The position numbers and the translations under genes are program-made. The notes under the pieces were generated by a model. The model searched no databases, had not been told where the DNA came from, and saw only the letters and a program-made list of their open reading frames with translations. 64,000 bases of DNA from Janthinobacterium tructae (GTDB lineage: Bacteria > Pseudomonadota > Gammaproteobacteria > Burkholderiales > Burkholderiaceae_D), in contig NZ_CP041185.1 in assembly GCF_006517255.1 (NCBI RefSeq), positions 248,001-312,000 of the forward strand, in the 5' to 3' direction. This document shows, piece after piece, positions 1 through 64,000 of the stretch; position 1 is the first letter of the stretch; each line of letters starts with the position of its first letter.

Positions 1-2004
1 GTAGGTGGCGCTTTGCGCCGTCATGCTGGCGCCCGCTTTCAGCCCTGCCAGGCGGCCGTCGAAGCGGTAGCTGGTGGCCAGGCGCAGCAAATGGCGCGGC
101 TGCGTGGTGGCGGCGCGGCGGCCATCGGCCTCGGCTGCGTGCAGATAGGTATAGCCGCCGCTCGCTTCCCAGCCGCGCGATAATTGGCCGGAAATGTCGA
201 ACTCGACGCCCTTGGCCGTCACGCCGGTACCATTGGCCACCATGGCCTGGCTGCCGTCGGGCAGCAAAAAGCCGGGCGGTACCGTGCGGTCCAGCTCGGC
301 CATGTTCTTTTTCTTCGTGTGGAACAGTGCGGCCGACGCGTTCAGCTTGCCTTCATAAAATTCGCCCTTGACGCCCAGTTCCGCATTGTCGCCCGTTTCC
401 GGCGCCAGGAACTGGTTGTTGCGGTCTTTGCTCGATTGCGGGTTGAACAGCTGCGTGAAGCTGGCGTAGGCCGAATATTGCTTGTTGATGTCGAACACGG
501 CGCCCACATACGGCGTGACTTCATTGCGCGTTTCCACCAAGCCGCCGCTGCCCGTGTACGCGCCCCGCTTATCGTAGCTGCGTGTGTCCGTGCGGTAAGT
601 ACTGCTGCGCGCGCCGATGATCACGTGCAGCGGGTCGGCCAGGCTCAATCGCGTGGCCACGTAGCCGCCCGCCAGGCGCGTGACGGTTTCCGTGTGCGAG
701 CCATCCGGGTGGAACACGGGGCGGGGAATGTTGCCCGTCCAGCTGCGATAATCGGGGACGATGTTCGGGTAGTTGATTTCCGCTTTGCCGCCCAGCGAGC
801 GGGCGCGCTGGTTGCCGCCGTTCCAGCCGACGATGGCCGTGTGCTGGCGCCCCAGCAAGGTGAACGGGCCGCTGGCGTAGACATCAAAGTTGTCGCCCGT
901 GCTCTTGCCCGCGCCCCAGGCGCCCGTCCACAGGCGCATGCCTTTGCCCGTGGCCGGGTCCGGGTAGCCCGCGCCCGCGTAGGCGACGGTGGTGCGGTTC
1001 GTGCTTTCCGTGCGCGCATAGCCCAGGTGCATGTTCCAGTTGCCGGGCAGGCGCTGGTCCAGCGACGTGAATACGGTGTGCTGCTTGTTGGCCCAGGTGC
1101 TCCATGGCGTCGTGAGGCTGGTGTTGCGCGGCAAGTTCGCCAGGCTGCCATCCGCATTCCAGTAGGGTACGGCGCCCCAGGTGGCGCCTGTCGGCGTGTT
1201 GTCCTGGAAGTCGACGCCGGCCGTCAGCAGGGTGCCGGGGCGCAAGTCCGCCTCAAGGATGAGCATGCCGACTGTCTTGCGCTCGTGATACATGTCCAGA
1301 TAGGAATCGCGTTTTTGCCAGGCCAGGGCCGTGCGTGCGCGCACGCTGCCCTCCGCGTTCAGCGGCGTGGAGAGGTCGGCTTCGAAGCGCTGGTCATCCC
1401 AGCGGCCCATGATGAGGCCGGCGCTGGCCTGGAACTCTTTCGTCGGCCGCTTGCGTATCATGTTGATGGTGGCCGAGGGGTCGCCCGTGCCGCCCATCAA
1501 GCCAGTGGCGCCGCGCACCACCTCGATGCGGTCGTACAGGATGGTGTCTTGCAGCGGCGCATTGCCGCCGCGCGCCATGCCGTCAATCTGAAGATTGTTG
1601 ATGCCGAAGCCGCGCGCATAAAACCGCGTGCGCTCGGTGTCGTTCTGGCCCACCTGGATGCCTGTTGTCTGGGCCAGCGCCTGGTCCAGGCGCACGGCGC
1701 CCAGGTCGTCGAGCAACTGGCGCGTGATGACGCTGACCGATTGCGGCGTCTCGCGCAAGGACAGGTCCATGCGCGTGGCACTGCGCGTTTCGCCTGCCGT
1801 GTACGATTGCGTGCCTTCCGTCGTCGCTGTCGACTGGCCGGTCACGGTGACGGCCGGCATGGTGACGTCGGCCGCAGCGGCATCGGCGGCCTGGGCCGGC
1901 AGGGCCACGCCAGCGGCAAGGCTGAGCAGGCTGATGTGTAATAAACGGGGTAGGGGGCGCAAGGCGGGCTGGCGCGAAGAAGAGAAGACTGTCGTTGATG
2001 GCAT
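1..2004 (-). CDS. TonB-dependent siderophore receptor (C-terminus beyond window)
   Basis: Outer-membrane receptor of the ferric-siderophore class (FhuE/FpvA-like), which would move an iron chelate into the periplasm with TonB-ExbBD energy. The 668 codons present begin with a basic stretch, a hydrophobic segment and an AQA cleavage site near residue 38. Plug-domain signatures follow: ETPQSVSVITRQLLDDLG, RFYARGFGINNLQIDG and VVRGATGLMGGTGDPSA, then barrel sequence. The last strands and terminal aromatic residue run off the left edge. Adjacent ATGs exist at 2007 and 2004; I prefer 2004 because AGGA lies 5 nt upstream. A Fur-like box at 2178-2196 suggests repression by iron. The family is secure, the ligand is not. 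Confidence 0.93.
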   Translation of the reverse strand, partial: MPSTTVFSSSRQPALRPLPRLLHISLLSLAAGVALPAQAADAAAADVTMPAVTVTGQSTATTEGTQSYTAGETRSATRMDLSLRETPQSVSVITRQLLDDLGAVRLDQALAQTTGIQVGQNDTERTRFYARGFGINNLQIDGMARGGNAPLQDTILYDRIEVVRGATGLMGGTGDPSATINMIRKRPTKEFQASAGLIMGRWDDQRFEADLSTPLNAEGSVRARTALAWQKRDSYLDMYHERKTVGMLILEADLRPGTLLTAGVDFQDNTPTGATWGAVPYWNADGSLANLPRNTSLTTPWSTWANKQHTVFTSLDQRLPGNWNMHLGYARTESTNRTTVAYAGAGYPDPATGKGMRLWTGAWGAGKSTGDNFDVYASGPFTLLGRQHTAIVGWNGGNQRARSLGGKAEINYPNIVPDYRSWTGNIPRPVFHPDGSHTETVTRLAGGYVATRLSLADPLHVIIGARSSTYRTDTRSYDKRGAYTGSGGLVETRNEVTPYVGAVFDINKQYSAYASFTQLFNPQSSKDRNNQFLAPETGDNAELGVKGEFYEGKLNASAALFHTKKKNMAELDRTVPPGFLLPDGSQAMVANGTGVTAKGVEFDISGQLSRGWEASGGYTYLHAAEADGRRAATTQPRHLLRLATSYRFDGRLAGLKAGASMTAQSATY

Positions 2005-2007
2005 CAT

Positions 2008-2328
2008 TTTCCTGGAATATTTTAGTCGTGTGTTTTCCTATCTCGTCTGGCGAGGTGCGCAGTAGCTGGGGGGATGGCATGACGCTGGCCCGTGGTCTGG
2101 CTTGGATAGCAGTTCCACCGCAAGGCCCGGCGCGGTCGGGCAGTGGAAAAGAAGGGCGCGCGATTCCCCTCACTTTAGTGAATAAGAATCATTATCAATA
2201 TAGATGGTATTTGCCAAATAATCAAGCGTGTCCACCAACATAGTGCGACAGGCCAATGGAGGCGCATCGTCCGGCCTTCTGCGATAATGCAGGCGCTGAT
2301 AAAATATTTTCCTCATTGAAAGAAATGC
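2008..2328. other. Intergenic region between divergent genes, with Fur-like box
   Basis: About 320 bases separate the minus-strand receptor from the plus-strand secreted protein. The right half is AT-rich and holds the Fur-like box at 2178-2196, so promoters for one or both genes probably lie there. No open frame here has coding character and I see no terminator or RNA gene. Confidence 0.7.
2178..2196. promoter_or_regulatory. Fur-box-like site
   Basis: The 19 bases GTGAATAAGAATCATTATC match the classical Fur consensus (GATAATGATAATCATTATC) at 14 of 19 positions, with the right half (AATCATTATC) identical. It lies about 170 bases upstream of the receptor start and 130 upstream of the divergent gene, in an AT-rich stretch. 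Iron-dependent control of the receptor is the natural reading. Confidence 0.65.
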
Positions 2329-3165
2329 ATGCGTACATGGATCGCTTGTGCCGGATGGTTGTGTGTCGTGTCGCTGGGGCAAGCCCAGGAACACGCGCCG
2401 CCGCTGGCTGTTCCCGCGCCGCTGCACAGCGCCAGCGTGCCGCCCGCCATGGATGCCGCATCCGCCACATCTGTTGCGTCGGCGGCGGCGCCCGCAGAGG
2501 ACGCCTTGCCATCGCAAACGGTGACGATCACGGCCAATAGCGACGCCAAGGCGCCGCGCATCCGTTTCATGGCTTACCGCGAGAGTTATCTGACGGCCAG
2601 GAAAGTGTGGCAAGTGTCGAGCGGCAGCGTGGTCATGGCCCTGCGCCTGATTCCCGCCAAGCTCAGCGCCACCATCGACGATGTGCGCGTGGCCCTGCAA
2701 GGCAATGGCGCTGCCGTGCCGATCAAGGTGTCTGCCGGCGGCGTGTTTGTCGTGCCGCTCAACGACGACATCGCCGCGCAAGATGGCACTTTCCTGGTGA
2801 ACAAGGGCAGGGGCGAGCTGACGGCCAATATCGTGCTCCAGCCGTCCGTGGCACGCGACGCGTGGAATGTCACGCGTGTGGGGCAAGTCCTGCACGATGC
2901 GCGGCGCGCCGTGCGGGCCATCACGCCGTGGTACAAGCGGCCATTCGCCAGCGATGTGCAATCGCTGGCCTTTTGCGCGAGCGAGCGGGGCGGTGCTTTG
3001 CAGCTGATGGATGGCGAGCAAATGATCGCCACCTTGCCCATGAATGAACCGGCCGTCAACGACATCAATCAGCCCGTGTTTTGCAAGATTTTCGACGGCG
3101 AAGACAAATACCCGGGACACTACCGCGTCGTCCTGCCCGAGCAAGCCACGGTGCTGCTGCTGTAG
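2329..3165 (+). CDS. Secreted protein of unknown function
   Basis: A 278-residue protein I do not recognise with confidence. Residues 1-20 look like a signal peptide (hydrophobic core, GQAQ before the likely cut), followed by a low-complexity Ala/Pro/Ser linker to about residue 65. The rest is a globular domain with motifs RFMAYRESYLTARKVWQV, ALRLIPAKLSATIDDVRV and TPWYKRPFASDVQSLAFC, plus a C-terminal VFCKIF. Two cysteines in the mature part could pair. No transmembrane segment or catalytic motif is evident. The ribosome-binding site is weak (AAAGAA). It starts opposite the siderophore receptor and shares its control region, and ends 3 bases from the convergent hemerythrin gene. A periplasmic role is likely; nothing more can be said. 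Confidence 0.75.
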   Translation: MRTWIACAGWLCVVSLGQAQEHAPPLAVPAPLHSASVPPAMDAASATSVASAAAPAEDALPSQTVTITANSDAKAPRIRFMAYRESYLTARKVWQVSSGSVVMALRLIPAKLSATIDDVRVALQGNGAAVPIKVSAGGVFVVPLNDDIAAQDGTFLVNKGRGELTANIVLQPSVARDAWNVTRVGQVLHDARRAVRAITPWYKRPFASDVQSLAFCASERGGALQLMDGEQMIATLPMNEPAVNDINQPVFCKIFDGEDKYPGHYRVVLPEQATVLLL

Positions 3166-3168
3166 CGG

Positions 3169-3567
3169 CTAGTTGGGCTGGCGCTGCACCAGCTCCAGCG
3201 CCGCCGCCAGGGCCAGATCCATGGTGGCCTGGTGGAAGATCAGCCATTGCGGCAGCAGCGACAGCGCATGGCGTCCCTGTTCCAGGTCGCCTTCATCGAC
3301 GGCGGCCCACGCATGGTGCAAGCCGCTGAGCACGCGCGCATGCTGTTCCCGGTGATTCGCCAGCGAGGGGAAGGCGATTTGTTCCATCAAATCCTCTTCC
3401 TCGCGGAAATCGCGCTCGACGGCCGCAATCAGCTCGCGAAACGCCACGCTGAAATGCTGGTCGCTCAACTGGCCCAGCCGCGCCAGCTCCTGAAACAGCG
3501 CCTCATGTGCCTCGTCGATGGCCGGAACGCCCAGCGCCATCTCATCTTTCCAAGCCGATATACCCAT
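3169..3567 (-). CDS. Hemerythrin-domain protein, one iron ligand replaced
   Basis: A 132-residue single-domain bacteriohemerythrin-like protein; such cytosolic four-helix bundles bind O2 at a non-heme di-iron centre. Most ligands of the family are visible: His21 (DEAHEALF), Glu57, His72 and His76 (NHREQH), His112 and Asp117 (FHQATMD). The His expected in the usual HF..EE motif is Asp53 here (RDFREEEDLM), so the metal site is altered. I start at 3567 because GGGAG lies about 8 nt upstream and the family begins with this W-containing stretch; the frame stays open further upstream without family similarity. It may sense or buffer O2, NO or iron; the neighbourhood is iron-related. Confidence 0.85.
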   Translation of the reverse strand: MGISAWKDEMALGVPAIDEAHEALFQELARLGQLSDQHFSVAFRELIAAVERDFREEEDLMEQIAFPSLANHREQHARVLSGLHHAWAAVDEGDLEQGRHALSLLPQWLIFHQATMDLALAAALELVQRQPN

Positions 3568-3776
3568 GCCGATGCTCCCGGTTAAGTCCGTCGCGATGTG
3601 AAGCGGACTGTTCCAGTGTGGCCGCAGCGTAGGGGGAAATCCATGATCTGGATCAAAAATATGGTGAAGAGGGGGAAGGTTGAGGCACTGAGAAATGAAG
3701 GAAACGGGGAACAAATCACCATCCGCAATAAAGCGGTTTTAATGATGCGCCGAGTTACCGAGTGCCGCCGCGCTTT

Positions 3777-3932
3777 TTAATGCTTGGGCCAGCGGGCCCA
3801 GAGAGCTTGTGCGTCTACATTCGGTACCTGCATCTGCTGCACGGCCGACGTCTGCATCGCGTCGCGCAGTACGAGGGGCACCAGCAGCAAGGCCGACAAG
3901 GCAAGGCAGGCCAGCACTTTGAGCGTCAACAT
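3777..3932 (-). CDS. Small single-span membrane protein, 51 aa
   Basis: A 51-codon frame with a good ribosome-binding site (GGGAGACGACC before the ATG). Residues 1-22 form one hydrophobic helix (MLTLKVLACLALSALLLVPL), followed by a short polar tail ending in WARWPKH. It may be an inner-membrane micropeptide or an uncleaved signal anchor. I recognise no family. Support rests on the start signal and the clear membrane-then-polar layout. Confidence 0.5.
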   Translation of the reverse strand: MLTLKVLACLALSALLLVPLVLRDAMQTSAVQQMQVPNVDAQALWARWPKH

Positions 3933-4081
3933 GGTCGTCTCCCGGTGTCCCGGTGGCGCGCGGGGATGCGGGGCCTGCCGGTCACTTCCTATGTACTACC
4001 ATGCTTGCAGTTTAGTTCATCTGATTGAGACGTCAACTAATTGCTGTGATGCACCGCACCAGTTCACCTGTTGCCAGGGGC

Positions 4082-4267
4082 TTATTTGGCCTTGCGGCTG
4101 CGCCGTGGCTTGGCAGCTGGCGGCAGGAAGGAATCGAACCACACTTGCGTCAACTGCCGTGTATTTTTTGCCGCTTCACGCTTGACCGCGGCCGTGGCGT
4201 GGCCGCGCGCCGTGTTGGCGATGCGGTTGGCGGCGCTCAGGTACATGCTCATCCAGGGGTTTTTCAT
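4082..4267 (-). CDS. Small basic protein of unknown function, 61 aa
   Basis: A 61-codon gene starting at MKNPWMSMYLSAANRIANTA with GAGG 7 nt upstream of the ATG. The N-terminal half is helical and Ala/Arg-rich, and the end is strongly basic (PPAAKPRRSRKAK), a composition reminiscent of phasin-like or nucleic-acid-associated small proteins. There is no signal peptide or membrane helix. The frame stays open upstream of this ATG, but that part looks like noise. Function unknown. Confidence 0.6.
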   Translation of the reverse strand: MKNPWMSMYLSAANRIANTARGHATAAVKREAAKNTRQLTQVWFDSFLPPAAKPRRSRKAK

Positions 4268-4404
4268 GGGGTGCCTCGCAGATAGTGGGTGGTGCGGCGC
4301 GGGTATGTCCCCAGGCCGCGATGTCCCCACTCTAGTCCGATGGCTGGCGCTGACTGTGCGCCCGCCCACATAGCCGGGCGGTGCTGGCAATGTGCTGAGG
4401 CAGA

Positions 4405-6936
4405 TCAATACACGTCGCGGCGGTAGCGTCCCGCCGCCAGCAGGGCGTCGAGGCCTTCCTGGCCCAGCACTTCTTGCAGCACAGCATCGATTCCTGCCGC
4501 CATGCCTTGCAGGCTGCCGCATACGTAGACGATGGCGCCTTGCGCCAGCCAGTCGCGCAGTTCATCCGTGCTGCTGCGCAGGCGGTCCTGCACGTATTCA
4601 CGTTTGCCACCTTCGTCACCATCGCGCGAAAAGACACGGTCCAGGCGCGCCAGGTGGCCAGCGTCCAGCCAGCCTTGCAACTCTTCGCCGCAGACACTGT
4701 CAAAAGCTTGCTGCCGCTCGCCGAACAGCAGCCAGTTGCGGGCCAGACCCGCCCGTTGGCGCGCGCGCAGGTGCGCACGCAGGCCCGCCAGGCCGGAACC
4801 GTTGCCGATATAAATGCAGGGCACGTCGACCAGGGCAGGGGCGAACGCGGGATTGGCTTGCAGGCGCAGGCGGATGGTGGCGCCCGGCGGGGCGAAGCGC
4901 GTGAGCCAGCCGGAACAAATGCCCTGGCCCTCGTTTTCGCTGCCCGCATGGCGCTCCTGGCGCACCAGCAACTGCAGTTCGCCATCCGATGGCAGCGAAG
5001 CGAGCGAGTAGCTGCGCGGTGCATGTTGCGCACCGTGCGCGTCACCCTCGCTGCCGTCCGCGTTGCATCCGATGATTACCGCCAGCGCGCCCGCTTCCCA
5101 GGTGGCGCCGGCCGGACCCGTCAAGGTGATTTCATGCAGTTCGCCGCCCAGGCTGCCAGGGTTGAGCAGCACGCGGCGCAGCAAACGCCAGTCTTCGTAT
5201 GATGCCTGTTCCTGCACGCCGATGGCGTCGATGGCGCTGCCGCTGCAACGGGCCAGCGCTTGCGACCAGTCGGCCAGGGCGGCGGGGTCGTGCTTGTCCA
5301 CTTCGATCAGGGGGAACAAAGGCGTGGCGCCCAGCGCGCGCAATTGGCGCTCCAGCGCATGGCCGAAGCCGCAGAAGTCGCTGTAATGGCGGTCGCCCAG
5401 GGCCAGCATGCCCACTTCCAGGCCTGCCAGCGGCGTGCCCGTCGTTTGCTGCAGCAGGCGCGCGAAGCGGCGCGTGCCGTCCGGCGCTTCGCCTTCGCCA
5501 AAGGTGCTGGCGACGATCAGGGCCCGCTCGTACTGGCGCAATTGCGCGGGATCAAAGCGCTCCAGCGACTGCACATCGACGGCCACGCCAGCCTGCTGCA
5601 GGGCGCGCGCGCTTTCCAGGGCCAGGCGCTCGGCCTGGCCCGACTGGCTGGCGTAGGCCACCAGAGTGGGCAAGCCAATATCTTGCTTGCCCGCAATATC
5701 AGCCAGCAGAGCCCGCTGCGCCTGCACAGCGCGCTTGGCCTTGCGGCGGCCCAGGTACAACATCCAGCCCGTGATGGCGAACAGGGGCAGGCCCAGGCTG
5801 GCGAGGGTGACGATGATGCGGCCTGGCAAGCCGAAATACGTGCCCATGTGCAGCGGATAAATGATGTTGACGAGGCGCGCGCCCAGCGCCTGCCGGCTGT
5901 ACGGCTCGTTTTCCGTGAGCGTGCCGTCGGCCGGGGCAATGCTCATGCGGCTGCGCGCCCGCTCGTGTGGCGCATCGCTGGCCAGCCACGTGAATTGCAC
6001 GGCTTCGCCGGCGCGCACGGGCAGGCGCAGCGTGGCCAGGGTCCAGCCGGGGGCGTGTTGCTGGAAGCTGCTCCAGGCCAGGCCGATGTCAACGGCCGGC
6101 GATGGCTCTTTCGGCGCGCCTTTCTTGCCCGGTGCTTGCGCCGCCCGCGGCGGCTTGCCGGCCCAGGCATCGATATTGTCGCGCACCACGTCATAGCTCC
6201 AGTAAATGCCCGTCAGGGTCAGCGCCACGTACACGACCAGGCACCAGGTGCCGGCCACGGCGTGCAGATTCCACAAAAACGAGCGGCCTTTTAATGCAGG
6301 ATCGAAGGTCAGCCAGGTACGCCAGTCCAGCGGACGGCGGGGCCAGCGCAGGTACAGGCCTGAGAGTGCCAGGCCCAGCAGGCACAGGGCCAGCGCGCCC
6401 GCCACTTGGCGGCCCGGATCGCGCGGCAACAGCAGCCAGCGGTGCAGCGACTCCGTCCACTCGAAAAATTCCGCTCCCGCCAGCGCCGGCTGGGTCGCGC
6501 CCGTGTACGGGTGCACATAAATGGACGCGCCGCGCCGCTGGCCGTTCTTTGGCGCGAAGAACAGGCGTGGCGCCGCGCCAGCCTGCGCATAGATGGTGAT
6601 GGAGGCCACGCGCTGGCCGTGTTCGGCGGCGGCAATGTTGCTCAGCTGGGCCGGCGTCAGCGGCGCGCGTGTTTCCACGGGCACATGGCGCACGCCGGGG
6701 TTCATGACGTCGAGCAATTCATCCTTGAAGGCCAGGGTGGCGCCGCTCAGGCCGATGATCACCAGCACCGTGCCGGCCGTGATGCCGATGAACCAATGCA
6801 ATTGAAACCAGACCTGCTTCCAGCTCCAGTGCCAGCGCCGTCGTTGCGGGGCGGCAAGCTGGCGCTGCTGGCGAGTCTGCGGCGCATCGTCGACGCTGGC
6901 GCGCGGCAGGGGTTGTGGCAGGGAGGAGGTCGTCAT
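4405..6936 (-). CDS. PepSY membrane - flavodoxin - NADPH reductase fusion
   Basis: An 843-residue inner-membrane flavoprotein. Residues 1-400 form a PepSY-associated membrane part with four helices (about 48-70, 178-198, 226-248, 373-395) and periplasmic loops. A flavodoxin domain begins near 422 (LPTLVAYASQSGQAERLA, with STFGEGEAPDGTRRF further on). The last 250 residues match the FAD/NADPH part of sulfite reductase and cytochrome P450 reductase (IYIGNGSGLAGLRAHLRAR, YVCGSLQGMAAGIDAVL). Proteins of this design pass electrons from NADPH across the membrane, and many sit with siderophore receptors, suggesting ferric-siderophore reduction. The start at 6936 fits the Pro-rich N-terminus; the frame is open further upstream only through a TTG. 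A Fur-like box lies at 7008-7026. Confidence 0.9.
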   Translation of the reverse strand: MTTSSLPQPLPRASVDDAPQTRQQRQLAAPQRRRWHWSWKQVWFQLHWFIGITAGTVLVIIGLSGATLAFKDELLDVMNPGVRHVPVETRAPLTPAQLSNIAAAEHGQRVASITIYAQAGAAPRLFFAPKNGQRRGASIYVHPYTGATQPALAGAEFFEWTESLHRWLLLPRDPGRQVAGALALCLLGLALSGLYLRWPRRPLDWRTWLTFDPALKGRSFLWNLHAVAGTWCLVVYVALTLTGIYWSYDVVRDNIDAWAGKPPRAAQAPGKKGAPKEPSPAVDIGLAWSSFQQHAPGWTLATLRLPVRAGEAVQFTWLASDAPHERARSRMSIAPADGTLTENEPYSRQALGARLVNIIYPLHMGTYFGLPGRIIVTLASLGLPLFAITGWMLYLGRRKAKRAVQAQRALLADIAGKQDIGLPTLVAYASQSGQAERLALESARALQQAGVAVDVQSLERFDPAQLRQYERALIVASTFGEGEAPDGTRRFARLLQQTTGTPLAGLEVGMLALGDRHYSDFCGFGHALERQLRALGATPLFPLIEVDKHDPAALADWSQALARCSGSAIDAIGVQEQASYEDWRLLRRVLLNPGSLGGELHEITLTGPAGATWEAGALAVIIGCNADGSEGDAHGAQHAPRSYSLASLPSDGELQLLVRQERHAGSENEGQGICSGWLTRFAPPGATIRLRLQANPAFAPALVDVPCIYIGNGSGLAGLRAHLRARQRAGLARNWLLFGERQQAFDSVCGEELQGWLDAGHLARLDRVFSRDGDEGGKREYVQDRLRSSTDELRDWLAQGAIVYVCGSLQGMAAGIDAVLQEVLGQEGLDALLAAGRYRRDVY

Positions 6937-7007
6937 GAAGCGGCTTTCGATAGCGCTGCCATGCAGGGCATCAGGCATGGCGGGGAAGAGAAGGCTGATA
7001 TAGTAAC

Positions 7008-7026
7008 GCAAACGAGAATCATTCGC
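7008..7026. promoter_or_regulatory. Fur-box-like site
   Basis: GCAAACGAGAATCATTCGC matches the Fur consensus at 13 of 19 positions, including the core GA-AATCATT. It lies about 70 bases upstream of the PepSY-flavodoxin-reductase start, a usual place for iron repression of a ferric reductase. Confidence 0.6.
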
Positions 7027-7132
7027 AAATGATGGCGCGCTGTTTTCGCGGGGCGGGGGTCATCCTCGTTTGCCTGATTGGCCGCTATAGGCGCTACAAT
7101 AGGGATACTGTTCACTAGTTTCCATTGCCGCC

Positions 7133-8233
7133 ATGACCACTTCCACACCGAATCTCGTCGTCACCCCGTCCGCCCACCCCTTGTCCGACGCCGAGCGCGC
7201 CGCGCGCATGGTCAATCCCGCCTTCGGCCGCATCTTCACCGACCACATGGTGGTGATTCCTTACCGTGACGGCAAGTGGCAGCAAGGTGAACTGAAGGCT
7301 TATGGCCCCTTGATGCTGGACCCGTCCGCTTCATCGCTGCATTACGGCCAGGCCATCTTCGAAGGCTATAAAGCGTTTGCCCAGCCTGATGGCAGCATCA
7401 AGACTTTCCGTCCAGAACAGAATGCCGAGCGCTTCAACCGCAGCGCCGCACGCCTGGCCATGCCGGCCATTCCTGTCGAGCTGTTCCTGGAAGCGGGCGA
7501 TGCGCTCATTGCGCAAGACCGCAACTGGGTGCCGAAGAACACGGGCGAAAGCTTGTACATGCGTCCGCTGATGATTGCCACCGATCCTTACCTGGGCGTG
7601 CGCCCATCGGAAGAATACCTGTTCGTGCTGTTCGCCTCGCCGGCCGGCGCCTATTTCCCGAAAGGCGTGAAGCCCGTCACCGTGTGGATCAGCGAAGACT
7701 TCGTGCGCGCCGCGCCCGGCGGCACCGGTGAAGCCAAGTGCGCAGGCAACTACGCGGCCAGCCTCATGGCCCAGTCGCAAGCGCAAGAGAAGGGCTGCGA
7801 CCAGGTTGTGTGGCTCGACGCCGTGCACCGCGAATTCATTGAAGAAATGGGCGGCATGAATTTGTTCTTCGTCTACAAGGATGGCGAGAAAATCACGGTC
7901 GTGACGCCGGAACTGACGGGCACTTTACTGCCAGGCATCACCCGCCGCAGCCTGCTGGAAATGGCGAAAGACCTCGGTTATGCGACGGAGGAGCGTAAGT
8001 TGTCCGTCCAGCAATGGCGCGACGACATCGCTTCGGGACGCATGACCGAAGTGTTCGCCTGCGGCACGGCCGCCGTCATCACGCCCGTGGGCGTGGCCAA
8101 GGCGAATGGCTTTGAAATGACCATCAACAACAATGAAAACGGCGCCGTCACGCTGGCCCTGCGCGAAGCGCTGCTGGGCTTGCAGCATGGCACGGCACCG
8201 GATACCCACGGCTGGATGCACAAGGTTTGCTGA
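7133..8233 (+). CDS. ilvE: Branched-chain amino acid aminotransferase
   Basis: Cytosolic PLP enzyme (EC 2.6.1.42) that moves the amino group between glutamate and the 2-oxo acids of leucine, isoleucine and valine, in the last biosynthetic and first degradative step. Its 366 residues match the longer (type II, eukaryotic-like) bacterial BCATs. Fold-type IV marks are present: the PLP lysine in GGTGEAKCAGNYAASLMAQ near residue 202, the GQAIFEGYKAF segment and EVFACGTAAVITPVG near the C-terminus. It stands alone, followed by a hairpin terminator at 8256. A TACAAT -10 element is visible at 7095-7100. Confidence 0.96.
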   Translation: MTTSTPNLVVTPSAHPLSDAERAARMVNPAFGRIFTDHMVVIPYRDGKWQQGELKAYGPLMLDPSASSLHYGQAIFEGYKAFAQPDGSIKTFRPEQNAERFNRSAARLAMPAIPVELFLEAGDALIAQDRNWVPKNTGESLYMRPLMIATDPYLGVRPSEEYLFVLFASPAGAYFPKGVKPVTVWISEDFVRAAPGGTGEAKCAGNYAASLMAQSQAQEKGCDQVVWLDAVHREFIEEMGGMNLFFVYKDGEKITVVTPELTGTLLPGITRRSLLEMAKDLGYATEERKLSVQQWRDDIASGRMTEVFACGTAAVITPVGVAKANGFEMTINNNENGAVTLALREALLGLQHGTAPDTHGWMHKVC

Positions 8234-8255
8234 TCAACTTGCTTGATTGATACCG

Positions 8256-8282
8256 CGCCGGCACGCAGTTGCCGGCGTTTTA
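8256..8282 (+). terminator. Rho-independent terminator after ilvE
   Basis: An 8-bp perfect stem (CGCCGGCA / TGCCGGCG) with loop CGCAGT is followed by TTTTATATT. It lies 23 bases after the ilvE stop and just before the RNase T2 start. Confidence 0.8.
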
Positions 8283-8302
8283 TATTCTGAAAAGGAAACT
8301 TG

Positions 8303-9019
8303 ATGCAATTTCGAACTGTTGTGCCCGCGCTGGCCGCCGTTTTCCTCAGCTTGTCCGCTGGCGCCGTCCACGCGGCCGACGCCACCTGCGCCATTCCGCG
8401 CAACGTCAGTTATGTCGATTACGACGTCAAACCGTCGGACGAGAAAAACACCTGCTACAAGCAAAGCACCAACGTGCCTACCGATTACTTCATGCTGGCG
8501 CTGTCGTGGTCGCCAGGCTTTTGCGACAGCCAGCGCCGCCGCGGCGCAGTGTCGAAGAAGGCCGCCTTCCAGTGCGCCGAGAGCAATCAGTTCGGCTGGA
8601 TCGTGCATGGCCTGTGGGCGCAGTCGGCCAATCCCGCCACGTGTGAAGACATTTCCGTGACGCCACCGCGCAAGACGGACATGCATCCGCGCTATTGCAA
8701 GGGCAATTTGCCCAAGCTGGCGCCGTCGGAGATCCTGCCCTACATGTGCATGCAGCCGGGCGAAGCCTTGTTGCAAGGCGAATGGGAAAAGCATGGCGCC
8801 TGCGATTTCGACACGGCCAAGCAGTATTTCGAGAAGGAACGCGAACTGTTCCAGGCATTGAAGTTACCGGACAGCACCATGCCGAAAAATGAACTGTTCC
8901 AGTGGATGAAGCAGCACAACCCGCAACTGAAGGGCCGCTGGCTCGGCTATGAAAAGCACTCGGGCGAGCTGCGCATCTGCTACTCGAAGGATTTCAAGGT
9001 CATCGACTGCCAGAAGTAA
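8303..9019 (+). CDS. Secreted ribonuclease of the RNase T2 family
   Basis: A 238-residue periplasmic or secreted endoribonuclease (RNase I/T2 class) that cleaves single-stranded RNA through 2',3'-cyclic phosphates. A signal peptide ends near residue 24 (AVHAA). Both catalytic boxes are intact: GWIVHGLW at 98-105 (His102) and EWEKHGAC at 160-167 (His164). Several cysteines, such as C51, C74 and C91, fit the disulfides of the family. I start at the ATG at 8303, which has AGGA 6 nt upstream, rather than the TTG directly before it. A scavenging role for external RNA is likely. Confidence 0.94.
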   Translation: MQFRTVVPALAAVFLSLSAGAVHAADATCAIPRNVSYVDYDVKPSDEKNTCYKQSTNVPTDYFMLALSWSPGFCDSQRRRGAVSKKAAFQCAESNQFGWIVHGLWAQSANPATCEDISVTPPRKTDMHPRYCKGNLPKLAPSEILPYMCMQPGEALLQGEWEKHGACDFDTAKQYFEKERELFQALKLPDSTMPKNELFQWMKQHNPQLKGRWLGYEKHSGELRICYSKDFKVIDCQK

Positions 9020-9096
9020 GCTTGCCGCTCCTGCAGCTTTCTTTCATCCATGCTAGTGTATTGCCCGGATTAGCAAGATGAACAGGTAGTGTTTTT

Positions 9097-10524
9097 ATGC
9101 GGCAGTCTATGCAGCGGTCTATGCAGCAGCAAACGCAAGCCGTGATGGTGGGTGAGGACGGCTTGCCGCCCGGCGCCCGTTTATGGGCCATGCTGGCGCT
9201 GGCCATCGGCGTGGGCATGGCCTCGCTCGATACGGCGATCGCCAACACGGCCTTGCCGGCCATCGCCAGCGAGCTGCACACGACGCCGGCCGCTTCCGTC
9301 TGGATCGTCAACGTGTACCAGCTGGCGATGGTGGCGACCCTGCTGCCGTTTTCCGCCCTCGGCGAAATCGCCGGCTACCGTCGCGTGTTTATCTCCGGCA
9401 TGCTGTTATTTACCCTGGCGTCGCTCGCCTGTGCGCTGGCCTGGTCCCTGCCGTCGCTGGTGGTGGCGAGGCTGTTTCAAGGCGTCGGCGCCAGCGCCAT
9501 GATGAGCGTCAATACGGCGCTGCTGCGCGCCCTGTATCCGAAACATTTGCTGGGACGTGCATTCGGCAACAATGCGCTGGTGGTGGCTGTCGCGTTCGCC
9601 ATCGGCCCCACGGCCGCCTCGCTGATCCTGGCGACGGCGTCGTGGCCGTGGCTGTTCGCCATCAATGTGCCGCTGGGCGTGGCGGGCTTCTTCCTCGCCA
9701 GCCGCATGCTGCCGGCCACCAAATTGTCCGGCCACACGCTCGATACGCGCACGGCGCTGTACAACGTGGGCGCCTTTGGCTTGCTCATCTTGCTGTTCGG
9801 CGACGCCGCCCATCACGCGTCCGGCGCCGTCCTGCTGGCGGAACTGGTGGCCGTGGCCGTGTTCTTTGTCCTGTTGCTGCGCCGCCAGGCGGGACATGCG
9901 GCGCCCATGCTGCCGATCGATCTGTTCCGCCGCCCCCTGTTTTTGCTGTCTTCGCTGACGGCCATCTGCACCTTTGCCGCGCAGGGACTGGCGTTCGTCT
10001 CGCTGCCGTTCTATTTTGAAGTGACGCTGGGCCGTTCGCCCGTCGAAACGGGTTTTTTGATGACGCCGTGGGCCGTGCTGGTGGCCGTGATGGCGCCCGT
10101 GGCCGGGCGCCTCAGCGACCGTTACTCGCCGGGCGTGCTGGGCGGCATCGGCCTGGCCGCGCTGGCCGGCGGTTTGCTGACACTGGTGTGGATACCGGCC
10201 CACCCCAGCGCGTTTGACATCGGCTGGCGCATGGCCTTGTGCGGCATCGGTTTCGGCTTCTTCCAGGCCCCCAATCTGAAAGCCATCATGGGCAGCGCGC
10301 CGCCCGAGCGCGCAGGCGGCGCCAGCGGCGTGGTCGCCACCTCGCGCCTGATCGGCCAAGCCACGGGCGCGGCGCTGGTCGCGTATTGCTTCACGGTTTC
10401 CGCAGCCAAAGGCACGACGTATGCGCTGTGCCTGGCGGCAGGGTTTGCCGCCGTGGCCAGCGTCGCCAGCTTTGCGCGTCTGGTGGTGGCGCAGCCGGCG
10501 TGGCTGGCCGGCAAGCGCGACTGA
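9097..10524 (+). CDS. MFS exporter, DHA2 (EmrB/QacA/SmvA) family
   Basis: A 475-residue inner-membrane drug:proton antiporter with about 14 hydrophobic helices, the DHA2 number. Family motifs are visible: D-TIAN-ALP in helix 1 (SLDTAIANTALPAIASEL), GYRRVFISGM after helix 2, and RLFQGVGASAMMSVNTALL in helix 4. It resembles single-component exporters such as SmvA more than EmrB, since no membrane-fusion partner is adjacent. The N-terminus has several Met codons, so the start at 9097 is uncertain by up to about 16 residues. It ends 10 bases from the convergent acyl-CoA synthetase gene. Confidence 0.9.
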   Translation: MRQSMQRSMQQQTQAVMVGEDGLPPGARLWAMLALAIGVGMASLDTAIANTALPAIASELHTTPAASVWIVNVYQLAMVATLLPFSALGEIAGYRRVFISGMLLFTLASLACALAWSLPSLVVARLFQGVGASAMMSVNTALLRALYPKHLLGRAFGNNALVVAVAFAIGPTAASLILATASWPWLFAINVPLGVAGFFLASRMLPATKLSGHTLDTRTALYNVGAFGLLILLFGDAAHHASGAVLLAELVAVAVFFVLLLRRQAGHAAPMLPIDLFRRPLFLLSSLTAICTFAAQGLAFVSLPFYFEVTLGRSPVETGFLMTPWAVLVAVMAPVAGRLSDRYSPGVLGGIGLAALAGGLLTLVWIPAHPSAFDIGWRMALCGIGFGFFQAPNLKAIMGSAPPERAGGASGVVATSRLIGQATGAALVAYCFTVSAAKGTTYALCLAAGFAAVASVASFARLVVAQPAWLAGKRD

Positions 10525-10534
10525 CCTGCAGGTG

Positions 10535-12169
10535 TCAGACGTCGATGGCCTTGTCCGACTGCATGCGCTTGCGCAATTCGAACTTCTGGATCTTGCCGGT
10601 GGACGTGCGGGGCAGGGGGCCGAAATAAATGGCTTTCGGCACCTTGAAACCGGCCAGGTTGTTCTTGCAGAAGGCGATCAATTCCGCTTCCGTCACGCTG
10701 GCACCTTCGCGCAGTTCGACGAAGGCGCATGGCGTCTCGCCCCATTTTTCGTCCGGCTGGGCGATGACGGCGGCGGCCAGCACTTGCGGGTGGTGGTACA
10801 GCGCGTCTTCCACTTCCACGCTGGAAATATTCTCGCCACCGGAAATGATGATGTCCTTGCTGCGGTCCTTCAGCTTGATATAGCCGTCCGGATACATCAC
10901 GCCAAGGTCGCCCGTGTGGAACCAGCCACCGGCGAAGGCTTCCTGCGTCGCCCTTTCATTCTTCAGGTAACCCTTCATGCAGATGTTGCCTCGGAACATG
11001 ATCTCGCCGATCTGTTCGCCATCGGCCGCCACATGCTGCATGGTTTCCGGGTCGATCACGGCGACGGCGCTTTGCAAGTGGTAGCGCACGCCCTGGCGCG
11101 ACTTTAATACGGCGCGCTCTTCCTGGCTCAAGGCCGCCCACTCGTCCTGCTCGGCGCAGATGGCGGCGGGGCCGTACACTTCCGTCAAGCCATACGAGTG
11201 GATCAAGTCAAAGCCCATGGCTTCGATCTTCGCCACCATGGCGGCCGGCGGCGGCGCGCCGGCTACCATGCCGCGCACGGTCCAGTCGATTCCCTCGCGC
11301 CAGTTGGCGGGCGCGTTGGCCAGGGCTGCGTGCACGATGGGTGCCGCGCAATAGTGGGTGATGCGCAATTCGCGCATCAGGTCGAACACCAGTTTCGGTT
11401 CGAACTTGCGCAGACACACGTTGACGCCGGCGCGCGCGGCAATGGTCCACGGGAAGCACCAGCCATTGCAGTGGAACATCGGCAATGTCCATAAATACAC
11501 GGCATGCTTGGGCATGTCCCACTCTAAGATATTCGACAGGGCATTCAGGGCCGCGCCGCGGTGGTGGTAGACCACGCCTTTCGGGTCCCCCGTGGTGCCG
11601 GACGTGTAGTTGAGGGCGATGGCGTCCCACTCGTCGGCAGGCGGCTGCCAGTCGTAATCGGGGTCGCCACTGGCCAGCAAGCTTTCGTAGTCGAGGTCGG
11701 AAAAGGCCTCGACTTCCGGTCCCAGCACGTCATTGACCTGGATCACGCGCAGGCCCGGAATCTGCGCCGCCATCTGGCGTGCCAGCCCGGCAAATTCCGT
11801 GTCGGCCAGCAAGACTTTTGCGTGGCCATGGCGCAGCATGAAGGTCAGCGCCGCCAGGTCGAGGCGGATATTCAGGGCGTTGAGGACGGCGCCGGCCATG
11901 GGCACGCCAAAACTCGCTTCCACCATGGCGGGCGTGTTCGGCAGCATCACGGCCACCGTGTCGCCCGTGCCCACGCCCAGCTTGATGAGGCCGGAGGCCA
12001 GGCGGCGCGTACGCGCATAGGTTTCGCGCCAGGTCTGCCGCACGGCGCCATGTGCAATTGCCAGGCGATTGCCATATACTGCCGCTGCCCTGGCGATATA
12101 GTCGAGCGGGGTGAGGGCGGCGTAGTTGGCGCTGTTTTTGTCGAGGCCGGTATTGAAATCAGGTGTCAT
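10535..12169 (-). CDS. Acyl-CoA synthetase (AMP-binding family)
   Basis: A 544-residue cytosolic adenylate-forming ligase that would activate a carboxylic acid to its CoA thioester with ATP. The motifs are complete: P-loop YTSGTTGDPKGV, SYGLTEVYGP, the hinge segment GWFHTGDLGVMYPDGYIKLK, SKDIIISGGENISS and catalytic-lysine motif RTSTGKIQKFELR. Length and motif spelling fit medium-chain or methylmercaptopropionate (DmdB-like) CoA ligases. The substrate cannot be read from sequence. It is transcribed away from the Crp/Fnr regulator at 12283. Confidence 0.93.
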   Translation of the reverse strand: MTPDFNTGLDKNSANYAALTPLDYIARAAAVYGNRLAIAHGAVRQTWRETYARTRRLASGLIKLGVGTGDTVAVMLPNTPAMVEASFGVPMAGAVLNALNIRLDLAALTFMLRHGHAKVLLADTEFAGLARQMAAQIPGLRVIQVNDVLGPEVEAFSDLDYESLLASGDPDYDWQPPADEWDAIALNYTSGTTGDPKGVVYHHRGAALNALSNILEWDMPKHAVYLWTLPMFHCNGWCFPWTIAARAGVNVCLRKFEPKLVFDLMRELRITHYCAAPIVHAALANAPANWREGIDWTVRGMVAGAPPPAAMVAKIEAMGFDLIHSYGLTEVYGPAAICAEQDEWAALSQEERAVLKSRQGVRYHLQSAVAVIDPETMQHVAADGEQIGEIMFRGNICMKGYLKNERATQEAFAGGWFHTGDLGVMYPDGYIKLKDRSKDIIISGGENISSVEVEDALYHHPQVLAAAVIAQPDEKWGETPCAFVELREGASVTEAELIAFCKNNLAGFKVPKAIYFGPLPRTSTGKIQKFELRKRMQSDKAIDV

Positions 12170-12231
12170 GCTTGTCTCCTGTTAAATAAAATTCTGTAGC
12201 TCCCTGTTTCGGGATTGATACCGGTTAGCAT

Positions 12232-12243
12232 AGCACCGGTGCT
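12232..12243. promoter_or_regulatory. Perfect 12-bp palindrome AGCACCGGTGCT
   Basis: AGCACCGGTGCT is its own reverse complement and lies between the divergent acyl-CoA synthetase and Crp/Fnr genes. A second ACCGGT occurs about 15 bases to its left. It is a plausible operator, but the cognate protein is unknown. Confidence 0.4.
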
Positions 12244-12253
12244 GGAAAATCAC

Positions 12254-12269
12254 TGTCATCTTAGTGACA
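12254..12269. promoter_or_regulatory. Crp/Fnr-type inverted repeat TGTCA-N6-TGACA
   Basis: TGTCATCTTAGTGACA has 5-base inverted arms with a 6-base spacer, the geometry of Crp sites (TGTGA-N6-TCACA). It ends 13 bases before the start of the Crp/Fnr-family gene, so autoregulation is the simplest reading. Confidence 0.5.
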
Positions 12270-12282
12270 ACTGAAGGATGGA

Positions 12283-12984
12283 ATGGATAGCAACGATAGT
12301 GTAGACCGTGCGGTGCCGGAACTCGATAGCCATGACTGGTTCACGGCCCTCGATGCGCGGCATCAGGCCCTGTTGCGCGCCGGCAGCGTGCTCCGCCATT
12401 ACGAGGCGGGGGCCTTCATCACGCGGCGCGGCGAACCGTCGGCGCACTGGATAGGCGTGCACACGGGCTTGATCAAGCTGGCCGTCTACAACGCCGATGG
12501 GCGCGGCGCCACGTTTTCCGGCGTGCCGGCCGGCGGCTGGTGCGGCGAGGGCAGCGTGCTCAAGCGCGAACTGCGCCGCTACGACGTGGTGGCCGTGCGC
12601 GCCGCAAACATCATCCTGGTGCCGGTGGACCTGTTTCACCTGCTGCTGGCCGAGAGCCTTTCCTTTAACGCCTTCGTCATCCGCCAGCTGAACGAACGCA
12701 TGGGGCAATTCATCGCCACCATCCAGAACCAGCGCCTGCTGGCCGTCGACGCGCAAGTGGCGCAAGCGATTGCGCAGCTGTTCCACCCCATGCTATATCC
12801 GCGTACCTCCAGCGTGCTTGAGCTGTCGCAGGAAGAAATTGGCTTGCTGACCGGCATTTCGCGCCAACGGGTGAACCTGGCCCTGGGCCGCCTGGCCGAA
12901 CTGAAACTGATCAGCATCGCCTACCAATCCATCCGCGTGGTGGACCTCGACGGCTTGCGCCGCTATGGCGTGGCGTCGCTGTGA
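12283..12984 (+). CDS. Crp/Fnr-family transcriptional regulator
   Basis: A 233-residue regulator. A cyclic-nucleotide-binding-like beta-roll (about 30-140) is followed by a long dimer helix and a winged HTH with LSQEEIGLLTGISRQRVNLA. No Fnr-type N-terminal cysteine cluster is present, so it is not an oxygen-sensing iron-sulfur protein; the effector is unknown. It is divergent from the acyl-CoA synthetase with a Crp-type inverted repeat between them, so it probably controls itself, that gene, or both. Confidence 0.9.
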   Translation: MDSNDSVDRAVPELDSHDWFTALDARHQALLRAGSVLRHYEAGAFITRRGEPSAHWIGVHTGLIKLAVYNADGRGATFSGVPAGGWCGEGSVLKRELRRYDVVAVRAANIILVPVDLFHLLLAESLSFNAFVIRQLNERMGQFIATIQNQRLLAVDAQVAQAIAQLFHPMLYPRTSSVLELSQEEIGLLTGISRQRVNLALGRLAELKLISIAYQSIRVVDLDGLRRYGVASL

Positions 12985-13046
12985 TGACAGACTGCTTTCC
13001 TGATGTGTGGCATGCTGGCGGCTCGTTCACCACATTAACCTGACGC

Positions 13047-13670
13047 ATGGCCCTCGTTTCCGATCATCCCTTGTACTTGCTGGGCTTGCGTTTTCCGCTC
13101 CGGCTGCGCGTCACCGTGCGTCAGGGTTTTGTCACCTTGCACAATGAAATCACGACCAAGAAACTGGGCAGCGGCGACAGTTTTGTCGTGCCCGCTTTTT
13201 TGCGCTTCGCCTGCGACGTGATGCCGGGACGGGGCAAGCCGGCCGTGTTCACCCTGGCGCTGGAAGGCGACGAGCCGGATGGCGGCCACGGCGGCGGCAA
13301 GCGCTGGAGCCAGGCGCTGGCGCAGCACATCTTTGATACGCCGCAAGGCAAATGGACGGCGGCGCGCCTGGCGGCCCTGTGGCAAGTGACGCCGCACAAG
13401 GCCCGCGCACGCCTGTTTGCCGAGGGCGAGGCATTGCTCAGCCTGGTGCGCGAACAGCGCCTGGCGCATGCGCTGCACACGGCGGCGCAAGCGGGCTCCG
13501 ATGGCGAAGGTGGCGAGCGCGACCTGGCACAAGTGGCGGCCGGCTCCGGTTTCGCCTCGATCCCCGCGTTTTGCGACGCCTGCGTGGACGTGGCGGGCGT
13601 GCGCCCCAGCCTGTTCCTGCGGGGACAAGCGGGCGCGCCTGCGCTACGCGAAAGCCATACTCCGCTATAA
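13047..13670 (+). CDS. AraC-like helix-turn-helix protein
   Basis: A 207-residue protein. Residues 1-90 look like a small beta-rich domain, possibly a sensory part. About 100-195 resembles an AraC/XylS double HTH: LAALWQVTPHKARARLFAEG for the first, and LAQVAAGSGFASIPAFCDAC followed by GVRPSLFL for the second, with an acidic insertion between. The second recognition helix is unusual in its spelling, so DNA binding is probable but not certain. It ends 8 bases before the DUF2946 gene and may be co-transcribed with the copper genes. Confidence 0.7.
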   Translation: MALVSDHPLYLLGLRFPLRLRVTVRQGFVTLHNEITTKKLGSGDSFVVPAFLRFACDVMPGRGKPAVFTLALEGDEPDGGHGGGKRWSQALAQHIFDTPQGKWTAARLAALWQVTPHKARARLFAEGEALLSLVREQRLAHALHTAAQAGSDGEGGERDLAQVAAGSGFASIPAFCDACVDVAGVRPSLFLRGQAGAPALRESHTPL

Positions 13671-13678
13671 TCGGGGCC

Positions 13679-14077
13679 ATGGGATCTTTATTGAAGCGCA
13701 AACAGTGGCATATGTGGTTCGCCTGCCTGGCGATACTGCTCAATGCGTTGTCGCCGTCCCTGTCGTATGCGTTTGCCTCGCTGCACGCGAACGCGAACAG
13801 CGCTGCCGTCGAGATCTGCTCGGCCAGCGGCGCCGTTTATACGCAAGCGGACCTGGCGCCGGCCGCCAAATCCACTACCGATTCCGTACTGCACCACATC
13901 GAGCATTGCCCGTTCTGCATGAGCCATGCGGGCAGCGTGGCCTTGCCGCCATCGTCATCCTCGCCGCTGGCCGTCATCATGGGCCACGACCACTATCCGC
14001 CCTTGTTTTACCAAGCGCCGCAGCCCCAGTTTGCGTGGCTGGGCGCCAGCCCGCGCGGCCCGCCTTTGGCTGCCTGA
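13679..14077 (+). CDS. DUF2946 family protein
   Basis: A 132-residue exported or membrane-anchored protein of the DUF2946 family, often found with copper and cytochrome-oxidase assembly genes. It has an N-terminal hydrophobic segment (about 10-30) and the family signature HIEHCPFCMSHAG (residues 73-85), whose two Cys and nearby His could bind a metal. I start at 13679, where the protein opens with MGSLLKRKQWHMWF; the frame extends further upstream but overlaps the previous gene without family similarity. SCO1 and PCuAC genes follow. Confidence 0.85.
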   Translation: MGSLLKRKQWHMWFACLAILLNALSPSLSYAFASLHANANSAAVEICSASGAVYTQADLAPAAKSTTDSVLHHIEHCPFCMSHAGSVALPPSSSSPLAVIMGHDHYPPLFYQAPQPQFAWLGASPRGPPLAA

Positions 14078-14141
14078 ACGCACCAGTCACGCCTTCTACG
14101 TCCTAACTTGTCTCAACTACGCCCATCGGGCTGGAATTACC

Positions 14142-14738
14142 ATGAAACGTCGTCTTTTCCTTCTCGCCGGCACGGCGGGATTGCTTACGCTTGCCGCCTG
14201 CGAACAAGCACCGAAACCCCATTACAATGGCCTCGATTTGACGGGAGGCGATTACAAGCCCGACTTCAAATTGAGCGGCCCCGACGGCAAGCTGTATACC
14301 CTGGCCGATTTCAAGGGCAAGTATGTGATGGTCTTCTTTGGCTTTACGCAATGCCCGGACGTCTGTCCGACGGCCCTGTCGCGCGCGCTCGAAATCCGCC
14401 AGAAACTGGGCGCCGATGGGGATAAACTGCAAGTGATCTTCATCAGCATCGATCCCGAACGCGACACACCCGCCTTGCTGGGCGAGTACATGCGCGCCTT
14501 CGACCCCAGCTTCCTGGGCTTGCGCACGGACCCGCAGGCGACGGCGCAGACGGCCTTCAATTACAAGGTCTTCTACCGCCGCGTGCCGAGCGGCAGTTCG
14601 TACACGATGGACCACACGGCCATCAGCTATGTGCTCGATACCGAGGGACGCATGCGCCTGGGCTTGAAGCACCAGTTGACGGGCGACGAGTGCGTGCAAG
14701 ACATCAAGACCCTGATGAAATCGAAATACACCTTATAA
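14142..14738 (+). CDS. SCO1/SenC copper chaperone lipoprotein
   Basis: A 198-residue thioredoxin-fold protein that delivers copper to the CuA site of cytochrome c oxidase. The lipoprotein signal LLTLAAC ends at a lipidation Cys near residue 19, so it is membrane-anchored and faces the periplasm. The copper-binding CPDVC motif and the distal His (MDHTAISYVLD) are both present. It starts 64 bases after the DUF2946 gene, and the PCuAC chaperone starts 17 bases after it; the three form a CuA-assembly operon. Confidence 0.94.
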   Translation: MKRRLFLLAGTAGLLTLAACEQAPKPHYNGLDLTGGDYKPDFKLSGPDGKLYTLADFKGKYVMVFFGFTQCPDVCPTALSRALEIRQKLGADGDKLQVIFISIDPERDTPALLGEYMRAFDPSFLGLRTDPQATAQTAFNYKVFYRRVPSGSSYTMDHTAISYVLDTEGRMRLGLKHQLTGDECVQDIKTLMKSKYTL

Positions 14739-14755
14739 CTACCGAGGAAATGATC

Positions 14756-15220
14756 ATGACCCATTTGAAAACCCTGCTGGCCACGGCCCTGACCGTACTG
14801 TCCTTCTCCGCTGCTGCTCAGACTTCCGTGCAGATTACCGACCCGTGGGTACGCGCCACCGTGCCGCAGCAAAAAGCCACGGGCGCCTTCATGCAGATCA
14901 CGGCGCCGAAAGCCATGCGCCTGCTGGAAGTGCGCTCGCCCATGGCGGGCGTGGCGGAAATCCATGAAATGAGCATGACGGACAATATGATGCGCATGCG
15001 CCAGATCAAGGAAATCGCCTTGCCAGCCGGCAAAGCCGTGGAACTGAAGCCGGGCGGCTACCACGTGATGCTGCTGGACCTTAAAGGGCAGGTGAAGGCG
15101 GGTGACAAGATTGCGCTGACCCTGGTGCTCGAAGGCGAGGACAAGCACCGCGAAACCATCGAAGTGACCGCCGTGGCCCGTCCGCTGGGCGCTGCCAGCA
15201 TGCCGGCGATGAAGCACTAA
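14756..15220 (+). CDS. Periplasmic copper chaperone PCu(A)C
   Basis: A 154-residue periplasmic copper(I) chaperone that works with SCO1 in CuA assembly. A signal peptide ends at SAAAQ near residue 22. The Met/His copper motif is present: HEMSMTDNMMRMR, then GGYHVMLLDL (the H-M...H-M pattern), followed by a His-containing tail. I choose the ATG at 14756 because GAGG lies 8 nt upstream; the ATG at 14750 is too close to it. A strong terminator follows at 15240. Confidence 0.93.
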   Translation: MTHLKTLLATALTVLSFSAAAQTSVQITDPWVRATVPQQKATGAFMQITAPKAMRLLEVRSPMAGVAEIHEMSMTDNMMRMRQIKEIALPAGKAVELKPGGYHVMLLDLKGQVKAGDKIALTLVLEGEDKHRETIEVTAVARPLGAASMPAMKH

Positions 15221-15239
15221 GCTTCCCGCTACGTCCTTG

Positions 15240-15265
15240 AAAAGCCCGGTACGCCGGGCTTTTTT
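15240..15265 (+). terminator. Rho-independent terminator after the copper operon
   Basis: A 10-bp stem (AAAAGCCCGG / CCGGGCTTTT) with tetraloop TACG runs into six T residues. It closes the DUF2946-SCO1-PCuAC operon 19 bases after the last stop. Confidence 0.92.
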
Positions 15266-15273
15266 ACGGTCAT

Positions 15274-15302
15274 TTGAAAATTAAACAGCTGTTTGATACA
15301 AT
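15274..15302 (+). promoter_or_regulatory. Sigma-70 promoter of the CecR-type operon
   Basis: TTGAAA (15274-15279) and TACAAT (15297-15302) are separated by exactly 17 bases, and each differs from consensus at one position or two. The spacer is occupied by the first copy of the operator described next, so a bound repressor would block RNA polymerase. Confidence 0.8.
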
Positions 15303-15329
15303 GTCGGGCAATATTGAACGGTTGTTTAA
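15281..15329. promoter_or_regulatory. Two copies of a TetR-type operator
   Basis: TTAAACAGCTGTTTGA (15281-15296) and TTGAACGGTTGTTTAA (15314-15329) are near-palindromes sharing the pattern TTnAACnGnTGTTTnA. Their centres are 33 bases apart, about three helical turns. The first fills the promoter spacer and the second lies just downstream of the -10. They are probably the autorepression sites of the adjacent TetR-family gene. Confidence 0.7.
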
Positions 15330-15343
15330 ATGATGGGATTGGC

Positions 15344-16018
15344 ATGACGGAAGACAAGGAAAACGAGAAAGAAAGCGAACCGGCGCGCGCGCGCATCCTG
15401 CAGGCGGCGGCGGACCTGTTTGCCGACGAGGGCTACAAGGCCGCCTCCGTGCGCCGCATATGCGAGGCGGCCCACGTCAACGTGGCGATGGTCAATTACT
15501 ATTTTCATAGCAAGGAAGAGCTGCACCTGGCCGCCTTCGACCATGCGCGCGAACTGGCGCGGGCTTCGGCCGCCGAGGTAGCCGCCGCCAGCGCGCGGGC
15601 GCAGCTGCCGCCCGTGGAACAGTTGCGCCTGGCCATCGAGGCGCTCGTGTCCGACATGCTGCGCTCGGGGCACGCATCGCTGTTCAGCCGTCTGGTGGCG
15701 CGCGAACTGATCGAGCCCACGGCCGCCATCCACAAGCTGGCCGAGCGCAATGTGCGTCCCCAGCATGCCTTGTTCACGGGCTTGATCCGTGGTGTGGTGG
15801 GGCCGGCCATGCCGATTGAGGTGGTGCAGAAATGCGTGTTCAGCGTGATCGGCCAAGCTGTGTTCTATGCCCGTTCGCGCATCGTGCATGAACTGGTGGC
15901 GCCGGAACTCACGTATGACGAGGCGGGCATCGCCGGCATTGCGCGTCATGTGTCGCAATTCTCGCTGGCGGCCCTGGAAGGCATGCGCCTTCAATATACC
16001 GTGCAGGCGGGCGCATGA
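15344..16018 (+). CDS. TetR-family repressor, CecR type
   Basis: A 224-residue repressor with an N-terminal TetR HTH (ARILQAAADLFADEGYKAAS, then VRRICEAAHVNVAMVNYYFH) and a C-terminal domain like that of E. coli CecR (YbiH). CecR regulates exporter genes in response to drugs. The start at 15344 (MTEDKENEKES) is preferred over the TTG-rich sequence upstream that carries the operators. It overlaps the next gene, an exporter, by 4 bases, so it most likely represses its own operon through the two sites at 15281-15329. Confidence 0.9.
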   Translation: MTEDKENEKESEPARARILQAAADLFADEGYKAASVRRICEAAHVNVAMVNYYFHSKEELHLAAFDHARELARASAAEVAAASARAQLPPVEQLRLAIEALVSDMLRSGHASLFSRLVARELIEPTAAIHKLAERNVRPQHALFTGLIRGVVGPAMPIEVVQKCVFSVIGQAVFYARSRIVHELVAPELTYDEAGIAGIARHVSQFSLAALEGMRLQYTVQAGA

Positions 16019-17223
16019 AGGCGCGCAACCTGACCCTGGTGCTGGCCGGCCTGGCCATGCTGGGTCCGTTCGCCACCGATACTTTCTTGCCATCGTTTCC
16101 CGCCATCGGCACGCATTTCGACGTCAGCAGCGTGCTGGTGCAGCAGACTCTGAGCGTCTACCTGGCCGCCTACGCCTTCATGACCTTGTTCTACGGCACC
16201 TTGTCCGACTCGTTCGGCCGCCGTCCCGTGATCCTGGCATCCCTGCTGATCTTTGCCGTCGGCTCCATCGGCGCCGCGTTCGCGCCCAGCTTTGGCTGGC
16301 TGCTGTTCTTCCGCGGCATGCAGGGCGCCTCGGCGGGAGCGGGCAGGGTCATCGGGCAAGCCATCGTGCGCGACACCTTGTCGGGCGCGGCCGCGCAAAA
16401 GATGCTGGCCAACATCATGATGGTATTCGGCATCGCACCTGCCATCGCCCCCATCATCGGCGGCTGGCTGCACGTGGCCTACGGCTGGCAATCGACGTTC
16501 GTCTTCACCTTTTCCGTCACCGTGCTGCTGGCGCTGGCCTGCTTGAAAGGCTTGCCGGAAAGTTTAGCCGTCGAGCAACGCCAGCCTTTTCACCCAGGTA
16601 ACATCGCGCGCAATTACTGGCTGGCCTTGCGCCACCGGGCATTCCTCTTGCGTTCGCTGGCCGTGGCCTTTGCCTTTGGCGGCTTTGCCCTGTACATCGC
16701 CTCGGCCCCGCATTTCATCCTGGAATTGCTGCGTCTGCCGGAAACGGCGTTTGGCTGGATGTTCATCCCCATGGTGGCGGGTCTGGTGCTGGGCTCGGCG
16801 CTGTCGGGCAAGCTGGCCCATGCGGTGAAAAGCGCCGTGCTGGTGCGCTGGGGCTTGCTGGCCATGGCGGCCACGGGGGCGCTCAACATCGCTTACAACC
16901 ACTGGTTCGCGGCCAGCATCCCGTTCGCCGTCGTGCCCGTGATGCTGTACGCGTTTGGCATGTCGCTGGCTTTGCCGGGCATGACCATGTCGACGCTCGA
17001 CATCTTCCCGCAGATGCGGGGCCTGGCCGCCTCCCTGCAAAACTTCGTGCAAATGCTGGTGTTTGCGCTGGTGTCCGGTTTTGTCGCACCGTTGCTGTTC
17101 GACAGTGCCTTCAAGCTGGCGCTGGGACAGGCTTCTGCCGTGGTGCTGGCCGCCGTATTCTGGTGGCTGGGCAGCCGCCAAGTGACGGGGCAGGGTGCAT
17201 CTGCAATTATCAAAACAACATGA
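16015..17223 (+). CDS. Bcr/CflA-type MFS drug exporter
   Basis: A 402-residue inner-membrane transporter with 12 predicted helices, DHA1 Bcr/CflA subfamily. Marks are TDTFLPSFPAIGTHF in helix 1, the loop motif GTLSDSFGRRPVILAS between helices 2 and 3, and RGMQGASAGAGRVIGQAIVR in helix 4. It would export drugs or toxic metabolites with proton antiport. It begins inside the stop of the CecR-type repressor (ATGA overlap) and forms a two-gene regulated operon with it. Confidence 0.92.
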   Translation: MKARNLTLVLAGLAMLGPFATDTFLPSFPAIGTHFDVSSVLVQQTLSVYLAAYAFMTLFYGTLSDSFGRRPVILASLLIFAVGSIGAAFAPSFGWLLFFRGMQGASAGAGRVIGQAIVRDTLSGAAAQKMLANIMMVFGIAPAIAPIIGGWLHVAYGWQSTFVFTFSVTVLLALACLKGLPESLAVEQRQPFHPGNIARNYWLALRHRAFLLRSLAVAFAFGGFALYIASAPHFILELLRLPETAFGWMFIPMVAGLVLGSALSGKLAHAVKSAVLVRWGLLAMAATGALNIAYNHWFAASIPFAVVPVMLYAFGMSLALPGMTMSTLDIFPQMRGLAASLQNFVQMLVFALVSGFVAPLLFDSAFKLALGQASAVVLAAVFWWLGSRQVTGQGASAIIKTT

Positions 17224-17345
17224 CGGGCCTTGGAAAAGAGTGGCATGCTTCCTGCTTTGTTACACTGTGACAATCAGACCCCCGCTGCGGGCGCCACAGC
17301 ACGCTCGCGGGTCTAAGCAGTTTTGCAACTTTACCTTTGGCTATC

Positions 17346-18692
17346 ATGCACTTGATTAACTCCAGTTTGAACCACGCCTTGCGCGTGCCGCTGGCTGCGG
17401 AAATCCACTCGCGGCCGTTTTTGCAGCTCGATGCTCCCGAGCTGATCACCCATCTGGCCGTCTACAAGGATGACAGCGCGGCGCCCGGTGCGTCGAATAT
17501 GGCGGCCCAGCACGCCACCCTGGCGGCCCTGTGCACGCATTTCGGTGTCACGCCGCCCGCCGCTGAAGCCAAGTATTTTTATTACGACTTTGGCCGCTTC
17601 CGCCTGAAATGGGAATGCCATACGGAATTTGCCACGTTTACCTTCGCCGAACATCCGGGCGCCGCCTTGCCTTTGGAACAGGCGTTCGAGCGCATGCCCC
17701 TGGAACAGTTGCCGCAGCAGTGGCTGGCGGGCTTGAAGGGCAAGCTGATGGTGGCCGCCCACGTGGTGCTCGAGCAGGCAACGGAGCCCGCCGAGATTTT
17801 CATGCAGGGCTTGTCGCGTGTGTTCGAGGGCAATACCCTGGCCGGCAGCAAAGTGTTGCAGGGCGGCGAATTGTGGACGGATTTTACGATCCAGTCGGAC
17901 GGCTTCAGCCGTTTCGTTATCCGCGATGCGGGCATGCACTCGCAGCAGTCGGGCCGTTTGGTGCAACGCGTGCTGGAAATCGAAACTTACCGCATGATGG
18001 CTTTATTGGGCCTGCCCTACGCCATGCAGGCGGCGCCATCGTTGAACGCCATCGAAAACGAACTGGCGACCCTGGCCGCCGCCATGGTCGATACGGACGA
18101 CGCGCCTGGCCTTGCCAAGGCTGACGAGGGCGTTGCCGAGCAAGCCTTGCTTGACCGCATCACGCGCCTCGCGGCCCGCATTGAGAAGCTGTCACTCGAC
18201 AATAGCTACCGATTTTCCGCCTCGAAAGCCTACATGGGCCTGGTCAAGGCGCGTATCGACGAGTTGCGCGAAGAGCGCATCGAGGGCATCCCGACGGTCG
18301 AGGAATTCATGGATCGCCGTTTGACGCCTGCCATGAACACGTGCGAAGCGATGGCCAGCCGCCAGGAAGCGATGGCGCAGCGCATCGCCAACACGAATGA
18401 CTTGCTGCGCACGCGCGTGGGCATCGTGCAGGAATTGCAAAACAGGCAAATCCTGCAATCGATGAATGCGCGCGCGGCGCAGCAGCTGCAGCTGCAGCAA
18501 GCGGTGGAAGGCTTGTCCGTGGCGGCCATTTCGTACTACGTGATCGGCCTGTTCAGCTACACAGGCAAGGCGGCCAAGGTGCTGGGCCTGCCCGTGAACC
18601 CGGAAATCCTCGTCGGCGCCCTGGTGCCGTTCGTGGCGGCCGGCGTGTGGCTGGGGCTGCGCCGCATGCATCACAAGCTGCACGCTGACTGA
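17346..18692 (+). CDS. DUF3422 family membrane-anchored protein
   Basis: A 448-residue protein of the DUF3422 family, of unknown function. Conserved stretches include NHALRVPLAAEIHSRPF near the start, a central acidic/aromatic core (YFYYDFGRFRLKWECHTEF), a long coiled-coil-rich part (about 250-400) and two hydrophobic helices at the C-terminus (about 395-440), giving a tail-anchored topology. I start at the ATG at 17346; an in-frame TTG lies 9 bases earlier. It stands alone. Catalytic residues are not evident. Confidence 0.88.
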   Translation: MHLINSSLNHALRVPLAAEIHSRPFLQLDAPELITHLAVYKDDSAAPGASNMAAQHATLAALCTHFGVTPPAAEAKYFYYDFGRFRLKWECHTEFATFTFAEHPGAALPLEQAFERMPLEQLPQQWLAGLKGKLMVAAHVVLEQATEPAEIFMQGLSRVFEGNTLAGSKVLQGGELWTDFTIQSDGFSRFVIRDAGMHSQQSGRLVQRVLEIETYRMMALLGLPYAMQAAPSLNAIENELATLAAAMVDTDDAPGLAKADEGVAEQALLDRITRLAARIEKLSLDNSYRFSASKAYMGLVKARIDELREERIEGIPTVEEFMDRRLTPAMNTCEAMASRQEAMAQRIANTNDLLRTRVGIVQELQNRQILQSMNARAAQQLQLQQAVEGLSVAAISYYVIGLFSYTGKAAKVLGLPVNPEILVGALVPFVAAGVWLGLRRMHHKLHAD

Positions 18693-18766
18693 GCGGGACG
18701 ACACTGCGCTATCATTTTTGCTATCTTTCAACATTCGACCGTCAGGTGTTCTGAAAAGGAAAATGC

Positions 18767-20278
18767 GTGCTACCGAATGTTGGAGATGTTTACAGTGTGT
18801 TTTCGTCCGAGTTGCAGCAGTACGTGGCTTGCCAGGTCACCCGCGTCAAGGATGCTTCATCGTCCAGGCCGTTAGCTGCCGTGCTGGAGCTGGACTGGGC
18901 CGGTGACGCCTTGCCCGATGCGGCCGCCGTGCAAGCCATGCGGCCGCTGCTGTGCGATTATTCCTTCTGGAACAAGCGTCACGATCACTGCTATGCCTCG
19001 GCGAACGTGCCGCCTGGCCATACCCTCGTCGGCAATATCGCGCCGCTGGTGGATGTGGAAGTCAACAGCTACCGCAGCGGCTGGAACGTGGGCGACAGCG
19101 TGCTGCGCCAGCGGACCTGGGAGCGCATCGATCCGCTGCGGCGCCAGCAGTTCAAGGCCGCGTCGCGCGAGCGTGAAGTGACGCTCGGCGGCCACGTCTT
19201 CCGCCAGAACGCGACGAAAATCAATGACAGCGTCTTGCAGGCGCTGGGTGACCTGTCCGAACTGGAGCAGCTGCCTTGCCTGATGTCCATCGAGACCAGC
19301 CACGGCACGCCAGCCTTGATGGAGTTTATCCAGGGCAATCCCTTCATTAATGAGCTGGACTGGCAATCATCGACGGTGCATGCGCTCGATTTCAGCGGCA
19401 GCGGCCTGGAACGCCTGATCCTGCAGCCCGATGGCGTCAGCAGCCTGGTCTTGAACAAAGGCTTGGGTCTGCTCGCGCTGCGCAGCGCGCCATCGCCGGC
19501 GCTGCGCATCAAGGATGGCGCCGATGGCCGCCATCTGACACTGCAGTGCAAGCAGACTCTGCCGCCGTTCCACGGTCTCGACCAGTTGGGCGGCCTGTCG
19601 CTGGTCGGCATGAAAGAAGTCGATCTGGCGCAAGTGGCGCAGCGCTTTCCTCACCTGACGGCCTTGCGTATCTGGGGCAAGCCGGGGCTGGCGTCGCAGA
19701 TGGCCAGCCTTGCGCAGCTGACTCAGTTGCGGATGTTCACCGCCTGTGATCTGTTCGCTTACACGGCGGAGGAGTTTCCATCGGTCTCGCAATTGCCGCA
19801 GTTGTCGGTCCTGTGGCTGACCAGCTTGCCCGCCGATGCCGCCAAGGCCATCAAGGCCGGCTACAAGAAAGCGGCGGCGCTGGGACTGGATTTGTCGGTC
19901 ACCAAGGCGCGCAAGCCGGAATGGCTGGCGGAAAACCTGCTCAACCCGTTCCGCGACTGGGATGGCCGCGAACATATTTCCCCTGCGTATGCGAAAAAGG
20001 CGGCGCTGGCCTACAAGAACATGCTGGCCGTGACGCGCGGCATCGATGCCGCCATGGCGGCGACGGCGGCGGCCGCCGCGCTGGAAGCGATGGTCACCGC
20101 CTATGTCGCGGAATTCAACAAGATCGAGCGGCGGACGAGCATCATCGAGACGGTCGAGCGCGAGGAAATTTATACGGTGCTGGCGGAATTGCTGGCCCAA
20201 CTGGCGCAGCAACTGGGGCCGGCGCTGGTCGACGAGGCGGCCTTGCTGGCGCTGTTCGACCGCTTGCGCGAGTTCTAG
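18767..20278 (+). CDS. LRR-like protein with an Imm26-like N-terminus
   Basis: A 503-residue cytosolic protein I cannot assign firmly. The N-terminal 60 residues (VGDVYSVFSSELQQYVACQV) recall the GD(V/I)F-type start of Imm26-like immunity domains. Residues 190-345 show irregular leucine-rich repeats with phrases such as LERLILQPDGVSSLVLNKG, LGGLSLVGMKEVDLAQVAQ and LPQLSVLWLTSL. The last 130 residues are helical and Ala-rich. There is no signal peptide or membrane helix. Translation starts at a GTG with AAGGA 7 nt upstream. A role in protein binding, perhaps immunity or signalling, is suggested by the architecture alone. Confidence 0.7.
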   Translation: MLPNVGDVYSVFSSELQQYVACQVTRVKDASSSRPLAAVLELDWAGDALPDAAAVQAMRPLLCDYSFWNKRHDHCYASANVPPGHTLVGNIAPLVDVEVNSYRSGWNVGDSVLRQRTWERIDPLRRQQFKAASREREVTLGGHVFRQNATKINDSVLQALGDLSELEQLPCLMSIETSHGTPALMEFIQGNPFINELDWQSSTVHALDFSGSGLERLILQPDGVSSLVLNKGLGLLALRSAPSPALRIKDGADGRHLTLQCKQTLPPFHGLDQLGGLSLVGMKEVDLAQVAQRFPHLTALRIWGKPGLASQMASLAQLTQLRMFTACDLFAYTAEEFPSVSQLPQLSVLWLTSLPADAAKAIKAGYKKAAALGLDLSVTKARKPEWLAENLLNPFRDWDGREHISPAYAKKAALAYKNMLAVTRGIDAAMAATAAAAALEAMVTAYVAEFNKIERRTSIIETVEREEIYTVLAELLAQLAQQLGPALVDEAALLALFDRLREF

Positions 20279-20294
20279 GGCCATCGCCGAGCCA

Positions 20295-20328
20295 TCTAGA
20301 AAAAAAGTTCTAGACGCGAAGTTCTAGA
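20295..20328. promoter_or_regulatory. Three TCTAGA operator cores at 14-bp spacing upstream of blaI
   Basis: TCTAGA occurs at 20295-20300, 20309-20314 and 20323-20328, exactly 14 bases apart. The third is embedded in the perfect palindrome GTTCTAGAAC and the second in GTTCTAGA. They lie 18-50 bases before the blaI start and overlap a possible promoter (TATTCT at 20334-20339). Dyad operators of this size are typical for BlaI/MecI-type repressors, so these are the likely BlaI sites. Confidence 0.7.
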
Positions 20329-20345
20329 ACGGGTATTCTGGCGGC

Positions 20346-20738
20346 ATGTTAAAAAATACCTCCACTCCCCATCCCACGGCCGCCGAACTGGACCTGCTGC
20401 GCATCCTGTGGCGGCGCGGTCCGTCCGATGCCAGGGCCGTGTACGACGCCTTGGCCGAAGAGCGTGCCGACGCCAGCTACGCCACCGTGCTGCGCCAGTT
20501 GCAGCTGATGCATGGCAAGGGACTCTTGAGCCGCGATGAAAGTCAGCGGCCGCAGCTGTATGCGGCCGTCGACGCGCAGGAAAAGTTGCAAACGAGTTTG
20601 CTCAAGGATTTGATCGGCAAGGTGTTTTCCGGTTCCGGCAAGGCGCTGGTGCTGACGGCGCTGCGCGAGCACGTGAGCGACGCGGAGCGCCTGGAAATTG
20701 AAAAGATCCTGCGCAGCAAGGACGGCAAGGCGCCATGA
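20346..20738 (+). CDS. blaI: BlaI/MecI-family repressor
   Basis: A 130-residue winged-helix repressor of the BlaI/MecI/CopY family. The N-terminal domain shows TAAELDLLRILWRRGPSDAR followed by the recognition part ASYATVLRQLQLMHGKGLLS, and the C-terminal helices form the dimer interface. In the classical system BlaI blocks its own operon and a beta-lactamase gene until a BlaR1-type protease causes its cleavage. Here the gene overlaps the BlaR1-like gene by 4 bases, a metallo-beta-lactamase follows, and repeated TCTAGA sites precede it. No strong ribosome-binding site is visible. Confidence 0.92.
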   Translation: MLKNTSTPHPTAAELDLLRILWRRGPSDARAVYDALAEERADASYATVLRQLQLMHGKGLLSRDESQRPQLYAAVDAQEKLQTSLLKDLIGKVFSGSGKALVLTALREHVSDAERLEIEKILRSKDGKAP

Positions 20739-22492
20739 ACCTGGACATGCGCTTGGGCATCGAGTTGGGCAAGCTTGTCCCGGCGCTGGGCTGGGTCTTG
20801 CTGTATTTTGTCTGGCAGGGCGTGATCGTCGGCGCCGTCTCCGCTGTACTGCTCTGGCTGCTGCGCCATGCCAGCGCGCGCTGGCGCTATGCCGTCTGCG
20901 CGCTGGCACTGCTGCTGTGCCTGTGTATTCCCACCATCCATCTGCTGTCTCTGCTGTCCGGCACTTCACTGGCCCAGCTGCCGATGGCTGCGCCGCCCGC
21001 CTGGCGCGCCGCACTGCAAGCGTGGATGCCGGCCCTGGTGCTGGCCTGGAGCGCCGGCGTTGGCCTGATGAGCTTGCGCCTGTGCCTGGGCCTGGCCTGG
21101 GTCGGCAGGCTGCGGCGTCAGGCCGTGGCCGCCCCGGCCATCTGGCAGGCGCGCCTCGATGCGCTGGCGCTGCGCATGGGCTTGCACCGGCGGCTGCCGC
21201 TGAAGCTGCATGCTGGCCTGGCCAGTCCCGTCACCGTGGGCTTCTGGCGCCCCGTCATCCTGCTGCCGGCCGCCTTGCTGAGCGGCATGCCCGTCGCCTT
21301 GCTCGAAGCGCTGCTGGCGCATGAACTGGCGCACGTGCGGCGCTGGGATTACCTGGTCAATCTGTTGCAAAGCGTGGCCGAAGCGCTGCTGTTCTTCCAC
21401 CCCGTCGTCTGGTGGCTGTCGGCGCGCATGCGGGCCGAACGGGAACAGGTGGCCGACGCGCTGGCTGCGCAAGCGCTGCAAGACCCGCAGCAGCTGGCCA
21501 CGGCCCTGCATGCGCTATCGCTGCACACGGCCGCGCCGCAACATTCCGGCTTGCTGATGTCGGCCCGCGGCGGGGCGCTGCTGACGCGCATCGAACGCCT
21601 GATGGCCCCCGGCCCCGACACGGCCGGCTGGAAACTGGCCGTGCCGGCCTTGCTGCTGGCCTGCGCCACCTTGCTGTTGCAGGTGCAGGGCAAGCCTGCC
21701 GTCAGCGGGGCGACCCTGGCCGAGGCCGCCGTCGCGATGCTGGACTTGCCCGTCAGCGCGAAACACATGCTGGTATTTGACGACAGCACGGGCCAGGTTC
21801 TGATGGCGAAAGATGCGGATGCCGTCGTGCCCATCGCCTCGATCACCAAGCTGATGACGGCCATGGTGGTACTGGACGCGGGACTCGATCCCGATGAACA
21901 GCTGCGCATCGTGCGGGCCGATGGGGATGCTTCGCTGCAGCGCCACAGCCTGCTGGCCGATGGCGTGGCCGTGTCGCGCGGTGCGCTGTTGCAACTGGCG
22001 CTGCTGCCATCGGAAAACCGCGCCGCCGCCGCGCTGGCGCGTACCTATCCCGGCGGCAGCGCGGCGTTTCAGCAGGCACTGCAGGCAAAGATCCGGCACC
22101 TGGGCTTGCACCGCACTACCTTGCTGGACCCGGTCGGCAGCTCGCCCACGAATACGTCCACGGCCAGCGAGGTGGCGAAGATCGTCGCGGCGGCCGCGCG
22201 CTATCCGGACATCGCGCGCATCACCAGCCACCCGCAGGCCAGCGTGGCCGTCAATGGCAAGGTCCGTACCTTGCGCAACACCAACCCGCTGGTGGGCGGC
22301 AAGGGCTGGGACATTGTGCTGTCCAAGACGGGCAGCAGCCATGAGGCCGGCAGCTGTCTGACCATGCGCATGCGCAGCGGCGGCAAGCACGTCACCGTGG
22401 TGTTGCTGGACGCCGACGGCGCGCAGCGGCGCTCGCTCGACGCCGGCCACATCCGCGACACCCTGGCCGACAGGACTGGCCGCATGCACTGA
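20735..22492 (+). CDS. BlaR1-like M56 metalloprotease fused to S11 D,D-peptidase domain
   Basis: A 585-residue inner-membrane protein. The first half is an M56 (BlaR1/MecR1) protease with several N-terminal helices, the zinc motif HELAH at 196-200 and a further helix near 301-317. The second half, from about 335, is a penicillin-recognising serine peptidase of the S11 (PBP7/PbpG-like) class: S369-x-x-K372 (SITK), S426-E-N and K531-T-G. Classical BlaR1 carries a class D beta-lactamase-like sensor at this place; an S11 domain is different. Beta-lactam acylation of Ser369 could activate the protease to destroy BlaI. Start overlaps blaI (ATGA); a terminator-like hairpin and then the metallo-beta-lactamase follow. 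Confidence 0.9.
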   Translation: MNLDMRLGIELGKLVPALGWVLLYFVWQGVIVGAVSAVLLWLLRHASARWRYAVCALALLLCLCIPTIHLLSLLSGTSLAQLPMAAPPAWRAALQAWMPALVLAWSAGVGLMSLRLCLGLAWVGRLRRQAVAAPAIWQARLDALALRMGLHRRLPLKLHAGLASPVTVGFWRPVILLPAALLSGMPVALLEALLAHELAHVRRWDYLVNLLQSVAEALLFFHPVVWWLSARMRAEREQVADALAAQALQDPQQLATALHALSLHTAAPQHSGLLMSARGGALLTRIERLMAPGPDTAGWKLAVPALLLACATLLLQVQGKPAVSGATLAEAAVAMLDLPVSAKHMLVFDDSTGQVLMAKDADAVVPIASITKLMTAMVVLDAGLDPDEQLRIVRADGDASLQRHSLLADGVAVSRGALLQLALLPSENRAAAALARTYPGGSAAFQQALQAKIRHLGLHRTTLLDPVGSSPTNTSTASEVAKIVAAAARYPDIARITSHPQASVAVNGKVRTLRNTNPLVGGKGWDIVLSKTGSSHEAGSCLTMRMRSGGKHVTVVLLDADGAQRRSLDAGHIRDTLADRTGRMH

Positions 22493-22503
22493 TACCCCCC
22501 CCC

Positions 22504-22533
22504 GGGCGCGCCAGTGCGGGCGCCCTTCTTTTT
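22504..22533 (+). terminator. Hairpin with T-rich tail between the BlaR1-like and beta-lactamase genes
   Basis: A 6-bp GC stem (GGGCGC / GCGCCC) with a 10-base loop is followed by TTCTTTTT. It lies between the sensor gene and the beta-lactamase start and could end most transcripts, leaving partial read-through into the lactamase gene. Confidence 0.6.
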
Positions 22534-22550
22534 ACACTCTGGAGATGAAG

Positions 22551-23513
22551 ATGACACTATTGGCGAAGTTGATGCTGGCTACGGTTGCGACCATGGCGGC
22601 AAGCACGGTGCAGGCAAAGACGCCGGCCCCGGTGCAGGATAAACCTGTTGATTGCGACAGTTGCAAGGAATGGAATGCGCCCGTCAAGCCATTCAATATC
22701 CATGGCAATAGCTGGTATGTGGGCACGGCCGGCCTGTCCGCCGTGCTGGTGACGAGTCCGCAGGGCCATATCCTGCTCGACGGCGCGCTGCCGCAATCGG
22801 CGCCCCTGATTGTGGAAAACATCAAGGCGCTGGGCTTTCGCATCGAGGATGTGAAAGTCATCCTCAATTCGCATGCGCATTGGGACCATGCGGGCGGCAT
22901 TGCCGCGCTGCAACGTGCGAGCGGCGCCACGGTAGTGGCCAGCGCCTCGGGCGCGCTGGGGCTGCAAAGCGGCACGAATGGCAAAGATGATCCGCAATAC
23001 CAGGCTGATCCCGTCGTGCATGTCGCGAAAGTCGCCAAGGTCAAGGTGGTGGGCGAGGGCGATACCGTCAAGGTGGGCCCATTGGTATTGACCGCCCACA
23101 TGACACCGGGCCACACGCCCGGCGGCACGACATGGACCTGGACCTCGTGCGAAGGCGCGCGCTGCCTGAACGTGGTGTACGCGGATAGCCTGAACCCGTA
23201 TGCCAGCGGTGATTTCACGTATACAGGAAAAGGCGCAGGCAAAGGCAAGACGCCCGATATTTCGGCCTCGTTCGAAGCGAGCATCGCCAAGGTGGCCGCC
23301 TTGCCATGCGACATCATCATCCCCGTGCATCCGGGCACGACGGACGTGCTGGGCAAGGCGGCCAAGCGCAGCGGCACGGACAATCCCCTGATTGACGCCA
23401 ACGCCTGCCGCGCCTATGCGGCCGAAGCGGGCGGCTTGCTGGCCAAGCGCCTGGTGAAAGAGCGGGGCCTTGCCTTGCCTGCGGAAGCCAAGGGTGCCGC
23501 GCACGCGCATTAA
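22551..23513 (+). CDS. bla: Subclass B3 metallo-beta-lactamase (THIN-B-like)
   Basis: A 320-residue periplasmic zinc beta-lactamase of subclass B3, expected to hydrolyse penicillins, cephalosporins and carbapenems. A signal peptide ends at TVQA near residue 22. The B3 zinc ligands are all present: HAHWDH at 108-113 (His, His, Asp, His), His188 in TPGHTPGG and His260 in PVHPG. Ser (ADSL) stands where B1 enzymes have Cys. The ATG at 22551 is preferred because GGAG lies 6 nt upstream; the ATG at 22545 abuts it. The enzyme class matches THIN-B of Janthinobacterium; identity cannot be judged here. Upstream are the BlaI and BlaR1-like genes. Confidence 0.93.
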   Translation: MTLLAKLMLATVATMAASTVQAKTPAPVQDKPVDCDSCKEWNAPVKPFNIHGNSWYVGTAGLSAVLVTSPQGHILLDGALPQSAPLIVENIKALGFRIEDVKVILNSHAHWDHAGGIAALQRASGATVVASASGALGLQSGTNGKDDPQYQADPVVHVAKVAKVKVVGEGDTVKVGPLVLTAHMTPGHTPGGTTWTWTSCEGARCLNVVYADSLNPYASGDFTYTGKGAGKGKTPDISASFEASIAKVAALPCDIIIPVHPGTTDVLGKAAKRSGTDNPLIDANACRAYAAEAGGLLAKRLVKERGLALPAEAKGAAHAH

Positions 23514-23519
23514 ACGGTT

Positions 23520-23843
23520 TTACCCGGCCGCCTGCTGCTGTTTTTGCAGGCGTTTCAGGAACACCGTCATTTCCTTGACGGCTTGCAGGTCGCCTTGCTG
23601 CTGGGCTACTGTGACGCCCGTGGCCCAGGCGGCCTGCGCTTCCTCCAGCCGGCCCAGCTGGTGCAGGGCCTTGCCCAGCAGTTTCCAGGCGGCCGAGTAG
23701 CCGGGTTGTTGCACGGTGGCTTGCGCCAGATGCAGGGCCGCTTGCTCGGCGTCATGCTCTTTCAGGCAGGCATCTCCCAGGCCAAAGCGCAGCAGGGCGC
23801 TGTCGCGTCCCTGCGCCAGCAGTTTTTCCAGTTTTTCACGCAT
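23520..23843 (-). CDS. Small TPR-repeat protein
   Basis: A 107-residue cytosolic protein made almost only of tetratricopeptide helices, with the pattern ALLRFGLGDACLKEHDAEQA, AALHLAQATVQQPGYSAAWK and LLGKALHQLGRLEEAQAAWA. It would be a protein-binding adaptor. I start at the ATG at 23843, which has GAGG 6 nt upstream; the frame is open for eight codons more, across an inverted repeat. It ends 7 bases from the convergent metallo-beta-lactamase gene. Confidence 0.82.
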   Translation of the reverse strand: MREKLEKLLAQGRDSALLRFGLGDACLKEHDAEQAALHLAQATVQQPGYSAAWKLLGKALHQLGRLEEAQAAWATGVTVAQQQGDLQAVKEMTVFLKRLQKQQQAAG

Positions 23844-23859
23844 TGCCGGCCTCATCTTG

Positions 23860-23883
23860 ATATGCAAGTATATTCTTGCATAT
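23860..23883. promoter_or_regulatory. Inverted repeat upstream of the TPR gene
   Basis: ATATGCAAG and CTTGCATAT form perfect 9-base arms around a 6-base AT centre, 17 bases upstream of the TPR start. The symmetry and AT-rich surroundings suggest a repressor site overlapping the promoter. Confidence 0.5.
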
Positions 23884-23916
23884 TAACGCTTCAGTGCGCG
23901 GGAAACAAGCCCGCGT

Positions 23917-24903
23917 TCAGTCCTGCACCTCCACCACCAGCTTGCCGCGCGCGCTGCCGTCCATTTGCGCCACATGCGCCTCGTGCACCGTGTGCAAGGT
24001 AAAGCGGCGCGCATCGAGTCGCACCTGCAGCTTGCCCGCCTCTATTAACTTGTTGGCTTCGCGCAGAATCGCGCCATGGCGCGCGTGGTCCTCGCCGCTC
24101 AACAGCGGCAGCAGGGTGAACACGCCCGAGTAGCTGGCCGCGCGCGCCGTCAGCGGGCTCAGGGCGAACGTGCCCCAGCCCAGGCAGCTGACGACGTGGC
24201 CGCCATAGATGCGTGCCGCCTGGAAACTGGCGTCCAGGGTGGCGCCGCCCACCGTATCGTAGACGATGTCGAAGCCGGCGCCACCCGTATGTTCGGCCAC
24301 GTAATCATCGACCGTGCTGGCGCGGTAATCGATGAAGCGCGCGCCCAGCGCCTCGATGACAGCGCGGCTGGCGGCGCTGCCCGTGGCATATACCCTGGCG
24401 CCGAGGGCGACGGCGAGCTGCACCGCCATGTGGCCCACGCCGCCCGCGCCGCCATGCACGAGCACGCTGTCGCCCGCCTTCACATGGGCGCGATCCACTA
24501 AACCTTCCCAGGCCGTGATGAAGACGAGGGGCAGGGCGGCCGCTTCGCGCAGACTCAGCGCTGACGGTACGGGCGCCAGCAGGGCCGCGTCGAAGACGCC
24601 GTACTCGGCCAGCGAACCCTGGATGCCGGCTATGCCGCCCGCCATGCCATAGACTGTTGCGCCGATGTGAAAAGTCGTCACGCCATCGCCCACGGCCGCC
24701 ACCGTGCCGGCCAGGTCGATGCCGAGGATGGCGGGCAGGCGGGGCCGGGCGTGCGGGGCGGCGCCGGCGGCGATTTTCGCATCGAGCGGATTGACGCCGC
24801 TGGCAGCGATGCGCACGAGGACTTGCCCGGGGCCGGGCTGCGGCACGGGCAAGTGTTCGATGGTCATAGGGGTGGCAAAGGCAGTGAGGACGAGGGCTTG
24901 CAT
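23917..24903 (-). CDS. Zinc-independent quinone oxidoreductase-type dehydrogenase (MDR family)
   Basis: A 328-residue cytosolic NADPH-dependent oxidoreductase of the medium-chain dehydrogenase/reductase family. It has a GroES-like N-terminal half (SGVNPLDAKIAAG, GIDLAGTVAAVGDGVTTF) and a Rossmann half with VLVHGGAGGVGHMAVQLAVA. The catalytic and structural zinc ligands of alcohol dehydrogenases are absent, which places it with quinone reductases and enoyl reductases. It is divergent from a LysR regulator at 25025, the usual layout for such pairs. The substrate is unknown. Confidence 0.9.
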   Translation of the reverse strand: MQALVLTAFATPMTIEHLPVPQPGPGQVLVRIAASGVNPLDAKIAAGAAPHARPRLPAILGIDLAGTVAAVGDGVTTFHIGATVYGMAGGIAGIQGSLAEYGVFDAALLAPVPSALSLREAAALPLVFITAWEGLVDRAHVKAGDSVLVHGGAGGVGHMAVQLAVALGARVYATGSAASRAVIEALGARFIDYRASTVDDYVAEHTGGAGFDIVYDTVGGATLDASFQAARIYGGHVVSCLGWGTFALSPLTARAASYSGVFTLLPLLSGEDHARHGAILREANKLIEAGKLQVRLDARRFTLHTVHEAHVAQMDGSARGKLVVEVQD

Positions 24904-25024
24904 GGGGTTCTCCGTTCGGTTGATGCGGCCAGTCTAGGCGGTGACGGCACAAAGAAAAACGGGGCGCGGCGCAATGCACTATTGCCGTATCGTGGATAAT
25001 CATAGTCAAACAGGAAGGAAATAC

Positions 25025-25936
25025 ATGGACAGGCTGGCAGCAATGCACGTGTTTTGCGTCGTGGTCGAGGCGGGCGGCTTCAGCAAGGCGGCGCAGCGCC
25101 TGGGCATTTCCACGTCTTCCGTGACGAACCAGGTGGCGGCGCTGGAAAAGCACTTCGGCGTGCGCCTCTTGCAGCGCACCACGCGCAGCATGTCGCTCAC
25201 GGCCGAAGGCCAGCAGTGCCATGCGCAGGCGCGCCGGGTGCTGGCCGATATGGCCGCGCTGGAAGCGAGTCTGCTGCAGGCGGCCGGGAAACCCTTGGGC
25301 AGCCTGCGCGTGGATATGCCCAGCAGCATCAGCCGCAACCTGGTGGCCCCCGCCTTGCCCCGCTTCATCGCCGCCTATCCCGACATTTCCCTGCGCCTGA
25401 CGGTCAGCGACCGCCTGGTCGACATGGTGGAAGAGGGCATCGACGTGATGCTGCGCATCGGCGAACCGCAGGATTCGTCCTTGGTGGCGCGCAGCCTGCT
25501 CACCATGGATTACCTGTGCTGCGCCGCTCCCGCCTTTGTCGCCAGGCATGGCATGCCGCGGTCGCCGCAGGAACTCGATCAATTTTCCTGCCTGCATTTC
25601 CTATACCCGAAAGCGCGCCAGGTGCGGCCCTGGCTGTTCCAGGATGGGGGCACGGGCGAGCCGTATGCGCATACGCCGTCGGCCGCCTTGTCCTTCGACC
25701 ATATCGAATCGATGATCGCCGCCGCGCAGGCCGGCTGCGGCATCGTGCAGGCGCTGTCCGTCTCCGTGCTGCAGCCCTTGCGCGAGGGTAGCCTGGTGCC
25801 CGTGCTGCAACCGTTCCGCACGCGGGGACCGGACCTGTGGGCGCTGTTCCACCCGCGCCACTTGCGTGCGGCCAAGGTGCAAGTGTTCGTGGATTTTCTG
25901 ACGCAGATTTTTCATGATGACTTTAATGAGAATTGA
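25025..25936 (+). CDS. LysR-family transcriptional regulator
   Basis: A 303-residue LysR regulator. The N-terminal winged HTH (MDRLAAMHVFCVVVEAGGFS, AAQRLGISTSSVTNQVAALE) is followed by a periplasmic-binding-type effector domain (SLRVDMPSSISRNLVAPALP). The spelling is that of the CrgA/DsdC-like subgroup common beside oxidoreductases. I start at 25025 because AGGAAGGA lies just upstream. It probably controls the divergent dehydrogenase at 24903. Its last codons overlap a Fur-like sequence belonging to the next gene. Confidence 0.92.
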   Translation: MDRLAAMHVFCVVVEAGGFSKAAQRLGISTSSVTNQVAALEKHFGVRLLQRTTRSMSLTAEGQQCHAQARRVLADMAALEASLLQAAGKPLGSLRVDMPSSISRNLVAPALPRFIAAYPDISLRLTVSDRLVDMVEEGIDVMLRIGEPQDSSLVARSLLTMDYLCCAAPAFVARHGMPRSPQELDQFSCLHFLYPKARQVRPWLFQDGGTGEPYAHTPSAALSFDHIESMIAAAQAGCGIVQALSVSVLQPLREGSLVPVLQPFRTRGPDLWALFHPRHLRAAKVQVFVDFLTQIFHDDFNEN

Positions 25937-25943
25937 TTATCAA
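25925..25943. promoter_or_regulatory. Possible Fur site before the second TonB receptor
   Basis: The AT-rich stretch with core TGAGAATTGATTATCA resembles paired Fur hexamers but fits the 19-bp consensus less well than the two other sites in this window. It sits across the LysR stop codon, about 50 bases upstream of the receptor start. Confidence 0.42.
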
Positions 25944-25990
25944 TTATAATGCAAGCCTATTGCATTAAATTGCCCATTGTCAGGAATCCC

Positions 25991-28093
25991 ATGTCCGTGT
26001 TTTTACGTCGCCCCGTGGCGCTTTTACTTGCAGCTGCCAGCCCTCTGGCGCTGGCAGCTGACCCTGTCGCCGACAAGCCCGATGCGCAGGATGTCGTCAC
26101 CGTGAAAGCCGAGCGCCAGCACTACCGCAGCCTGTCGGCCACGGGCGCCACCAAGACGGACGCTTTATTGATGGATTTGCCGCAAAGCGTGCGCGTGCTG
26201 ACCGGCGACCTGCTGCGCGATGCGGGTGTGACGACCCTGGCTGGCGCGCTGGACCTGGCCAGCGGTATTGCAAAACAAAGTCCGCTGGGCGGCTTGTGGG
26301 ATAGCTACGCCATGCGCGGCTTTACGGGCGACCCGAATTTCGGTTCCGACTATATGGTCAACGGTTTCAGTTCCAGCCGGGGCTACAACGGCCTGCGCGA
26401 CGCCGGCAATACGCAGAATGTGGAAGTGCTGAAAGGCCCCGCGTCGGCCCTGTACGGCCGGGGCGAGCCGGGTGGCACGGTGAACATCACGACGAAAAAG
26501 CCGAAGTTGGCGCCGGAATACGGCGCCGACGTTTCCCTCGGCAGTTTCCAGACGCGCCGCGCCGCCGTCGATTTGACCGGGCCCTTGAGCGACACCGTCG
26601 CCTACCGATTGAACGCGGCGCATGAAGAGGGGCACAGCTTCCGCGATACGCTGCATGTCGAGCGCAGCCTGTTTTCTCCCTCCTTCCTCTGGCTGGCGGG
26701 CGAGCACACCACCGTCTCGTATGAAATCGAAGCGGTGCGGCAGCGTGTGCCGTTCGACCGCGGCGTAGTCGCCGCGAATGGCCAGCTGGGTCTTGTCCCC
26801 GTCGCGCGCTTCCTGGGCGAACCGGGCGACGGCCCCATGACGGTCAAGTCGCTGGGGCAGCAGCTGTTCATCCATCACGCGCTGTCGGACGACTGGACGC
26901 TGCAGGCGGGCGCTTCTTACCGCGACAGCGAATTGAGCGGCTATTCGACCGAGGCGAACAAGCTGCTGTCCGATGGCCGCACCCTGAACCGCCAGCGCCG
27001 CCACCGCGATTTTTCGGCCACCGACGTGTCGGCCCGCGTTGAAGTACTGGGCAAGTTCAGGACGGGCGCGCTGGCGCACGAGGTGCTGGCCGGTGTCGAC
27101 GCCTACCACTTCGATGACCACCGGGTGCAGCTGCGGCGCAATCCCTCGGCCGCGAATGCCTATGCCATTGATATTTTCAATCCCGTGTATGGCGGCAAGG
27201 CCGCTGCGCTGGCGCTGTCCATCGACACGCAGGAAGGGCAAAAGGCGCGCGGCCTGTATGCGCAAGATCAACTGGATCTGGGCGCGCAATGGAAGGCGCT
27301 GTTCGGCGTGCGCCACGACACGTACACGCAGGATGTGACGAATAATCGCCTGGAAGTGAGCAGCGGCCAGTCGCTGTCGGCCACCAGTCCCCGCGCGGGC
27401 CTCGTCTACCAGCCGTCGAAAACATGGTCGCTATATGCGAGCGCGGCCAAGGGTTTTCGCCCCAACAGCGGCATCAGCATCGCCAACCAGGCGTTTCCGG
27501 CCGAGCGCAGCCGCTCGTATGAGCTGGGCGCGAAACTGGAAACGGGCAAGCTGACGGGCACGCTGGCCGTGTACGACATCCGCAAGCGCAATGTGCTGAC
27601 CACCAACCCCGCCAACACGGATTTTGCCATCGCGGCGGGCGAGGTGGGCAGCCGGGGCCTGGAACTCGATGTGTCGGGCGAAGTGGCGCGCGGCTTGCGC
27701 GTCTCGGGCGCGTATGCTTATACGGACGCCAGCGTCACGCGCGGCGACACTACGATAGTGACGGGCAGCCGCTTGGCCAACGTGCCGCGCCACAGCGCCA
27801 ATCTGCTGGCCACGCAGCAATTCGCGCTGGGTACGGGCGCGGCCAGCGTGGGCGGCGGCGTGCAGTACGTGGGCGAGCGCCTGGGCGACGTCGCCGCCAG
27901 CAGCAGCTTTACCCTGCCGGCCTACATGACGGCCAGGCTGCTGGCGTCGTATTCGCCGTCGGCGAAACTGCGCTTGGCACTGAATGTGGAAAACCTGTTC
28001 AACCGCAGCTACTATGCGAGTTCCTATAGCCAGCTGTGGGTGGCGCCGGGGGCCGAGCGCACGCTGACCTTGAACGCCCATTACCGTTTTTAA
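25991..28093 (+). CDS. TonB-dependent siderophore receptor
   Basis: A 700-residue complete outer-membrane receptor of the siderophore class. A signal peptide ends at ALAAD near residue 22. Plug signatures are DLPQSVRVLTGDLLRDAGV, SYAMRGFTGDPNFGSDYMVN and NVEVLKGPASALYGRGEPGG. The barrel ends in the classic TonB-receptor C-terminus NLFNRSYYASSYSQ and TLTLNAHYRF with a terminal Phe. The ATG at 25991 has AGGA 5 nt upstream. The next gene, a DUF1624 membrane protein, begins 3 bases after the stop, so the two are co-transcribed. Iron control is likely from the Fur-like sequence upstream. Confidence 0.95.
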   Translation: MSVFLRRPVALLLAAASPLALAADPVADKPDAQDVVTVKAERQHYRSLSATGATKTDALLMDLPQSVRVLTGDLLRDAGVTTLAGALDLASGIAKQSPLGGLWDSYAMRGFTGDPNFGSDYMVNGFSSSRGYNGLRDAGNTQNVEVLKGPASALYGRGEPGGTVNITTKKPKLAPEYGADVSLGSFQTRRAAVDLTGPLSDTVAYRLNAAHEEGHSFRDTLHVERSLFSPSFLWLAGEHTTVSYEIEAVRQRVPFDRGVVAANGQLGLVPVARFLGEPGDGPMTVKSLGQQLFIHHALSDDWTLQAGASYRDSELSGYSTEANKLLSDGRTLNRQRRHRDFSATDVSARVEVLGKFRTGALAHEVLAGVDAYHFDDHRVQLRRNPSAANAYAIDIFNPVYGGKAAALALSIDTQEGQKARGLYAQDQLDLGAQWKALFGVRHDTYTQDVTNNRLEVSSGQSLSATSPRAGLVYQPSKTWSLYASAAKGFRPNSGISIANQAFPAERSRSYELGAKLETGKLTGTLAVYDIRKRNVLTTNPANTDFAIAAGEVGSRGLELDVSGEVARGLRVSGAYAYTDASVTRGDTTIVTGSRLANVPRHSANLLATQQFALGTGAASVGGGVQYVGERLGDVAASSSFTLPAYMTARLLASYSPSAKLRLALNVENLFNRSYYASSYSQLWVAPGAERTLTLNAHYRF

Positions 28094-28096
28094 ACG

Positions 28097-29260
28097 ATGA
28101 CCATGACCTTGACTACATCCACCACCCTGCGCACCCGCATCGCCGTCATCGACGTACTGCGCGGCCTCGTCATGCTGATCATGCTGTTTGACCATGTGCG
28201 CGAAACGGTCTTTTTACACCACCAGGTGGGCGACCCGATGGATGCGGCCCACGTCGATCCGGCCCTGTTCTTCACGCGTCTGGCGGCCCACGTATGCGCG
28301 CCCATGTTCGTTTTCCTGACGGGACTCTCGGCCTGGCTGTATGCGCATCCGGCCGCCGGGCCCCGCAGTGCTGCTGGTTTCCTGTTCAAGCGGGGCTTGC
28401 TGCTGGTGGTGCTGGAACTGGTGTTCGTCAATGTCGCCTGGAGCGGGGCGTTTCCTCCCGCCGTGCTGTACTTGCAGGTGATCTGGGTCATCGGCCTGGC
28501 CATGATGGCGCTGGCCGTGCTGCACCAGCTGCCGTTGAAAGTGCTGGCGCTGCTGGGCGTGGCGGTTATCGCGGGCCAGCATTTGTTTACCTGGCTGCAC
28601 GCGGAAGAGGGCAGCCCTGGCTACTATCTGCTGACGGTGCTGCTGCAACGCGGTTACCTGGTCGCCGATGGCGCCATGAAGATCAAGGTCAGCTATCCGC
28701 TGCTGCCGTGGATAGGCGTGATCGTGCTTGGTTATGCGGCCGGGCCGCTGTACGCGCGCAGCCGTTCGCCGGAGGGGCGTCGTCGCCTGCTGCTGGCGCT
28801 GGGCACGGGCAGCTTGCTGCTGCTGGCCGTCTTGCGCGGCTTCAATCTGTATGGCGAAACCCTGCCCTGGGTGGCGGGCGACACGGCCGTGCGCACGGTC
28901 ATGAGCGTGCTGAACTTCACCAAGTACCCGCCGTCGCTGGACTTTTTGCTGTTCACCCTGGGCCTGGGCTTGCTGGGCCTGGCCTGGCTGGAAAGCGTCG
29001 ATAACTGGTTTACGCGGGCCTGCGCCACGTTCGGTGGCGCGCCCATGTTTTACTATCTGCTGCATTTATATCTGCTGTTGGGCATCGGCCTGGCCTTGAA
29101 GGCTATGCTTGGCGTCAATCACGCTGGCCGCTATGGCGTCGAGCATATCTGGCAAGTCTGGCTGCTGGCCTTGCTGCTGATGCCCGTGCTGTACTTTCCC
29201 TGCCGCGCGTTTGCGCACTACAAGCGCACCTCGCAACAGGCGTGGGTGCGCTATTTCTGA
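28097..29260 (+). CDS. DUF1624 / heparan-glucosaminide acetyltransferase-like membrane protein
   Basis: A 387-residue inner-membrane protein with about 10 helices. The N-terminal motif RIAVIDVLRGLVMLIMLFDH and the following H-R-E region are typical of DUF1624 proteins related to the heparan-alpha-glucosaminide N-acetyltransferase and the wider membrane acyltransferase group; the charged D and H in the first helices are the likely active residues. The substrate is unknown. It lies 3 bases downstream of the TonB receptor, so acylation or handling of an imported siderophore is a possibility, by context only. It ends 7 bases from a convergent gene. Confidence 0.85.
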   Translation: MTMTLTTSTTLRTRIAVIDVLRGLVMLIMLFDHVRETVFLHHQVGDPMDAAHVDPALFFTRLAAHVCAPMFVFLTGLSAWLYAHPAAGPRSAAGFLFKRGLLLVVLELVFVNVAWSGAFPPAVLYLQVIWVIGLAMMALAVLHQLPLKVLALLGVAVIAGQHLFTWLHAEEGSPGYYLLTVLLQRGYLVADGAMKIKVSYPLLPWIGVIVLGYAAGPLYARSRSPEGRRRLLLALGTGSLLLLAVLRGFNLYGETLPWVAGDTAVRTVMSVLNFTKYPPSLDFLLFTLGLGLLGLAWLESVDNWFTRACATFGGAPMFYYLLHLYLLLGIGLALKAMLGVNHAGRYGVEHIWQVWLLALLLMPVLYFPCRAFAHYKRTSQQAWVRYF

Positions 29261-29267
29261 GTCAGGC

Positions 29268-31145
29268 CTATTTACAATACAGCCTGTCGATGCTGTGGCT
29301 GGACGCCAGGTAATGCCGCGTCTGCCAAGCAATCGCCACACGGTAGGCGCACGGCGGGTCGAGTGCCACGTTGACGGGAAAACCGCCGTTGTTGCCCGAT
29401 AAATGCGGCCCGCCCGCGCCGCCGCGGAACAAATAATTGCTGGGCGGTGGCGGCGGCGTGAAGCTGGCGGACGGCAACGGTGGCGGCGGGTGCGCGATGC
29501 CGTTGTTATTGGAAATCGTGATATTGAAAAAGCGCAAATGCGGGTGGTCGATCGTGTACAGGATATGCACGAGGCCGCCCGCGATGGGGTTGCAGGCATT
29601 GCTGCGCAACTCTTCCAGGTCCAGCGCCACGATGACGGGCGAATTGTCGAAGACGATGGAGTCGAGCCCGTCCGTGGCCACCAGCGCCAGGCTGATGCCG
29701 TCGCGTACCTCGAAGCCGAGGCGGTAGCGGCGTATCGGTTCGCTCTCGGCCGCCGTCAGGCTGCGGCCCGCGTCGAGGATGGGCAAGCCGCCCGGCAGCT
29801 TGGCCGGATGCAGGCTCGTGATGGCGGGCGTATTTATGGTCAGCAAGTCAAACGTGCGCAGGAAGATGTTGGGCGCCACGTTGACGACGGCTGTCGTGCC
29901 GTCGCGCATGTCCACCGTGACGGCCTTGCCATCGACCCGTATCCAGCCGCCAGGCTTCAAATCGCCCGCATCGATGATGACGGGCGCCGAATCGCCGAGG
30001 CCCAGTCCATTCGTATAGAACACATAGCCGACATGCGTGCCGAGGATTTGACTCAAAGGCGCCAGGCTGGCCGGCGCTACCGTGGGGATGGCTGCCGGGT
30101 CGTCGCTGCCGCCGGGCCAGGACCATTCGCCGATCAGGAAACGGTATTCGAGCGGGTTGGCGGGGATGGCGCTATTGCGCAGCGGACAATTGCCTTTCAG
30201 TGTGACGCCGCCGGCGAACACGTAGGACGCGCCGGCGCCGCCCGCATAGCCTTGCGCGGAAAAGCCGGCCAGCGAGGGAAACGGGTGGATATCGAACACT
30301 TCCACCTGCTGCCAGTGGGGCACGCCTTCCACATCGGGCGGCAAGACGTCTTTTGAACACAATTCCACGCAGAAACAGTAGCCCACGTTTTCGCGCCCCG
30401 GCTGGCGGCCGTTGGCCTGGGTTTCCGACAGGATGGTCACGCTGCCCAGCTGCGCCGTGAAATACACGTCAGGACCGCTGGCGAACTCGACGTTGATGAA
30501 CGGTGAAAGCGGCGTCAGCGTAAAATCCGACGTCAGGTAATCGATGCGGAAGCGCCCGCTGGCATCGGTCACGGCCACGCCCAGCGCATCGTCCTGCAGC
30601 CAGTCCGCGTCGAAGGCCCGCACGGTGGCGCCGGCGATCGGCGTGTGGGGCGCATCGCAGGTGCGCAGCCGGCCGCAGATGGTCCAGGCGCCGAAGCGGG
30701 CGCGCACCAGGCACCAGAAGCGTTGCGGCAGGCAATAGTCCCAGACGGCGAGGAAATCATTGTCGGCCTGGCGCCAGCGCGGCTGGAGGGTGGTGGTGGA
30801 GATTTGCAGCGGCACGGGGTCTTTCGGCCCCGGTTTCAGGTGCGGCACGGTGGGACATAACACGTCCACTTCCACGGCCTCGCCCTGGTATTGTTCCTTG
30901 TCGCCCAGGGTGAAGCTGTAGTTGCCATCGTCATCCGTGCGCGCTTCGGCCAGCAAAAATGGCGCTTTCGCCTGCACTTCCTCGTCCGTGAGGATGGCGA
31001 AGGTTTCCTTGGCGCTGGCCACGGCCAGGGCCGTGACGTTTTGCGACGCGCGCGGGCGATACAGGCGCACGATGACGTGCGACAAGGCTTCAGGACACTC
31101 GGCACAGATCAAGCCGCACAGCTTGCCCCGCAGGATATAGGCCAT
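29268..31145 (-). CDS. Large protein with carboxypeptidase-regulatory-like domains, function unknown
   Basis: A 625-residue protein without signal peptide or membrane helix. Two transthyretin/carboxypeptidase-regulatory-like beta domains can be seen near the start: one with EARTDDDGNYSFTLGDKEQY (about 65-100) and one with IAGATVRAFDADWLQDDALG, VAVTDASGRFRIDYL (about 170-200). Many Cys occur (CGLICAECPEA, CFCVELCSKDV). The C-terminal third has a Pro-rich linker (HPPPPLPSASFTPPPPPSNY) and ends with RLYCK. A good ribosome-binding site, GGGAG, precedes the ATG. It looks like a monocistronic gene. I recognise no named family for the whole protein. Confidence 0.75.
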   Translation of the reverse strand: MAYILRGKLCGLICAECPEALSHVIVRLYRPRASQNVTALAVASAKETFAILTDEEVQAKAPFLLAEARTDDDGNYSFTLGDKEQYQGEAVEVDVLCPTVPHLKPGPKDPVPLQISTTTLQPRWRQADNDFLAVWDYCLPQRFWCLVRARFGAWTICGRLRTCDAPHTPIAGATVRAFDADWLQDDALGVAVTDASGRFRIDYLTSDFTLTPLSPFINVEFASGPDVYFTAQLGSVTILSETQANGRQPGRENVGYCFCVELCSKDVLPPDVEGVPHWQQVEVFDIHPFPSLAGFSAQGYAGGAGASYVFAGGVTLKGNCPLRNSAIPANPLEYRFLIGEWSWPGGSDDPAAIPTVAPASLAPLSQILGTHVGYVFYTNGLGLGDSAPVIIDAGDLKPGGWIRVDGKAVTVDMRDGTTAVVNVAPNIFLRTFDLLTINTPAITSLHPAKLPGGLPILDAGRSLTAAESEPIRRYRLGFEVRDGISLALVATDGLDSIVFDNSPVIVALDLEELRSNACNPIAGGLVHILYTIDHPHLRFFNITISNNNGIAHPPPPLPSASFTPPPPPSNYLFRGGAGGPHLSGNNGGFPVNVALDPPCAYRVAIAWQTRHYLASSHSIDRLYCK

Positions 31146-31251
31146 GATGGCTCCCTTGCTGGTTGGAAATGGGCGCCGCGAACGGTGGCGGCGCTGTTAC
31201 CAAGCTAGCAAATGAAAGGCGGTCTGGCTTGATCTGGCTTAAACCTGCGTT

Positions 31252-31782
31252 CTATTTAATCAGCGCCAATACTTCGCGGAAGCGCGGGTGCTTGCAGTCT
31301 CGCAACCATTCAAAGGCCAGCATTTCCACCGTCACCAGGTGGGCGCCCAGCTTGTCCAGGCGGGCCAGCGCGGCATCGCGGCTGGCGGCCTGGCGCGAGC
31401 CGACGGCGTCGATGGCGATGATCACGTCATGGCCCAGCTGCAGCAGGCCGATGGCCGTCTGCAGCATGCACACATGGGCTTCGCAACCGGTGACGACGAT
31501 TTGTCTGCGCCCGGCGGGCAGCATGTCCTGCAAGCCATCAAAGCAGGCGCCGAAATGTGTCTTGTGCAAGGTCTGTTCGCACAGGGCGGCGATTTCCTCC
31601 ACGTTCGGTCCCAGTCCCTGGCGGTTCTGTTCCGTGCCCAGCACGGGCACGTCGAGCAGACGGGCGATCTTCGCCAGGCGCAGGTTTTGCGCCAGTACCA
31701 GGCCGGCGTCGTGGATGGCCGGCATCAAGCGGCCTTGCAGGTCGACAATGACGAGTACGGACTGGCTTGCATCCATCAGCAT
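31252..31782 (-). CDS. Isochorismatase-family cysteine hydrolase
   Basis: A 176-residue cytosolic hydrolase of the isochorismatase superfamily, YcaC-like branch. The catalytic triad is visible: Asp in VIVDLQGRLMP near residue 14, Lys in LHKTHFGA near 74, and Cys in TGCEAHVCMLQTA near 107. Such enzymes cleave amide or vinyl-ether bonds; the substrate cannot be told. It follows the divergently oriented LysR gene on the same strand and is separated from it by about 40 bases, so the two may be co-transcribed. Confidence 0.88.
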   Translation of the reverse strand: MLMDASQSVLVIVDLQGRLMPAIHDAGLVLAQNLRLAKIARLLDVPVLGTEQNRQGLGPNVEEIAALCEQTLHKTHFGACFDGLQDMLPAGRRQIVVTGCEAHVCMLQTAIGLLQLGHDVIIAIDAVGSRQAASRDAALARLDKLGAHLVTVEMLAFEWLRDCKHPRFREVLALIK

Positions 31783-31824
31783 GGCATTCTCCTTATTGGT
31801 ATGTGACGACAGTGTAGCGCGTAG

Positions 31825-32742
31825 TCAGCTTGGCCAGCTGGGCGCGGCCGTCTCGCCCATCAGGTAGGCGTGATTCAGGTCGATGGCGGTACGCAGGTAA
31901 TTCCACAGGGCGCTGACCCGCGCGATGTTGCGCCGCTCGCTCGGTGAAATCATCCAGAAGGCGCGCAGCAGGTCGATCTCGCCGTCGAGCACGGGCACCA
32001 GTTCGTTCGATTGCTGCGCCACGAAGCAGGGCAGAATCGCCAGTGCCTGGCCCGCGCGCGCCGCATGGTATTGCGCGATCACGCTGGTGCTGCGAAACGC
32101 GCGCAGGGAATCGGGCGCCACGTTGTCCATGTAGCGCAGCTCCGAACTGAACACCAGGTCGTCCACGTAGCCGATGATCGGGTGCTGCGCCAGCTGCGCC
32201 ACGCTGGTAATGGGCGCGTGGCGCGCCAGGTAGCCTGGCGTGGCGTACAGTTTCAGGCGGTAATCGGACAACTTCGTCACGACGTACGGGCCGGACAGGG
32301 GGCGCTCGATGGAAATGGCCACGTCCGCCTCGCGCTTGGACAGGCTGACGAAACGCGGCACGGCGATCAGGTCCACGCTGATGTGCGGATAGCGGCCGCA
32401 AAACTGCGCCAGGTGGGGCGCCAGCACGATGGCGCCGAATCCTTCCGTGGCGCCCAGGCGCACCTGGCCCGACAGCAGGCGGTTATGTTCGCCCAGCTCC
32501 TCGGTGGCGGCAAACACCGTGCTTTCCATCGTTTCCGCGTATTCCATCAGGCGGTGGCCTTCGGGCGTCAGCTGGTAGCCCACGTAGTTGCGGTCGAACA
32601 GCTGCGTGCCCACCTGCTCCTCGAACTTGCGCATGCGCCGCGACACGGTGGAATGGTCGATGCCCATTTTTTTCGCCGCATCGACAAGTCCCGCGCTGCG
32701 CGTCAGTTCCAGGAAGACCCGTACATTGTCCCAATCGAGCAT
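31825..32742 (-). CDS. LysR-family regulator of the mms operon
   Basis: A 305-residue LysR regulator with N-terminal HTH (MLDWDNVRVFLELTRSAGLV, AAKKMGIDHSTVSRRMRKFE) and a C-terminal effector domain. It is transcribed away from the valine-degradation operon that begins at 32864, and the 120-base gap between them holds four TGCAT motifs at about 21-base spacing. It therefore probably activates the binding protein, mmsA and mmsB genes in response to a pathway intermediate. Confidence 0.92.
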   Translation of the reverse strand: MLDWDNVRVFLELTRSAGLVDAAKKMGIDHSTVSRRMRKFEEQVGTQLFDRNYVGYQLTPEGHRLMEYAETMESTVFAATEELGEHNRLLSGQVRLGATEGFGAIVLAPHLAQFCGRYPHISVDLIAVPRFVSLSKREADVAISIERPLSGPYVVTKLSDYRLKLYATPGYLARHAPITSVAQLAQHPIIGYVDDLVFSSELRYMDNVAPDSLRAFRSTSVIAQYHAARAGQALAILPCFVAQQSNELVPVLDGEIDLLRAFWMISPSERRNIARVSALWNYLRTAIDLNHAYLMGETAAPSWPS

Positions 32743-32757
32743 GGCAATCCCTCTCTG

Positions 32758-32825
32758 TGCATTTTTGCAAAGGAATTATGCATTAATTTCACTTGAGTGC
32801 ATATTTTTACACATGCAGAATGCAT
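32758..32825. promoter_or_regulatory. Four TGCAT motifs phased at about two helical turns
   Basis: TGCAT occurs at 32758, 32779, 32798 and 32821, intervals of 21, 19 and 23 bases. The array fills the gap between the divergent LysR gene and the mms operon. Phased half-sites of this kind suit LysR tetramers bound along one DNA face. Confidence 0.55.
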
Positions 32826-32863
32826 CTATACATATAAGAAAACCCATCCACCTGGAGACACGC

Positions 32864-34081
32864 ATGAAAAAAACCGTTCTGGCCATGGGCGCGCTGGCGC
32901 TCACCCTTTCCTTTGGCGGCGCGCACGCGCAGATTTCCGATGGCGTCGTCAAGATCGGCATCCTGACCGACATGTCCGGCCCGTATTCGGCCATGGGCGG
33001 GCGCGGCTCCGTCGTCGCCAGCCAGATGGCCGTCGAGGATTGTCTGAAAGCCGAATGCAAGGGCATGAAAATCGAAATCGTCTCGGCCGACCACCTGAAC
33101 AAGGCCGACATCGCCGCCTCCAAGGCGCGCGAATGGATAGACCGCGACAAGGTCGACGCCATCGCCGACCTGACCAATTCCTCGGTGGCCTTGTCCGTGC
33201 AAAAGCTGATGAAAGAGAAGGGCGGCATCGCCATGTTCAGCGGCCCGGCCACCACGCGCCTGACCAATGAAGACTGCTCGCCGAACGGCTTCCACTGGAT
33301 GTTCGACACCTATTCGCAGGCCGCCGGCACGGCGGCGGCGCTGACCAAGCTGGGGCAAAAATCGTGGTACTTCGTCACCGTCGATTACGCGTTTGGTCAT
33401 TCGCTGGAAAAAGACGCCAGCGAAGTCGTCAAGCACAATGGCGGCACGGTGCTGGGCGCCGTGCGCCATCCGTTGAACGCGTCCGATTTTTCATCTTTCC
33501 TGGTGCAGGCGCAGGGTTCCAAGGCGCAGGTGATCGGCCTGGCAAACGGCGGCGCCGACACGGTCTCCGCCATCAAGCAGGCGCGCGAGTTCCGCATCGG
33601 CAGCGGCAAGGACCAGCGCCTGGCCGCCTTGCTGGTGTTCCTCTCCGACGTGCATGCGCTGGGGCTGGAAACGGCCCAGGGCCTGGTCTACGCGGACGGT
33701 TTTTACTGGGATTACGATGACCGCAGCCGCGCGTTTGCCAAGCGCTTCGAGGCGCTCAACAAGGGCGCCAAGCCGACCATGGTGCAGGCGGGCGTGTATT
33801 CGAGCGTCTACCACTACCTGAAATCGGTGGCGGCGGCGAAAAGCGACGACTCGAAGATCGTCGCCCAGAAGATGCGCGAGCTGCCCATCAAGGACTTTGT
33901 GATGAACAATGCCTCGATCCGTCCCGACGGCCGCGTCATCCACGACATGTACCTGGTGCAGGTGAAGACCCCGGCCGAATCGAAAGGCGCGTGGGATTAC
34001 CTGAAAGTGCTGTCCACCATCCCCGCCGACCAGGCGTTCAAGACTATGGATGCGACGGCGTGCAACCTCGTTAAAAAATAA
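32864..34081 (+). CDS. Periplasmic substrate-binding protein (branched-chain amino acid ABC type)
   Basis: A 405-residue type I periplasmic binding protein of the LivK/Leu-Ile-Val class. The signal peptide ends at GGAHAQ near residue 22. Mature motifs include VVKIGILTDMSGPYSAMGG, ANGGADTVSAIKQAREF and the hinge and C-terminal pattern GVYSSVYHYLKSV. GGAG lies 7 nt upstream of the ATG. Permease and ATPase genes are absent here, so it must share a transporter encoded elsewhere. Its position before mmsA and mmsB suggests it captures valine, isobutyrate or a related acid. Confidence 0.9.
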   Translation: MKKTVLAMGALALTLSFGGAHAQISDGVVKIGILTDMSGPYSAMGGRGSVVASQMAVEDCLKAECKGMKIEIVSADHLNKADIAASKAREWIDRDKVDAIADLTNSSVALSVQKLMKEKGGIAMFSGPATTRLTNEDCSPNGFHWMFDTYSQAAGTAAALTKLGQKSWYFVTVDYAFGHSLEKDASEVVKHNGGTVLGAVRHPLNASDFSSFLVQAQGSKAQVIGLANGGADTVSAIKQAREFRIGSGKDQRLAALLVFLSDVHALGLETAQGLVYADGFYWDYDDRSRAFAKRFEALNKGAKPTMVQAGVYSSVYHYLKSVAAAKSDDSKIVAQKMRELPIKDFVMNNASIRPDGRVIHDMYLVQVKTPAESKGAWDYLKVLSTIPADQAFKTMDATACNLVKK

Positions 34082-34097
34082 TCACGGAGCCAAACAA

Positions 34098-35612
34098 ATG
34101 AACCAAGCCCTCACCTCAGTCCCCGCCATCCCGCTGCATATCGGCGGCAAGCATCACGCCTCGACCAGCACCGAATGGCGCGACGTCGTCAACCCGGCCA
34201 CGCAGGAAATGGTCGCCAGGGTGCCGTTTTCCACGCCCGATGAAGTCAACCTGGCCGTCGCCACGGCCAAGGAAGCGTTTAAAACCTGGCGGAATACCCC
34301 GCTGGCGGCGCGCATGCGCATCATGCTCAAGTATCAGCACCTGATCCGTGAAAATATCGGCGCCCTGGCCGCACTGATCACGCGCGAGCACGGCAAGACC
34401 CTGCCCGACGCGGAAGGGGAAGTCATGCGCGGCCTGGAAGTGGTGGAGCACGCGTGCTCGATCGCCACCCTGCAGCTGGGCGAAATCGCGGAAAACGCCG
34501 CCACCGGCGTCGATGTCTACAATATCTACCAGCCGCTGGGCGTGGGCGCCGGCATCACGGCCTTCAATTTCCCCGTCATGCTGCCATGCTTCATGTTCCC
34601 CATCGCTATCGCCTGCGGCAATACCTTTGTGCTGAAACCGTCGGAGCAGGACCCGTCATCGACCATGTACCTGGTCGAACTGATGTATCAGGCGGGCTTG
34701 CCGGCCGGTGTGCTGAACGTCGTGCACGGCGGCGCCGACGTCGTCAACATGCTGTGCGACCATGCCGACATCAAGGCCGTATCCTTCATCGGCTCCACCC
34801 ACGTGGGCACGCATGTGTACCGCCGCGCCAGCGAATCGGGCAAGCGCGCGCAATCGATGATGGGGGCGAAAAACCATTGCGTGGTGCTGGCCGACGCCAA
34901 CAAGGAGCAGGCGATCAATAACCTGATCGGCGCCGCCTTCGGAGCGGCCGGCCAGCGCTGCATGGCCAATTCCGTCGTCGTGCTGGTGGGCGAGGCGCGT
35001 TCCTGGCTGCCGGAAATCGTCGCCCGCTCGCAGGCGCTGAAAGTGGGGCCGGGCAGCGACCGCGATGCCGACCTGGGTCCGATGGTCTCGAAAGCGGCCA
35101 TGCAGCGCGCGGAAAAGCTGATCCAGGCGGGCGTGGACGAGGGCGCGCAGCTGCTGCTCGACGGCCGCGGCCTCAAGGTGGCCGGCTACGAGGGCGGCAA
35201 CTTCATGGGACCGACGATTTTCTCGAAGGTGGCGGCATCGAACTCCGTCTATACGCAGGAAATCTTCGGCCCCGCCATGTGCGTGGTCGAGACCGATACG
35301 CTGGACCAGGCCATCGCTTTTATTAACGCCAACCCGAACGGCAACGGCACCTCGATCTTCACCTCGTCCGGCTGGGCGGGGCGCAAGTTCCAGAACGAGA
35401 TCGACGTTGGGCAGGTGGGCATCAACGTGGCCATACCCGTGCCCGTCGCCTATTTCAGCTTCACGGGATCGCGCGCGTCGAAACTGGGCGACCTGGGGCC
35501 GAACGGCAAGCAAGCCTTGTACTTCTGGACGCAGACCAAGACCGTCACGGCGCGCTGGTTTGCCCCGGACGACGGCGGCAGCGGCGTCAATACCACCATC
35601 TCGATGAAATAA
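34098..35612 (+). CDS. mmsA: Methylmalonate-semialdehyde dehydrogenase (CoA-acylating)
   Basis: A 504-residue cytosolic dehydrogenase (EC 1.2.1.27) that turns methylmalonate semialdehyde into propionyl-CoA, CO2 and NADH in valine (and myo-inositol, thymine) degradation. It shows the MMSDH form of the ALDH motifs: GITAFNFPVMLPCFMFPIAI, SFIGSTHVG, the catalytic Cys in AAGQRCMANSVVV, and EIFGPAMCVV. CGGAG lies about 8 nt before the ATG. It is 16 bases after the binding-protein gene and 10 before mmsB, so all three form one operon. Confidence 0.95.
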   Translation: MNQALTSVPAIPLHIGGKHHASTSTEWRDVVNPATQEMVARVPFSTPDEVNLAVATAKEAFKTWRNTPLAARMRIMLKYQHLIRENIGALAALITREHGKTLPDAEGEVMRGLEVVEHACSIATLQLGEIAENAATGVDVYNIYQPLGVGAGITAFNFPVMLPCFMFPIAIACGNTFVLKPSEQDPSSTMYLVELMYQAGLPAGVLNVVHGGADVVNMLCDHADIKAVSFIGSTHVGTHVYRRASESGKRAQSMMGAKNHCVVLADANKEQAINNLIGAAFGAAGQRCMANSVVVLVGEARSWLPEIVARSQALKVGPGSDRDADLGPMVSKAAMQRAEKLIQAGVDEGAQLLLDGRGLKVAGYEGGNFMGPTIFSKVAASNSVYTQEIFGPAMCVVETDTLDQAIAFINANPNGNGTSIFTSSGWAGRKFQNEIDVGQVGINVAIPVPVAYFSFTGSRASKLGDLGPNGKQALYFWTQTKTVTARWFAPDDGGSGVNTTISMK

Positions 35613-35622
35613 GGGGGCGGCG

Positions 35623-36516
35623 ATGAGCACCAATATCGTTTTCATCGGCCTGGGGAACATGGGGCTGCCCATGGCGCAAAACCTGGTGCGGGCCGGCCAT
35701 GCCGTCACGGGTTTCGATTTGCTGCCGGCCAGCGTGCAGCAGTTTGCCGATGGCGGCGGCCTGGTGTCCGATGACCAGGCGGCGGCGATCCAGGCGGCCG
35801 ACATCGTCATCACCATGCTGCCGGCCAGCCGCCATGTGCTGGGGGCGTATTTGGGCGACGCTGGCATTCTGGCGCAGGCGCGGCCCGGCACCCTGTTGAT
35901 CGACTGCTCGACGATTTCCACCGAGGCGGCGCGCCAGGTGGGCCGCGCGGCCGAGGAAAAGGGCATGCCCATGCTGGACGCGCCCGTCTCGGGCGGCACG
36001 GCGGGCGCCACCAACGGCACGCTGACCTTCATGGTGGGCGGCGAAGAATCCGCGCTGGCGGCGGCGCGGCCCTGCCTGGAGATCATGGGCAAGGCGATTT
36101 TTCACGCAGGCGGCTCCGGTTGTGGCCAGACGGTCAAGATCTGCAACAACATGCTGCTGGGCATACTCATGATCGGCACCAGCGAAGCGATACGCCTGGG
36201 CGTGGCCAATGGCCTCGACGCTAAGGTGGTGTCGGACGTGATGGCGAAAAGCTCGGGCCGCAACTGGACCCTGGAGGTGTACAACCCGTGCCCCGGCGTG
36301 GCCGAGAACGTTCCCGCGTCGCGCGGCTACACGGGCGGCTTTGGCGTCGACCTGATGCTCAAAGACCTGGGCCTGGCGATGGAAAGCGCCGAGGCGTCGG
36401 GCGCCAGCATACCGCTGGGCGCCCTGGCGCGCACGCTGTATGACATGCACAGCAAGGCAGGATCGGGCGGGCTCGATTTCTCCAGCATCTACCGGCTGCA
36501 GGATACGCCGGCATAA
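35623..36516 (+). CDS. mmsB: 3-hydroxyisobutyrate dehydrogenase
   Basis: A 297-residue NAD-dependent dehydrogenase (EC 1.1.1.31) that oxidises 3-hydroxyisobutyrate to methylmalonate semialdehyde, the substrate of MmsA. Beta-hydroxyacid dehydrogenase marks are all present: the NAD motif FIGLGNMGLPMAQNLVRAGH, the substrate motif DAPVSGGTAGATNGTLTFMV and the catalytic Lys in GQTVKICNNMLLG. It ends the valine-degradation operon and is followed by a strong terminator at 36536. Confidence 0.96.
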   Translation: MSTNIVFIGLGNMGLPMAQNLVRAGHAVTGFDLLPASVQQFADGGGLVSDDQAAAIQAADIVITMLPASRHVLGAYLGDAGILAQARPGTLLIDCSTISTEAARQVGRAAEEKGMPMLDAPVSGGTAGATNGTLTFMVGGEESALAAARPCLEIMGKAIFHAGGSGCGQTVKICNNMLLGILMIGTSEAIRLGVANGLDAKVVSDVMAKSSGRNWTLEVYNPCPGVAENVPASRGYTGGFGVDLMLKDLGLAMESAEASGASIPLGALARTLYDMHSKAGSGGLDFSSIYRLQDTPA

Positions 36517-36535
36517 GGCCGCTGTCGTGGCGATG

Positions 36536-36562
36536 GCGCTCCTGCGGGAGCGCTTTTTTTTT
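36536..36562 (+). terminator. Rho-independent terminator after mmsB
   Basis: A 7-bp stem (GCGCTCC / GGAGCGC) with a TGCG loop is followed by nine T residues, 20 bases after the mmsB stop. Confidence 0.92.
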
Positions 36563-36617
36563 GTTGATCGTCATCCAAACGTACATGCTATCAGGACGGT
36601 AAGAATATACAATCAGC

Positions 36618-36637
36618 AACTTGATTGGAAGCAAGTT
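36618..36637. promoter_or_regulatory. Inverted repeat upstream of the DUF4132 operon
   Basis: AACTTG and CAAGTT are perfect 6-base arms around an 8-base spacer, within the AT-rich leader about 95 bases before the DUF4132 start. It may be the operator of the five-gene operon; no dedicated regulator gene is adjacent. Confidence 0.4.
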
Positions 36638-36730
36638 TGATGCAAGATGCAGGCTGCCGATACGGACGCCGATTGCGAAAAGAAAACACGCCCGGCAAGG
36701 GCCTTGATGAACAGGAAAGACGGATCCCCG

Positions 36731-39700
36731 ATGTTTAAAAAAATACTGGCACTGGCGCAGGGCGTAGTAGGCCTGGATGAGCAGGCGCAGTTGAAGAAGG
36801 GCTTGCGCGGCCTGGCGCAGATCTCGCCTGCGCTGTGGGAGCGCGCCTGCGAGTTTGTCTGCGAAGGGCGCCAGGAAGGCGTGCTGCTCGATGTGCAGGC
36901 GGCGGCGCCGCGCGGCGGCACCTTGCTGGGCAAGCCCGGGCGCCTGTACTCGCATTTTTATACCCATAACCTGAGTAACAAGGATGGCGCGCTGGCCAAT
37001 GAAAGCCTGCGCCACCGGCACCAGTTCTACGCCCAGTCCGACGCGGCGACGCTGGACGCGGCGCTGCTGGTACGCCTGGGCAAGCTGCTGCAGGCCGCCG
37101 ACGGGGGAGATACGCTGGAACGCACGGGCGCCGCGGTGCCGCAGTGGCTCGACTACCTGCTCGGCGACGCGTTGTTCGCCAGTTTTTCCGAGACCCGCGC
37201 GCAGGCGACCATGGTCAACCGGCGCGGCTGGGACGTGGTGCTGCTGGCGCGCCTGCTGGCCGCCGATGGCGAGGCGGAAGAAGGCGCGCTGCAACTGGTG
37301 TTCGAGCGGCGCGAATTGAACGAATACGTGCGCGACAACTGCCTGCAGCGCCTGCTGGCGCCGGGCGCGCTCGACGCTTACATGCTCGCGCATGCCGCGC
37401 AGGTGGAGCAATTGCCAACGCTGTTGTCGGCCAGCGGCAAGGCGCAGCTGGCCAGGCGCCTGGGCGCCGCGCCGGCGCTGGCCGACGCCTATGCCGCCAT
37501 CCTGGTGCGCCTGGCCGTCGATGGCGGCAAGAGCGTGCGCATCGAAGCGGCTCCGCATCTGGCCGCCATTCCCGTGGAACGCAGGGCCGTCTTGCTGCAG
37601 CAATGCCTGTTGACGGGCAAGACGGAAGAGCGCGTGCAGGCGGCCGAGCTGCTGGGCCGCAGCCTGGGGCCGCAGCAGGGTGCGCTGCTGGAACAGGCGC
37701 TGGCGCAGGAGGCGAGCAAGCCGGTGCAGGCGGCCATCCGCAATGCGCTGTCGTGGCTGGGCGCGGCCAGCGATGCGGGCGCGGCGGAACTGCCCGTGCC
37801 GCCGCTGCCGCCCGCGCCGCCGGCGGCGCGCCTTGGCGACGCCGCGTTGCAGCTGCTGCAGGCCAATCATGCGGCGTTGCTGGAAAAGTACCGCGCCGAA
37901 GCACGGCAGGAGCGCGAAGACAACCAGCACGCCAAACACAAGTACGAATGGAAGCAGGAGCGTCTGAAGCGCTATGAGGCGATCAAGCCGGCCTGGCTGG
38001 AAGCGGCCATCCGCGTGTTCAATGGCGAGGCGTCGAAGGGCGAGATGCAGCCACTGAAAAACAACCAGATGCGCGAGCCCGTCGAGCTGCAGGGCAAGCT
38101 GGCCGCCTTGCCGGATTTTGGCGTGGCGCACATGGCACGCTGGCTGCAGGCCACGCGGCGCAATATTTTTCATTTCTGGCACGATGACTTTTTCCAGCAA
38201 TGGCTGGCGCGGCAGGACCTGTCCACCTTCGACCTGCGCCTGCTGGCGCGCGCCATGCGCGAGGCCGGCGACGAGCATGACAGCGTGGCCATGGCCTGCA
38301 TGGGCAGCAACTGGTGGGGCGCCAAGCCGCAGCAGGTGCTGGCGGCGGACATGGTCTGGCCGCTATTCGCGGAACGCCCCGAACTGATCGAGCAGGGCCT
38401 GGGCTTGCGCGCCGTCGAAAGGCGCCAGGGCGTGGCACCCGAGCTGGGTCCCACACTGGAAGTGCTGGCCACCTTTCCGGTGCTGCCGGCGCAATGGCTG
38501 CCGCGCGTGATGGAGATCGCGCTGGGCGAGGGCAAGCAGCACCGCGCCAGCGCGCAGCAGGTGCTGGCCAGCCTGCCCGATATCGGCAAGCGCGTGGCCG
38601 AGGCGCTGGGATCGAGCAAGCAGGATATGCGTATCGGCGCCGCGCGCTGGCTGGCCGACCTCGATTACCGCGCTGCCGTCCCGGCGCTGTACCAGGCGCT
38701 GGACAAGGAGACGCGCGAGACCGTGATCGCCGCGCTGATGACGGCGCTGGAAAAACTGGGCGAGGACCTGAGTCCGCGCCTGTCGCCCGAGATCCTGCTG
38801 GCCGCCGCGCGCAAGGGCTTGAAGGGCAAGGCGCCCGTCGGCCTGGCCTGGTTCGCCTTCGAGGCGCTGCCCGCCTGCCGCTGGCAGGACGGCACGCCGG
38901 TCGACGCCGACATCATCCGCTGGTGGGTGGTACTGGCCTGCAAATTGAAGGAGCCGGGCGGCAACGCCTTGCTGCTGCGCTATCTGGGTCTGCTGGACGC
39001 GGCAGGCCGCGCCGCCCTGGGCGAGACGGTGCTGCGCCTGTTCATCACCGAGGATCTGCGCGGCCCGAGCCTGGAAGTGGCGACCGCCGAAGCGCAGGCG
39101 CGCGCGCCGCAGGCCTACCTGAGCTACCAGGACCAGGCCAGGCGCTATCCCGAATATTATGCCGCGCTGGGCAAGATGAGCGAAGAGCAGGTGTTCGACC
39201 AGATCCGCCGCAACAAGATGGCCGAGTACCTTGGCAGCGCCATCGGCGAGAAGGGCATCCTGGCGCTGGCCGCGCATACGCCTGGCCATGTGGCGATCAG
39301 CCTGCTGCAAGCGTATATGCGCGACCATTACCCGCGCCGCGCGCAGATCGAAGCGATGCTTGACGCTCTGGCTGACGGCTACGACCCGGCCGTCATCCAG
39401 TTATTGCTGGGCATTGCGCGGCGCTATCGCACGGCCTCGGTGCAGGAAAAGGCGCGTCTGCTGGTCGAGCGCATCGCGCAAGGCAAGGGCTGGAGCCATG
39501 ACCAGCTGGGCGACCGCACCATCCCGACCGGCGGCTTCGACGACAGCGGCCGCCTCGACCTGTCGTATGGCGAGCGGGTCTTCCAGGTGACGCTGGACGG
39601 CGCCATGAAGCCGCGTCTGCACAACCCCGACGGCAAGGAGATCAAGGCCTTGCCCGAGCCGCGCCAGGACGAATCGCCCGAACAGGCCAAGGAAGCCAAA

Positions 39701-40471
39701 CAGCAGCTATCCGTGTGCAAGAAAGAACTCAAGCAAGTCATCGCCATGCAGACGGCGCGCCTGTACGAAGCCATGTGCGCCGGACGTGTCTGGCCGGCGC
39801 AGGAGTGGCGCGATTACCTGCTTGGCCATCCGATCGCGGGCCGGCTGGTGCAGGCGCTGGTGTGGATCAGCGAGGACGACGCAGGCCGCACCCTGCTGCG
39901 CCCCAGCGACGATGGCAGCCTGCTCGACGCGGACGACGAGGAAGTCGCGCTGCCAGAAGGCAGCCGGCTGCGCCTGGCGCACGCCTCGCTGCTGGACGCG
40001 CCGCAGATCGCCGCCTGGCAGCGCCATTTCAAGGATTACAAGGTCAAGCCCCTGTTCGAGCAGCTGGCGCACCAGTTGCCCGACGCCGCGCTGATGGCGG
40101 GCCGGTACATCGCGGACCGCGAAGGCTGGGTGGGCGACACCTTCGGCTTGCGCGGCGCCTTCGGCAAGCATGGCTATCAGCGCGGCCAGGCCGAGGATGG
40201 CGGCGTCTTCACCGAGTATCACAAGGATTTCATCAGCGCCGGCCTGCGCGCAGTGATCGAATTTTCCGGCAGCAGCCTGCCCGAGGAATTGATGACGGCT
40301 GCCCTGAAAACGCTGCAATTCTATCCCTTGCCGCGCTCCTGGCGCGACGAGGCGGTGCCGCTGGCCGACGTGCCGTCCGTGCTGCTGGCCGAAACCTATG
40401 CCGATTATCTGGCGGTGTCGAAGGCGTGCGGCGGCTATGATGCGCAATGGGAAAGTAAAATGCCGTGGTGA
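36731..40471 (+). CDS. DUF4132 domain protein, large helical-repeat protein
   Basis: A protein of about 1246 residues, cytosolic. The bulk is alpha-helical with HEAT-like repeats (for example ARWLADLDYRAAVPALYQAL), and the C-terminal third carries DUF4132 (QLSVCKKELKQVIAMQTARL, EAMCAGRVWPAQEWRDYLLG), as in MolR-type proteins. The WGR domain that often precedes DUF4132 is not present. I start at 36731 (MFKKILAL); an in-frame ATG at 36707 with AAGGG upstream is an alternative. It is first in an operon with AAA ATPase, DUF5682, VWA and SWIM genes, all overlapping or nearly so. DUF4132 has no proven biochemical function known to me. Confidence 0.88.
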   Translation: MFKKILALAQGVVGLDEQAQLKKGLRGLAQISPALWERACEFVCEGRQEGVLLDVQAAAPRGGTLLGKPGRLYSHFYTHNLSNKDGALANESLRHRHQFYAQSDAATLDAALLVRLGKLLQAADGGDTLERTGAAVPQWLDYLLGDALFASFSETRAQATMVNRRGWDVVLLARLLAADGEAEEGALQLVFERRELNEYVRDNCLQRLLAPGALDAYMLAHAAQVEQLPTLLSASGKAQLARRLGAAPALADAYAAILVRLAVDGGKSVRIEAAPHLAAIPVERRAVLLQQCLLTGKTEERVQAAELLGRSLGPQQGALLEQALAQEASKPVQAAIRNALSWLGAASDAGAAELPVPPLPPAPPAARLGDAALQLLQANHAALLEKYRAEARQEREDNQHAKHKYEWKQERLKRYEAIKPAWLEAAIRVFNGEASKGEMQPLKNNQMREPVELQGKLAALPDFGVAHMARWLQATRRNIFHFWHDDFFQQWLARQDLSTFDLRLLARAMREAGDEHDSVAMACMGSNWWGAKPQQVLAADMVWPLFAERPELIEQGLGLRAVERRQGVAPELGPTLEVLATFPVLPAQWLPRVMEIALGEGKQHRASAQQVLASLPDIGKRVAEALGSSKQDMRIGAARWLADLDYRAAVPALYQALDKETRETVIAALMTALEKLGEDLSPRLSPEILLAAARKGLKGKAPVGLAWFAFEALPACRWQDGTPVDADIIRWWVVLACKLKEPGGNALLLRYLGLLDAAGRAALGETVLRLFITEDLRGPSLEVATAEAQARAPQAYLSYQDQARRYPEYYAALGKMSEEQVFDQIRRNKMAEYLGSAIGEKGILALAAHTPGHVAISLLQAYMRDHYPRRAQIEAMLDALADGYDPAVIQLLLGIARRYRTASVQEKARLLVERIAQGKGWSHDQLGDRTIPTGGFDDSGRLDLSYGERVFQVTLDGAMKPRLHNPDGKEIKALPEPRQDESPEQAKEAKQQLSVCKKELKQVIAMQTARLYEAMCAGRVWPAQEWRDYLLGHPIAGRLVQALVWISEDDAGRTLLRPSDDGSLLDADDEEVALPEGSRLRLAHASLLDAPQIAAWQRHFKDYKVKPLFEQLAHQLPDAALMAGRYIADREGWVGDTFGLRGAFGKHGYQRGQAEDGGVFTEYHKDFISAGLRAVIEFSGSSLPEELMTAALKTLQFYPLPRSWRDEAVPLADVPSVLLAETYADYLAVSKACGGYDAQWESKMPW

Positions 40472-40485
40472 ACAAAGAGAACGAC

Positions 40486-41592
40486 ATGATGACGGAACAA
40501 CATACCGATAACCAGGTGGTGCGCCGCAGCGCCGAACAGCGCTACGCGAGCGAGCTGGAACGCCTGAAGGCGGCCGATACCGATCCGCGCCCGCAGGGCT
40601 GGCAGCTGTCGCCGCGCGCGGTGCGCCGCTTCATCCTGGGCGACGCGGCGCTGCAAGTGAGCCGCAAATTCTATGGCGACGATCCGCTGGTCGACCGCGC
40701 CATCGTCACTCTGATGGGGCACCAGGGGCTGATGCTGGTGGGCGAGCCGGGTACGGCCAAGTCGCTGCTGTCCGAATTGCTGGCCGCGGCCATCAGCGGC
40801 GACTCCGCGCTGGCGATACAGGGCACGGCCGGCACCACTGAAGACCATATCAAGTATTCGTGGAACTATGCCTTGCTGCTGGCCGAAGGGCCGAGCCGGC
40901 GCGCACTGGTGCCGTCGCCCTTGTTCCAGGCCATGGAAGCGGGCAAGCTGGTGCGCTTCGAGGAAATCACGCGCTGCGCGCCCGAGATGCAGGACGTGCT
41001 CATTTCACTGATGTCGGAAAAGCAGCTGATGATTCCGGAACTGGGCGGCGACGCGCGCGTGCATGCGCGGCGCGGCTTCAATATCATCGCCAGCGCCAAC
41101 TTGCGCGACCGCGGCGTGCATGAAATGTCGTCGGCGCTGAAACGCCGCTTCAACTTCGAAACCGTCAAGCCGATCCGCGACCATGGCTTCGAAGTCGAAC
41201 TGGTGATGCAGCAGCTGCAGCGCGAACTGGACGCCATCGGCGCCGCCGTCATCGTCAGGCGCGACGTGGTCGAACTGCTGGTGACCACGTTCCAGGAACT
41301 GCGCGCCGGCCAGACCCGCGAAGGCACGGCCATCAAGACGCCGGAGGCGGTGATGTCGAGTGCCGAGGCGGTCAACCTGGTCTATGCGGCCTCGCTGGAG
41401 GCGCTGCATTTCGGCGACGGCACCTTGCGCCCGCGCGAACTGGCCAACCAGTTGCAGGGCGTGGTCCTGAAGGACAACGCCGATGACCTCAAGCGCGTGC
41501 GCCATTATTTCGACACGGTGGTGCGCGAACGTGGCCGCCGCGACGATTTGTGGAAAAGCTTCGGCGACGCGGCGCGCCAGCTATGGCTGTAG
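40486..41592 (+). CDS. MoxR-type AAA+ ATPase
   Basis: A 368-residue AAA+ ATPase of the MoxR/RavA branch. Walker A is GEPGTAKS (86-93), Walker B is LVRFEE (155-160), sensor 1 is IIASAN (200-205) and arginine residues R220/R221 fit the finger position. These ATPases act as remodelling chaperones, typically with a VWA-domain partner, and a VWA gene lies two genes downstream. The ATG at 40486 has AAAGAGA upstream; an in-frame GTG 21 bases earlier overlaps the DUF4132 stop. Its 3' end overlaps the DUF5682 start by 10 bases. Confidence 0.93.
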   Translation: MMTEQHTDNQVVRRSAEQRYASELERLKAADTDPRPQGWQLSPRAVRRFILGDAALQVSRKFYGDDPLVDRAIVTLMGHQGLMLVGEPGTAKSLLSELLAAAISGDSALAIQGTAGTTEDHIKYSWNYALLLAEGPSRRALVPSPLFQAMEAGKLVRFEEITRCAPEMQDVLISLMSEKQLMIPELGGDARVHARRGFNIIASANLRDRGVHEMSSALKRRFNFETVKPIRDHGFEVELVMQQLQRELDAIGAAVIVRRDVVELLVTTFQELRAGQTREGTAIKTPEAVMSSAEAVNLVYAASLEALHFGDGTLRPRELANQLQGVVLKDNADDLKRVRHYFDTVVRERGRRDDLWKSFGDAARQLWL

Positions 41593-44072
41593 TGCAGCCG
41601 GATTTGCAGCCGGATTTGCCGGCCGGCGTGGCCGCTGCGCGCGCCAGGCTGTTCGAACATGGCGTGTACTTTGCGCCGGTACGCCACCACAGCCCGGCAT
41701 GCGCCCACGCATTGCAGGCCATGTTGCGCGAATTGCGCCCGGCCGCCGTGCTGATCGAAGGGCCGGAAGGCTACACGGACATGCTGCCCTTGCTGCTGGA
41801 CGAACGCACGCGCCCGCCCGTGGCGCTGCTGTGCCAGACGCAGGCGGCAGGCGCAGAGGGCGCACGCACGGCATCGGCGTTTTTCCCGTTTTGCGATTAC
41901 AGCCCGGAATGGGTGGCGCTGCGCGAGGGGGCGGCCGTGCAGGCGCAGCTGGCCTTCATCGACCTGCCGTGGCAGGCGCGCGCGGACACGGCGGATGCGC
42001 ACGATGCCGATGCGCGCAGCCTGATGGCCGAGCGCTACCTGGCCCACAGCCGCTATCTGAACGCCCTGGCCGCGCGCGCCGGCTGCCGCGACCAGGACGA
42101 ACTGTGGGATCACCTGTTCGAGGCGCGCTCGCGCGCGGCGCTGGCGGACTGGCGCAGCGTGTTTGGCGACGTGTTTTCCTACTGCGCCATGGCCCGCCTC
42201 GATTACGAGCCGGCCGTGCTGGAAGCGGAGGGCAGCCTGCCGCGCGAACGTCACATGGCGGCGCATATCGCCCGCTGGCGCAAACAGGTGGACGGCCCCG
42301 TGGTGGCGGTCACCGGCGGCTTTCACACCAGCGCGCTGATCGAACTGCTTGACGCGAATCCCGTACCGGCCGCGCCGGCCGCGCCGGCCACCGCTGGCGC
42401 CAGCTGGCTGATACGCTACAGCTTTGAGCGGCTCGATGCCCTGAATGGCTACGGCGCCGGCATGCCGGCGCCCGCCTACTACCAGGCCGTCTGGGATGCC
42501 CTGCAGTCGCCGGCGCCGGGCGAGCATCAGCTTGCCGTCGCCGTGGATCAGTTGACCAGGCTGGCCCAGGATAGCCGGGCGCGCGGGGTGCAGGAGCGCA
42601 TCTCCACGGCGCAGGTACAGGCGGCGGTGCTGCAGGCAGCCAGGCTGGCGGCCTTGCGCGGCCATGCGGGGCCGGGCCGCCAGGACGTGCTCGACGCCAT
42701 GCGCTCCTGCTTCGTCAAGGGCGCCATCGACGATGGCATGCAAGGCCTGTTCGACGACGTGCGGCGCCAGATGACTGGCAGCCGGCTGGGCGACGTGCCG
42801 CCATCGGCCGGTTCACCGCCGCTGGTGCAAGACGCGCGCGCGGCTGCGCATCGCCACGGCTTGCGCCTCGACGACGGCGACAAGCGGCTGGCGCGGCTGG
42901 ACCTGTACCGCAAGGAACGCCACCGACTGCGCAGCCGCTTCTTTCATCTGATGCAGTATCTGGACACGGACCTGGCGCGCTGGCAGGGCGGCCCCGATTT
43001 CATGGCCGGCAGCCGGCTGGAACTGTTGTTCGAGGAATGGACGTATGCGTGGACGCCGCTGGTCGAAGCGCGTCTGATCGAATTGGCTGCCGATGGCACC
43101 ACCCTGGCCGAGGTGGCGCTGGCGCGGCTGCTGCGCGAAGAGCAGGCGCTGGGCGCCGCGGGCCGGGCCCGTTCGGCCGGCAGCGCCGCTGCCCTGCTGG
43201 TGCGTGCCTGCCAGGTGGGCTTGCATGAACGTTTGCCCGATCTGCTGTCGCTGTTGTCGCGCCATCTCGATGACGATGCCGATTTTACCTCCGTCGTCGC
43301 CTGCGGCCATGCGCTGGTGACCCTGTGGCGCGCGCGCGAGCCGCTGGGCGTGCGCGAGCATCCGGGCGTGCTGGCGCTGATGCGGCGTGTCTGGCCGGCC
43401 GCGCTGTTCCTGCTGCCCGGGCTGGCCGATACGGGCAAGGACGGGGAAGGCGCGCAAGTGGGACAGTTGCTGGCATTGCGTGAATTTGGCCGTGCCGCAC
43501 GCAGCGCCTTGCCGGTGCGGGAGGCTGGCCTGGCTTTCGAGGCCGGCGACCTGCACCGGCGCCTGCAGGCCCTGACGGCGACGCGCACCTGCGCGCCCGG
43601 CATCTGCGGCGCTGCCGCCGCGCTGCTGTTCCTCGATGGCGCCTGGGGTGAACAGGATTTGTCGCGCTTGCTGGAACAGCGCTTCGGCGCCGGCGCCACG
43701 CCGCAGGATGCCGTGCGCTTCCTGTCGGGCCTGATGGCCGCCGCGCCTGAATTGCTGCTGACGCAGCCGGGACTGCGGCGCAGCTTCAATACCCTGGTCG
43801 GCAGATGGGACGAGGCCAGTTTCATCCGGTATCTGCCCGATTTGCGGCTGGCCTTCACGGGCCTGAAGCCGCAGGAGACGAGCGACCTGGCCGAGGCGCT
43901 GGCGGTGCTCAACGGCGCCGCGCCGGACGCCTTGCAGGTCGAATTCCACTACGACGTCAGCGAAGATGAGATGCTGGCAGGCGGCCGCCTGAACGCGGCG
44001 CTGGCCGCCTGCCTGGAGCGCGATGCGCTGTCTGTCTGGCTGGAGCCTTCAACGGAGAAGCCGCATGGCTGA
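41583..44072 (+). CDS. DUF5682 family protein with TraB/TIKI-like motifs
   Basis: An 829-residue cytosolic protein of the DUF5682 family. The N-terminal 260 residues resemble the TraB/TIKI/ChaN superfamily: VRHHSP at 33-38, VLIEGPEGY at 56-64 and, after a helical insert, RERHMAAHIARWR with VVAVTGGFHTSAL near 222-253, which parallels the ER..YM and GAGH motifs of TraB proteins. These His/Glu positions would form a metal-dependent hydrolase site. The remaining 570 residues are helical with no motif I know. It overlaps the AAA gene by 10 bases and the VWA gene by 8, so it is translationally coupled within the five-gene operon. Confidence 0.85.
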   Translation: MAVVQPDLQPDLPAGVAAARARLFEHGVYFAPVRHHSPACAHALQAMLRELRPAAVLIEGPEGYTDMLPLLLDERTRPPVALLCQTQAAGAEGARTASAFFPFCDYSPEWVALREGAAVQAQLAFIDLPWQARADTADAHDADARSLMAERYLAHSRYLNALAARAGCRDQDELWDHLFEARSRAALADWRSVFGDVFSYCAMARLDYEPAVLEAEGSLPRERHMAAHIARWRKQVDGPVVAVTGGFHTSALIELLDANPVPAAPAAPATAGASWLIRYSFERLDALNGYGAGMPAPAYYQAVWDALQSPAPGEHQLAVAVDQLTRLAQDSRARGVQERISTAQVQAAVLQAARLAALRGHAGPGRQDVLDAMRSCFVKGAIDDGMQGLFDDVRRQMTGSRLGDVPPSAGSPPLVQDARAAAHRHGLRLDDGDKRLARLDLYRKERHRLRSRFFHLMQYLDTDLARWQGGPDFMAGSRLELLFEEWTYAWTPLVEARLIELAADGTTLAEVALARLLREEQALGAAGRARSAGSAAALLVRACQVGLHERLPDLLSLLSRHLDDDADFTSVVACGHALVTLWRAREPLGVREHPGVLALMRRVWPAALFLLPGLADTGKDGEGAQVGQLLALREFGRAARSALPVREAGLAFEAGDLHRRLQALTATRTCAPGICGAAAALLFLDGAWGEQDLSRLLEQRFGAGATPQDAVRFLSGLMAAAPELLLTQPGLRRSFNTLVGRWDEASFIRYLPDLRLAFTGLKPQETSDLAEALAVLNGAAPDALQVEFHYDVSEDEMLAGGRLNAALAACLERDALSVWLEPSTEKPHG

Positions 44073-45198
44073 GAATCTGCATCATCAGGAAATGCTGCGC
44101 CGCTGGCGCCTGATGCTGGGACGCTACGCGCAGCCGCTGCAAACCGAAGCCTGGTCCGCCAACGATGGCCGGCTCGATGCCAGCCTCGATTATCTGTATG
44201 GCCGCGAGTATGAGCGCAAGGGCATGCTGCGCGCCGGCGGTGGCGGTTCGCTGGACCCCAGCCAGCTGCGCGCCATCGACTGGCTGGCGCAGGCGCGCAA
44301 GCTGTTTCCGCAGGATGTGTACGAGCGCGTGCAGGGCCACGCGATCGAACGCTATGAATTGAGCGGCCTGCTGCGCGACCCTGCCGTGCTGGCCAGCCTG
44401 GAGCCGAATCAGGCGCTGGCGCGCGCCCTGATCGGCATGCGTGGGCGGCTCGGCGCGGACATGCATGACGCGGTGCGCGCCGTGATACGCCACGTGGTCG
44501 AGGAAATCACCGAGCGCCTGCGCAAGGATTTCGTCAACGCGGTGGTGGGGCGGCGCAACCGCTTTCGCCGCACGCAGATGAAGAGCGCGCAGAACTTCGA
44601 TTGGCGCGCCACCATTGCCGCCAACCTGAAACACTATGATCTGGCCAGCCGCCGCCTGCTGATGGCGCGGCCCGTCTTCAACGCGCGCGTCAAGCGCAGT
44701 CTGCCGTGGGACGTCATCCTGTGCGTCGACCAGAGCGCCTCGATGATGGATTCGGTGATCTATGCGGCCGTGGTGGCCGGCATCCTGTCCGGCCTGCCGG
44801 CCGTGAATGTGCGGCTGGTGGTGTTCGACACCAGCGTGGTGGACCTGACGCACCTGGCCGCCGACCCGGTCGAGGTGCTGCTGACGGTGCAGCTGGGTGG
44901 TGGCACGAATATCGGCCGCGCGGTGCAGTACTGCGAGCAGCTGGTGAGCAATCCGCAGCGCACGGTACTGGCCCTGATCAGCGATTTCGAGGAGGGGGCG
45001 CCGCCAGGGCCGCTGCTGGCGGCGCTCAAGCGCATGGCCGAGTCGCGCGTCACCCTGCTGGGCCTGGCCGCGCTCGACGCGCGCGCACAGCCTGTGTATG
45101 ACCACGGCATGGCGCAGCGCCTGGCGGATCAGGGCATGCACGTGGCGGCACTGACGCCACAGCACTTTGCCGAATGGCTGGCCGGGGTGATGGGATGA
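44065..45198 (+). CDS. VWA-domain protein, partner of the MoxR ATPase
   Basis: A 377-residue cytosolic protein. The N-terminal 200 residues are helical and basic; the C-terminal part is a von Willebrand A domain with an intact metal-ion-dependent adhesion site: DQSAS (222-226), Thr281 in GGGTNIG and Asp307 in LISDFEEG. MoxR ATPases commonly use such proteins as adaptors (RavA with ViaA). ACGGAG precedes the ATG at 44065. It overlaps DUF5682 upstream by 8 bases and the SWIM gene downstream by 4. Confidence 0.92.
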   Translation: MAENLHHQEMLRRWRLMLGRYAQPLQTEAWSANDGRLDASLDYLYGREYERKGMLRAGGGGSLDPSQLRAIDWLAQARKLFPQDVYERVQGHAIERYELSGLLRDPAVLASLEPNQALARALIGMRGRLGADMHDAVRAVIRHVVEEITERLRKDFVNAVVGRRNRFRRTQMKSAQNFDWRATIAANLKHYDLASRRLLMARPVFNARVKRSLPWDVILCVDQSASMMDSVIYAAVVAGILSGLPAVNVRLVVFDTSVVDLTHLAADPVEVLLTVQLGGGTNIGRAVQYCEQLVSNPQRTVLALISDFEEGAPPGPLLAALKRMAESRVTLLGLAALDARAQPVYDHGMAQRLADQGMHVAALTPQHFAEWLAGVMG

Positions 45199-47225
45199 GC
45201 TGGCACGCCGTGTACCGCAGCTTTGACGACGACAGCCTGGCGACGCTGGCCAACGCGGGCCTGCTGCGCCGCGCCCTGAAAGATATCGAGGCGGGCAAGG
45301 TAGGCTGGCAGGATGACGTGGGCGGCGCCCTGGTCGCCGACGGCCAGCGGGTGCTGCTCGATGCGGGAGGGCCGCAGAAGGGCCGCTGCGATTGCCCGGC
45401 GCCCGGCATGTGCAAGCATATCCTGGCCGCTGCCGTGTGGCTGCGCGAACTGCCGCAGGGGAGTGGACAAGACAGTGGACAGGACAGTGCGCAGGAGGTG
45501 TCGCCGGCCGGCGTGCTGGATGAGGTGCTGGCGCTCGACAGCGCGACCGTCTGCAAGCAGGCGGGCAAGCCGGCGGTGCGCCAGGCGCTGGCCTGGCTGG
45601 CGCAAGGCGACCAGGCGGACGTCACCATCGTCAACGCCAGGCTGCAGATCGAGCTGCCCCTGTTGAAGCTGGGCTGCAGCTATCTGCGCGGCGCCGGTGT
45701 GGACGCCATGGTGTCCGATACCCCGGCCGCCTTGCGCAAGGCGCTGCACCTGTATGCGCTGGCCTGCGTCTGGCGCAAGCATGGCCAGGACTTTGCCTGG
45801 CCGGACGGCGCCGTGACGGCGCCCGCCGCCGCAGCGCCCGGGATGAGTACATCCGAGCTGGTGTTCCTGGCACAGGTGCGGCGGCTGCTCGGTGAGCTGT
45901 ACGACAATGGCCTGTCGCATGCCAGCGCGATTGCCGCCGGCCAGTTGCGCGCGCTGACCATGTCGGCGCGTAGTGAAAACCTGCCCCGTCTTGCCGCCCT
46001 GTTGCGTGGCTTGGGCGGTACGCTGGACTTGCTCGTGCGGCGCGATTACCACGCCAGCGAGCGCCAGGCATTCGAGGAGATGGCGACCATCGGCGCCTTG
46101 TGCGCGGCGTTCGAACACGCGCCTGGCCCGCTCTTGCAGCGCTTGCGCGGACAGGCGCGGCGCAGTTTTGATGCGGCCGGCGACGCGCCCATCGACCTGC
46201 TGCCGCTGGGCGCGTATTGGTGGGAAACGCGCGGCGGCGCGCATGGCCTGACCTTGTCGTTCTGGCAGCATGCCGAGGGGGGCGAGGGGCGGATCGTGCA
46301 GGCGGTGCTGGCGCGGCCCGACGCCAGCGACCGCTCGTTTACGCGCGAATCGGCATGGGATGCGGGCAGCCTGTGGACGGGCGCCGGCAGCGCCCGGCAT
46401 ATGTGCGGGGCGAGCTGGCAGTTGGCAGGCGCGTCCCTGGCTGACGATGGGCGGCTTGCCATGGACAGCGGGGTTCGCGCCAGTGCGGCGCCGCTGTGGG
46501 CGCTCGACGATGCGCGCTGGCAGAGTCTGGGTTTCAGCGACTGGACGGCGCTGGCCGCTTTCATGAGCGGTAACGTCGGCTTGACGCCGGAGCCCGTCGA
46601 TTGCGTGGTGCTGCGTCCGGCGGCCGTGGCGCGGCCGCAGCTCGACGAAGTGGGGCAGCGGCTCGATTGGCAAGTGTTCGACGCCTGTGGCGCCGCCCTG
46701 GACTTGCAGATTCCGGCACTGCCGGCGCTGCGTCCGCGCATCACGCGGTTGCAGGCGGCCGTGGCCGATGGCGCCGATATCCGGGCCGTGCTGGCCAGCC
46801 GCGCGCGTGGCGAGCCAGGTGGCTGGCAGCCGGTGGCGCTGCTCATCGCCAAGGATGGCAAGCTGCGCGTGGTGTCGCTCGATTTCGAGATCGACGCAGG
46901 CAAGCTGCCGTCGGCGCTGGCGCGTTTTTTCAAGAGCCTGGGGGGCGCCAGCCTGGCGTCATCGGTGCCGCAGCAAAGCTCGGCGGCAGCGCGGGTGCTG
47001 GCCCAGGTGCTCGATCTTCTCGCACTGCAGGCGCGTAGTGGCCGGCCACGGCTGGAAGCCGAGCTGGCTGGCGAACTGGCGCGGCACGGCGCCACCTTGC
47101 GCGCGCTGGGCCTGGATTTGCCGGCCGGCCTGCTGGCGGCCTACGTCAGCACGCCGCGCGCGGCGCAAGCCTTGCGCCTGGCGTACGTCTGCACGACGTG
47201 CCTCGCGCTGGAGGCTGCCGGGTAG
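45195..47225 (+). CDS. SWIM zinc-finger protein
   Basis: A 676-residue cytosolic protein with a SWIM-type zinc finger near the N-terminus: C65-x-C67-x5-C73-x-H75 in GRCDCPAPGMCKHILAAAVW. SWIM fingers bind DNA or protein. The remaining 600 residues are a large Ala/Leu-rich mixed fold with no other motif I recognise. It starts within the VWA stop (ATGA overlap) and is the last gene of the operon, ending 13 bases from the convergent DUF1090 gene. SWIM proteins recur beside MoxR-VWA pairs, so it is probably part of the same complex. Confidence 0.88.
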   Translation: MSWHAVYRSFDDDSLATLANAGLLRRALKDIEAGKVGWQDDVGGALVADGQRVLLDAGGPQKGRCDCPAPGMCKHILAAAVWLRELPQGSGQDSGQDSAQEVSPAGVLDEVLALDSATVCKQAGKPAVRQALAWLAQGDQADVTIVNARLQIELPLLKLGCSYLRGAGVDAMVSDTPAALRKALHLYALACVWRKHGQDFAWPDGAVTAPAAAAPGMSTSELVFLAQVRRLLGELYDNGLSHASAIAAGQLRALTMSARSENLPRLAALLRGLGGTLDLLVRRDYHASERQAFEEMATIGALCAAFEHAPGPLLQRLRGQARRSFDAAGDAPIDLLPLGAYWWETRGGAHGLTLSFWQHAEGGEGRIVQAVLARPDASDRSFTRESAWDAGSLWTGAGSARHMCGASWQLAGASLADDGRLAMDSGVRASAAPLWALDDARWQSLGFSDWTALAAFMSGNVGLTPEPVDCVVLRPAAVARPQLDEVGQRLDWQVFDACGAALDLQIPALPALRPRITRLQAAVADGADIRAVLASRARGEPGGWQPVALLIAKDGKLRVVSLDFEIDAGKLPSALARFFKSLGGASLASSVPQQSSAAARVLAQVLDLLALQARSGRPRLEAELAGELARHGATLRALGLDLPAGLLAAYVSTPRAAQALRLAYVCTTCLALEAAG

Positions 47226-47238
47226 CCGCGGCTTGCCG

Positions 47239-47628
47239 TCACGGCTGCTGCGCCTGCAGGGCGGCCAGTTCCGCCCTGGCTTTTTCCAGCTTGCCTTCCA
47301 GCTTGGCGATTTTCTTCGGCTCTTTATTTGCTTCCTGGGCCAGGCGCAGCGAACGCTCCGTCTGGTTCACTTTCGCCTGCGCCTTCAGCACCTTCTTGTT
47401 GTGGCGTTCGATCAGGGTGCTGTCGCGGCAGTGGGCGTTGACTTCGTCGAGCGCGCGTGTCAGGCCCGCGACCTTGTCGGACAGACCCTGTTCCTGCGCT
47501 TGGCGTAATTCGCTGCGGATGCTTTCGCGCTTGGCGGCGCAGCCGGCCAGCTGGGTGTCTGCGGCGCTGGCGCCCACGGAGGCTGCGGCGAGCAGCAGGG
47601 TCAAGGCGGTGGTGGCGAGGCGGTTCAT
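47239..47628 (-). CDS. DUF1090 family periplasmic protein (YqjC-like)
   Basis: A 129-residue periplasmic protein of the DUF1090 family (E. coli YqjC). A signal peptide ends at GASAAD near residue 23. The mature part is a coiled coil with two conserved cysteines (AGCAAKRESIRSEL and EVNAHCRDSTLIERHNKKVL), likely a disulfide pair. AGGA lies 5 nt upstream of the ATG at 47628. The frame stays open upstream without sense. Function is unknown. Confidence 0.88.
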   Translation of the reverse strand: MNRLATTALTLLLAAASVGASAADTQLAGCAAKRESIRSELRQAQEQGLSDKVAGLTRALDEVNAHCRDSTLIERHNKKVLKAQAKVNQTERSLRLAQEANKEPKKIAKLEGKLEKARAELAALQAQQP

Positions 47629-47762
47629 GATGTTCCTGTCTAAGTGGTGAGCCCGTGCAATGTAAGCCTGCCAACGCCCCCTGTCAAACTTCTCCTGCCG
47701 TGCGCGCCTTTCTGGCGAGCCATCGGCTACCATGCATGTTTTCCTCTTCCCGACTCCGCCGC

Positions 47763-48605
47763 ATGCCCAGGAAATTACTCTTGCTGATCCCTTTACTATT
47801 GCCGCTGCCTGTTGTGGCGCAAACCTCGCCCACCTTGCTCGATCTGCAACTGATCGCCATCAAGGCAAGGGCCGGTGTGACGACCCATAGCCCGGAAAGC
47901 ATCGCCGAGTTTGTCGAGACCCGGCGTGCGGCCGAAGGCGGCGACGTGGAGGCGCAGCTGGAACTGGCGCGCATGCTGCAGCTGGGCGTCGGCGCGCCGC
48001 AAAGCACGGCGCAGTCGATGGCCTGGGTGCGCAAGTCGGCCGAAGGCGGCTATGCGCCGGCGCAAGCGGCTTTGGGGCTGGCCTATACCGTAGGCGGCAA
48101 GGTGCCCATCGACCGCGTGCAGGGCGAATACTGGTTGCGCCAGGGCGTGGCGCAGGGCGATGCACTGGCGCAGACCATTTTGGCGCTGGAATTCATCGAT
48201 GGCGCCAGCAGTGCCGAAGAGCAGGCGCTGGCCATCATCTGGCTGAAGGCGGCGGCGAACGAGCAGCACTTTGTTCCTGCCTATAACGCGCTCGGCGAGC
48301 ATCTGATGCGGTCGGCCACGGACGATGCACAGCGCATCGATGCCTTCGCCTGGTATCAACGATCGGCGCGTGAAAAGCAGCCTGCCGGCATGCGCAACCT
48401 GGCCCGCGCGCACGAGCTGGGCCTGGGCGTGAAACAGTCGGACAAGCTGGCCCTGGTCTGGTACGAGCGGGCCGCATGGAGCGGCGACTTGCCCGCCATG
48501 CGGCGCATGCTCGACGTGTATGCCAAGGGCGGACTGGGACAAGCGGTAAATGCCGAAGACGCCGCCGAATGGCGCGCCAAGCTGGCGGAAAGGGAAAAGA
48601 AATGA
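47763..48605 (+). CDS. Secreted Sel1-repeat protein
   Basis: A 280-residue exported protein made of Sel1-like repeats, the TPR relative that mediates protein contacts. The signal peptide is clear (KLLLLIPLLLPLPVVAQ). Repeats include EAQLELARMLQLGVGAPQ, SMAWVRKSAEGGYAPAQAAL and LALVWYERAAWSGDLPAMRR. The start at 47763 puts the signal peptide at the N-terminus; an ATG at 47736 is the alternative. It overlaps the next gene by 4 bases, and that gene is a paralogue. Confidence 0.88.
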   Translation: MPRKLLLLIPLLLPLPVVAQTSPTLLDLQLIAIKARAGVTTHSPESIAEFVETRRAAEGGDVEAQLELARMLQLGVGAPQSTAQSMAWVRKSAEGGYAPAQAALGLAYTVGGKVPIDRVQGEYWLRQGVAQGDALAQTILALEFIDGASSAEEQALAIIWLKAAANEQHFVPAYNALGEHLMRSATDDAQRIDAFAWYQRSAREKQPAGMRNLARAHELGLGVKQSDKLALVWYERAAWSGDLPAMRRMLDVYAKGGLGQAVNAEDAAEWRAKLAEREKK

Positions 48606-49603
48606 GAACCATCCTGTGTATATTCACCCTGGCGCTGGCGCAGAGCGTGCTGGCGCAGCCAGTGTCCCTTCCCGTGCCGCGCCAGCATCCGGCGCTGGCC
48701 GAATTCGATATGTCCGGTCTCGACGCCATGCGCGCCAGGGTGCGGGCCGTGATCAACCGCCCGGCCGACCTGTCGCCAGACAAGGTCGTCGCCTTCGACA
48801 AGGCACGCCGCGCGGCGGAAGCGGGCGACACGGCCGCCCAGCTGGACCTGGCGCAGATGCTGCACGGCGGCGAGGGCACGCCGCGTGACGTCGACGCCGG
48901 CCTGGCGTGGATGCGGAAATCGGCCGAAGGCGGTTATGGCCCGGCGCAGGCATTCCTGGGCGTGGCCTATACGCTGGGACAGGGCATGGCCATCGACCGC
49001 AAGCTGGGCGAATACTGGTCGCGCAAGGGCGCCGCGCAAGGTGTGGAACTGGCCAACTTCACCGTGGCCATGCACTTTGAAAACATTCACAGCAGTCCGG
49101 AAGAACAGGCGCACGCACTGCACTGGCTGAAGTTTTACGCCGAAAATGGCTTCATTCCCGCCTACAATGAAATCGGCTACCGCCTGATGATGACGGCGCA
49201 GGAAGAGGCGCAGCGCAAGGAAGCGTTCGGCTGGTACATGCGGGCGGCCAAGGCGCTCGATCCGCCCGGCTTGAACAATGTCGCTTACTCGTATGAAGTG
49301 GGGCAGGGCGTGCCGCAGAGCGACGAGGCGGCTTTGGGCTGGTATGAAATGGCGGCCATCGCCAAGAGTCCACCGGGCCAGACGGGTTTCGCGCGCCTGC
49401 TGGAGCAGGGCCGTGGCGGCCCCACCCGCCAAGGACCGGCGCCCAAGCCCTTCGCGCTGTACCTGCTGGCGGCGAAGCAGGGCGATGTGGAAGCCATCGA
49501 ACGGCTGGTCAAGGTGTACGATAAGGGCGAACTGGAACAGGCGGCCGACCCTGCCCAGGCGGCACTGTGGCGCGAAAAGCTCAGGCTGGCCAAGACTCAT
49601 TGA
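48602..49603 (+). CDS. Secreted Sel1-repeat protein, paralogue of the preceding gene
   Basis: A 333-residue exported Sel1-repeat protein with a signal peptide ending at SVLAQ near residue 19. Its repeats (TAAQLDLAQMLHGGEGTPRD, GLAWMRKSAEGGYGPAQAFL, GWYMRAAKALDPPGLNNVAY) align with those of the upstream protein, so the pair arose by tandem duplication. The ATGA overlap couples them. They may act together as a periplasmic scaffold. No partner can be named. Confidence 0.88.
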   Translation: MRTILCIFTLALAQSVLAQPVSLPVPRQHPALAEFDMSGLDAMRARVRAVINRPADLSPDKVVAFDKARRAAEAGDTAAQLDLAQMLHGGEGTPRDVDAGLAWMRKSAEGGYGPAQAFLGVAYTLGQGMAIDRKLGEYWSRKGAAQGVELANFTVAMHFENIHSSPEEQAHALHWLKFYAENGFIPAYNEIGYRLMMTAQEEAQRKEAFGWYMRAAKALDPPGLNNVAYSYEVGQGVPQSDEAALGWYEMAAIAKSPPGQTGFARLLEQGRGGPTRQGPAPKPFALYLLAAKQGDVEAIERLVKVYDKGELEQAADPAQAALWREKLRLAKTH

Positions 49604-49639
49604 GAGGGCATGACGGAGTGGATACGGCATGCTATCATC

Positions 49640-49657
49640 ATTGTTATCGATAACAAT
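49640..49657. promoter_or_regulatory. Perfect 18-bp palindrome, probable LacI-type operator
   Basis: ATTGTTATCGATAACAAT is an exact palindrome centred on CG, the size and symmetry of LacI-family operators. It ends 14 bases before the isomerase start, where a bound repressor would block initiation. A LacI-family gene lies in the same locus at 53699. Confidence 0.75.
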
Positions 49658-49671
49658 ATCATGAGAGACCA

Positions 49672-50886
49672 ATGAATCCCGATTTCCGCTCCAGGGCAAT
49701 GCTCGAAAAGCACATCCTGCACACGATGCACTTTTATCACCCGCGCGCCATCGATGCGAGCGGCGGCTTTTATCACTTCTTCCTCGACGACGGCACGGTG
49801 TACGACGCGGCCACGCGGCATCTGGTCAGCAGCACGCGCTTCATCTTCAATTACGCCATGGCTTACCGCCGTTTCGGCGATGACGATTACCAGGCGGCCC
49901 TGCGCCACGGCGTGGCCTTCCTGCGCGACGTGCACCGCGACCCTGCCACGGGCGGCTACGCCTGGCAACTGAAATGGCAAGACGGCGTCAAGACGGTGGA
50001 AGACGGCGCCAACCACTGTTACGGCCTGGCCTTCGTGCTGCTGGCGTATGCGCACGCCTTGCAGGCGGGCATGTCGGAAGCGCGCACGTATCTGGACGAA
50101 ACGTTTGAACTGATGGAACAGCGCTTCTGGCTGCCAGAACACGGCCTGTATGCGGACGTGGCCAGTGCCGACTGGGCGACGCTGGACGGCTACCGGGGCC
50201 AGAACGCCAACATGCATGCCTGCGAAGCCATGCTGGCCGCGTTCGAGGCGACGGGCGAAGCGCGCTATCTGCACCGCGCCGAGACGCTGGCGCACAACAT
50301 CACGGTGCGCCAGGCGGGTCTGGCGAACGGCATGATCTGGGAGCACTACACGCCCGACTGGGCTATCGACTGGGATTACAACCTGCACGACAAGAGCAAT
50401 ATCTTCCGTCCCTGGGGCTACCAGCCCGGCCACTTCACGGAGTGGGCCAAGCTGCTGCTGATCATGGAGCGCCACAGCCGGTTCATGGCCGGTCCGTCGG
50501 ACTGGCTGCTGCCGCGCGCGCGCGCCCTGTACGACACGGCCCTGGCCAAGGCCTGGGATGGCGCGCATGGCGGCATCCATTACGGTTTCGGCCCGCACGA
50601 TGAAATCTGCGATGGCGACAAATACTTTTGGGTGCAGGCGGAAAGCTTCGCCGCCGCCGCCGTGCTGGCCGCGCGCACGGGCGACGACGCCTATTGGCGC
50701 AGCTACGACAAGATCTGGGATTACAGCTGGACGCACTTCGTCGACCACGAACACGGCGCCTGGTACCGCATTTTGACGCCCGAGAATCAAAAAATCAGCA
50801 ACGAGAAAAGCCCTGCCGGCAAGGTCGATTACCACACCATGGGCGCCTGCCATGAAGTGCTGAACGTGCTCAAAGGTGCAGCATGA
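49672..50886 (+). CDS. AGE-family aldose-ketose isomerase / epimerase (mannose isomerase-like)
   Basis: A 404-residue cytosolic (alpha/alpha)6-barrel enzyme of the N-acylglucosamine 2-epimerase family. Conserved His/Glu/Arg residues line the expected active site: GGFYHFFLDDG, STRFIFNYAMAYR, QNANMHACEAMLAAFEA, WGYQPGHFTEWAKLLL and KVDYHTMGACHEV. Family members include N-acyl-glucosamine epimerases, cellobiose epimerase and mannose/aldose isomerases (YihS, ManI); the RQNANMH/HTMGACHE spelling and the kinase next door favour a mannose-to-fructose isomerase. It overlaps the PfkB kinase by 4 bases and has a palindromic operator just upstream. Confidence 0.88.
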   Translation: MNPDFRSRAMLEKHILHTMHFYHPRAIDASGGFYHFFLDDGTVYDAATRHLVSSTRFIFNYAMAYRRFGDDDYQAALRHGVAFLRDVHRDPATGGYAWQLKWQDGVKTVEDGANHCYGLAFVLLAYAHALQAGMSEARTYLDETFELMEQRFWLPEHGLYADVASADWATLDGYRGQNANMHACEAMLAAFEATGEARYLHRAETLAHNITVRQAGLANGMIWEHYTPDWAIDWDYNLHDKSNIFRPWGYQPGHFTEWAKLLLIMERHSRFMAGPSDWLLPRARALYDTALAKAWDGAHGGIHYGFGPHDEICDGDKYFWVQAESFAAAAVLAARTGDDAYWRSYDKIWDYSWTHFVDHEHGAWYRILTPENQKISNEKSPAGKVDYHTMGACHEVLNVLKGAA

Positions 50887-51803
50887 GCGCCCCTTTCCCT
50901 TCCTTTGTGTCGGCCGGCGAAGCGCTGACGGACATGCTGCGCACGGGCGCCGATACCTGGAGCAGCCAAGTGGGCGGCTCGACCTGGAACGTGGCACGCG
51001 TGATGGCGCGCCTGGGCGTGCCCAGCGCCTTTGCGGGCGCCGTCAGCCTCGACGTCTTCGGTGACGCGCTGGCCGCTGCCACCGAGGTAGCGGGCCTGGA
51101 CATGCGTTTCCTGCAGCGCCGCGCGAAGTCGCCGCTGCTGGCCATCGTGCATGAACTGCATCCGCCCACCTATTACTTCATCGGCGACGACAGCGCCGAC
51201 CTGCATTTCGACGCGGCGCAGCTGCCTGCCAGCTGGATGCCGGGCGCGCAATGGGTGCATTTCGGCGGCATCAGCCTGGCGCGCGAACCGCTGGCGGGCA
51301 AGCTGGTGGCGCTGGCGCAGGAACTCAAGGCCGCTGGCGTGAGCATCAGCTACGACCCGAATTTCCGCATCATGATGGATGAGCGCTACGACGCCACCCT
51401 GCGCCGCATGGTGGAGCTGGCCGACGTGGTCAAAGTATCGGATGAAGACCTGGCGGGCCTGTTCCGCCACGATGACATCGATGGCGCGTTCGCCACGCTG
51501 CGCGGCTGGAATCGGCACGCCACGTATTTGTATACGCGTGGCGCGCAGGGCGCGGCCCTGTACCGGGGCGAGCAGACATGGCAGGCGGCGCCGCCCGTCA
51601 TCGAGGTGGTCGACTCGGTGGGGGCGGGCGACGCCAGCATCGGCGGCTTGCTGTACAGCCTGATGTTCCGGCCAGAGGCCGACGGCGGGGAACACTTGCG
51701 CTTTGCCGTGGCGGCCGGGGCGGGCGCCTGCCTGGCGGCCGGCGGCGCACCGCCATCGGTGCAATTGGTGGAATCGTTGCTGGAGCGCACTATATTGGGA
51801 TGA
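50883..51803 (+). CDS. PfkB-family sugar kinase (fructokinase-like)
   Basis: A 306-residue cytosolic ribokinase-fold kinase. PfkB signatures are GGSTWNVARVMARLGVPSAF at the N-terminus, the phosphate-binding GDDSADLHF region and VVDSVGAGDASIGGLLYS, with the catalytic Asp in GAGD (the usual DT is DS here). It would phosphorylate fructose or a similar sugar with ATP. It starts inside the isomerase stop (ATGA), so the product of one enzyme is handed to the other: aldose, ketose, ketose phosphate. Confidence 0.9.
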   Translation: MSAPFPSFVSAGEALTDMLRTGADTWSSQVGGSTWNVARVMARLGVPSAFAGAVSLDVFGDALAAATEVAGLDMRFLQRRAKSPLLAIVHELHPPTYYFIGDDSADLHFDAAQLPASWMPGAQWVHFGGISLAREPLAGKLVALAQELKAAGVSISYDPNFRIMMDERYDATLRRMVELADVVKVSDEDLAGLFRHDDIDGAFATLRGWNRHATYLYTRGAQGAALYRGEQTWQAAPPVIEVVDSVGAGDASIGGLLYSLMFRPEADGGEHLRFAVAAGAGACLAAGGAPPSVQLVESLLERTILG

Positions 51804-51888
51804 TGTGGGTAGCGCGTGCGTATTTAGCAGCGCCAGTGCGCCCTGCTTGCAAGAATAGGCGTAAGCTTTGCTTTCTTGCCATGTCAAG

Positions 51889-51928
51889 AGTCTGTCCCGT
51901 CAACTGGATTCATCTGCGGGGACAGGCT
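51889..51928. other. Stem-loop in the leader of the diguanylate cyclase gene
   Basis: About 10 base pairs (arms from AGTCTGTCCCG and CGGGGACAGGCT) enclose an 18-base loop. No T run follows, so it is not a standard terminator. It lies 108 bases before the cyclase ATG, in a 232-base gap that holds no gene. The conserved core of known c-di-GMP riboswitches is not present. Confidence 0.4.
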
Positions 51929-52035
51929 CCAAGTCATGCGCTGAAAACTATGCCATTCCTCCCAGTGCCATGCATGGCGCCACCTGGCCGGATCTGTGTG
52001 CTTTGCAGAGCATGGGTGCTGAGAAGGAAGGCCGC

Positions 52036-53676
52036 ATGCACAAGATCTGGAAATTTTTCAATCCCAGGAGCTTCAAATTCAAGATGACTGTGCTCGTGGG
52101 CGTGCTGGTGCTGTGCGCGACGGGTTCTGTTGCGCTCACAGCGCTGTCTGTCGCGCAAGGGCAGATGGTATCGGTCATCGGCAATCAGCAATATGCCTTG
52201 CTGAGCAGTGCGGCGGCCTATATCGACGACGACTTGAATGCGAAGAAAGCACTGCTCAGGGTGCTGGCGGAAGGGCTACCCGCGGACGTGGTTGCACATC
52301 CGCAGCGGATGCAGGCATTTATTGAAAAGCATCCAAGCCTGCGCGAGGAATTTTTCAATCTCGTCGCCGTTGATGCCACCGGAAAATTAATTGCCAGCAT
52401 GAATGACCGGCGCGTGGTCGGCAAGCTCAATTTCGCCGCGCGCGACTATTTTATCGATACCGTGAAACTCAGGGAAGGCGTGATATCGCGTCCATTCAAG
52501 AGCCAGTTGTCGGGCAAGCCGATTGTGCTGGTAACCGAACCGATCTATGACGCAGCCGGCAAATTGCTGTATGTGATCGCTGGCGGCATCAATTTGCAAA
52601 GCCCGACATTTTTTGGCCAGTGGGAGCAGCTCAAGCCGGGCAAGAGCGGTTATCTGTTCATGTTGACCGACGACGGCACGATACTCCACCATCCAGACCC
52701 GGCGCGCGTCCTGAAGCGGGTGAGTGAGGAGAAGGGTGGGCCTACGCCTTCCACCTTGGCCGCATTGCGTGGATTCGACGGCTGGATGCAGGGTGAAACC
52801 AAGCTGGGCGTGCAGGCCATTATCACGTACAGGCATTTGCATGCGGCCGATTGGATCATCGGTGCCGTCTACCCTGAAAGCGAGGCATTCACGCCGATCA
52901 CCGATATTTATGCCAAAGTCATCATTGCTTCGTCAGGCGTCGCCTTGCTGGCCAGTTGTGCCGGCTGGCTGGCGGTGATGCTGCTCTTGCGTCCCTTGGG
53001 CGATCTGGGCCGGCATGTGGCGAGCATACGCTCCGGCAATGCTGATATTGCGGTGTTTGACATTGCCCGCAAAGACGAGTTCGGAAAACTGAGCCGTGCA
53101 TTCTATGCGCTGTCGCTGCAGAGGGAAGCTGCGGAGAGCAACCTCGCTGTTCTGGCGCACACTGACATGCTGACCGGCCTGCACAACAGGCGCATGTTTG
53201 ACGAGGCGCTGGCCACGGCATTGACGCGCGCCCGACGCGCTGGTACGGGCCTGGCACTGGCTTATCTGGATATCGATTTTTTTAAAACAATAAATGACAC
53301 CTATGGGCATGGCATCGGCGACCTGGTGTTGATTGAATTTGCCAAGCGGCTCAAAGCTTGCGTGCGGGCCTCGGACACGGTGGCGCGCCTTGCCGGCGAC
53401 GAGTTTGTGATCATTTTTGAACAACTGACGGATCAGTCCGAACTCGCGATACTGGGCAAGAAAATCGTGCAAGAGATGGTCGTGCACTTCGATTGCAGCG
53501 GTATCGGTCTGCATGTTGCCACCAGTGTCGGCCTTGCGTTCAGCGCCCGGGGCGATACGACGGCAGGGACATTATTGACGGCGGCCGATACGGCGCTGTA
53601 CCAGGCAAAAAGCGCTGGCCGCAACCGTTATGCCATCACTTCCATCGGCAGCCCCGCCATGACCGAGGCGCTGTAG
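52036..53676 (+). CDS. Membrane diguanylate cyclase (dCache-HAMP-GGDEF)
   Basis: A 546-residue inner-membrane sensor that would make c-di-GMP from two GTP. Two helices (about 17-40 and 295-320) bracket a periplasmic dCache sensing domain; a HAMP-like linker follows, then a GGDEF domain. The signature is AGDEF (453-457), a variant that is active in some characterised cyclases; LAYLDIDFFKTINDTYGHGIGD carries the metal and substrate residues. I see no RxxD inhibitory site clearly. AAGGAAGG precedes the ATG. The gene is visibly poorer in GC than its neighbours and interrupts the sugar locus. Confidence 0.9.
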   Translation: MHKIWKFFNPRSFKFKMTVLVGVLVLCATGSVALTALSVAQGQMVSVIGNQQYALLSSAAAYIDDDLNAKKALLRVLAEGLPADVVAHPQRMQAFIEKHPSLREEFFNLVAVDATGKLIASMNDRRVVGKLNFAARDYFIDTVKLREGVISRPFKSQLSGKPIVLVTEPIYDAAGKLLYVIAGGINLQSPTFFGQWEQLKPGKSGYLFMLTDDGTILHHPDPARVLKRVSEEKGGPTPSTLAALRGFDGWMQGETKLGVQAIITYRHLHAADWIIGAVYPESEAFTPITDIYAKVIIASSGVALLASCAGWLAVMLLLRPLGDLGRHVASIRSGNADIAVFDIARKDEFGKLSRAFYALSLQREAAESNLAVLAHTDMLTGLHNRRMFDEALATALTRARRAGTGLALAYLDIDFFKTINDTYGHGIGDLVLIEFAKRLKACVRASDTVARLAGDEFVIIFEQLTDQSELAILGKKIVQEMVVHFDCSGIGLHVATSVGLAFSARGDTTAGTLLTAADTALYQAKSAGRNRYAITSIGSPAMTEAL

Positions 53677-53698
53677 GGCATCGCCTGTTCTCGCAGCG

Positions 53699-54796
53699 TC
53701 AAGGTTTGCGCTGGCCCTTTGCCGCCAGCGGCGCATACACACCCGACGATGCCCGCTCGACCAGCGTAAATTGCATCAGGCGATGCGTCGCGGGCGCCGT
53801 TTCCCCGGCGCGGCGCTGGCGGATTTCGTCGATGACGAGACTGACGGCGGCGCGCGCCATGTCGGCGATGGGCTGGTGGATGGTGGTCAGCTCGGGCCAG
53901 ACGGTGGTGGCGACGGGCGTGTCGTCGAAGCCGCACACGCTCAATTCGGCCGGCACCTGCAAGCCCATGCCGTGTGCCACGGCCAGGGTGGCGGCGGCCA
54001 TGTCGTCGTTGCTGGCGAAGATGGCGCTGGGGCGCGGTGTTTGCGCCAGCAGCTGGCGCGCCGCGTCCAGTCCCGAGCGATACGTAAAGTAGCCTTGCGC
54101 CACCCTGCGCGGCGGCACCTGCAAGCCCGCTTCGCGCATGGCGTCCTCGAAAGCCTGGCGCCGCAGCAGGGCGGGCGTGTGCGCCGGATCGCCTTCGATG
54201 AAGCCGATGTCGCGGTGGCCCAGCGCGAGCAGGTGGCGCGTCATGGCCAGCGCGCCTTCGTAGTCGTCGATGCGCACGGCCGACACATCGGGCGAGGGGC
54301 GCGCCGTGGCCACGGCGATGGCGGGGATGCCCATCTGGTTCAGCTGCGCCAGCACTGCCGGCGAATCGCACAGGGGCGGCGGCACCAGGATGCCGTCCAC
54401 GCCGGCCGCCACCAGGCAGGCGATGCCGGCGCGCTGGCTGTCGATGTCTTCGCAGCGTTCGAGCAGCAACTGGCCGCCGCCCTGGCGGCATTGGTCCATG
54501 GCGCCGACGAGGAATTCGCTGAGGAAGGCGGCGCTGGGGTTGCTGTACAGCAGGCCGATGCGCAAGGTGCCCGTGCGGGCGAATCTGGCCGCCAGGTTGG
54601 GCTGGTAGTGCAGGCTGGTGATCGCCGCCTCGACCTTGTCGCGCGTGGCCGCGCTGACGCTGGCGCGTCCGTTGATGACGCGCGACACCGTCATGGCCGA
54701 TACGCCGGCCACGCGCGCCACGTCATGCACGGTGGCGCCGCTGGCGGCGTCGGAGGAGGCGGGGGCGGCGTGCGCCGCCTTATTCGAGGTGGCCAC
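53699..54796 (-). CDS. LacI-family transcriptional regulator
   Basis: A 365-residue LacI/GalR regulator. The HTH and hinge (TVHDVARVAGVSAMTVSRVI, NGRASVSAATRDKVEAAI) are followed by a sugar-binding domain ending in KGQRKP. It is expressed downstream of, and overlapping by 17 bases, the Glk-RpiR gene. The 18-bp palindrome before the isomerase (49640-49657) is the best candidate operator, so it probably represses isomerase and PfkB in the absence of sugar. Confidence 0.93.
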   Translation of the reverse strand: MATSNKAAHAAPASSDAASGATVHDVARVAGVSAMTVSRVINGRASVSAATRDKVEAAITSLHYQPNLAARFARTGTLRIGLLYSNPSAAFLSEFLVGAMDQCRQGGGQLLLERCEDIDSQRAGIACLVAAGVDGILVPPPLCDSPAVLAQLNQMGIPAIAVATARPSPDVSAVRIDDYEGALAMTRHLLALGHRDIGFIEGDPAHTPALLRRQAFEDAMREAGLQVPPRRVAQGYFTYRSGLDAARQLLAQTPRPSAIFASNDDMAAATLAVAHGMGLQVPAELSVCGFDDTPVATTVWPELTTIHQPIADMARAAVSLVIDEIRQRRAGETAPATHRLMQFTLVERASSGVYAPLAAKGQRKP

Positions 54797-56693
54797 CGAA
54801 TTTCAGCTTGCCGCTGATGCGCATGCCGTGCAATTGACCCTCTTCCAGTTCGGCGGCGCTGGTGCGCTGCGCCGTGTCGCGCCGCGCCAGTCCCACGGAC
54901 AGGATATCGAGCATCATCAGCTGCAGCAGGCGCACGATCATGGGCACGAAATTGAGGTTGCCTTCCGGGTGGTTCAGGGTCAGCAGCACGTCGGCCAGCT
55001 TGGCCAGCGGCGAACCGCTGGCTGTAATGGCCAGCACGCGCGCGCCGCAGCCCTGCGCTACCTTGACGGTGCGCAGCAGCTCGGGCAGGGCGCCCGAGCG
55101 GGAAATGACCAGCGCCACGTCGCCTGGTTTCAGCATGGCGGCGCTCATTTCCTGCGCCTGCGGATCGGCAAAGAAGCTGCTGACGATACCCAGGTTGAGC
55201 AGCTTGTGCTGCATGTCGTCGGCCACCACGCGGGCGCTGCCCACGGCCAGCAATTCCACGCGCTGCGCGCTGCGCAGCAGTTCGATGGCGGCCGTCAGCG
55301 CCTTCACGTCGAGCATGTCGCGCAGGGCCAGCGCGGCCGAGGCGTTATTGCCCAGCACCTTGCGCGCCAGTTCCGCGTCGGAGTCCGAGATCTCCACGTG
55401 GCAGTGTGCCACCGTGATGGCGCCGCCCGTCAGACCGGACGCCAGCTTCAATTTGAAGTCGGCCAGGCCCTGCACGCCGATCGAGCGGCAAAAGCGCATC
55501 ACGGTCGGCTGGCTCACGCCGACCCTCTGGGCGATTTCGGCGATCGGCAACGTGAGCATGGCGTTCGGCTCCTTCAGCACCCAGTCTGCCACCTTGCATT
55601 CCGATGGGCTCATGCGCCCGCGCGCCTGGCGCACCGATTCGAGCACGGGAGCGCCGGAATGGGCGCGCTTGAGCTTTTGCGCCAGGATGGCGGCGATGCC
55701 CAGAAAAGTAGGCAGTTCGGCCGTGATCAGAAAGGTGGGGATCTGCGCCAGGTATTCGTTCAGGCGGCCCTTCTGTTCGAAGCGGGCGCGGAACTGCGAC
55801 TGTTCGAACAGCGGGCCCAGGCGCGGCACGATGCCTCCGCCTATATAGATGCCGCCCAGCGCACCGAGCGTCATGGCCACGTTGCCGGCGATGGAGCCGA
55901 GGATGGCGCAAAAGCAGTCCACCGCTTCGATGCACACGTCGCATTCATTGTTCAGGGCGCGGCTGGTGATGTCGGCCGCCAGCAGCGGCGGCGCATCGGG
56001 CTTGCCTGCGCGCTCGGACAGGGCGCGGTAGATCAGTTCCAGTCCGCGCCCGGAGGCGAGGCGCTCGGCCGAGACGTGCGACAGTTCGCGCCAGGCGAAG
56101 GACAGCACGTCCATCTCGCGCTGGTCGCAGGGCGCGAAGCTGACGTGGCCCCCTTCGCTGCCCAGCGCGATCCAGCGGTCTTCGGCGGGAATCATGCCCG
56201 ACACGCCCAGGCCCGTGCCGGAACCGAGCAGGCCGATGACGCTGTCGGCGCGCGCCATGCCGCCGCCGATCTGCTGGCGCTGGTCGGGCCGCAGATAGGG
56301 CAGGGCCATGGCCAGCGCCGTGAAGTCGTTCACCACCAGCAGTGTGTCGAGGCCCAGCGCGGCGCGCATCGCTTCGATCGAGAAGAACCAGTGATGGTTC
56401 ATCATGCGGATATTGTCGTCGTCGATGGGGTTGGCGATGGCGATGGCCGCATGGCGCACGCGCGCCGAACCGGCGGCACGCGCCTCGCTGCTATCCATAT
56501 AGGCGGTGATGGCGTCGAGCAGCGAAGCGTAGTCGTCGCAGGGCAGCACGGCCACCGCTTCCAGGTGGCCCTGGCGCGTTTCGAGCACGAAGCGGGCATT
56601 GGTGCCGCCGATGTCGGCCAGCAAACGCGGCCCTTCACTGAAACGCTCCGCCGGATCGCTGCCTGCTACTTCCATTTTTTCATCAATTTTCAT
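54780..56693 (-). CDS. glk: Bifunctional glucokinase - RpiR/HexR-type regulator
   Basis: A 637-residue fusion known from Burkholderiales. Residues 20-340 are glucokinase (GPRLLADIGGTNARFVLE for phosphate binding, LLVVNDFTALAMALPYL with the catalytic Asp, GLLGSGTGLGVSG for ATP). Residues 350-637 are an RpiR-type regulator: HTH (SPSECKVADWVLKEPNAML, AEIAQRVGVSQPTVMRFCRS) and a SIS sugar-phosphate domain (RVELLAVGSARVVADDMQ, GDVALVISRSGALPELLRTV). It makes glucose 6-phosphate and senses a sugar phosphate. The start at 56693 lacks a strong ribosome site; Met at 56675 is an alternative. It is divergent from the porin/ABC operon it probably controls. Confidence 0.93.
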   Translation of the reverse strand: MKIDEKMEVAGSDPAERFSEGPRLLADIGGTNARFVLETRQGHLEAVAVLPCDDYASLLDAITAYMDSSEARAAGSARVRHAAIAIANPIDDDNIRMMNHHWFFSIEAMRAALGLDTLLVVNDFTALAMALPYLRPDQRQQIGGGMARADSVIGLLGSGTGLGVSGMIPAEDRWIALGSEGGHVSFAPCDQREMDVLSFAWRELSHVSAERLASGRGLELIYRALSERAGKPDAPPLLAADITSRALNNECDVCIEAVDCFCAILGSIAGNVAMTLGALGGIYIGGGIVPRLGPLFEQSQFRARFEQKGRLNEYLAQIPTFLITAELPTFLGIAAILAQKLKRAHSGAPVLESVRQARGRMSPSECKVADWVLKEPNAMLTLPIAEIAQRVGVSQPTVMRFCRSIGVQGLADFKLKLASGLTGGAITVAHCHVEISDSDAELARKVLGNNASAALALRDMLDVKALTAAIELLRSAQRVELLAVGSARVVADDMQHKLLNLGIVSSFFADPQAQEMSAAMLKPGDVALVISRSGALPELLRTVKVAQGCGARVLAITASGSPLAKLADVLLTLNHPEGNLNFVPMIVRLLQLMMLDILSVGLARRDTAQRTSAAELEEGQLHGMRISGKLKFGGHLE

Positions 56694-57037
56694 GGCGGTG
56701 CTTAGTCTCGTCTGCGTGCGCGGTCGTGGCGGCGCACTGTCGTTATGGGCAAAAACCAAGGATTTTAATTCGTATACGTGCCGCGTGCCGAAAAATGCAG
56801 GGTGGCTGCGCAAATGCCTGCATGCAGCGCCAGAAACGCTGGCGCCAGCGGAAAAACAGGGCAGTCAACTCGCACATCAGTACGCAAATAAAGTGTCGCA
56901 GAGTAGTCGTAGGATTACAACATAATATGTTGATATTTGTTCGTAGTATAGTTACTATGTCCCTGCTGGAAAGAATTCTGGCCAGTACATTCGGCCACGA
57001 ATGACTAGATAAAAAATAACTACTGAGGAGACTTACC
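56694..57037. other. Divergent control region of Glk-RpiR and the porin/ABC operon
   Basis: About 344 bases without a gene. The part nearest the porin is AT-rich and contains two symmetric elements (56919-56931 and 56944-56957), suitable for regulator binding. The part nearest Glk-RpiR is GC-rich and shows nothing notable. GAGGAGA before 57038 is the porin ribosome-binding site. Confidence 0.6.
56919..56957. promoter_or_regulatory. Two inverted repeats, candidate RpiR/HexR-type sites
   Basis: AACATAATATGTT (56919-56931) is a 13-base palindrome around one central A, and TAGTATAGTTACTA (56944-56957) has TAGTA/TACTA arms with a 4-base spacer. They lie 80-120 bases upstream of the porin start in an AT-rich stretch. 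They are candidate sites for the divergently encoded Glk-RpiR protein or for LacI; the assignment is open. Confidence 0.4.
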
Positions 57038-58324
57038 ATGCTGCATCGCACCATGTTGAAGGCCGTGTTGAAAACGCTGCCAGCTGCCATCGTCTTAGCC
57101 ATCGCCAGCGGTTCCGCTGTCGCCGATCCCATGTACCCAAGCGATGCCGAAGGCTTCCATGGCTACCTGCGCGCCGGCGCCGGCAGCAATACCTCGGGCG
57201 ACGGCGGCTCGCAAGGCTGCTTCGGCCTGGGTGGCAATACCATGAAATACCGTCTGGGCAATGAGTGCGACGCCTACACGGAATTCGGCTACACCAAGTC
57301 CGTCGCCAAGTCCGGCGGCGTGAACTACCTGGCCACCATCTGGGTCAACGCTTACGCGCCAAACTCCGATTTCGGCGACAACAAGCTGGGCATCGTCAAG
57401 GCCTACGTCGAAGCGCAGGGACTCGATTTCCTGAACGGCGGCACGGCCTGGATCGGTAAACGCTTCTACTACCGTCCTGACATCCACATGCTGGATCTGC
57501 AATACATCAACATGAACGGCACGGGCGCCGGCCTGGACCGCATTCCTGCCGGCCCGGGTAAATTCTCGTATGCCTTCTTCAAGGACAACGACATCAAGAT
57601 CGCGTTGCCGAACGGCGGCGTCAACACCAAATCTGCCGTGCGCCAGAACTTCATCTTTGGCGAGATTCCCGTCAATGAAAACGGCACCCTGGACCTGGCC
57701 GCGACCTACATCATCGGCGAAGGCAAGGATGATGTCGCCACGGGCAAGCGCAATAACGGCTGGCAGCTGTCGGCCTTCCACCGTCAAGGTAAAGTGTTCG
57801 GCGGCGGCAACACCTTTGGCGTGCAGTACGGCGTCGGTCCTGGCACCGGCAATGGCGCGCAGTTCGGCGCTTCGGGCGACACCAATTTCGGTTCGGACGT
57901 GAAACGCACGCGCATCTTCAATGATATGGCGATCCAGCCGATGGCCAATTTCGGCATGGAATTCGTCGCCCTGTGGCAAAAAGACGAGTCGAACGCCAAA
58001 GGTTCCTCGACCTGGACTTCGGTCGGCGTGCGTCCTGTGTATGCATTCACCGACAACTTCAAACTAGTGGGCGAACTGGGCACGGATCGCGTGACGCAAG
58101 CGGGTGGCCAGCCGGCCAAGCGCCTGACCAAGCTGACCATCGCGCCGACGATCTCGGCCGGCCCAGGCCTGTGGTCGCGTCCTGAACTGCGCGCTTTTGT
58201 TACCTACGGCAAATGGAACGATGCGGCCACCGCGTCGGTCAATGCGTCGAACAACGGCGGCCCGATCTACAACAACAATACCAGCGGCACGTCGTATGGT
58301 TTCCAAGTGGAAACTTGGTTCTAA
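57038..58324 (+). CDS. LamB/maltoporin-family sugar porin
   Basis: A 428-residue outer-membrane porin of the LamB family, passing sugars or oligosaccharides into the periplasm. A signal peptide ends at GSAVADP near residue 31. Mature sequence opens with GFHGYLRAGAGSNTSGDGGS and AGNECDAYTEFGY-like strands, has WIGKRFYYRPDIHMLDLQYI as in LamB, and ends with FQVETWF, a terminal Phe for assembly. GAGGAGA precedes the ATG. It is first in the sugar-uptake cluster, before the ABC importer, and is separated from it by a terminator-like hairpin. Confidence 0.92.
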   Translation: MLHRTMLKAVLKTLPAAIVLAIASGSAVADPMYPSDAEGFHGYLRAGAGSNTSGDGGSQGCFGLGGNTMKYRLGNECDAYTEFGYTKSVAKSGGVNYLATIWVNAYAPNSDFGDNKLGIVKAYVEAQGLDFLNGGTAWIGKRFYYRPDIHMLDLQYINMNGTGAGLDRIPAGPGKFSYAFFKDNDIKIALPNGGVNTKSAVRQNFIFGEIPVNENGTLDLAATYIIGEGKDDVATGKRNNGWQLSAFHRQGKVFGGGNTFGVQYGVGPGTGNGAQFGASGDTNFGSDVKRTRIFNDMAIQPMANFGMEFVALWQKDESNAKGSSTWTSVGVRPVYAFTDNFKLVGELGTDRVTQAGGQPAKRLTKLTIAPTISAGPGLWSRPELRAFVTYGKWNDAATASVNASNNGGPIYNNNTSGTSYGFQVETWF

Positions 58325-58357
58325 GTTTGCAGGCTTTGTAAGTGCAGATCAACCTGG

Positions 58358-58381
58358 CGCATCCTTCGCGGATGCGTTTTT
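58358..58381 (+). terminator. Rho-independent terminator after the porin
   Basis: A 7-bp stem (CGCATCC / GGATGCG) with loop TTCGC is followed by five T residues, 34 bases after the porin stop. It separates most porin transcription from the ABC operon. Confidence 0.82.
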
Positions 58382-58569
58382 GGCGCCGTCCCGTGATATA
58401 AATACAATGTAGGCATGTCATGGATCACGGCGCCGTCTTTTCACTGAAGATGATGCCCGTTTGCAAGCGGGTCTGAGCACAAGAGCGCCGGTACAGGCGC
58501 AGATTTCACCTTTTTCGGCTCCCGTATGCCGAAGCCCCCTAAAAGCTTGATCAAAAAAGGAATGTGGAG

Positions 58570-59823
58570 ATGAAACTGAAATTCAAGATTACCCAACTGG
58601 CCGCACTGACCACCCTGGCATTTGCCGGCAGCGCCTTTGCGACCGACGTGGAAGTGTTGCACTACTGGACCTCCGGCGGCGAAGCGAAGTCCGTGGGCCA
58701 GTTGCAGCAAATCGTGAAAGAAAGCGGCTTCGGCTGGAAAGACTTCGCCGTGGCTGGTGGCGCTGGCGAAAACGCCGCGACCGCGCTGAAAACCCGCGTC
58801 ATTTCCGGCAACCCGCCAACGGCCGCCCAGATCAAGGGTCCATCGATCCAGGAGTGGGGCGCGGAAGGCGTGCTGGCCAATATCGACGATGCCGCCATTC
58901 CAGGCAAATGGGATGCCGTGCTGCCGAAAGTTGTCGCCGACATCATGAAATACAAGGGCCACTACGTTGCCGCTCCCGTCAACGTCCACCGCGTCAACTG
59001 GATGTGGGTCAATCCGGAAGTGCTGAAAAAAGCCGGCGTGGCCACCACCCCGACCACTTGGGATGCGTTCTTCGACGCGGCCGAGAAAATCAAGAAATCG
59101 GGCGGCATCGCGATCGCCCACGGCGGCCAGCCATGGCAGGACGCCACCGTGTTTGAATCGGTCGCGCTGGGCGTGGGCGGCACGGAATTCTACAAAAAGG
59201 CCATCCTCAAGCTGGACCAGAAGGAATTGACCGGCCCGACCATGCTCAAGGTGTTCGACACCCTGGGCAAGGTGAAGACCTACATCGACAAGGATGCGGC
59301 AGGCCGCGACTGGAACCTGGCGACCGCCATGGTCATCAACAACAAGGCTGGCTTCCAGTTCATGGGCGACTGGGCCAAGGGCGAATTCACGGCCGCCGGC
59401 AAGGTGCCGGGCAAGGATTACCTGTGCGTGGCAGCTCCTGGCACGGACAAGGCCTACACCTTCAACATCGATTCGTTTGCCATGTTCACGCAAAAGGATG
59501 CGAATGCGAAGAAAGGGCAGATCGCTCTGGCCAACGCCATCATGAATCCGAAGTTCCAGTCGATCTTCAACCTGAACAAGGGTTCCATCCCTGTGCGTTC
59601 CGGCGTTTCCAAGGACAAGTTTGACGCTTGCGCCCTGAAATCGATGGAAGACATGGACGCCACCAACAAGACCGGCGGCCTGGTGCCATCGTTCGCGCAC
59701 GGCATGGCGCTGCCATCGGCCACGCAAGGCGCCGTGACCGACGTCATCGCCAAGTTCATGAATACCAACATGAGCTCGAAAGACGCGGTTGCTGCATTGG
59801 CCAAAGCGGCAAAGGTGAAGTAA
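58570..59823 (+). CDS. Sugar ABC transporter, periplasmic binding protein
   Basis: A 417-residue type II (extracellular solute-binding family 1) sugar-binding protein, close to GtsA-like glucose/mannose binding proteins. A signal peptide ends at SAFATD near residue 23. Mature motifs are VEVLHYWTSGGEAKSVGQL, AQIKGPSIQEWGAEGVLANI and the sugar-site region RVNWMWVNPEVLKKAG. The ATG at 58570 has AAGGA 8 nt upstream; an in-frame GTG lies 6 bases earlier. It heads the operon binding protein, two permeases, ATPase. Confidence 0.93.
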   Translation: MKLKFKITQLAALTTLAFAGSAFATDVEVLHYWTSGGEAKSVGQLQQIVKESGFGWKDFAVAGGAGENAATALKTRVISGNPPTAAQIKGPSIQEWGAEGVLANIDDAAIPGKWDAVLPKVVADIMKYKGHYVAAPVNVHRVNWMWVNPEVLKKAGVATTPTTWDAFFDAAEKIKKSGGIAIAHGGQPWQDATVFESVALGVGGTEFYKKAILKLDQKELTGPTMLKVFDTLGKVKTYIDKDAAGRDWNLATAMVINNKAGFQFMGDWAKGEFTAAGKVPGKDYLCVAAPGTDKAYTFNIDSFAMFTQKDANAKKGQIALANAIMNPKFQSIFNLNKGSIPVRSGVSKDKFDACALKSMEDMDATNKTGGLVPSFAHGMALPSATQGAVTDVIAKFMNTNMSSKDAVAALAKAAKVK

Positions 59824-59830
59824 TCACGCC

Positions 59831-59854
59831 GGCGCCGGCACTCCCGCCGGCGCC
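59831..59854 (+). other. GC-rich hairpin between binding protein and permease genes
   Basis: Perfect 9-bp arms (GGCGCCGGC / GCCGGCGCC) with loop ACTCCC, without a T run, lie 8 bases after the binding-protein stop. Such hairpins often protect the upstream message, giving more binding protein than permease. Confidence 0.6.
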
Positions 59855-59936
59855 CGCTGCATCGCATGCATCGCAGGCGCCCGCCCTGGCGTTCGTCCAG
59901 GCCGGCGCCACACGCAGTTCTCTCTACGGCTCTCCT

Positions 59937-60821
59937 ATGTCCATACGCAAGCAATTCGACCGATGGATACCGCAGATGGTGCTGGGCCCCACGCTCATCG
60001 CCAGTCTGCTGTTCGTCTATGGTTTTATCTTTTTGACCGGTTGGCTGTCGCTGACCGAATCGCGGCTGATGCCGAACTACGAGTTCGCCGGCCTGGTGCA
60101 ATACGTCGAGCTGTTCGACAATGAGCGCTGGTGGACCTCGCTCAAGAACCTCGGCATCTTCGGTGTCCTGTTCATCGGTTGCAGCATCGCCATCGGCCTG
60201 TTCCTGGCGATCCTGCTGGACCAGAAAATCCGCGCCGAAGGCGCGCTGCGCGCCATCTACCTGTATCCGATGGCGCTGTCCTTCATCGTCACCGGCACGG
60301 CCTGGAAATGGATGCTCAATCCCAGCCTGGGCCTGGAAAAGGTCATGCACGACTGGGGCTGGACCTCGTTCACCTTCGACTGGCTGGTCAATTCCGACAT
60401 GGCCATCTACACGGTGGTGATCGCCGGCGTGTGGCAGTCGTCGGGCTTCGTCATGGCGCTGTTCCTGGCCGGCCTGCGCGGCATCGATGATGAAATCATC
60501 AAGGCGGCGCAAGTCGACGGCGCATCGCTGCCGACGATCTACTGGCGCATCGTGATTCCCGCCATGCGTCCCGTGTTCTTCAGCGTGCTGCTGATCCTGG
60601 CGCATATTGCCATCAAGAGCTTCGACCTGGTCATCGCACTGACGGCTGGCGGACCTGGCAACTCGTCATCCGTGCCGGCCATCTTCATGTACCAGTTTTC
60701 CTTCACCCGCGGCCAGCTGGGCCTGGGCTCGGCATCGGCAATGATGATGCTGGCCACCATCGTGGCCGTGCTCGTGCCGCTGATGTACCTGGAAACGCGC
60801 AGCGCAAAGGCGATGAGATGA
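59937..60821 (+). CDS. Sugar ABC transporter permease 1
   Basis: A 294-residue inner-membrane permease (MalF/UgpA-like) with six helices. The ATPase-docking EAA loop is present as DEIIKAAQVDGASLPTIYWR. Its N-terminus is MSIRKQFDRWIPQMVLGPTL. No strong ribosome site is visible, and translation may depend on the upstream message. It overlaps permease 2 by 4 bases. Confidence 0.92.
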   Translation: MSIRKQFDRWIPQMVLGPTLIASLLFVYGFIFLTGWLSLTESRLMPNYEFAGLVQYVELFDNERWWTSLKNLGIFGVLFIGCSIAIGLFLAILLDQKIRAEGALRAIYLYPMALSFIVTGTAWKWMLNPSLGLEKVMHDWGWTSFTFDWLVNSDMAIYTVVIAGVWQSSGFVMALFLAGLRGIDDEIIKAAQVDGASLPTIYWRIVIPAMRPVFFSVLLILAHIAIKSFDLVIALTAGGPGNSSSVPAIFMYQFSFTRGQLGLGSASAMMMLATIVAVLVPLMYLETRSAKAMR

Positions 60822-61693
60822 CACACACTCCTACACGTAACAACAAACTCACCCTGGGACGGGTGGTGCTGTACCTGCTGCTGATTCTGTTCGCGGTGTA
60901 CTACATCGTGCCCCTGTACGTGACCCTGTCGACGTCGTTCAAGTCGCTCGACGAAATCCGCAGCGGCAACCTGCTGGCCTTGCCGCACGTATGGCAGTTC
61001 GATTCCTGGGCCAAGGCCTGGTCTTCGGCCTGCACGGGCGTCACCTGCGACGGCATGCAGCCGTTCTTCTGGAACTCGATCAAGATGGTGATACCCGCCG
61101 TGCTGATCTCGACCTTCCTGGGCGCCTTCAACGGCTACGTGTTCGCGCACTGGCGCTTCCGTGGTTCGGAAATGCTGTTCGCCGCCTTGCTGGTGGGCTG
61201 CTTCATTCCGTTCCAGGTGGTGATACTGCCGATGGCGCGCCTGCTGGGCGAATTCGGCCTGGCCAATACCACCACGGGTCTCGTCTTCGTCCACGTGGTG
61301 TATGGCACGGCGTTCACGACCCTGTTCTTCCGCAACTACTACATCGGCGTGCCGGAAGAACTGATCAAGGCGGCGCGCATCGATGGCGCCGGCTTCTTCC
61401 TGATCTTCCGCAAGATCGTGCTGCCGATTTCGGGTCCGATTTTCGTCGTCTGCATCATCTGGCAGTTCACGCAGATCTGGAACGACTTCCTGTTCGGCAT
61501 CGTCTTCGCCAGCGGCGATTCGCAACCGATCACGGTGGGCTTGAACAATCTGGTCAACACGTCCACGGGCGTGAAGGAATACAACGTCAACATGGCGGCC
61601 GCGGTGATTGCCGCGCTGCCTACCCTGCTGGTCTATCTGGTCGCAGGCCGATATTTTGTGCGCGGTCTGACCGCAGGCGCAGTCAAAGGTTAA
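60818..61693 (+). CDS. Sugar ABC transporter permease 2
   Basis: A 291-residue inner-membrane permease (MalG/UgpE-like) with six helices and the EAA loop EELIKAARIDGAGFFLIFRK. A loop with two cysteines (SSACTGVTCDGMQPFFWNS) lies between helices 1 and 2 on the periplasmic side. It starts inside the stop of permease 1 (ATGA) and pairs with it to form the channel. The ATPase gene follows after 9 bases. Confidence 0.92.
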   Translation: MTHTPTRNNKLTLGRVVLYLLLILFAVYYIVPLYVTLSTSFKSLDEIRSGNLLALPHVWQFDSWAKAWSSACTGVTCDGMQPFFWNSIKMVIPAVLISTFLGAFNGYVFAHWRFRGSEMLFAALLVGCFIPFQVVILPMARLLGEFGLANTTTGLVFVHVVYGTAFTTLFFRNYYIGVPEELIKAARIDGAGFFLIFRKIVLPISGPIFVVCIIWQFTQIWNDFLFGIVFASGDSQPITVGLNNLVNTSTGVKEYNVNMAAAVIAALPTLLVYLVAGRYFVRGLTAGAVKG

Positions 61694-61702
61694 GGAAATA
61701 AT

Positions 61703-62812
<1,110 letters not shown>

Positions 62813-62830
62813 GCGGCACTTGCCATAGAT

Positions 62831-62864
62831 AACGGCCCGCCTGTCAGCTGACAGGCGGGCCGTT
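62831..62864. terminator. Bidirectional terminator, 34-bp perfect palindrome
   Basis: The 34 bases form an exact inverted repeat of two 17-base arms (left arm AACGGCCCGCCTGTCAG), so the RNA makes a very stable hairpin with a tiny loop. TTGTTGTTT follows on the plus strand. It lies between the convergent ABC operon and the ParB-like gene and can serve both. Confidence 0.85.
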
Positions 62865-62881
62865 GTTGTTTGCGCCGGCGA

Positions 62882-63909
62882 TTATTGCGCCAGCGATTTC
62901 CTGTACGCGATGGCGTAGCCCAGCTTGCCTTTGTTCTGCGTCAATTGTTCCAGCGTTTTGCGCTCGACCTTGTCCAGTGCGCCCAGGTCTGCGGCGCGCT
63001 TGCCGCCGCTGACGATGTCATCGGGCCGCAGCGCCACCATGGCCTGCGCCGCTTGGAGGATGACGCCGGCATACGCGGCGCGATCAAGCAGGTCGATGCG
63101 CGCCAGGTCCAGCGCCGGTTTGCCGCGCAGCCAGCCGGCCCAGTAAAACTCGAGAAATTCCGTGGCCTGAGCAGGCGGCTTGTAGCCGATCTCGCGCGTA
63201 AAGTAGACGAGCGAGCGGTACGGGTCGTCGCCCAGCGACGCCAGGCCGATGGCGGCCGGCAGTTGCTGCGGCGTGATGGCCTGGTTGCGGCCGTTCTTCA
63301 GCCACACCTTGTTTTCTGCGCGCATGCGCGTCCAGAACGCCGCTTCGTCCAGCGCGCTGAAATTGTCGCTGACCTTGACCCACACCTTCAATTGATGATT
63401 GCGTCCGCCATCGGCCTCCCAAAAGGTGGAAAACGTGTGGTGGCCATCGGTCAGGTATACGACGCCGCGCGGGCCGATGACGACGCTCTTCATGTCGCCC
63501 GGGCGGCTGCCCACGGCCGCCTTGCAGCGGTAGCTGGCCGGTGGCGCGGCCAGGGTGGCACCTGGCACATTGGCCGTGTCGGGCAAGACGTCGCCCTGGC
63601 CATTGGCCTCGCACAGGTCGGCGATTTCTTCGGCCTGGCGATGTCGGCGATGTGTTTTTCTTCGGCTGCATAGCGTCCCAGCTTGTAGTACACCTGGTCG
63701 TAACCGATCGCGGGCTGGGTCGGATGCAGTTCATCGAGGCGCAACTGCAGGATGCGCGGATGGGCGGCGCTGCCCACGACGGTGGCCATCAATGCCTGCT
63801 GGCGCGTACCCGGCGCGGGTGTCGTGGCGACGGCGGCATCCCTGGCCCACGCCGCATGGCTGAAGGACAGGGCCAGCAGCAGGGCGCTGGCAGTGTGCGT
63901 GGTGTGCAT
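62882..63909 (-). pseudogene. ParB-like (ParBc_2 type) secreted protein, interrupted by one frameshift
   Basis: An exported protein of the ParB/Srx-like family (ParBc_2) of about 342 residues if repaired. The first part, from the ATG at 63909 with AGGAG upstream, has a signal peptide (LLLALSFSHAAWA) and the motif QLRLDELHPTQPAIGYDQVY. The second part is in another frame and continues AEEIADLCEANGQGDV, then GVVYLTDGHHTFSTFWEADG, and reaches the stop at 62882. The two join near 63634-63640, where one missing base (around GCCAGGCC) shifts the frame; total length is one base short of 343 codons. It may be a real pseudogene or a sequencing error. A similar gene lacks a known role. Confidence 0.82.
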
Positions 63910-63929
63910 GCGATTCTCCTGTGCGCGCC

Positions 63930-64000
63930 TCATGCCAGCAGCGCGCTGGGCACGCGCGGCGAAGACATCAAATCGCGGAAGGCGGCCCAGTGCTCGGCGC
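63930..64000 (-). CDS. C-terminal end of a gene entering from the right
   Basis: The last 22 codons of a minus-strand gene are present, ending AEHWAAFRDLMSSPRVPSAL and LA, then TGA. It stops 20 bases before the ParB-like gene and would be co-transcribed with it. Too little is seen to name it. The choice of frame rests on protein-like composition; the other two frames either stop or run into the next start. Confidence 0.5.
   Translation of the reverse strand, partial: AEHWAAFRDLMSSPRVPSALLA

Follow-up and report, generated by a model that had tools for sequence, protein, structure and literature searches.

The window analysed here is a 64,000-nt stretch of the Janthinobacterium tructae genome (GCF_006517255.1, NZ_CP041185.1, positions 248,001-312,000, forward strand), and all coordinates given below are window-based. 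Three genes were found in head-to-tail order, encoding a BlaI-family repressor (blaI, 20346-20738), a fusion of an M56 protease with an S11 peptidase (20735-22492) and a B3 metallo-beta-lactamase (22545-23513), with the following features:

20297..20340, + strand: proposed tandem BlaI operator with an overlapping promoter-like pair (sequence pattern)
20346..20738, + strand: BlaI/MecI-family repressor, 130 aa (Pfam Penicillinase_R, 8e-18; solved relatives MecI/BlaI)
20735..22492, + strand: M56-S11 fusion, 585 aa, proposed beta-lactam sensor/protease (domain, profile and structure matches)
21014..21541, + strand: M56 protease domain, residues 94-269 (Pfam Peptidase_M56, 1e-22; HEXXH at H196-H200, E237xxxD241)
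21749..22417, + strand: S11 (PBP7-type) domain, residues 339-561 (Pfam Peptidase_S11, 7e-44; S369xxK372, S426xN428, K531-T-G533)
about 22504..22533, + strand: terminator- or attenuator-like element in the 52 nt between the sensor and lactamase genes, a GC hairpin with a T-rich run behind it (retained at 26 of the 33 loci inspected)
22545..23513, + strand: THIN-like subclass B3 metallo-beta-lactamase, 322 aa (NCBIfam profiles; zinc-site motifs)

The blaI and fusion reading frames share 4 bases, and the repressor is thus encoded adjacent to the fusion. The original prediction had described blaI, this overlap, a HELAH-bearing M56 protease with the SITK, SEN and KTG motifs of an S11 peptidase and a B3 metallo-beta-lactamase downstream; every one of these features was found as claimed, the lactamase being confirmed by NCBIfam NF033105 (341.8 bits, cut-off 240). 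The operator- and promoter-like sequence at 20297-20340 and the hairpin with its T-run at about 22504-22533 are additional to that description.

In the fusion protein, the M56 motif HELAH (H196-H200) is followed by SITK (S369/K372), SEN (S426/N428) and KTG (531-533). Across 73 distinct fusions, the M56 residues H196, E197, H200, D205, E237, D241 and R285 and the S11 residues S369, K372, S426, N428, K531 and T532 were invariant in every covering row, the sole exception to motif retention being G533, kept in 71 of 72 covering rows. This set leaves out L057, which has an internal stop; L167 was flagged with two stops in the search, and its open frame was used. The invariant M56 residues match those described for the BlaR1 protease in PMC9834060. 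According to the same paper, BlaI of Staphylococcus aureus is cleaved at Asn-Phe, and a site of this type was not visibly retained here (LVLTAL versus LVLNFV in MecI). At the place expected for BlaR1 Tyr261, in a stretch placed by offset only, no tyrosine was present among the six commonest letters (T, L, R, S, Q and C).

The S11 part belongs to the PBP7 / D-Ala-D-Ala endopeptidase type, although its score on NCBIfam NF008668 (PRK11669) is 204.6 bits, below the cut-off of 294. Its nearest solved chains are 6azi and 6muq, and structures of S11 relatives in complex with penicillin, ampicillin and meropenem are available (5zqb, 5zqc, 3ita and 6ntz). The 50 matches listed in a PDB fold search were S11-type or related D,D-peptidases, except for one designed hydrolase; because BlaR1 was absent among these listed matches, the M56 half is assigned from its sequence match to the solved structure 8exs (1e-4) and not from the fold search. 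The predicted structure (mean pLDDT 78, falling below 50 at residues 294-302 and 312-336) exhibits long helices at 11-42, 48-75, 89-129 and 299-317 around M56; BlaR1/MecR1 sensor-transducers have four membrane helices, with the protease on the inside and the sensor on the outside. The S11 domain starts at residue ~339, behind M56 and a predicted helix, rather than standing alone in the periplasm behind a signal peptide of its own. Compared with the PBP7/PbpG D,D-endopeptidases, it retains all three S11 motifs and shares 47% identity with another S11 protein of this genome, a free-standing one, whereas it is tethered behind M56 and encoded in a regulatory operon.

When compared with THIN-B of Janthinobacterium lividum, the lactamase of the window is THIN-like, in that the THIN-family model (NCBIfam NF000440, blaTHIN) represents its best match (606.6 bits), yet below its cut-off of 700. 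The protein contains HAHWDH, HTPGG and PVHPG, which we take to be B3 zinc-site motifs, and its N-terminus looks signal-peptide-like by eye. The original prediction had named conservation of the lactamase beside the fusion in related genomes as one point at which it could fail, and there it held: the fusion was found in 32 of 40 genomes of the genus Janthinobacterium, and a THIN-type lactamase lies directly downstream in all 32. The other eight genomes, two of which are <90% complete, contain neither the fusion nor a THIN-type gene, their best lactamase-like matches reaching at most 51% identity. BlaI adjoins the fusion in all 30 genus loci L001-L030.

Upstream of blaI, an operator-like sequence, TAGA-N8-TCTAGA-N8-TCTAGA-N8-TCTG (period 14), is overlapped by a promoter-like pair, TAGACG (20311-20316) and TATTCT (20334-20339), separated by 17 nt and with 8 of 12 matches. 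Allowing at most one mismatch, the operator pattern occurs at a single place in this genome, upstream of blaI, and in 34 of the 40 genus genomes: all 32 with the fusion have a match at the fusion locus, and the two non-fusion genomes with matches (G003 and G011) share another sequence that G032 has too. The reversed-pattern control matched in two genomes (G014 and G016). Chains of at least two TAGA-N8-TCTA units were observed upstream of blaI at 72 of 73 fused and 38 of 42 unfused loci, compared with 1 of 5750 shuffled sequences, and three-unit chains were commoner in the fused set (52/73 versus 4/42). The operator was rejected as a hallmark of the S11 fusion and does not mark a beta-lactam circuit, since it is common to BlaI-M56 pairs without S11. 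Among the latter, the BlaI-M56-TonB_C proteins of the genus (e.g. L075 and L076) share with the fusion an upstream BlaI, an M56 domain 44-47% identical and a related tandem operator, but they carry a TonB C-terminal domain at the C-terminus, with no lactamase match beside them.

Among other Burkholderiales, a named-contig scan gave the best 80 of 278 relatives, and the resulting 43 distinct BlaI/M56-S11 loci are therefore a sample, not a census. A lactamase lies downstream at 18 of these (class B3 at one, A at four, C at eight and D at five), and all nine class A, C and D lactamase proteins submitted passed their class models; in the control set of 46 distinct M56 loci lacking S11, one had a lactamase-like match. 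Class A partners occur in Herbaspirillum, Paraburkholderia and Paucibacter, class C partners in Undibacterium and Paucibacter, class D partners of the OXA-114/OXA-364 type in Achromobacter and Bordetella genomosp. 1, and B3 partners in Janthinobacterium. The sensor and lactamase genes overlap by 4 bp in Bordetella genomosp. 1 and abut, as called, in Achromobacter UMC71, while on a Paraburkholderia plasmid the fusion ends 46 bp upstream of a gene annotated 'class A beta-lactamase'. At 25 of the 43 sampled loci, no lactamase was found within the stretch fetched. The first downstream gene encodes a TonB receptor at 17 of 17 sampled Undibacterium-type loci and an FAD oxidoreductase (Pfam DAO) at eight sampled Roseateles-type loci, and an esterase is also among the downstream genes. 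BlaI was found beside 42 of the 43 fusions, the 43rd locus (L107) beginning inside M56, and was absent at 5 of 47 control loci; BlaI-M56 pairs without S11 occur in the same bacterial family and in Lysobacter.

In these counts, L109, where the BLAST match ran past a stop, was treated as fused, and L052 and L168 were kept although they stop short of the downstream gene or shortly beyond it. Weak class-C-like matches at L100 (26%) and L120 (26%, 5e-8) were not counted as lactamases, and L101-L104, L106, L108, L111 and L114 duplicate other loci. For the controls, L123, whose contig ends inside M56, was excluded, the unfused L163 and L169 stand outside the count, and L137 duplicates L077, which gives 46 of 47 loci.

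A class-level search of 369 genomes at 1e-85 returned no full fusion besides that of the window (G403 matched in M56 only and G604 in S11 only), and an order-level search of 399 genomes at 1e-115 returned three further full fusions (G100, G1055 and G1083), with G049 matching in M56 only; these thresholds may miss distant fusions. Ten genomes of the family of G1055 yielded the same two fusions, G1055 and G1083, and one of 97 matching records in a plasmid collection spans 80% or more of the fusion. An M56 tree of 38 of the 73 distinct fused proteins plus L109 and 43 unfused proteins needs two fused/unfused changes, both forced by its starred branches, and a single origin of the fusion is therefore not established. 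Two acidobacterial rows fall among the fused proteins, and the long branches L112, L070, L167 and L168 are unsure. In the S11 tree (33 fused and nine free-standing rows, two identical), deep resolution is poor and L167 groups with the free-standing proteins. On the M56 tree, where 22 rows carry a partner label, the class of the partner lactamase has to change at least four times, so that the 18 lactamase-positive loci are related and do not represent 18 independent events.

The arrangement resembles the BlaR1/MecR1-BlaI/MecI systems of staphylococci and bacilli, with which it shares a BlaI-family repressor beside an M56 protease, predicted to be membrane-bound, that ends in a domain of penicillin-binding type, the HEXXH and ExxxD motifs, probably the retained Arg294, and an adjacent lactamase. 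It differs in that the sensor is class-D-like there and of the S11 PBP7 type here, in the score of the fusion on NCBIfam blaR1_generic (53.9 bits, cut-off 400), in the four classes spanned by the adjoining lactamases and in the proposed operator half-sites TAGA/TCTA. The original prediction regarded such control as best described for Gram-positive serine beta-lactamases, with Gram-negative chromosomal lactamases mostly under AmpR or two-component control. This view is limited by the BlaI-M56 pairs without S11 mentioned above and by BlaR1-like proteins whose sensor domain is of class D, which according to PMC5967600 lie upstream of bifunctional lactamases of the LRA-13 type in Massilia, Duganella and Janthinobacterium sp. 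HH01. As described there, these systems share with the present locus the bacterial family, a BlaR1/MecR1-type domain, an adjacent lactamase and, in Massilia strains, a regulator, but their sensor is class D and the Massilia regulator and BlaR1 are inverted relative to the lactamase. No description of the M56-S11 version was found in open PMC papers.

Directly seen are the conserved gene order, the operator-like sequence, the retention of catalytic residues in both domains and the swapping of partner lactamases. From these we infer, with a probability of roughly three in four, a relay in a single protein that resembles BlaR1 but has had its sensor exchanged. In the resting state, BlaI would occupy the tandem operator and repress its own operon. 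A periplasmic beta-lactam would acylate Ser369 of the PBP7-type domain, the resulting change would be relayed through the final membrane helix to M56 on the cytoplasmic side, and the activated protease would inactivate BlaI by cleavage. Loss of BlaI would then permit transcription of the blaI-sensor-blaTHIN operon, with presumed read-through past the hairpin, and the B3 enzyme would destroy the drug. In J. lividum, metallo-beta-lactamase production is reportedly elicited by beta-lactams, which would support the BlaR1-like reading. Points against it are the 25 sampled loci with no lactamase in the stretch fetched, the TonB receptor and oxidoreductase genes found first downstream at many of them, the sharing of the operator with pairs that lack S11, the hairpin between sensor and lactamase, and the apparent lack of counterparts to BlaR1 Tyr261 and to the Asn-Phe site of BlaI.

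The S11 domain could instead mainly sense the state of peptidoglycan, with cross-links or muropeptides as slow substrates, the lactamase as one output of wall damage and beta-lactams acting indirectly. This we consider a distinctly less probable account, although it is in keeping with a D,D-endopeptidase-type domain with a complete active site, with the variable downstream genes and with a peptidoglycan fragment reported to trigger beta-lactam resistance in Bacillus licheniformis (PMC3305447); the occurrence of one sensor type beside four lactamase classes fits a beta-lactam signal, or a signal accompanying one. It is unlikely that the lactamase escapes BlaI control altogether, the hairpin ending the blaI-sensor transcript and the lactamase having its own constitutive promoter. 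Of the 33 gaps inspected, 26 contain the hairpin and T-run (the one in the window and those of 25 close relatives), and a pattern search of this genome found no operator copy upstream of the lactamase gene, but the remaining seven loci (L027-L030, L051, L071 and L072) have short gaps of about 0-17 nt by homology, in which no hairpin was seen, and sensor and lactamase are adjacent throughout the 32 genus genomes. A scan of 20200-23700 (threshold 9 of 12 matches) listed no promoter-like site, the sensor-lactamase gap included, which is weak evidence because the scan also misses the proposed blaI promoter.

A third account, in which the fusion acts as a cell-wall enzyme tethered to the membrane, M56 controls something other than BlaI and the neighbours are incidental, appears very improbable: both active sites seem intact, but the constant presence of BlaI at the genus loci and at 42 of the 43 loci sampled from the best 80 of 278 relatives, together with one operator type throughout, argues against it. 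For the proposed relay from S11 sensor through M56 protease and BlaI to the lactamase, the anatomy and the proposed logic hold up, whereas many relatives have non-lactamase downstream genes. Since a lactamase was seen at fewer than half of the 43 sampled loci and other genes often take its place, the fusion may additionally read peptidoglycan. We see an even chance that it represents a separate Burkholderiales receptor class for beta-lactams and peptidoglycan, in which a BlaR-type protease has acquired a PBP7-type D,D-endopeptidase and which has come to lie beside four lactamase classes, TonB receptors and oxidoreductases. Being itself an active wall enzyme, such a receptor would respond to the drug as well as to the condition of its natural target.

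The position of relatives beside lactamases of all four known classes suggests, at the level of gene neighbourhoods, a putative modular Gram-negative resistance switch. If so, the lactamases of several Gram-negative genera, including the OXA-114-like enzymes of Achromobacter, would have an overlooked receptor in common, testable by one reporter assay. A penicillin receptor could then arise from a wall enzyme rather than from a relative of class D lactamases, and the two sensor types would become comparable for the drugs they detect and the route of their transmembrane signal.

As the original prediction had it, the genes for BlaI, an M56-S11 fusion protein of 585 aa and a B3 metallo-beta-lactamase were found head-to-tail in the window, with the blaI and fusion reading frames sharing 4 bases:

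20297-20340: operator-like repeat TAGA-N8-TCTAGA-N8-TCTAGA-N8-TCTG, upstream of blaI
20346-20738, + strand: blaI (Penicillinase_R, 8e-18 in the family scan)
20735-22492, + strand: M56-S11 fusion (Peptidase_M56, 1e-22, and Peptidase_S11, 7e-44, in one protein)
22545-23513, + strand: B3 metallo-beta-lactamase (B3 model 342 bits, cut-off 240)

THIN (the family of THIN-B of Janthinobacterium lividum) was the top named family for the lactamase, at 607 bits and under the cut-off of 700. Family scans and comparison with solved chains placed the S11 half of the fusion nearest to PBP7-type D,D-endopeptidases, and a free-standing S11 relative in the same genome shares 47% identity with it. In the predicted structure (mean pLDDT 78, pTM 0.49, alignment of 13 rows), long helices would surround the M56 part, with an S11 fold after the last helix; 6azi and 6muq were the top solved matches of this model in the fold search. 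Two B3-like matches elsewhere in this genome (G000:C1:145220-146092 and 4749911-4750813; 51% and 46% identical) lack the blaI operator. A 503-aa ORF upstream of blaI (18767-20278), which has no Pfam or NCBIfam match, shows 58-93% identity in relatives, lies ~2 kb from blaI in one of them (L086) and was unseen in some; it is probably outside the blaI circuit.

Comparison of 73 distinct fusions (two rows incomplete) revealed that the protease residues (HEXXH, E237, D241, D205 and R285) and the S11 residues (S369, K372, S426, N428, K531 and T532) are invariant where covered, with G533 present in 71 of 72 rows. When matched by the ungapped offset of a match ending at residue 245, HEXXH, E237/D241 and D205 correspond to H201EXXH, E242xxxD246 and Asp210 of Staphylococcus aureus BlaR1, for which the relevant passages of PMC9834060 also give Arg294 as a protease residue. 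R285 is probably the counterpart of this arginine, judged only by its position near the following helix. At the offset-expected position of BlaR1 Tyr261, tyrosine was not among the six commonest letters across the 73 fusions.

Within the genus, whose named records among the matches listed are Janthinobacterium, the full fusion was identified in 32 of 40 genomes, and coordinate comparison placed a THIN-type lactamase directly downstream in all 32. Both were absent from the other eight (G002, G003, G011, G022, G027, G028, G029 and G038; completeness 88% for G029 and 82% for G038), in which the top lactamase-like matches reached at most 51% identity. In genome G008, the lactamase (C1:4830253-4831217) was seen as two overlapping matches near the C-terminus. 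The genus also carries a second BlaI-M56 pair (L075-L080), in which the M56 protein has a TonB C-terminal domain at its end; this pair adjoins a 345-aa gene in L075-L077 and L079 (Gfo/Idh-like in L075, by eye).

The family search at 1e-80 returned a fusion match in 52 of 392 genomes, 20 of these outside the genus. Adding named contigs (among the matches listed), one plasmid and an order search brings the tally beyond the genus to at least 43 distinct loci with the fusion; a lactamase was seen downstream in 18 of these 43:

Lactamase partners of fusion loci outside the genus
B3: 1 locus, L051
Class A: 4 loci, L062, L065 (Herbaspirillum ASV7), L112 (Paucibacter), L161 (Paraburkholderia caribensis plasmid)
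Class C: 8 loci, 7 Undibacterium-type (behind a TonB receptor) and L092 (Paucibacter)
Class D: 5 loci, 4 Achromobacter and 1 Bordetella genomosp. 1

All partners submitted to NCBIfam class models passed them (four class A, two class C and three class D), and the other six class C and two class D partners are 62-96% identical to these. Across 46 distinct control loci encoding M56 without S11, a single lactamase-like match was observed (L143, 28%, other strand); BlaI lies beside 42 of the 47 control rows, one row being a duplicate. The same lactamase queries were used for both sets; lactamases unlike the queries would escape in both. Flanks spanned ~4-6 kb, or less for L166-L168 and where a contig ended, and the loci of neither set represent independent events.

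A promoter-like TAGACG-N17-TATTCT underlies the operator-like repeat, the first hexamer being TAGACA in many relatives. The -10-like TATTCT (20334-20339) ends 6 nt ahead of the blaI ATG at 20346, as in the close relatives listed, a spacing by which the blaI mRNA may be leaderless. Allowing up to one mismatch, TAGA-N8-TCTAGA-N8-TCTA matched this site alone in the genome (in two overlapping registers), and a reversed-pattern control gave no matches there. BlaI therefore probably has one target operon, and its control of the lactamase would require read-through. An operator of the same type precedes 38 of 42 unfused blaI genes, so it is a trait of this BlaI branch.

In the window (22504-22533) and 25 close relatives (together L001-L026), the 48-55-nt gap between sensor and lactamase is filled by a GC hairpin and T-run, of which at least two stem versions occur; 12 of the 26 loci were aligned, and a separate terminator scan also marks the window site. 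Seven more distant loci have a gap of ~0-17 nt (homology estimate) without a hairpin. This would fit an ancestral tight operon in which a partial terminator arrived later in one branch, perhaps setting the sensor:enzyme ratio.

Beyond gene order, residues and operator-like sequence, the proposed steps follow BlaR1 by analogy (passages of PMC9834060 and PMC7593790): a beta-lactam would acylate Ser369 of the S11 domain, the signal would pass across to the M56 domain, and BlaI would be cleaved and the operon transcribed. S11 enzymes solved in beta-lactam complexes (5zqb, 5zqc, 3ita and 6ntz) were among the fold-search matches. Direct peptidoglycan sensing by the fusion is a serious rival to beta-lactam sensing. 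Other downstream genes weigh towards a broader response, to the wall or to antibiotics, and away from a switch devoted to lactamases alone. All 17 Undibacterium-type loci (L053-L061, L063, L064, L066-L070 and L211) encode a TonB-dependent receptor next after the fusion, with the class C gene behind it in seven; an FAD-dependent oxidoreductase gene directly follows the sensor in eight Roseateles/Pelomonas/Paucibacter-type loci (L092-L099; Pfam DAO in both proteins scanned), with the class C gene behind it in one (L092); and an esterase-like gene occurs at three (L100, L107 and L117). A TonB-dependent receptor also lies downstream of the sensor in genome G1083 (L168/L210).

In Gram-positives, BlaR1-type sensors that carry a class-D-like domain are known. 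PMC5967600 reports BlaR1-like proteins bearing a class D domain from the same bacterial family, and PMC9834060 describes a mycobacterial homologue as having no equivalent sensor. No description of an S11 version was found in the open-access literature searched, and the Paraburkholderia plasmid copy is annotated merely as 'M56 family metallopeptidase'. The genomic case is strong for this putative S11 sensor as a new version of a known kind.
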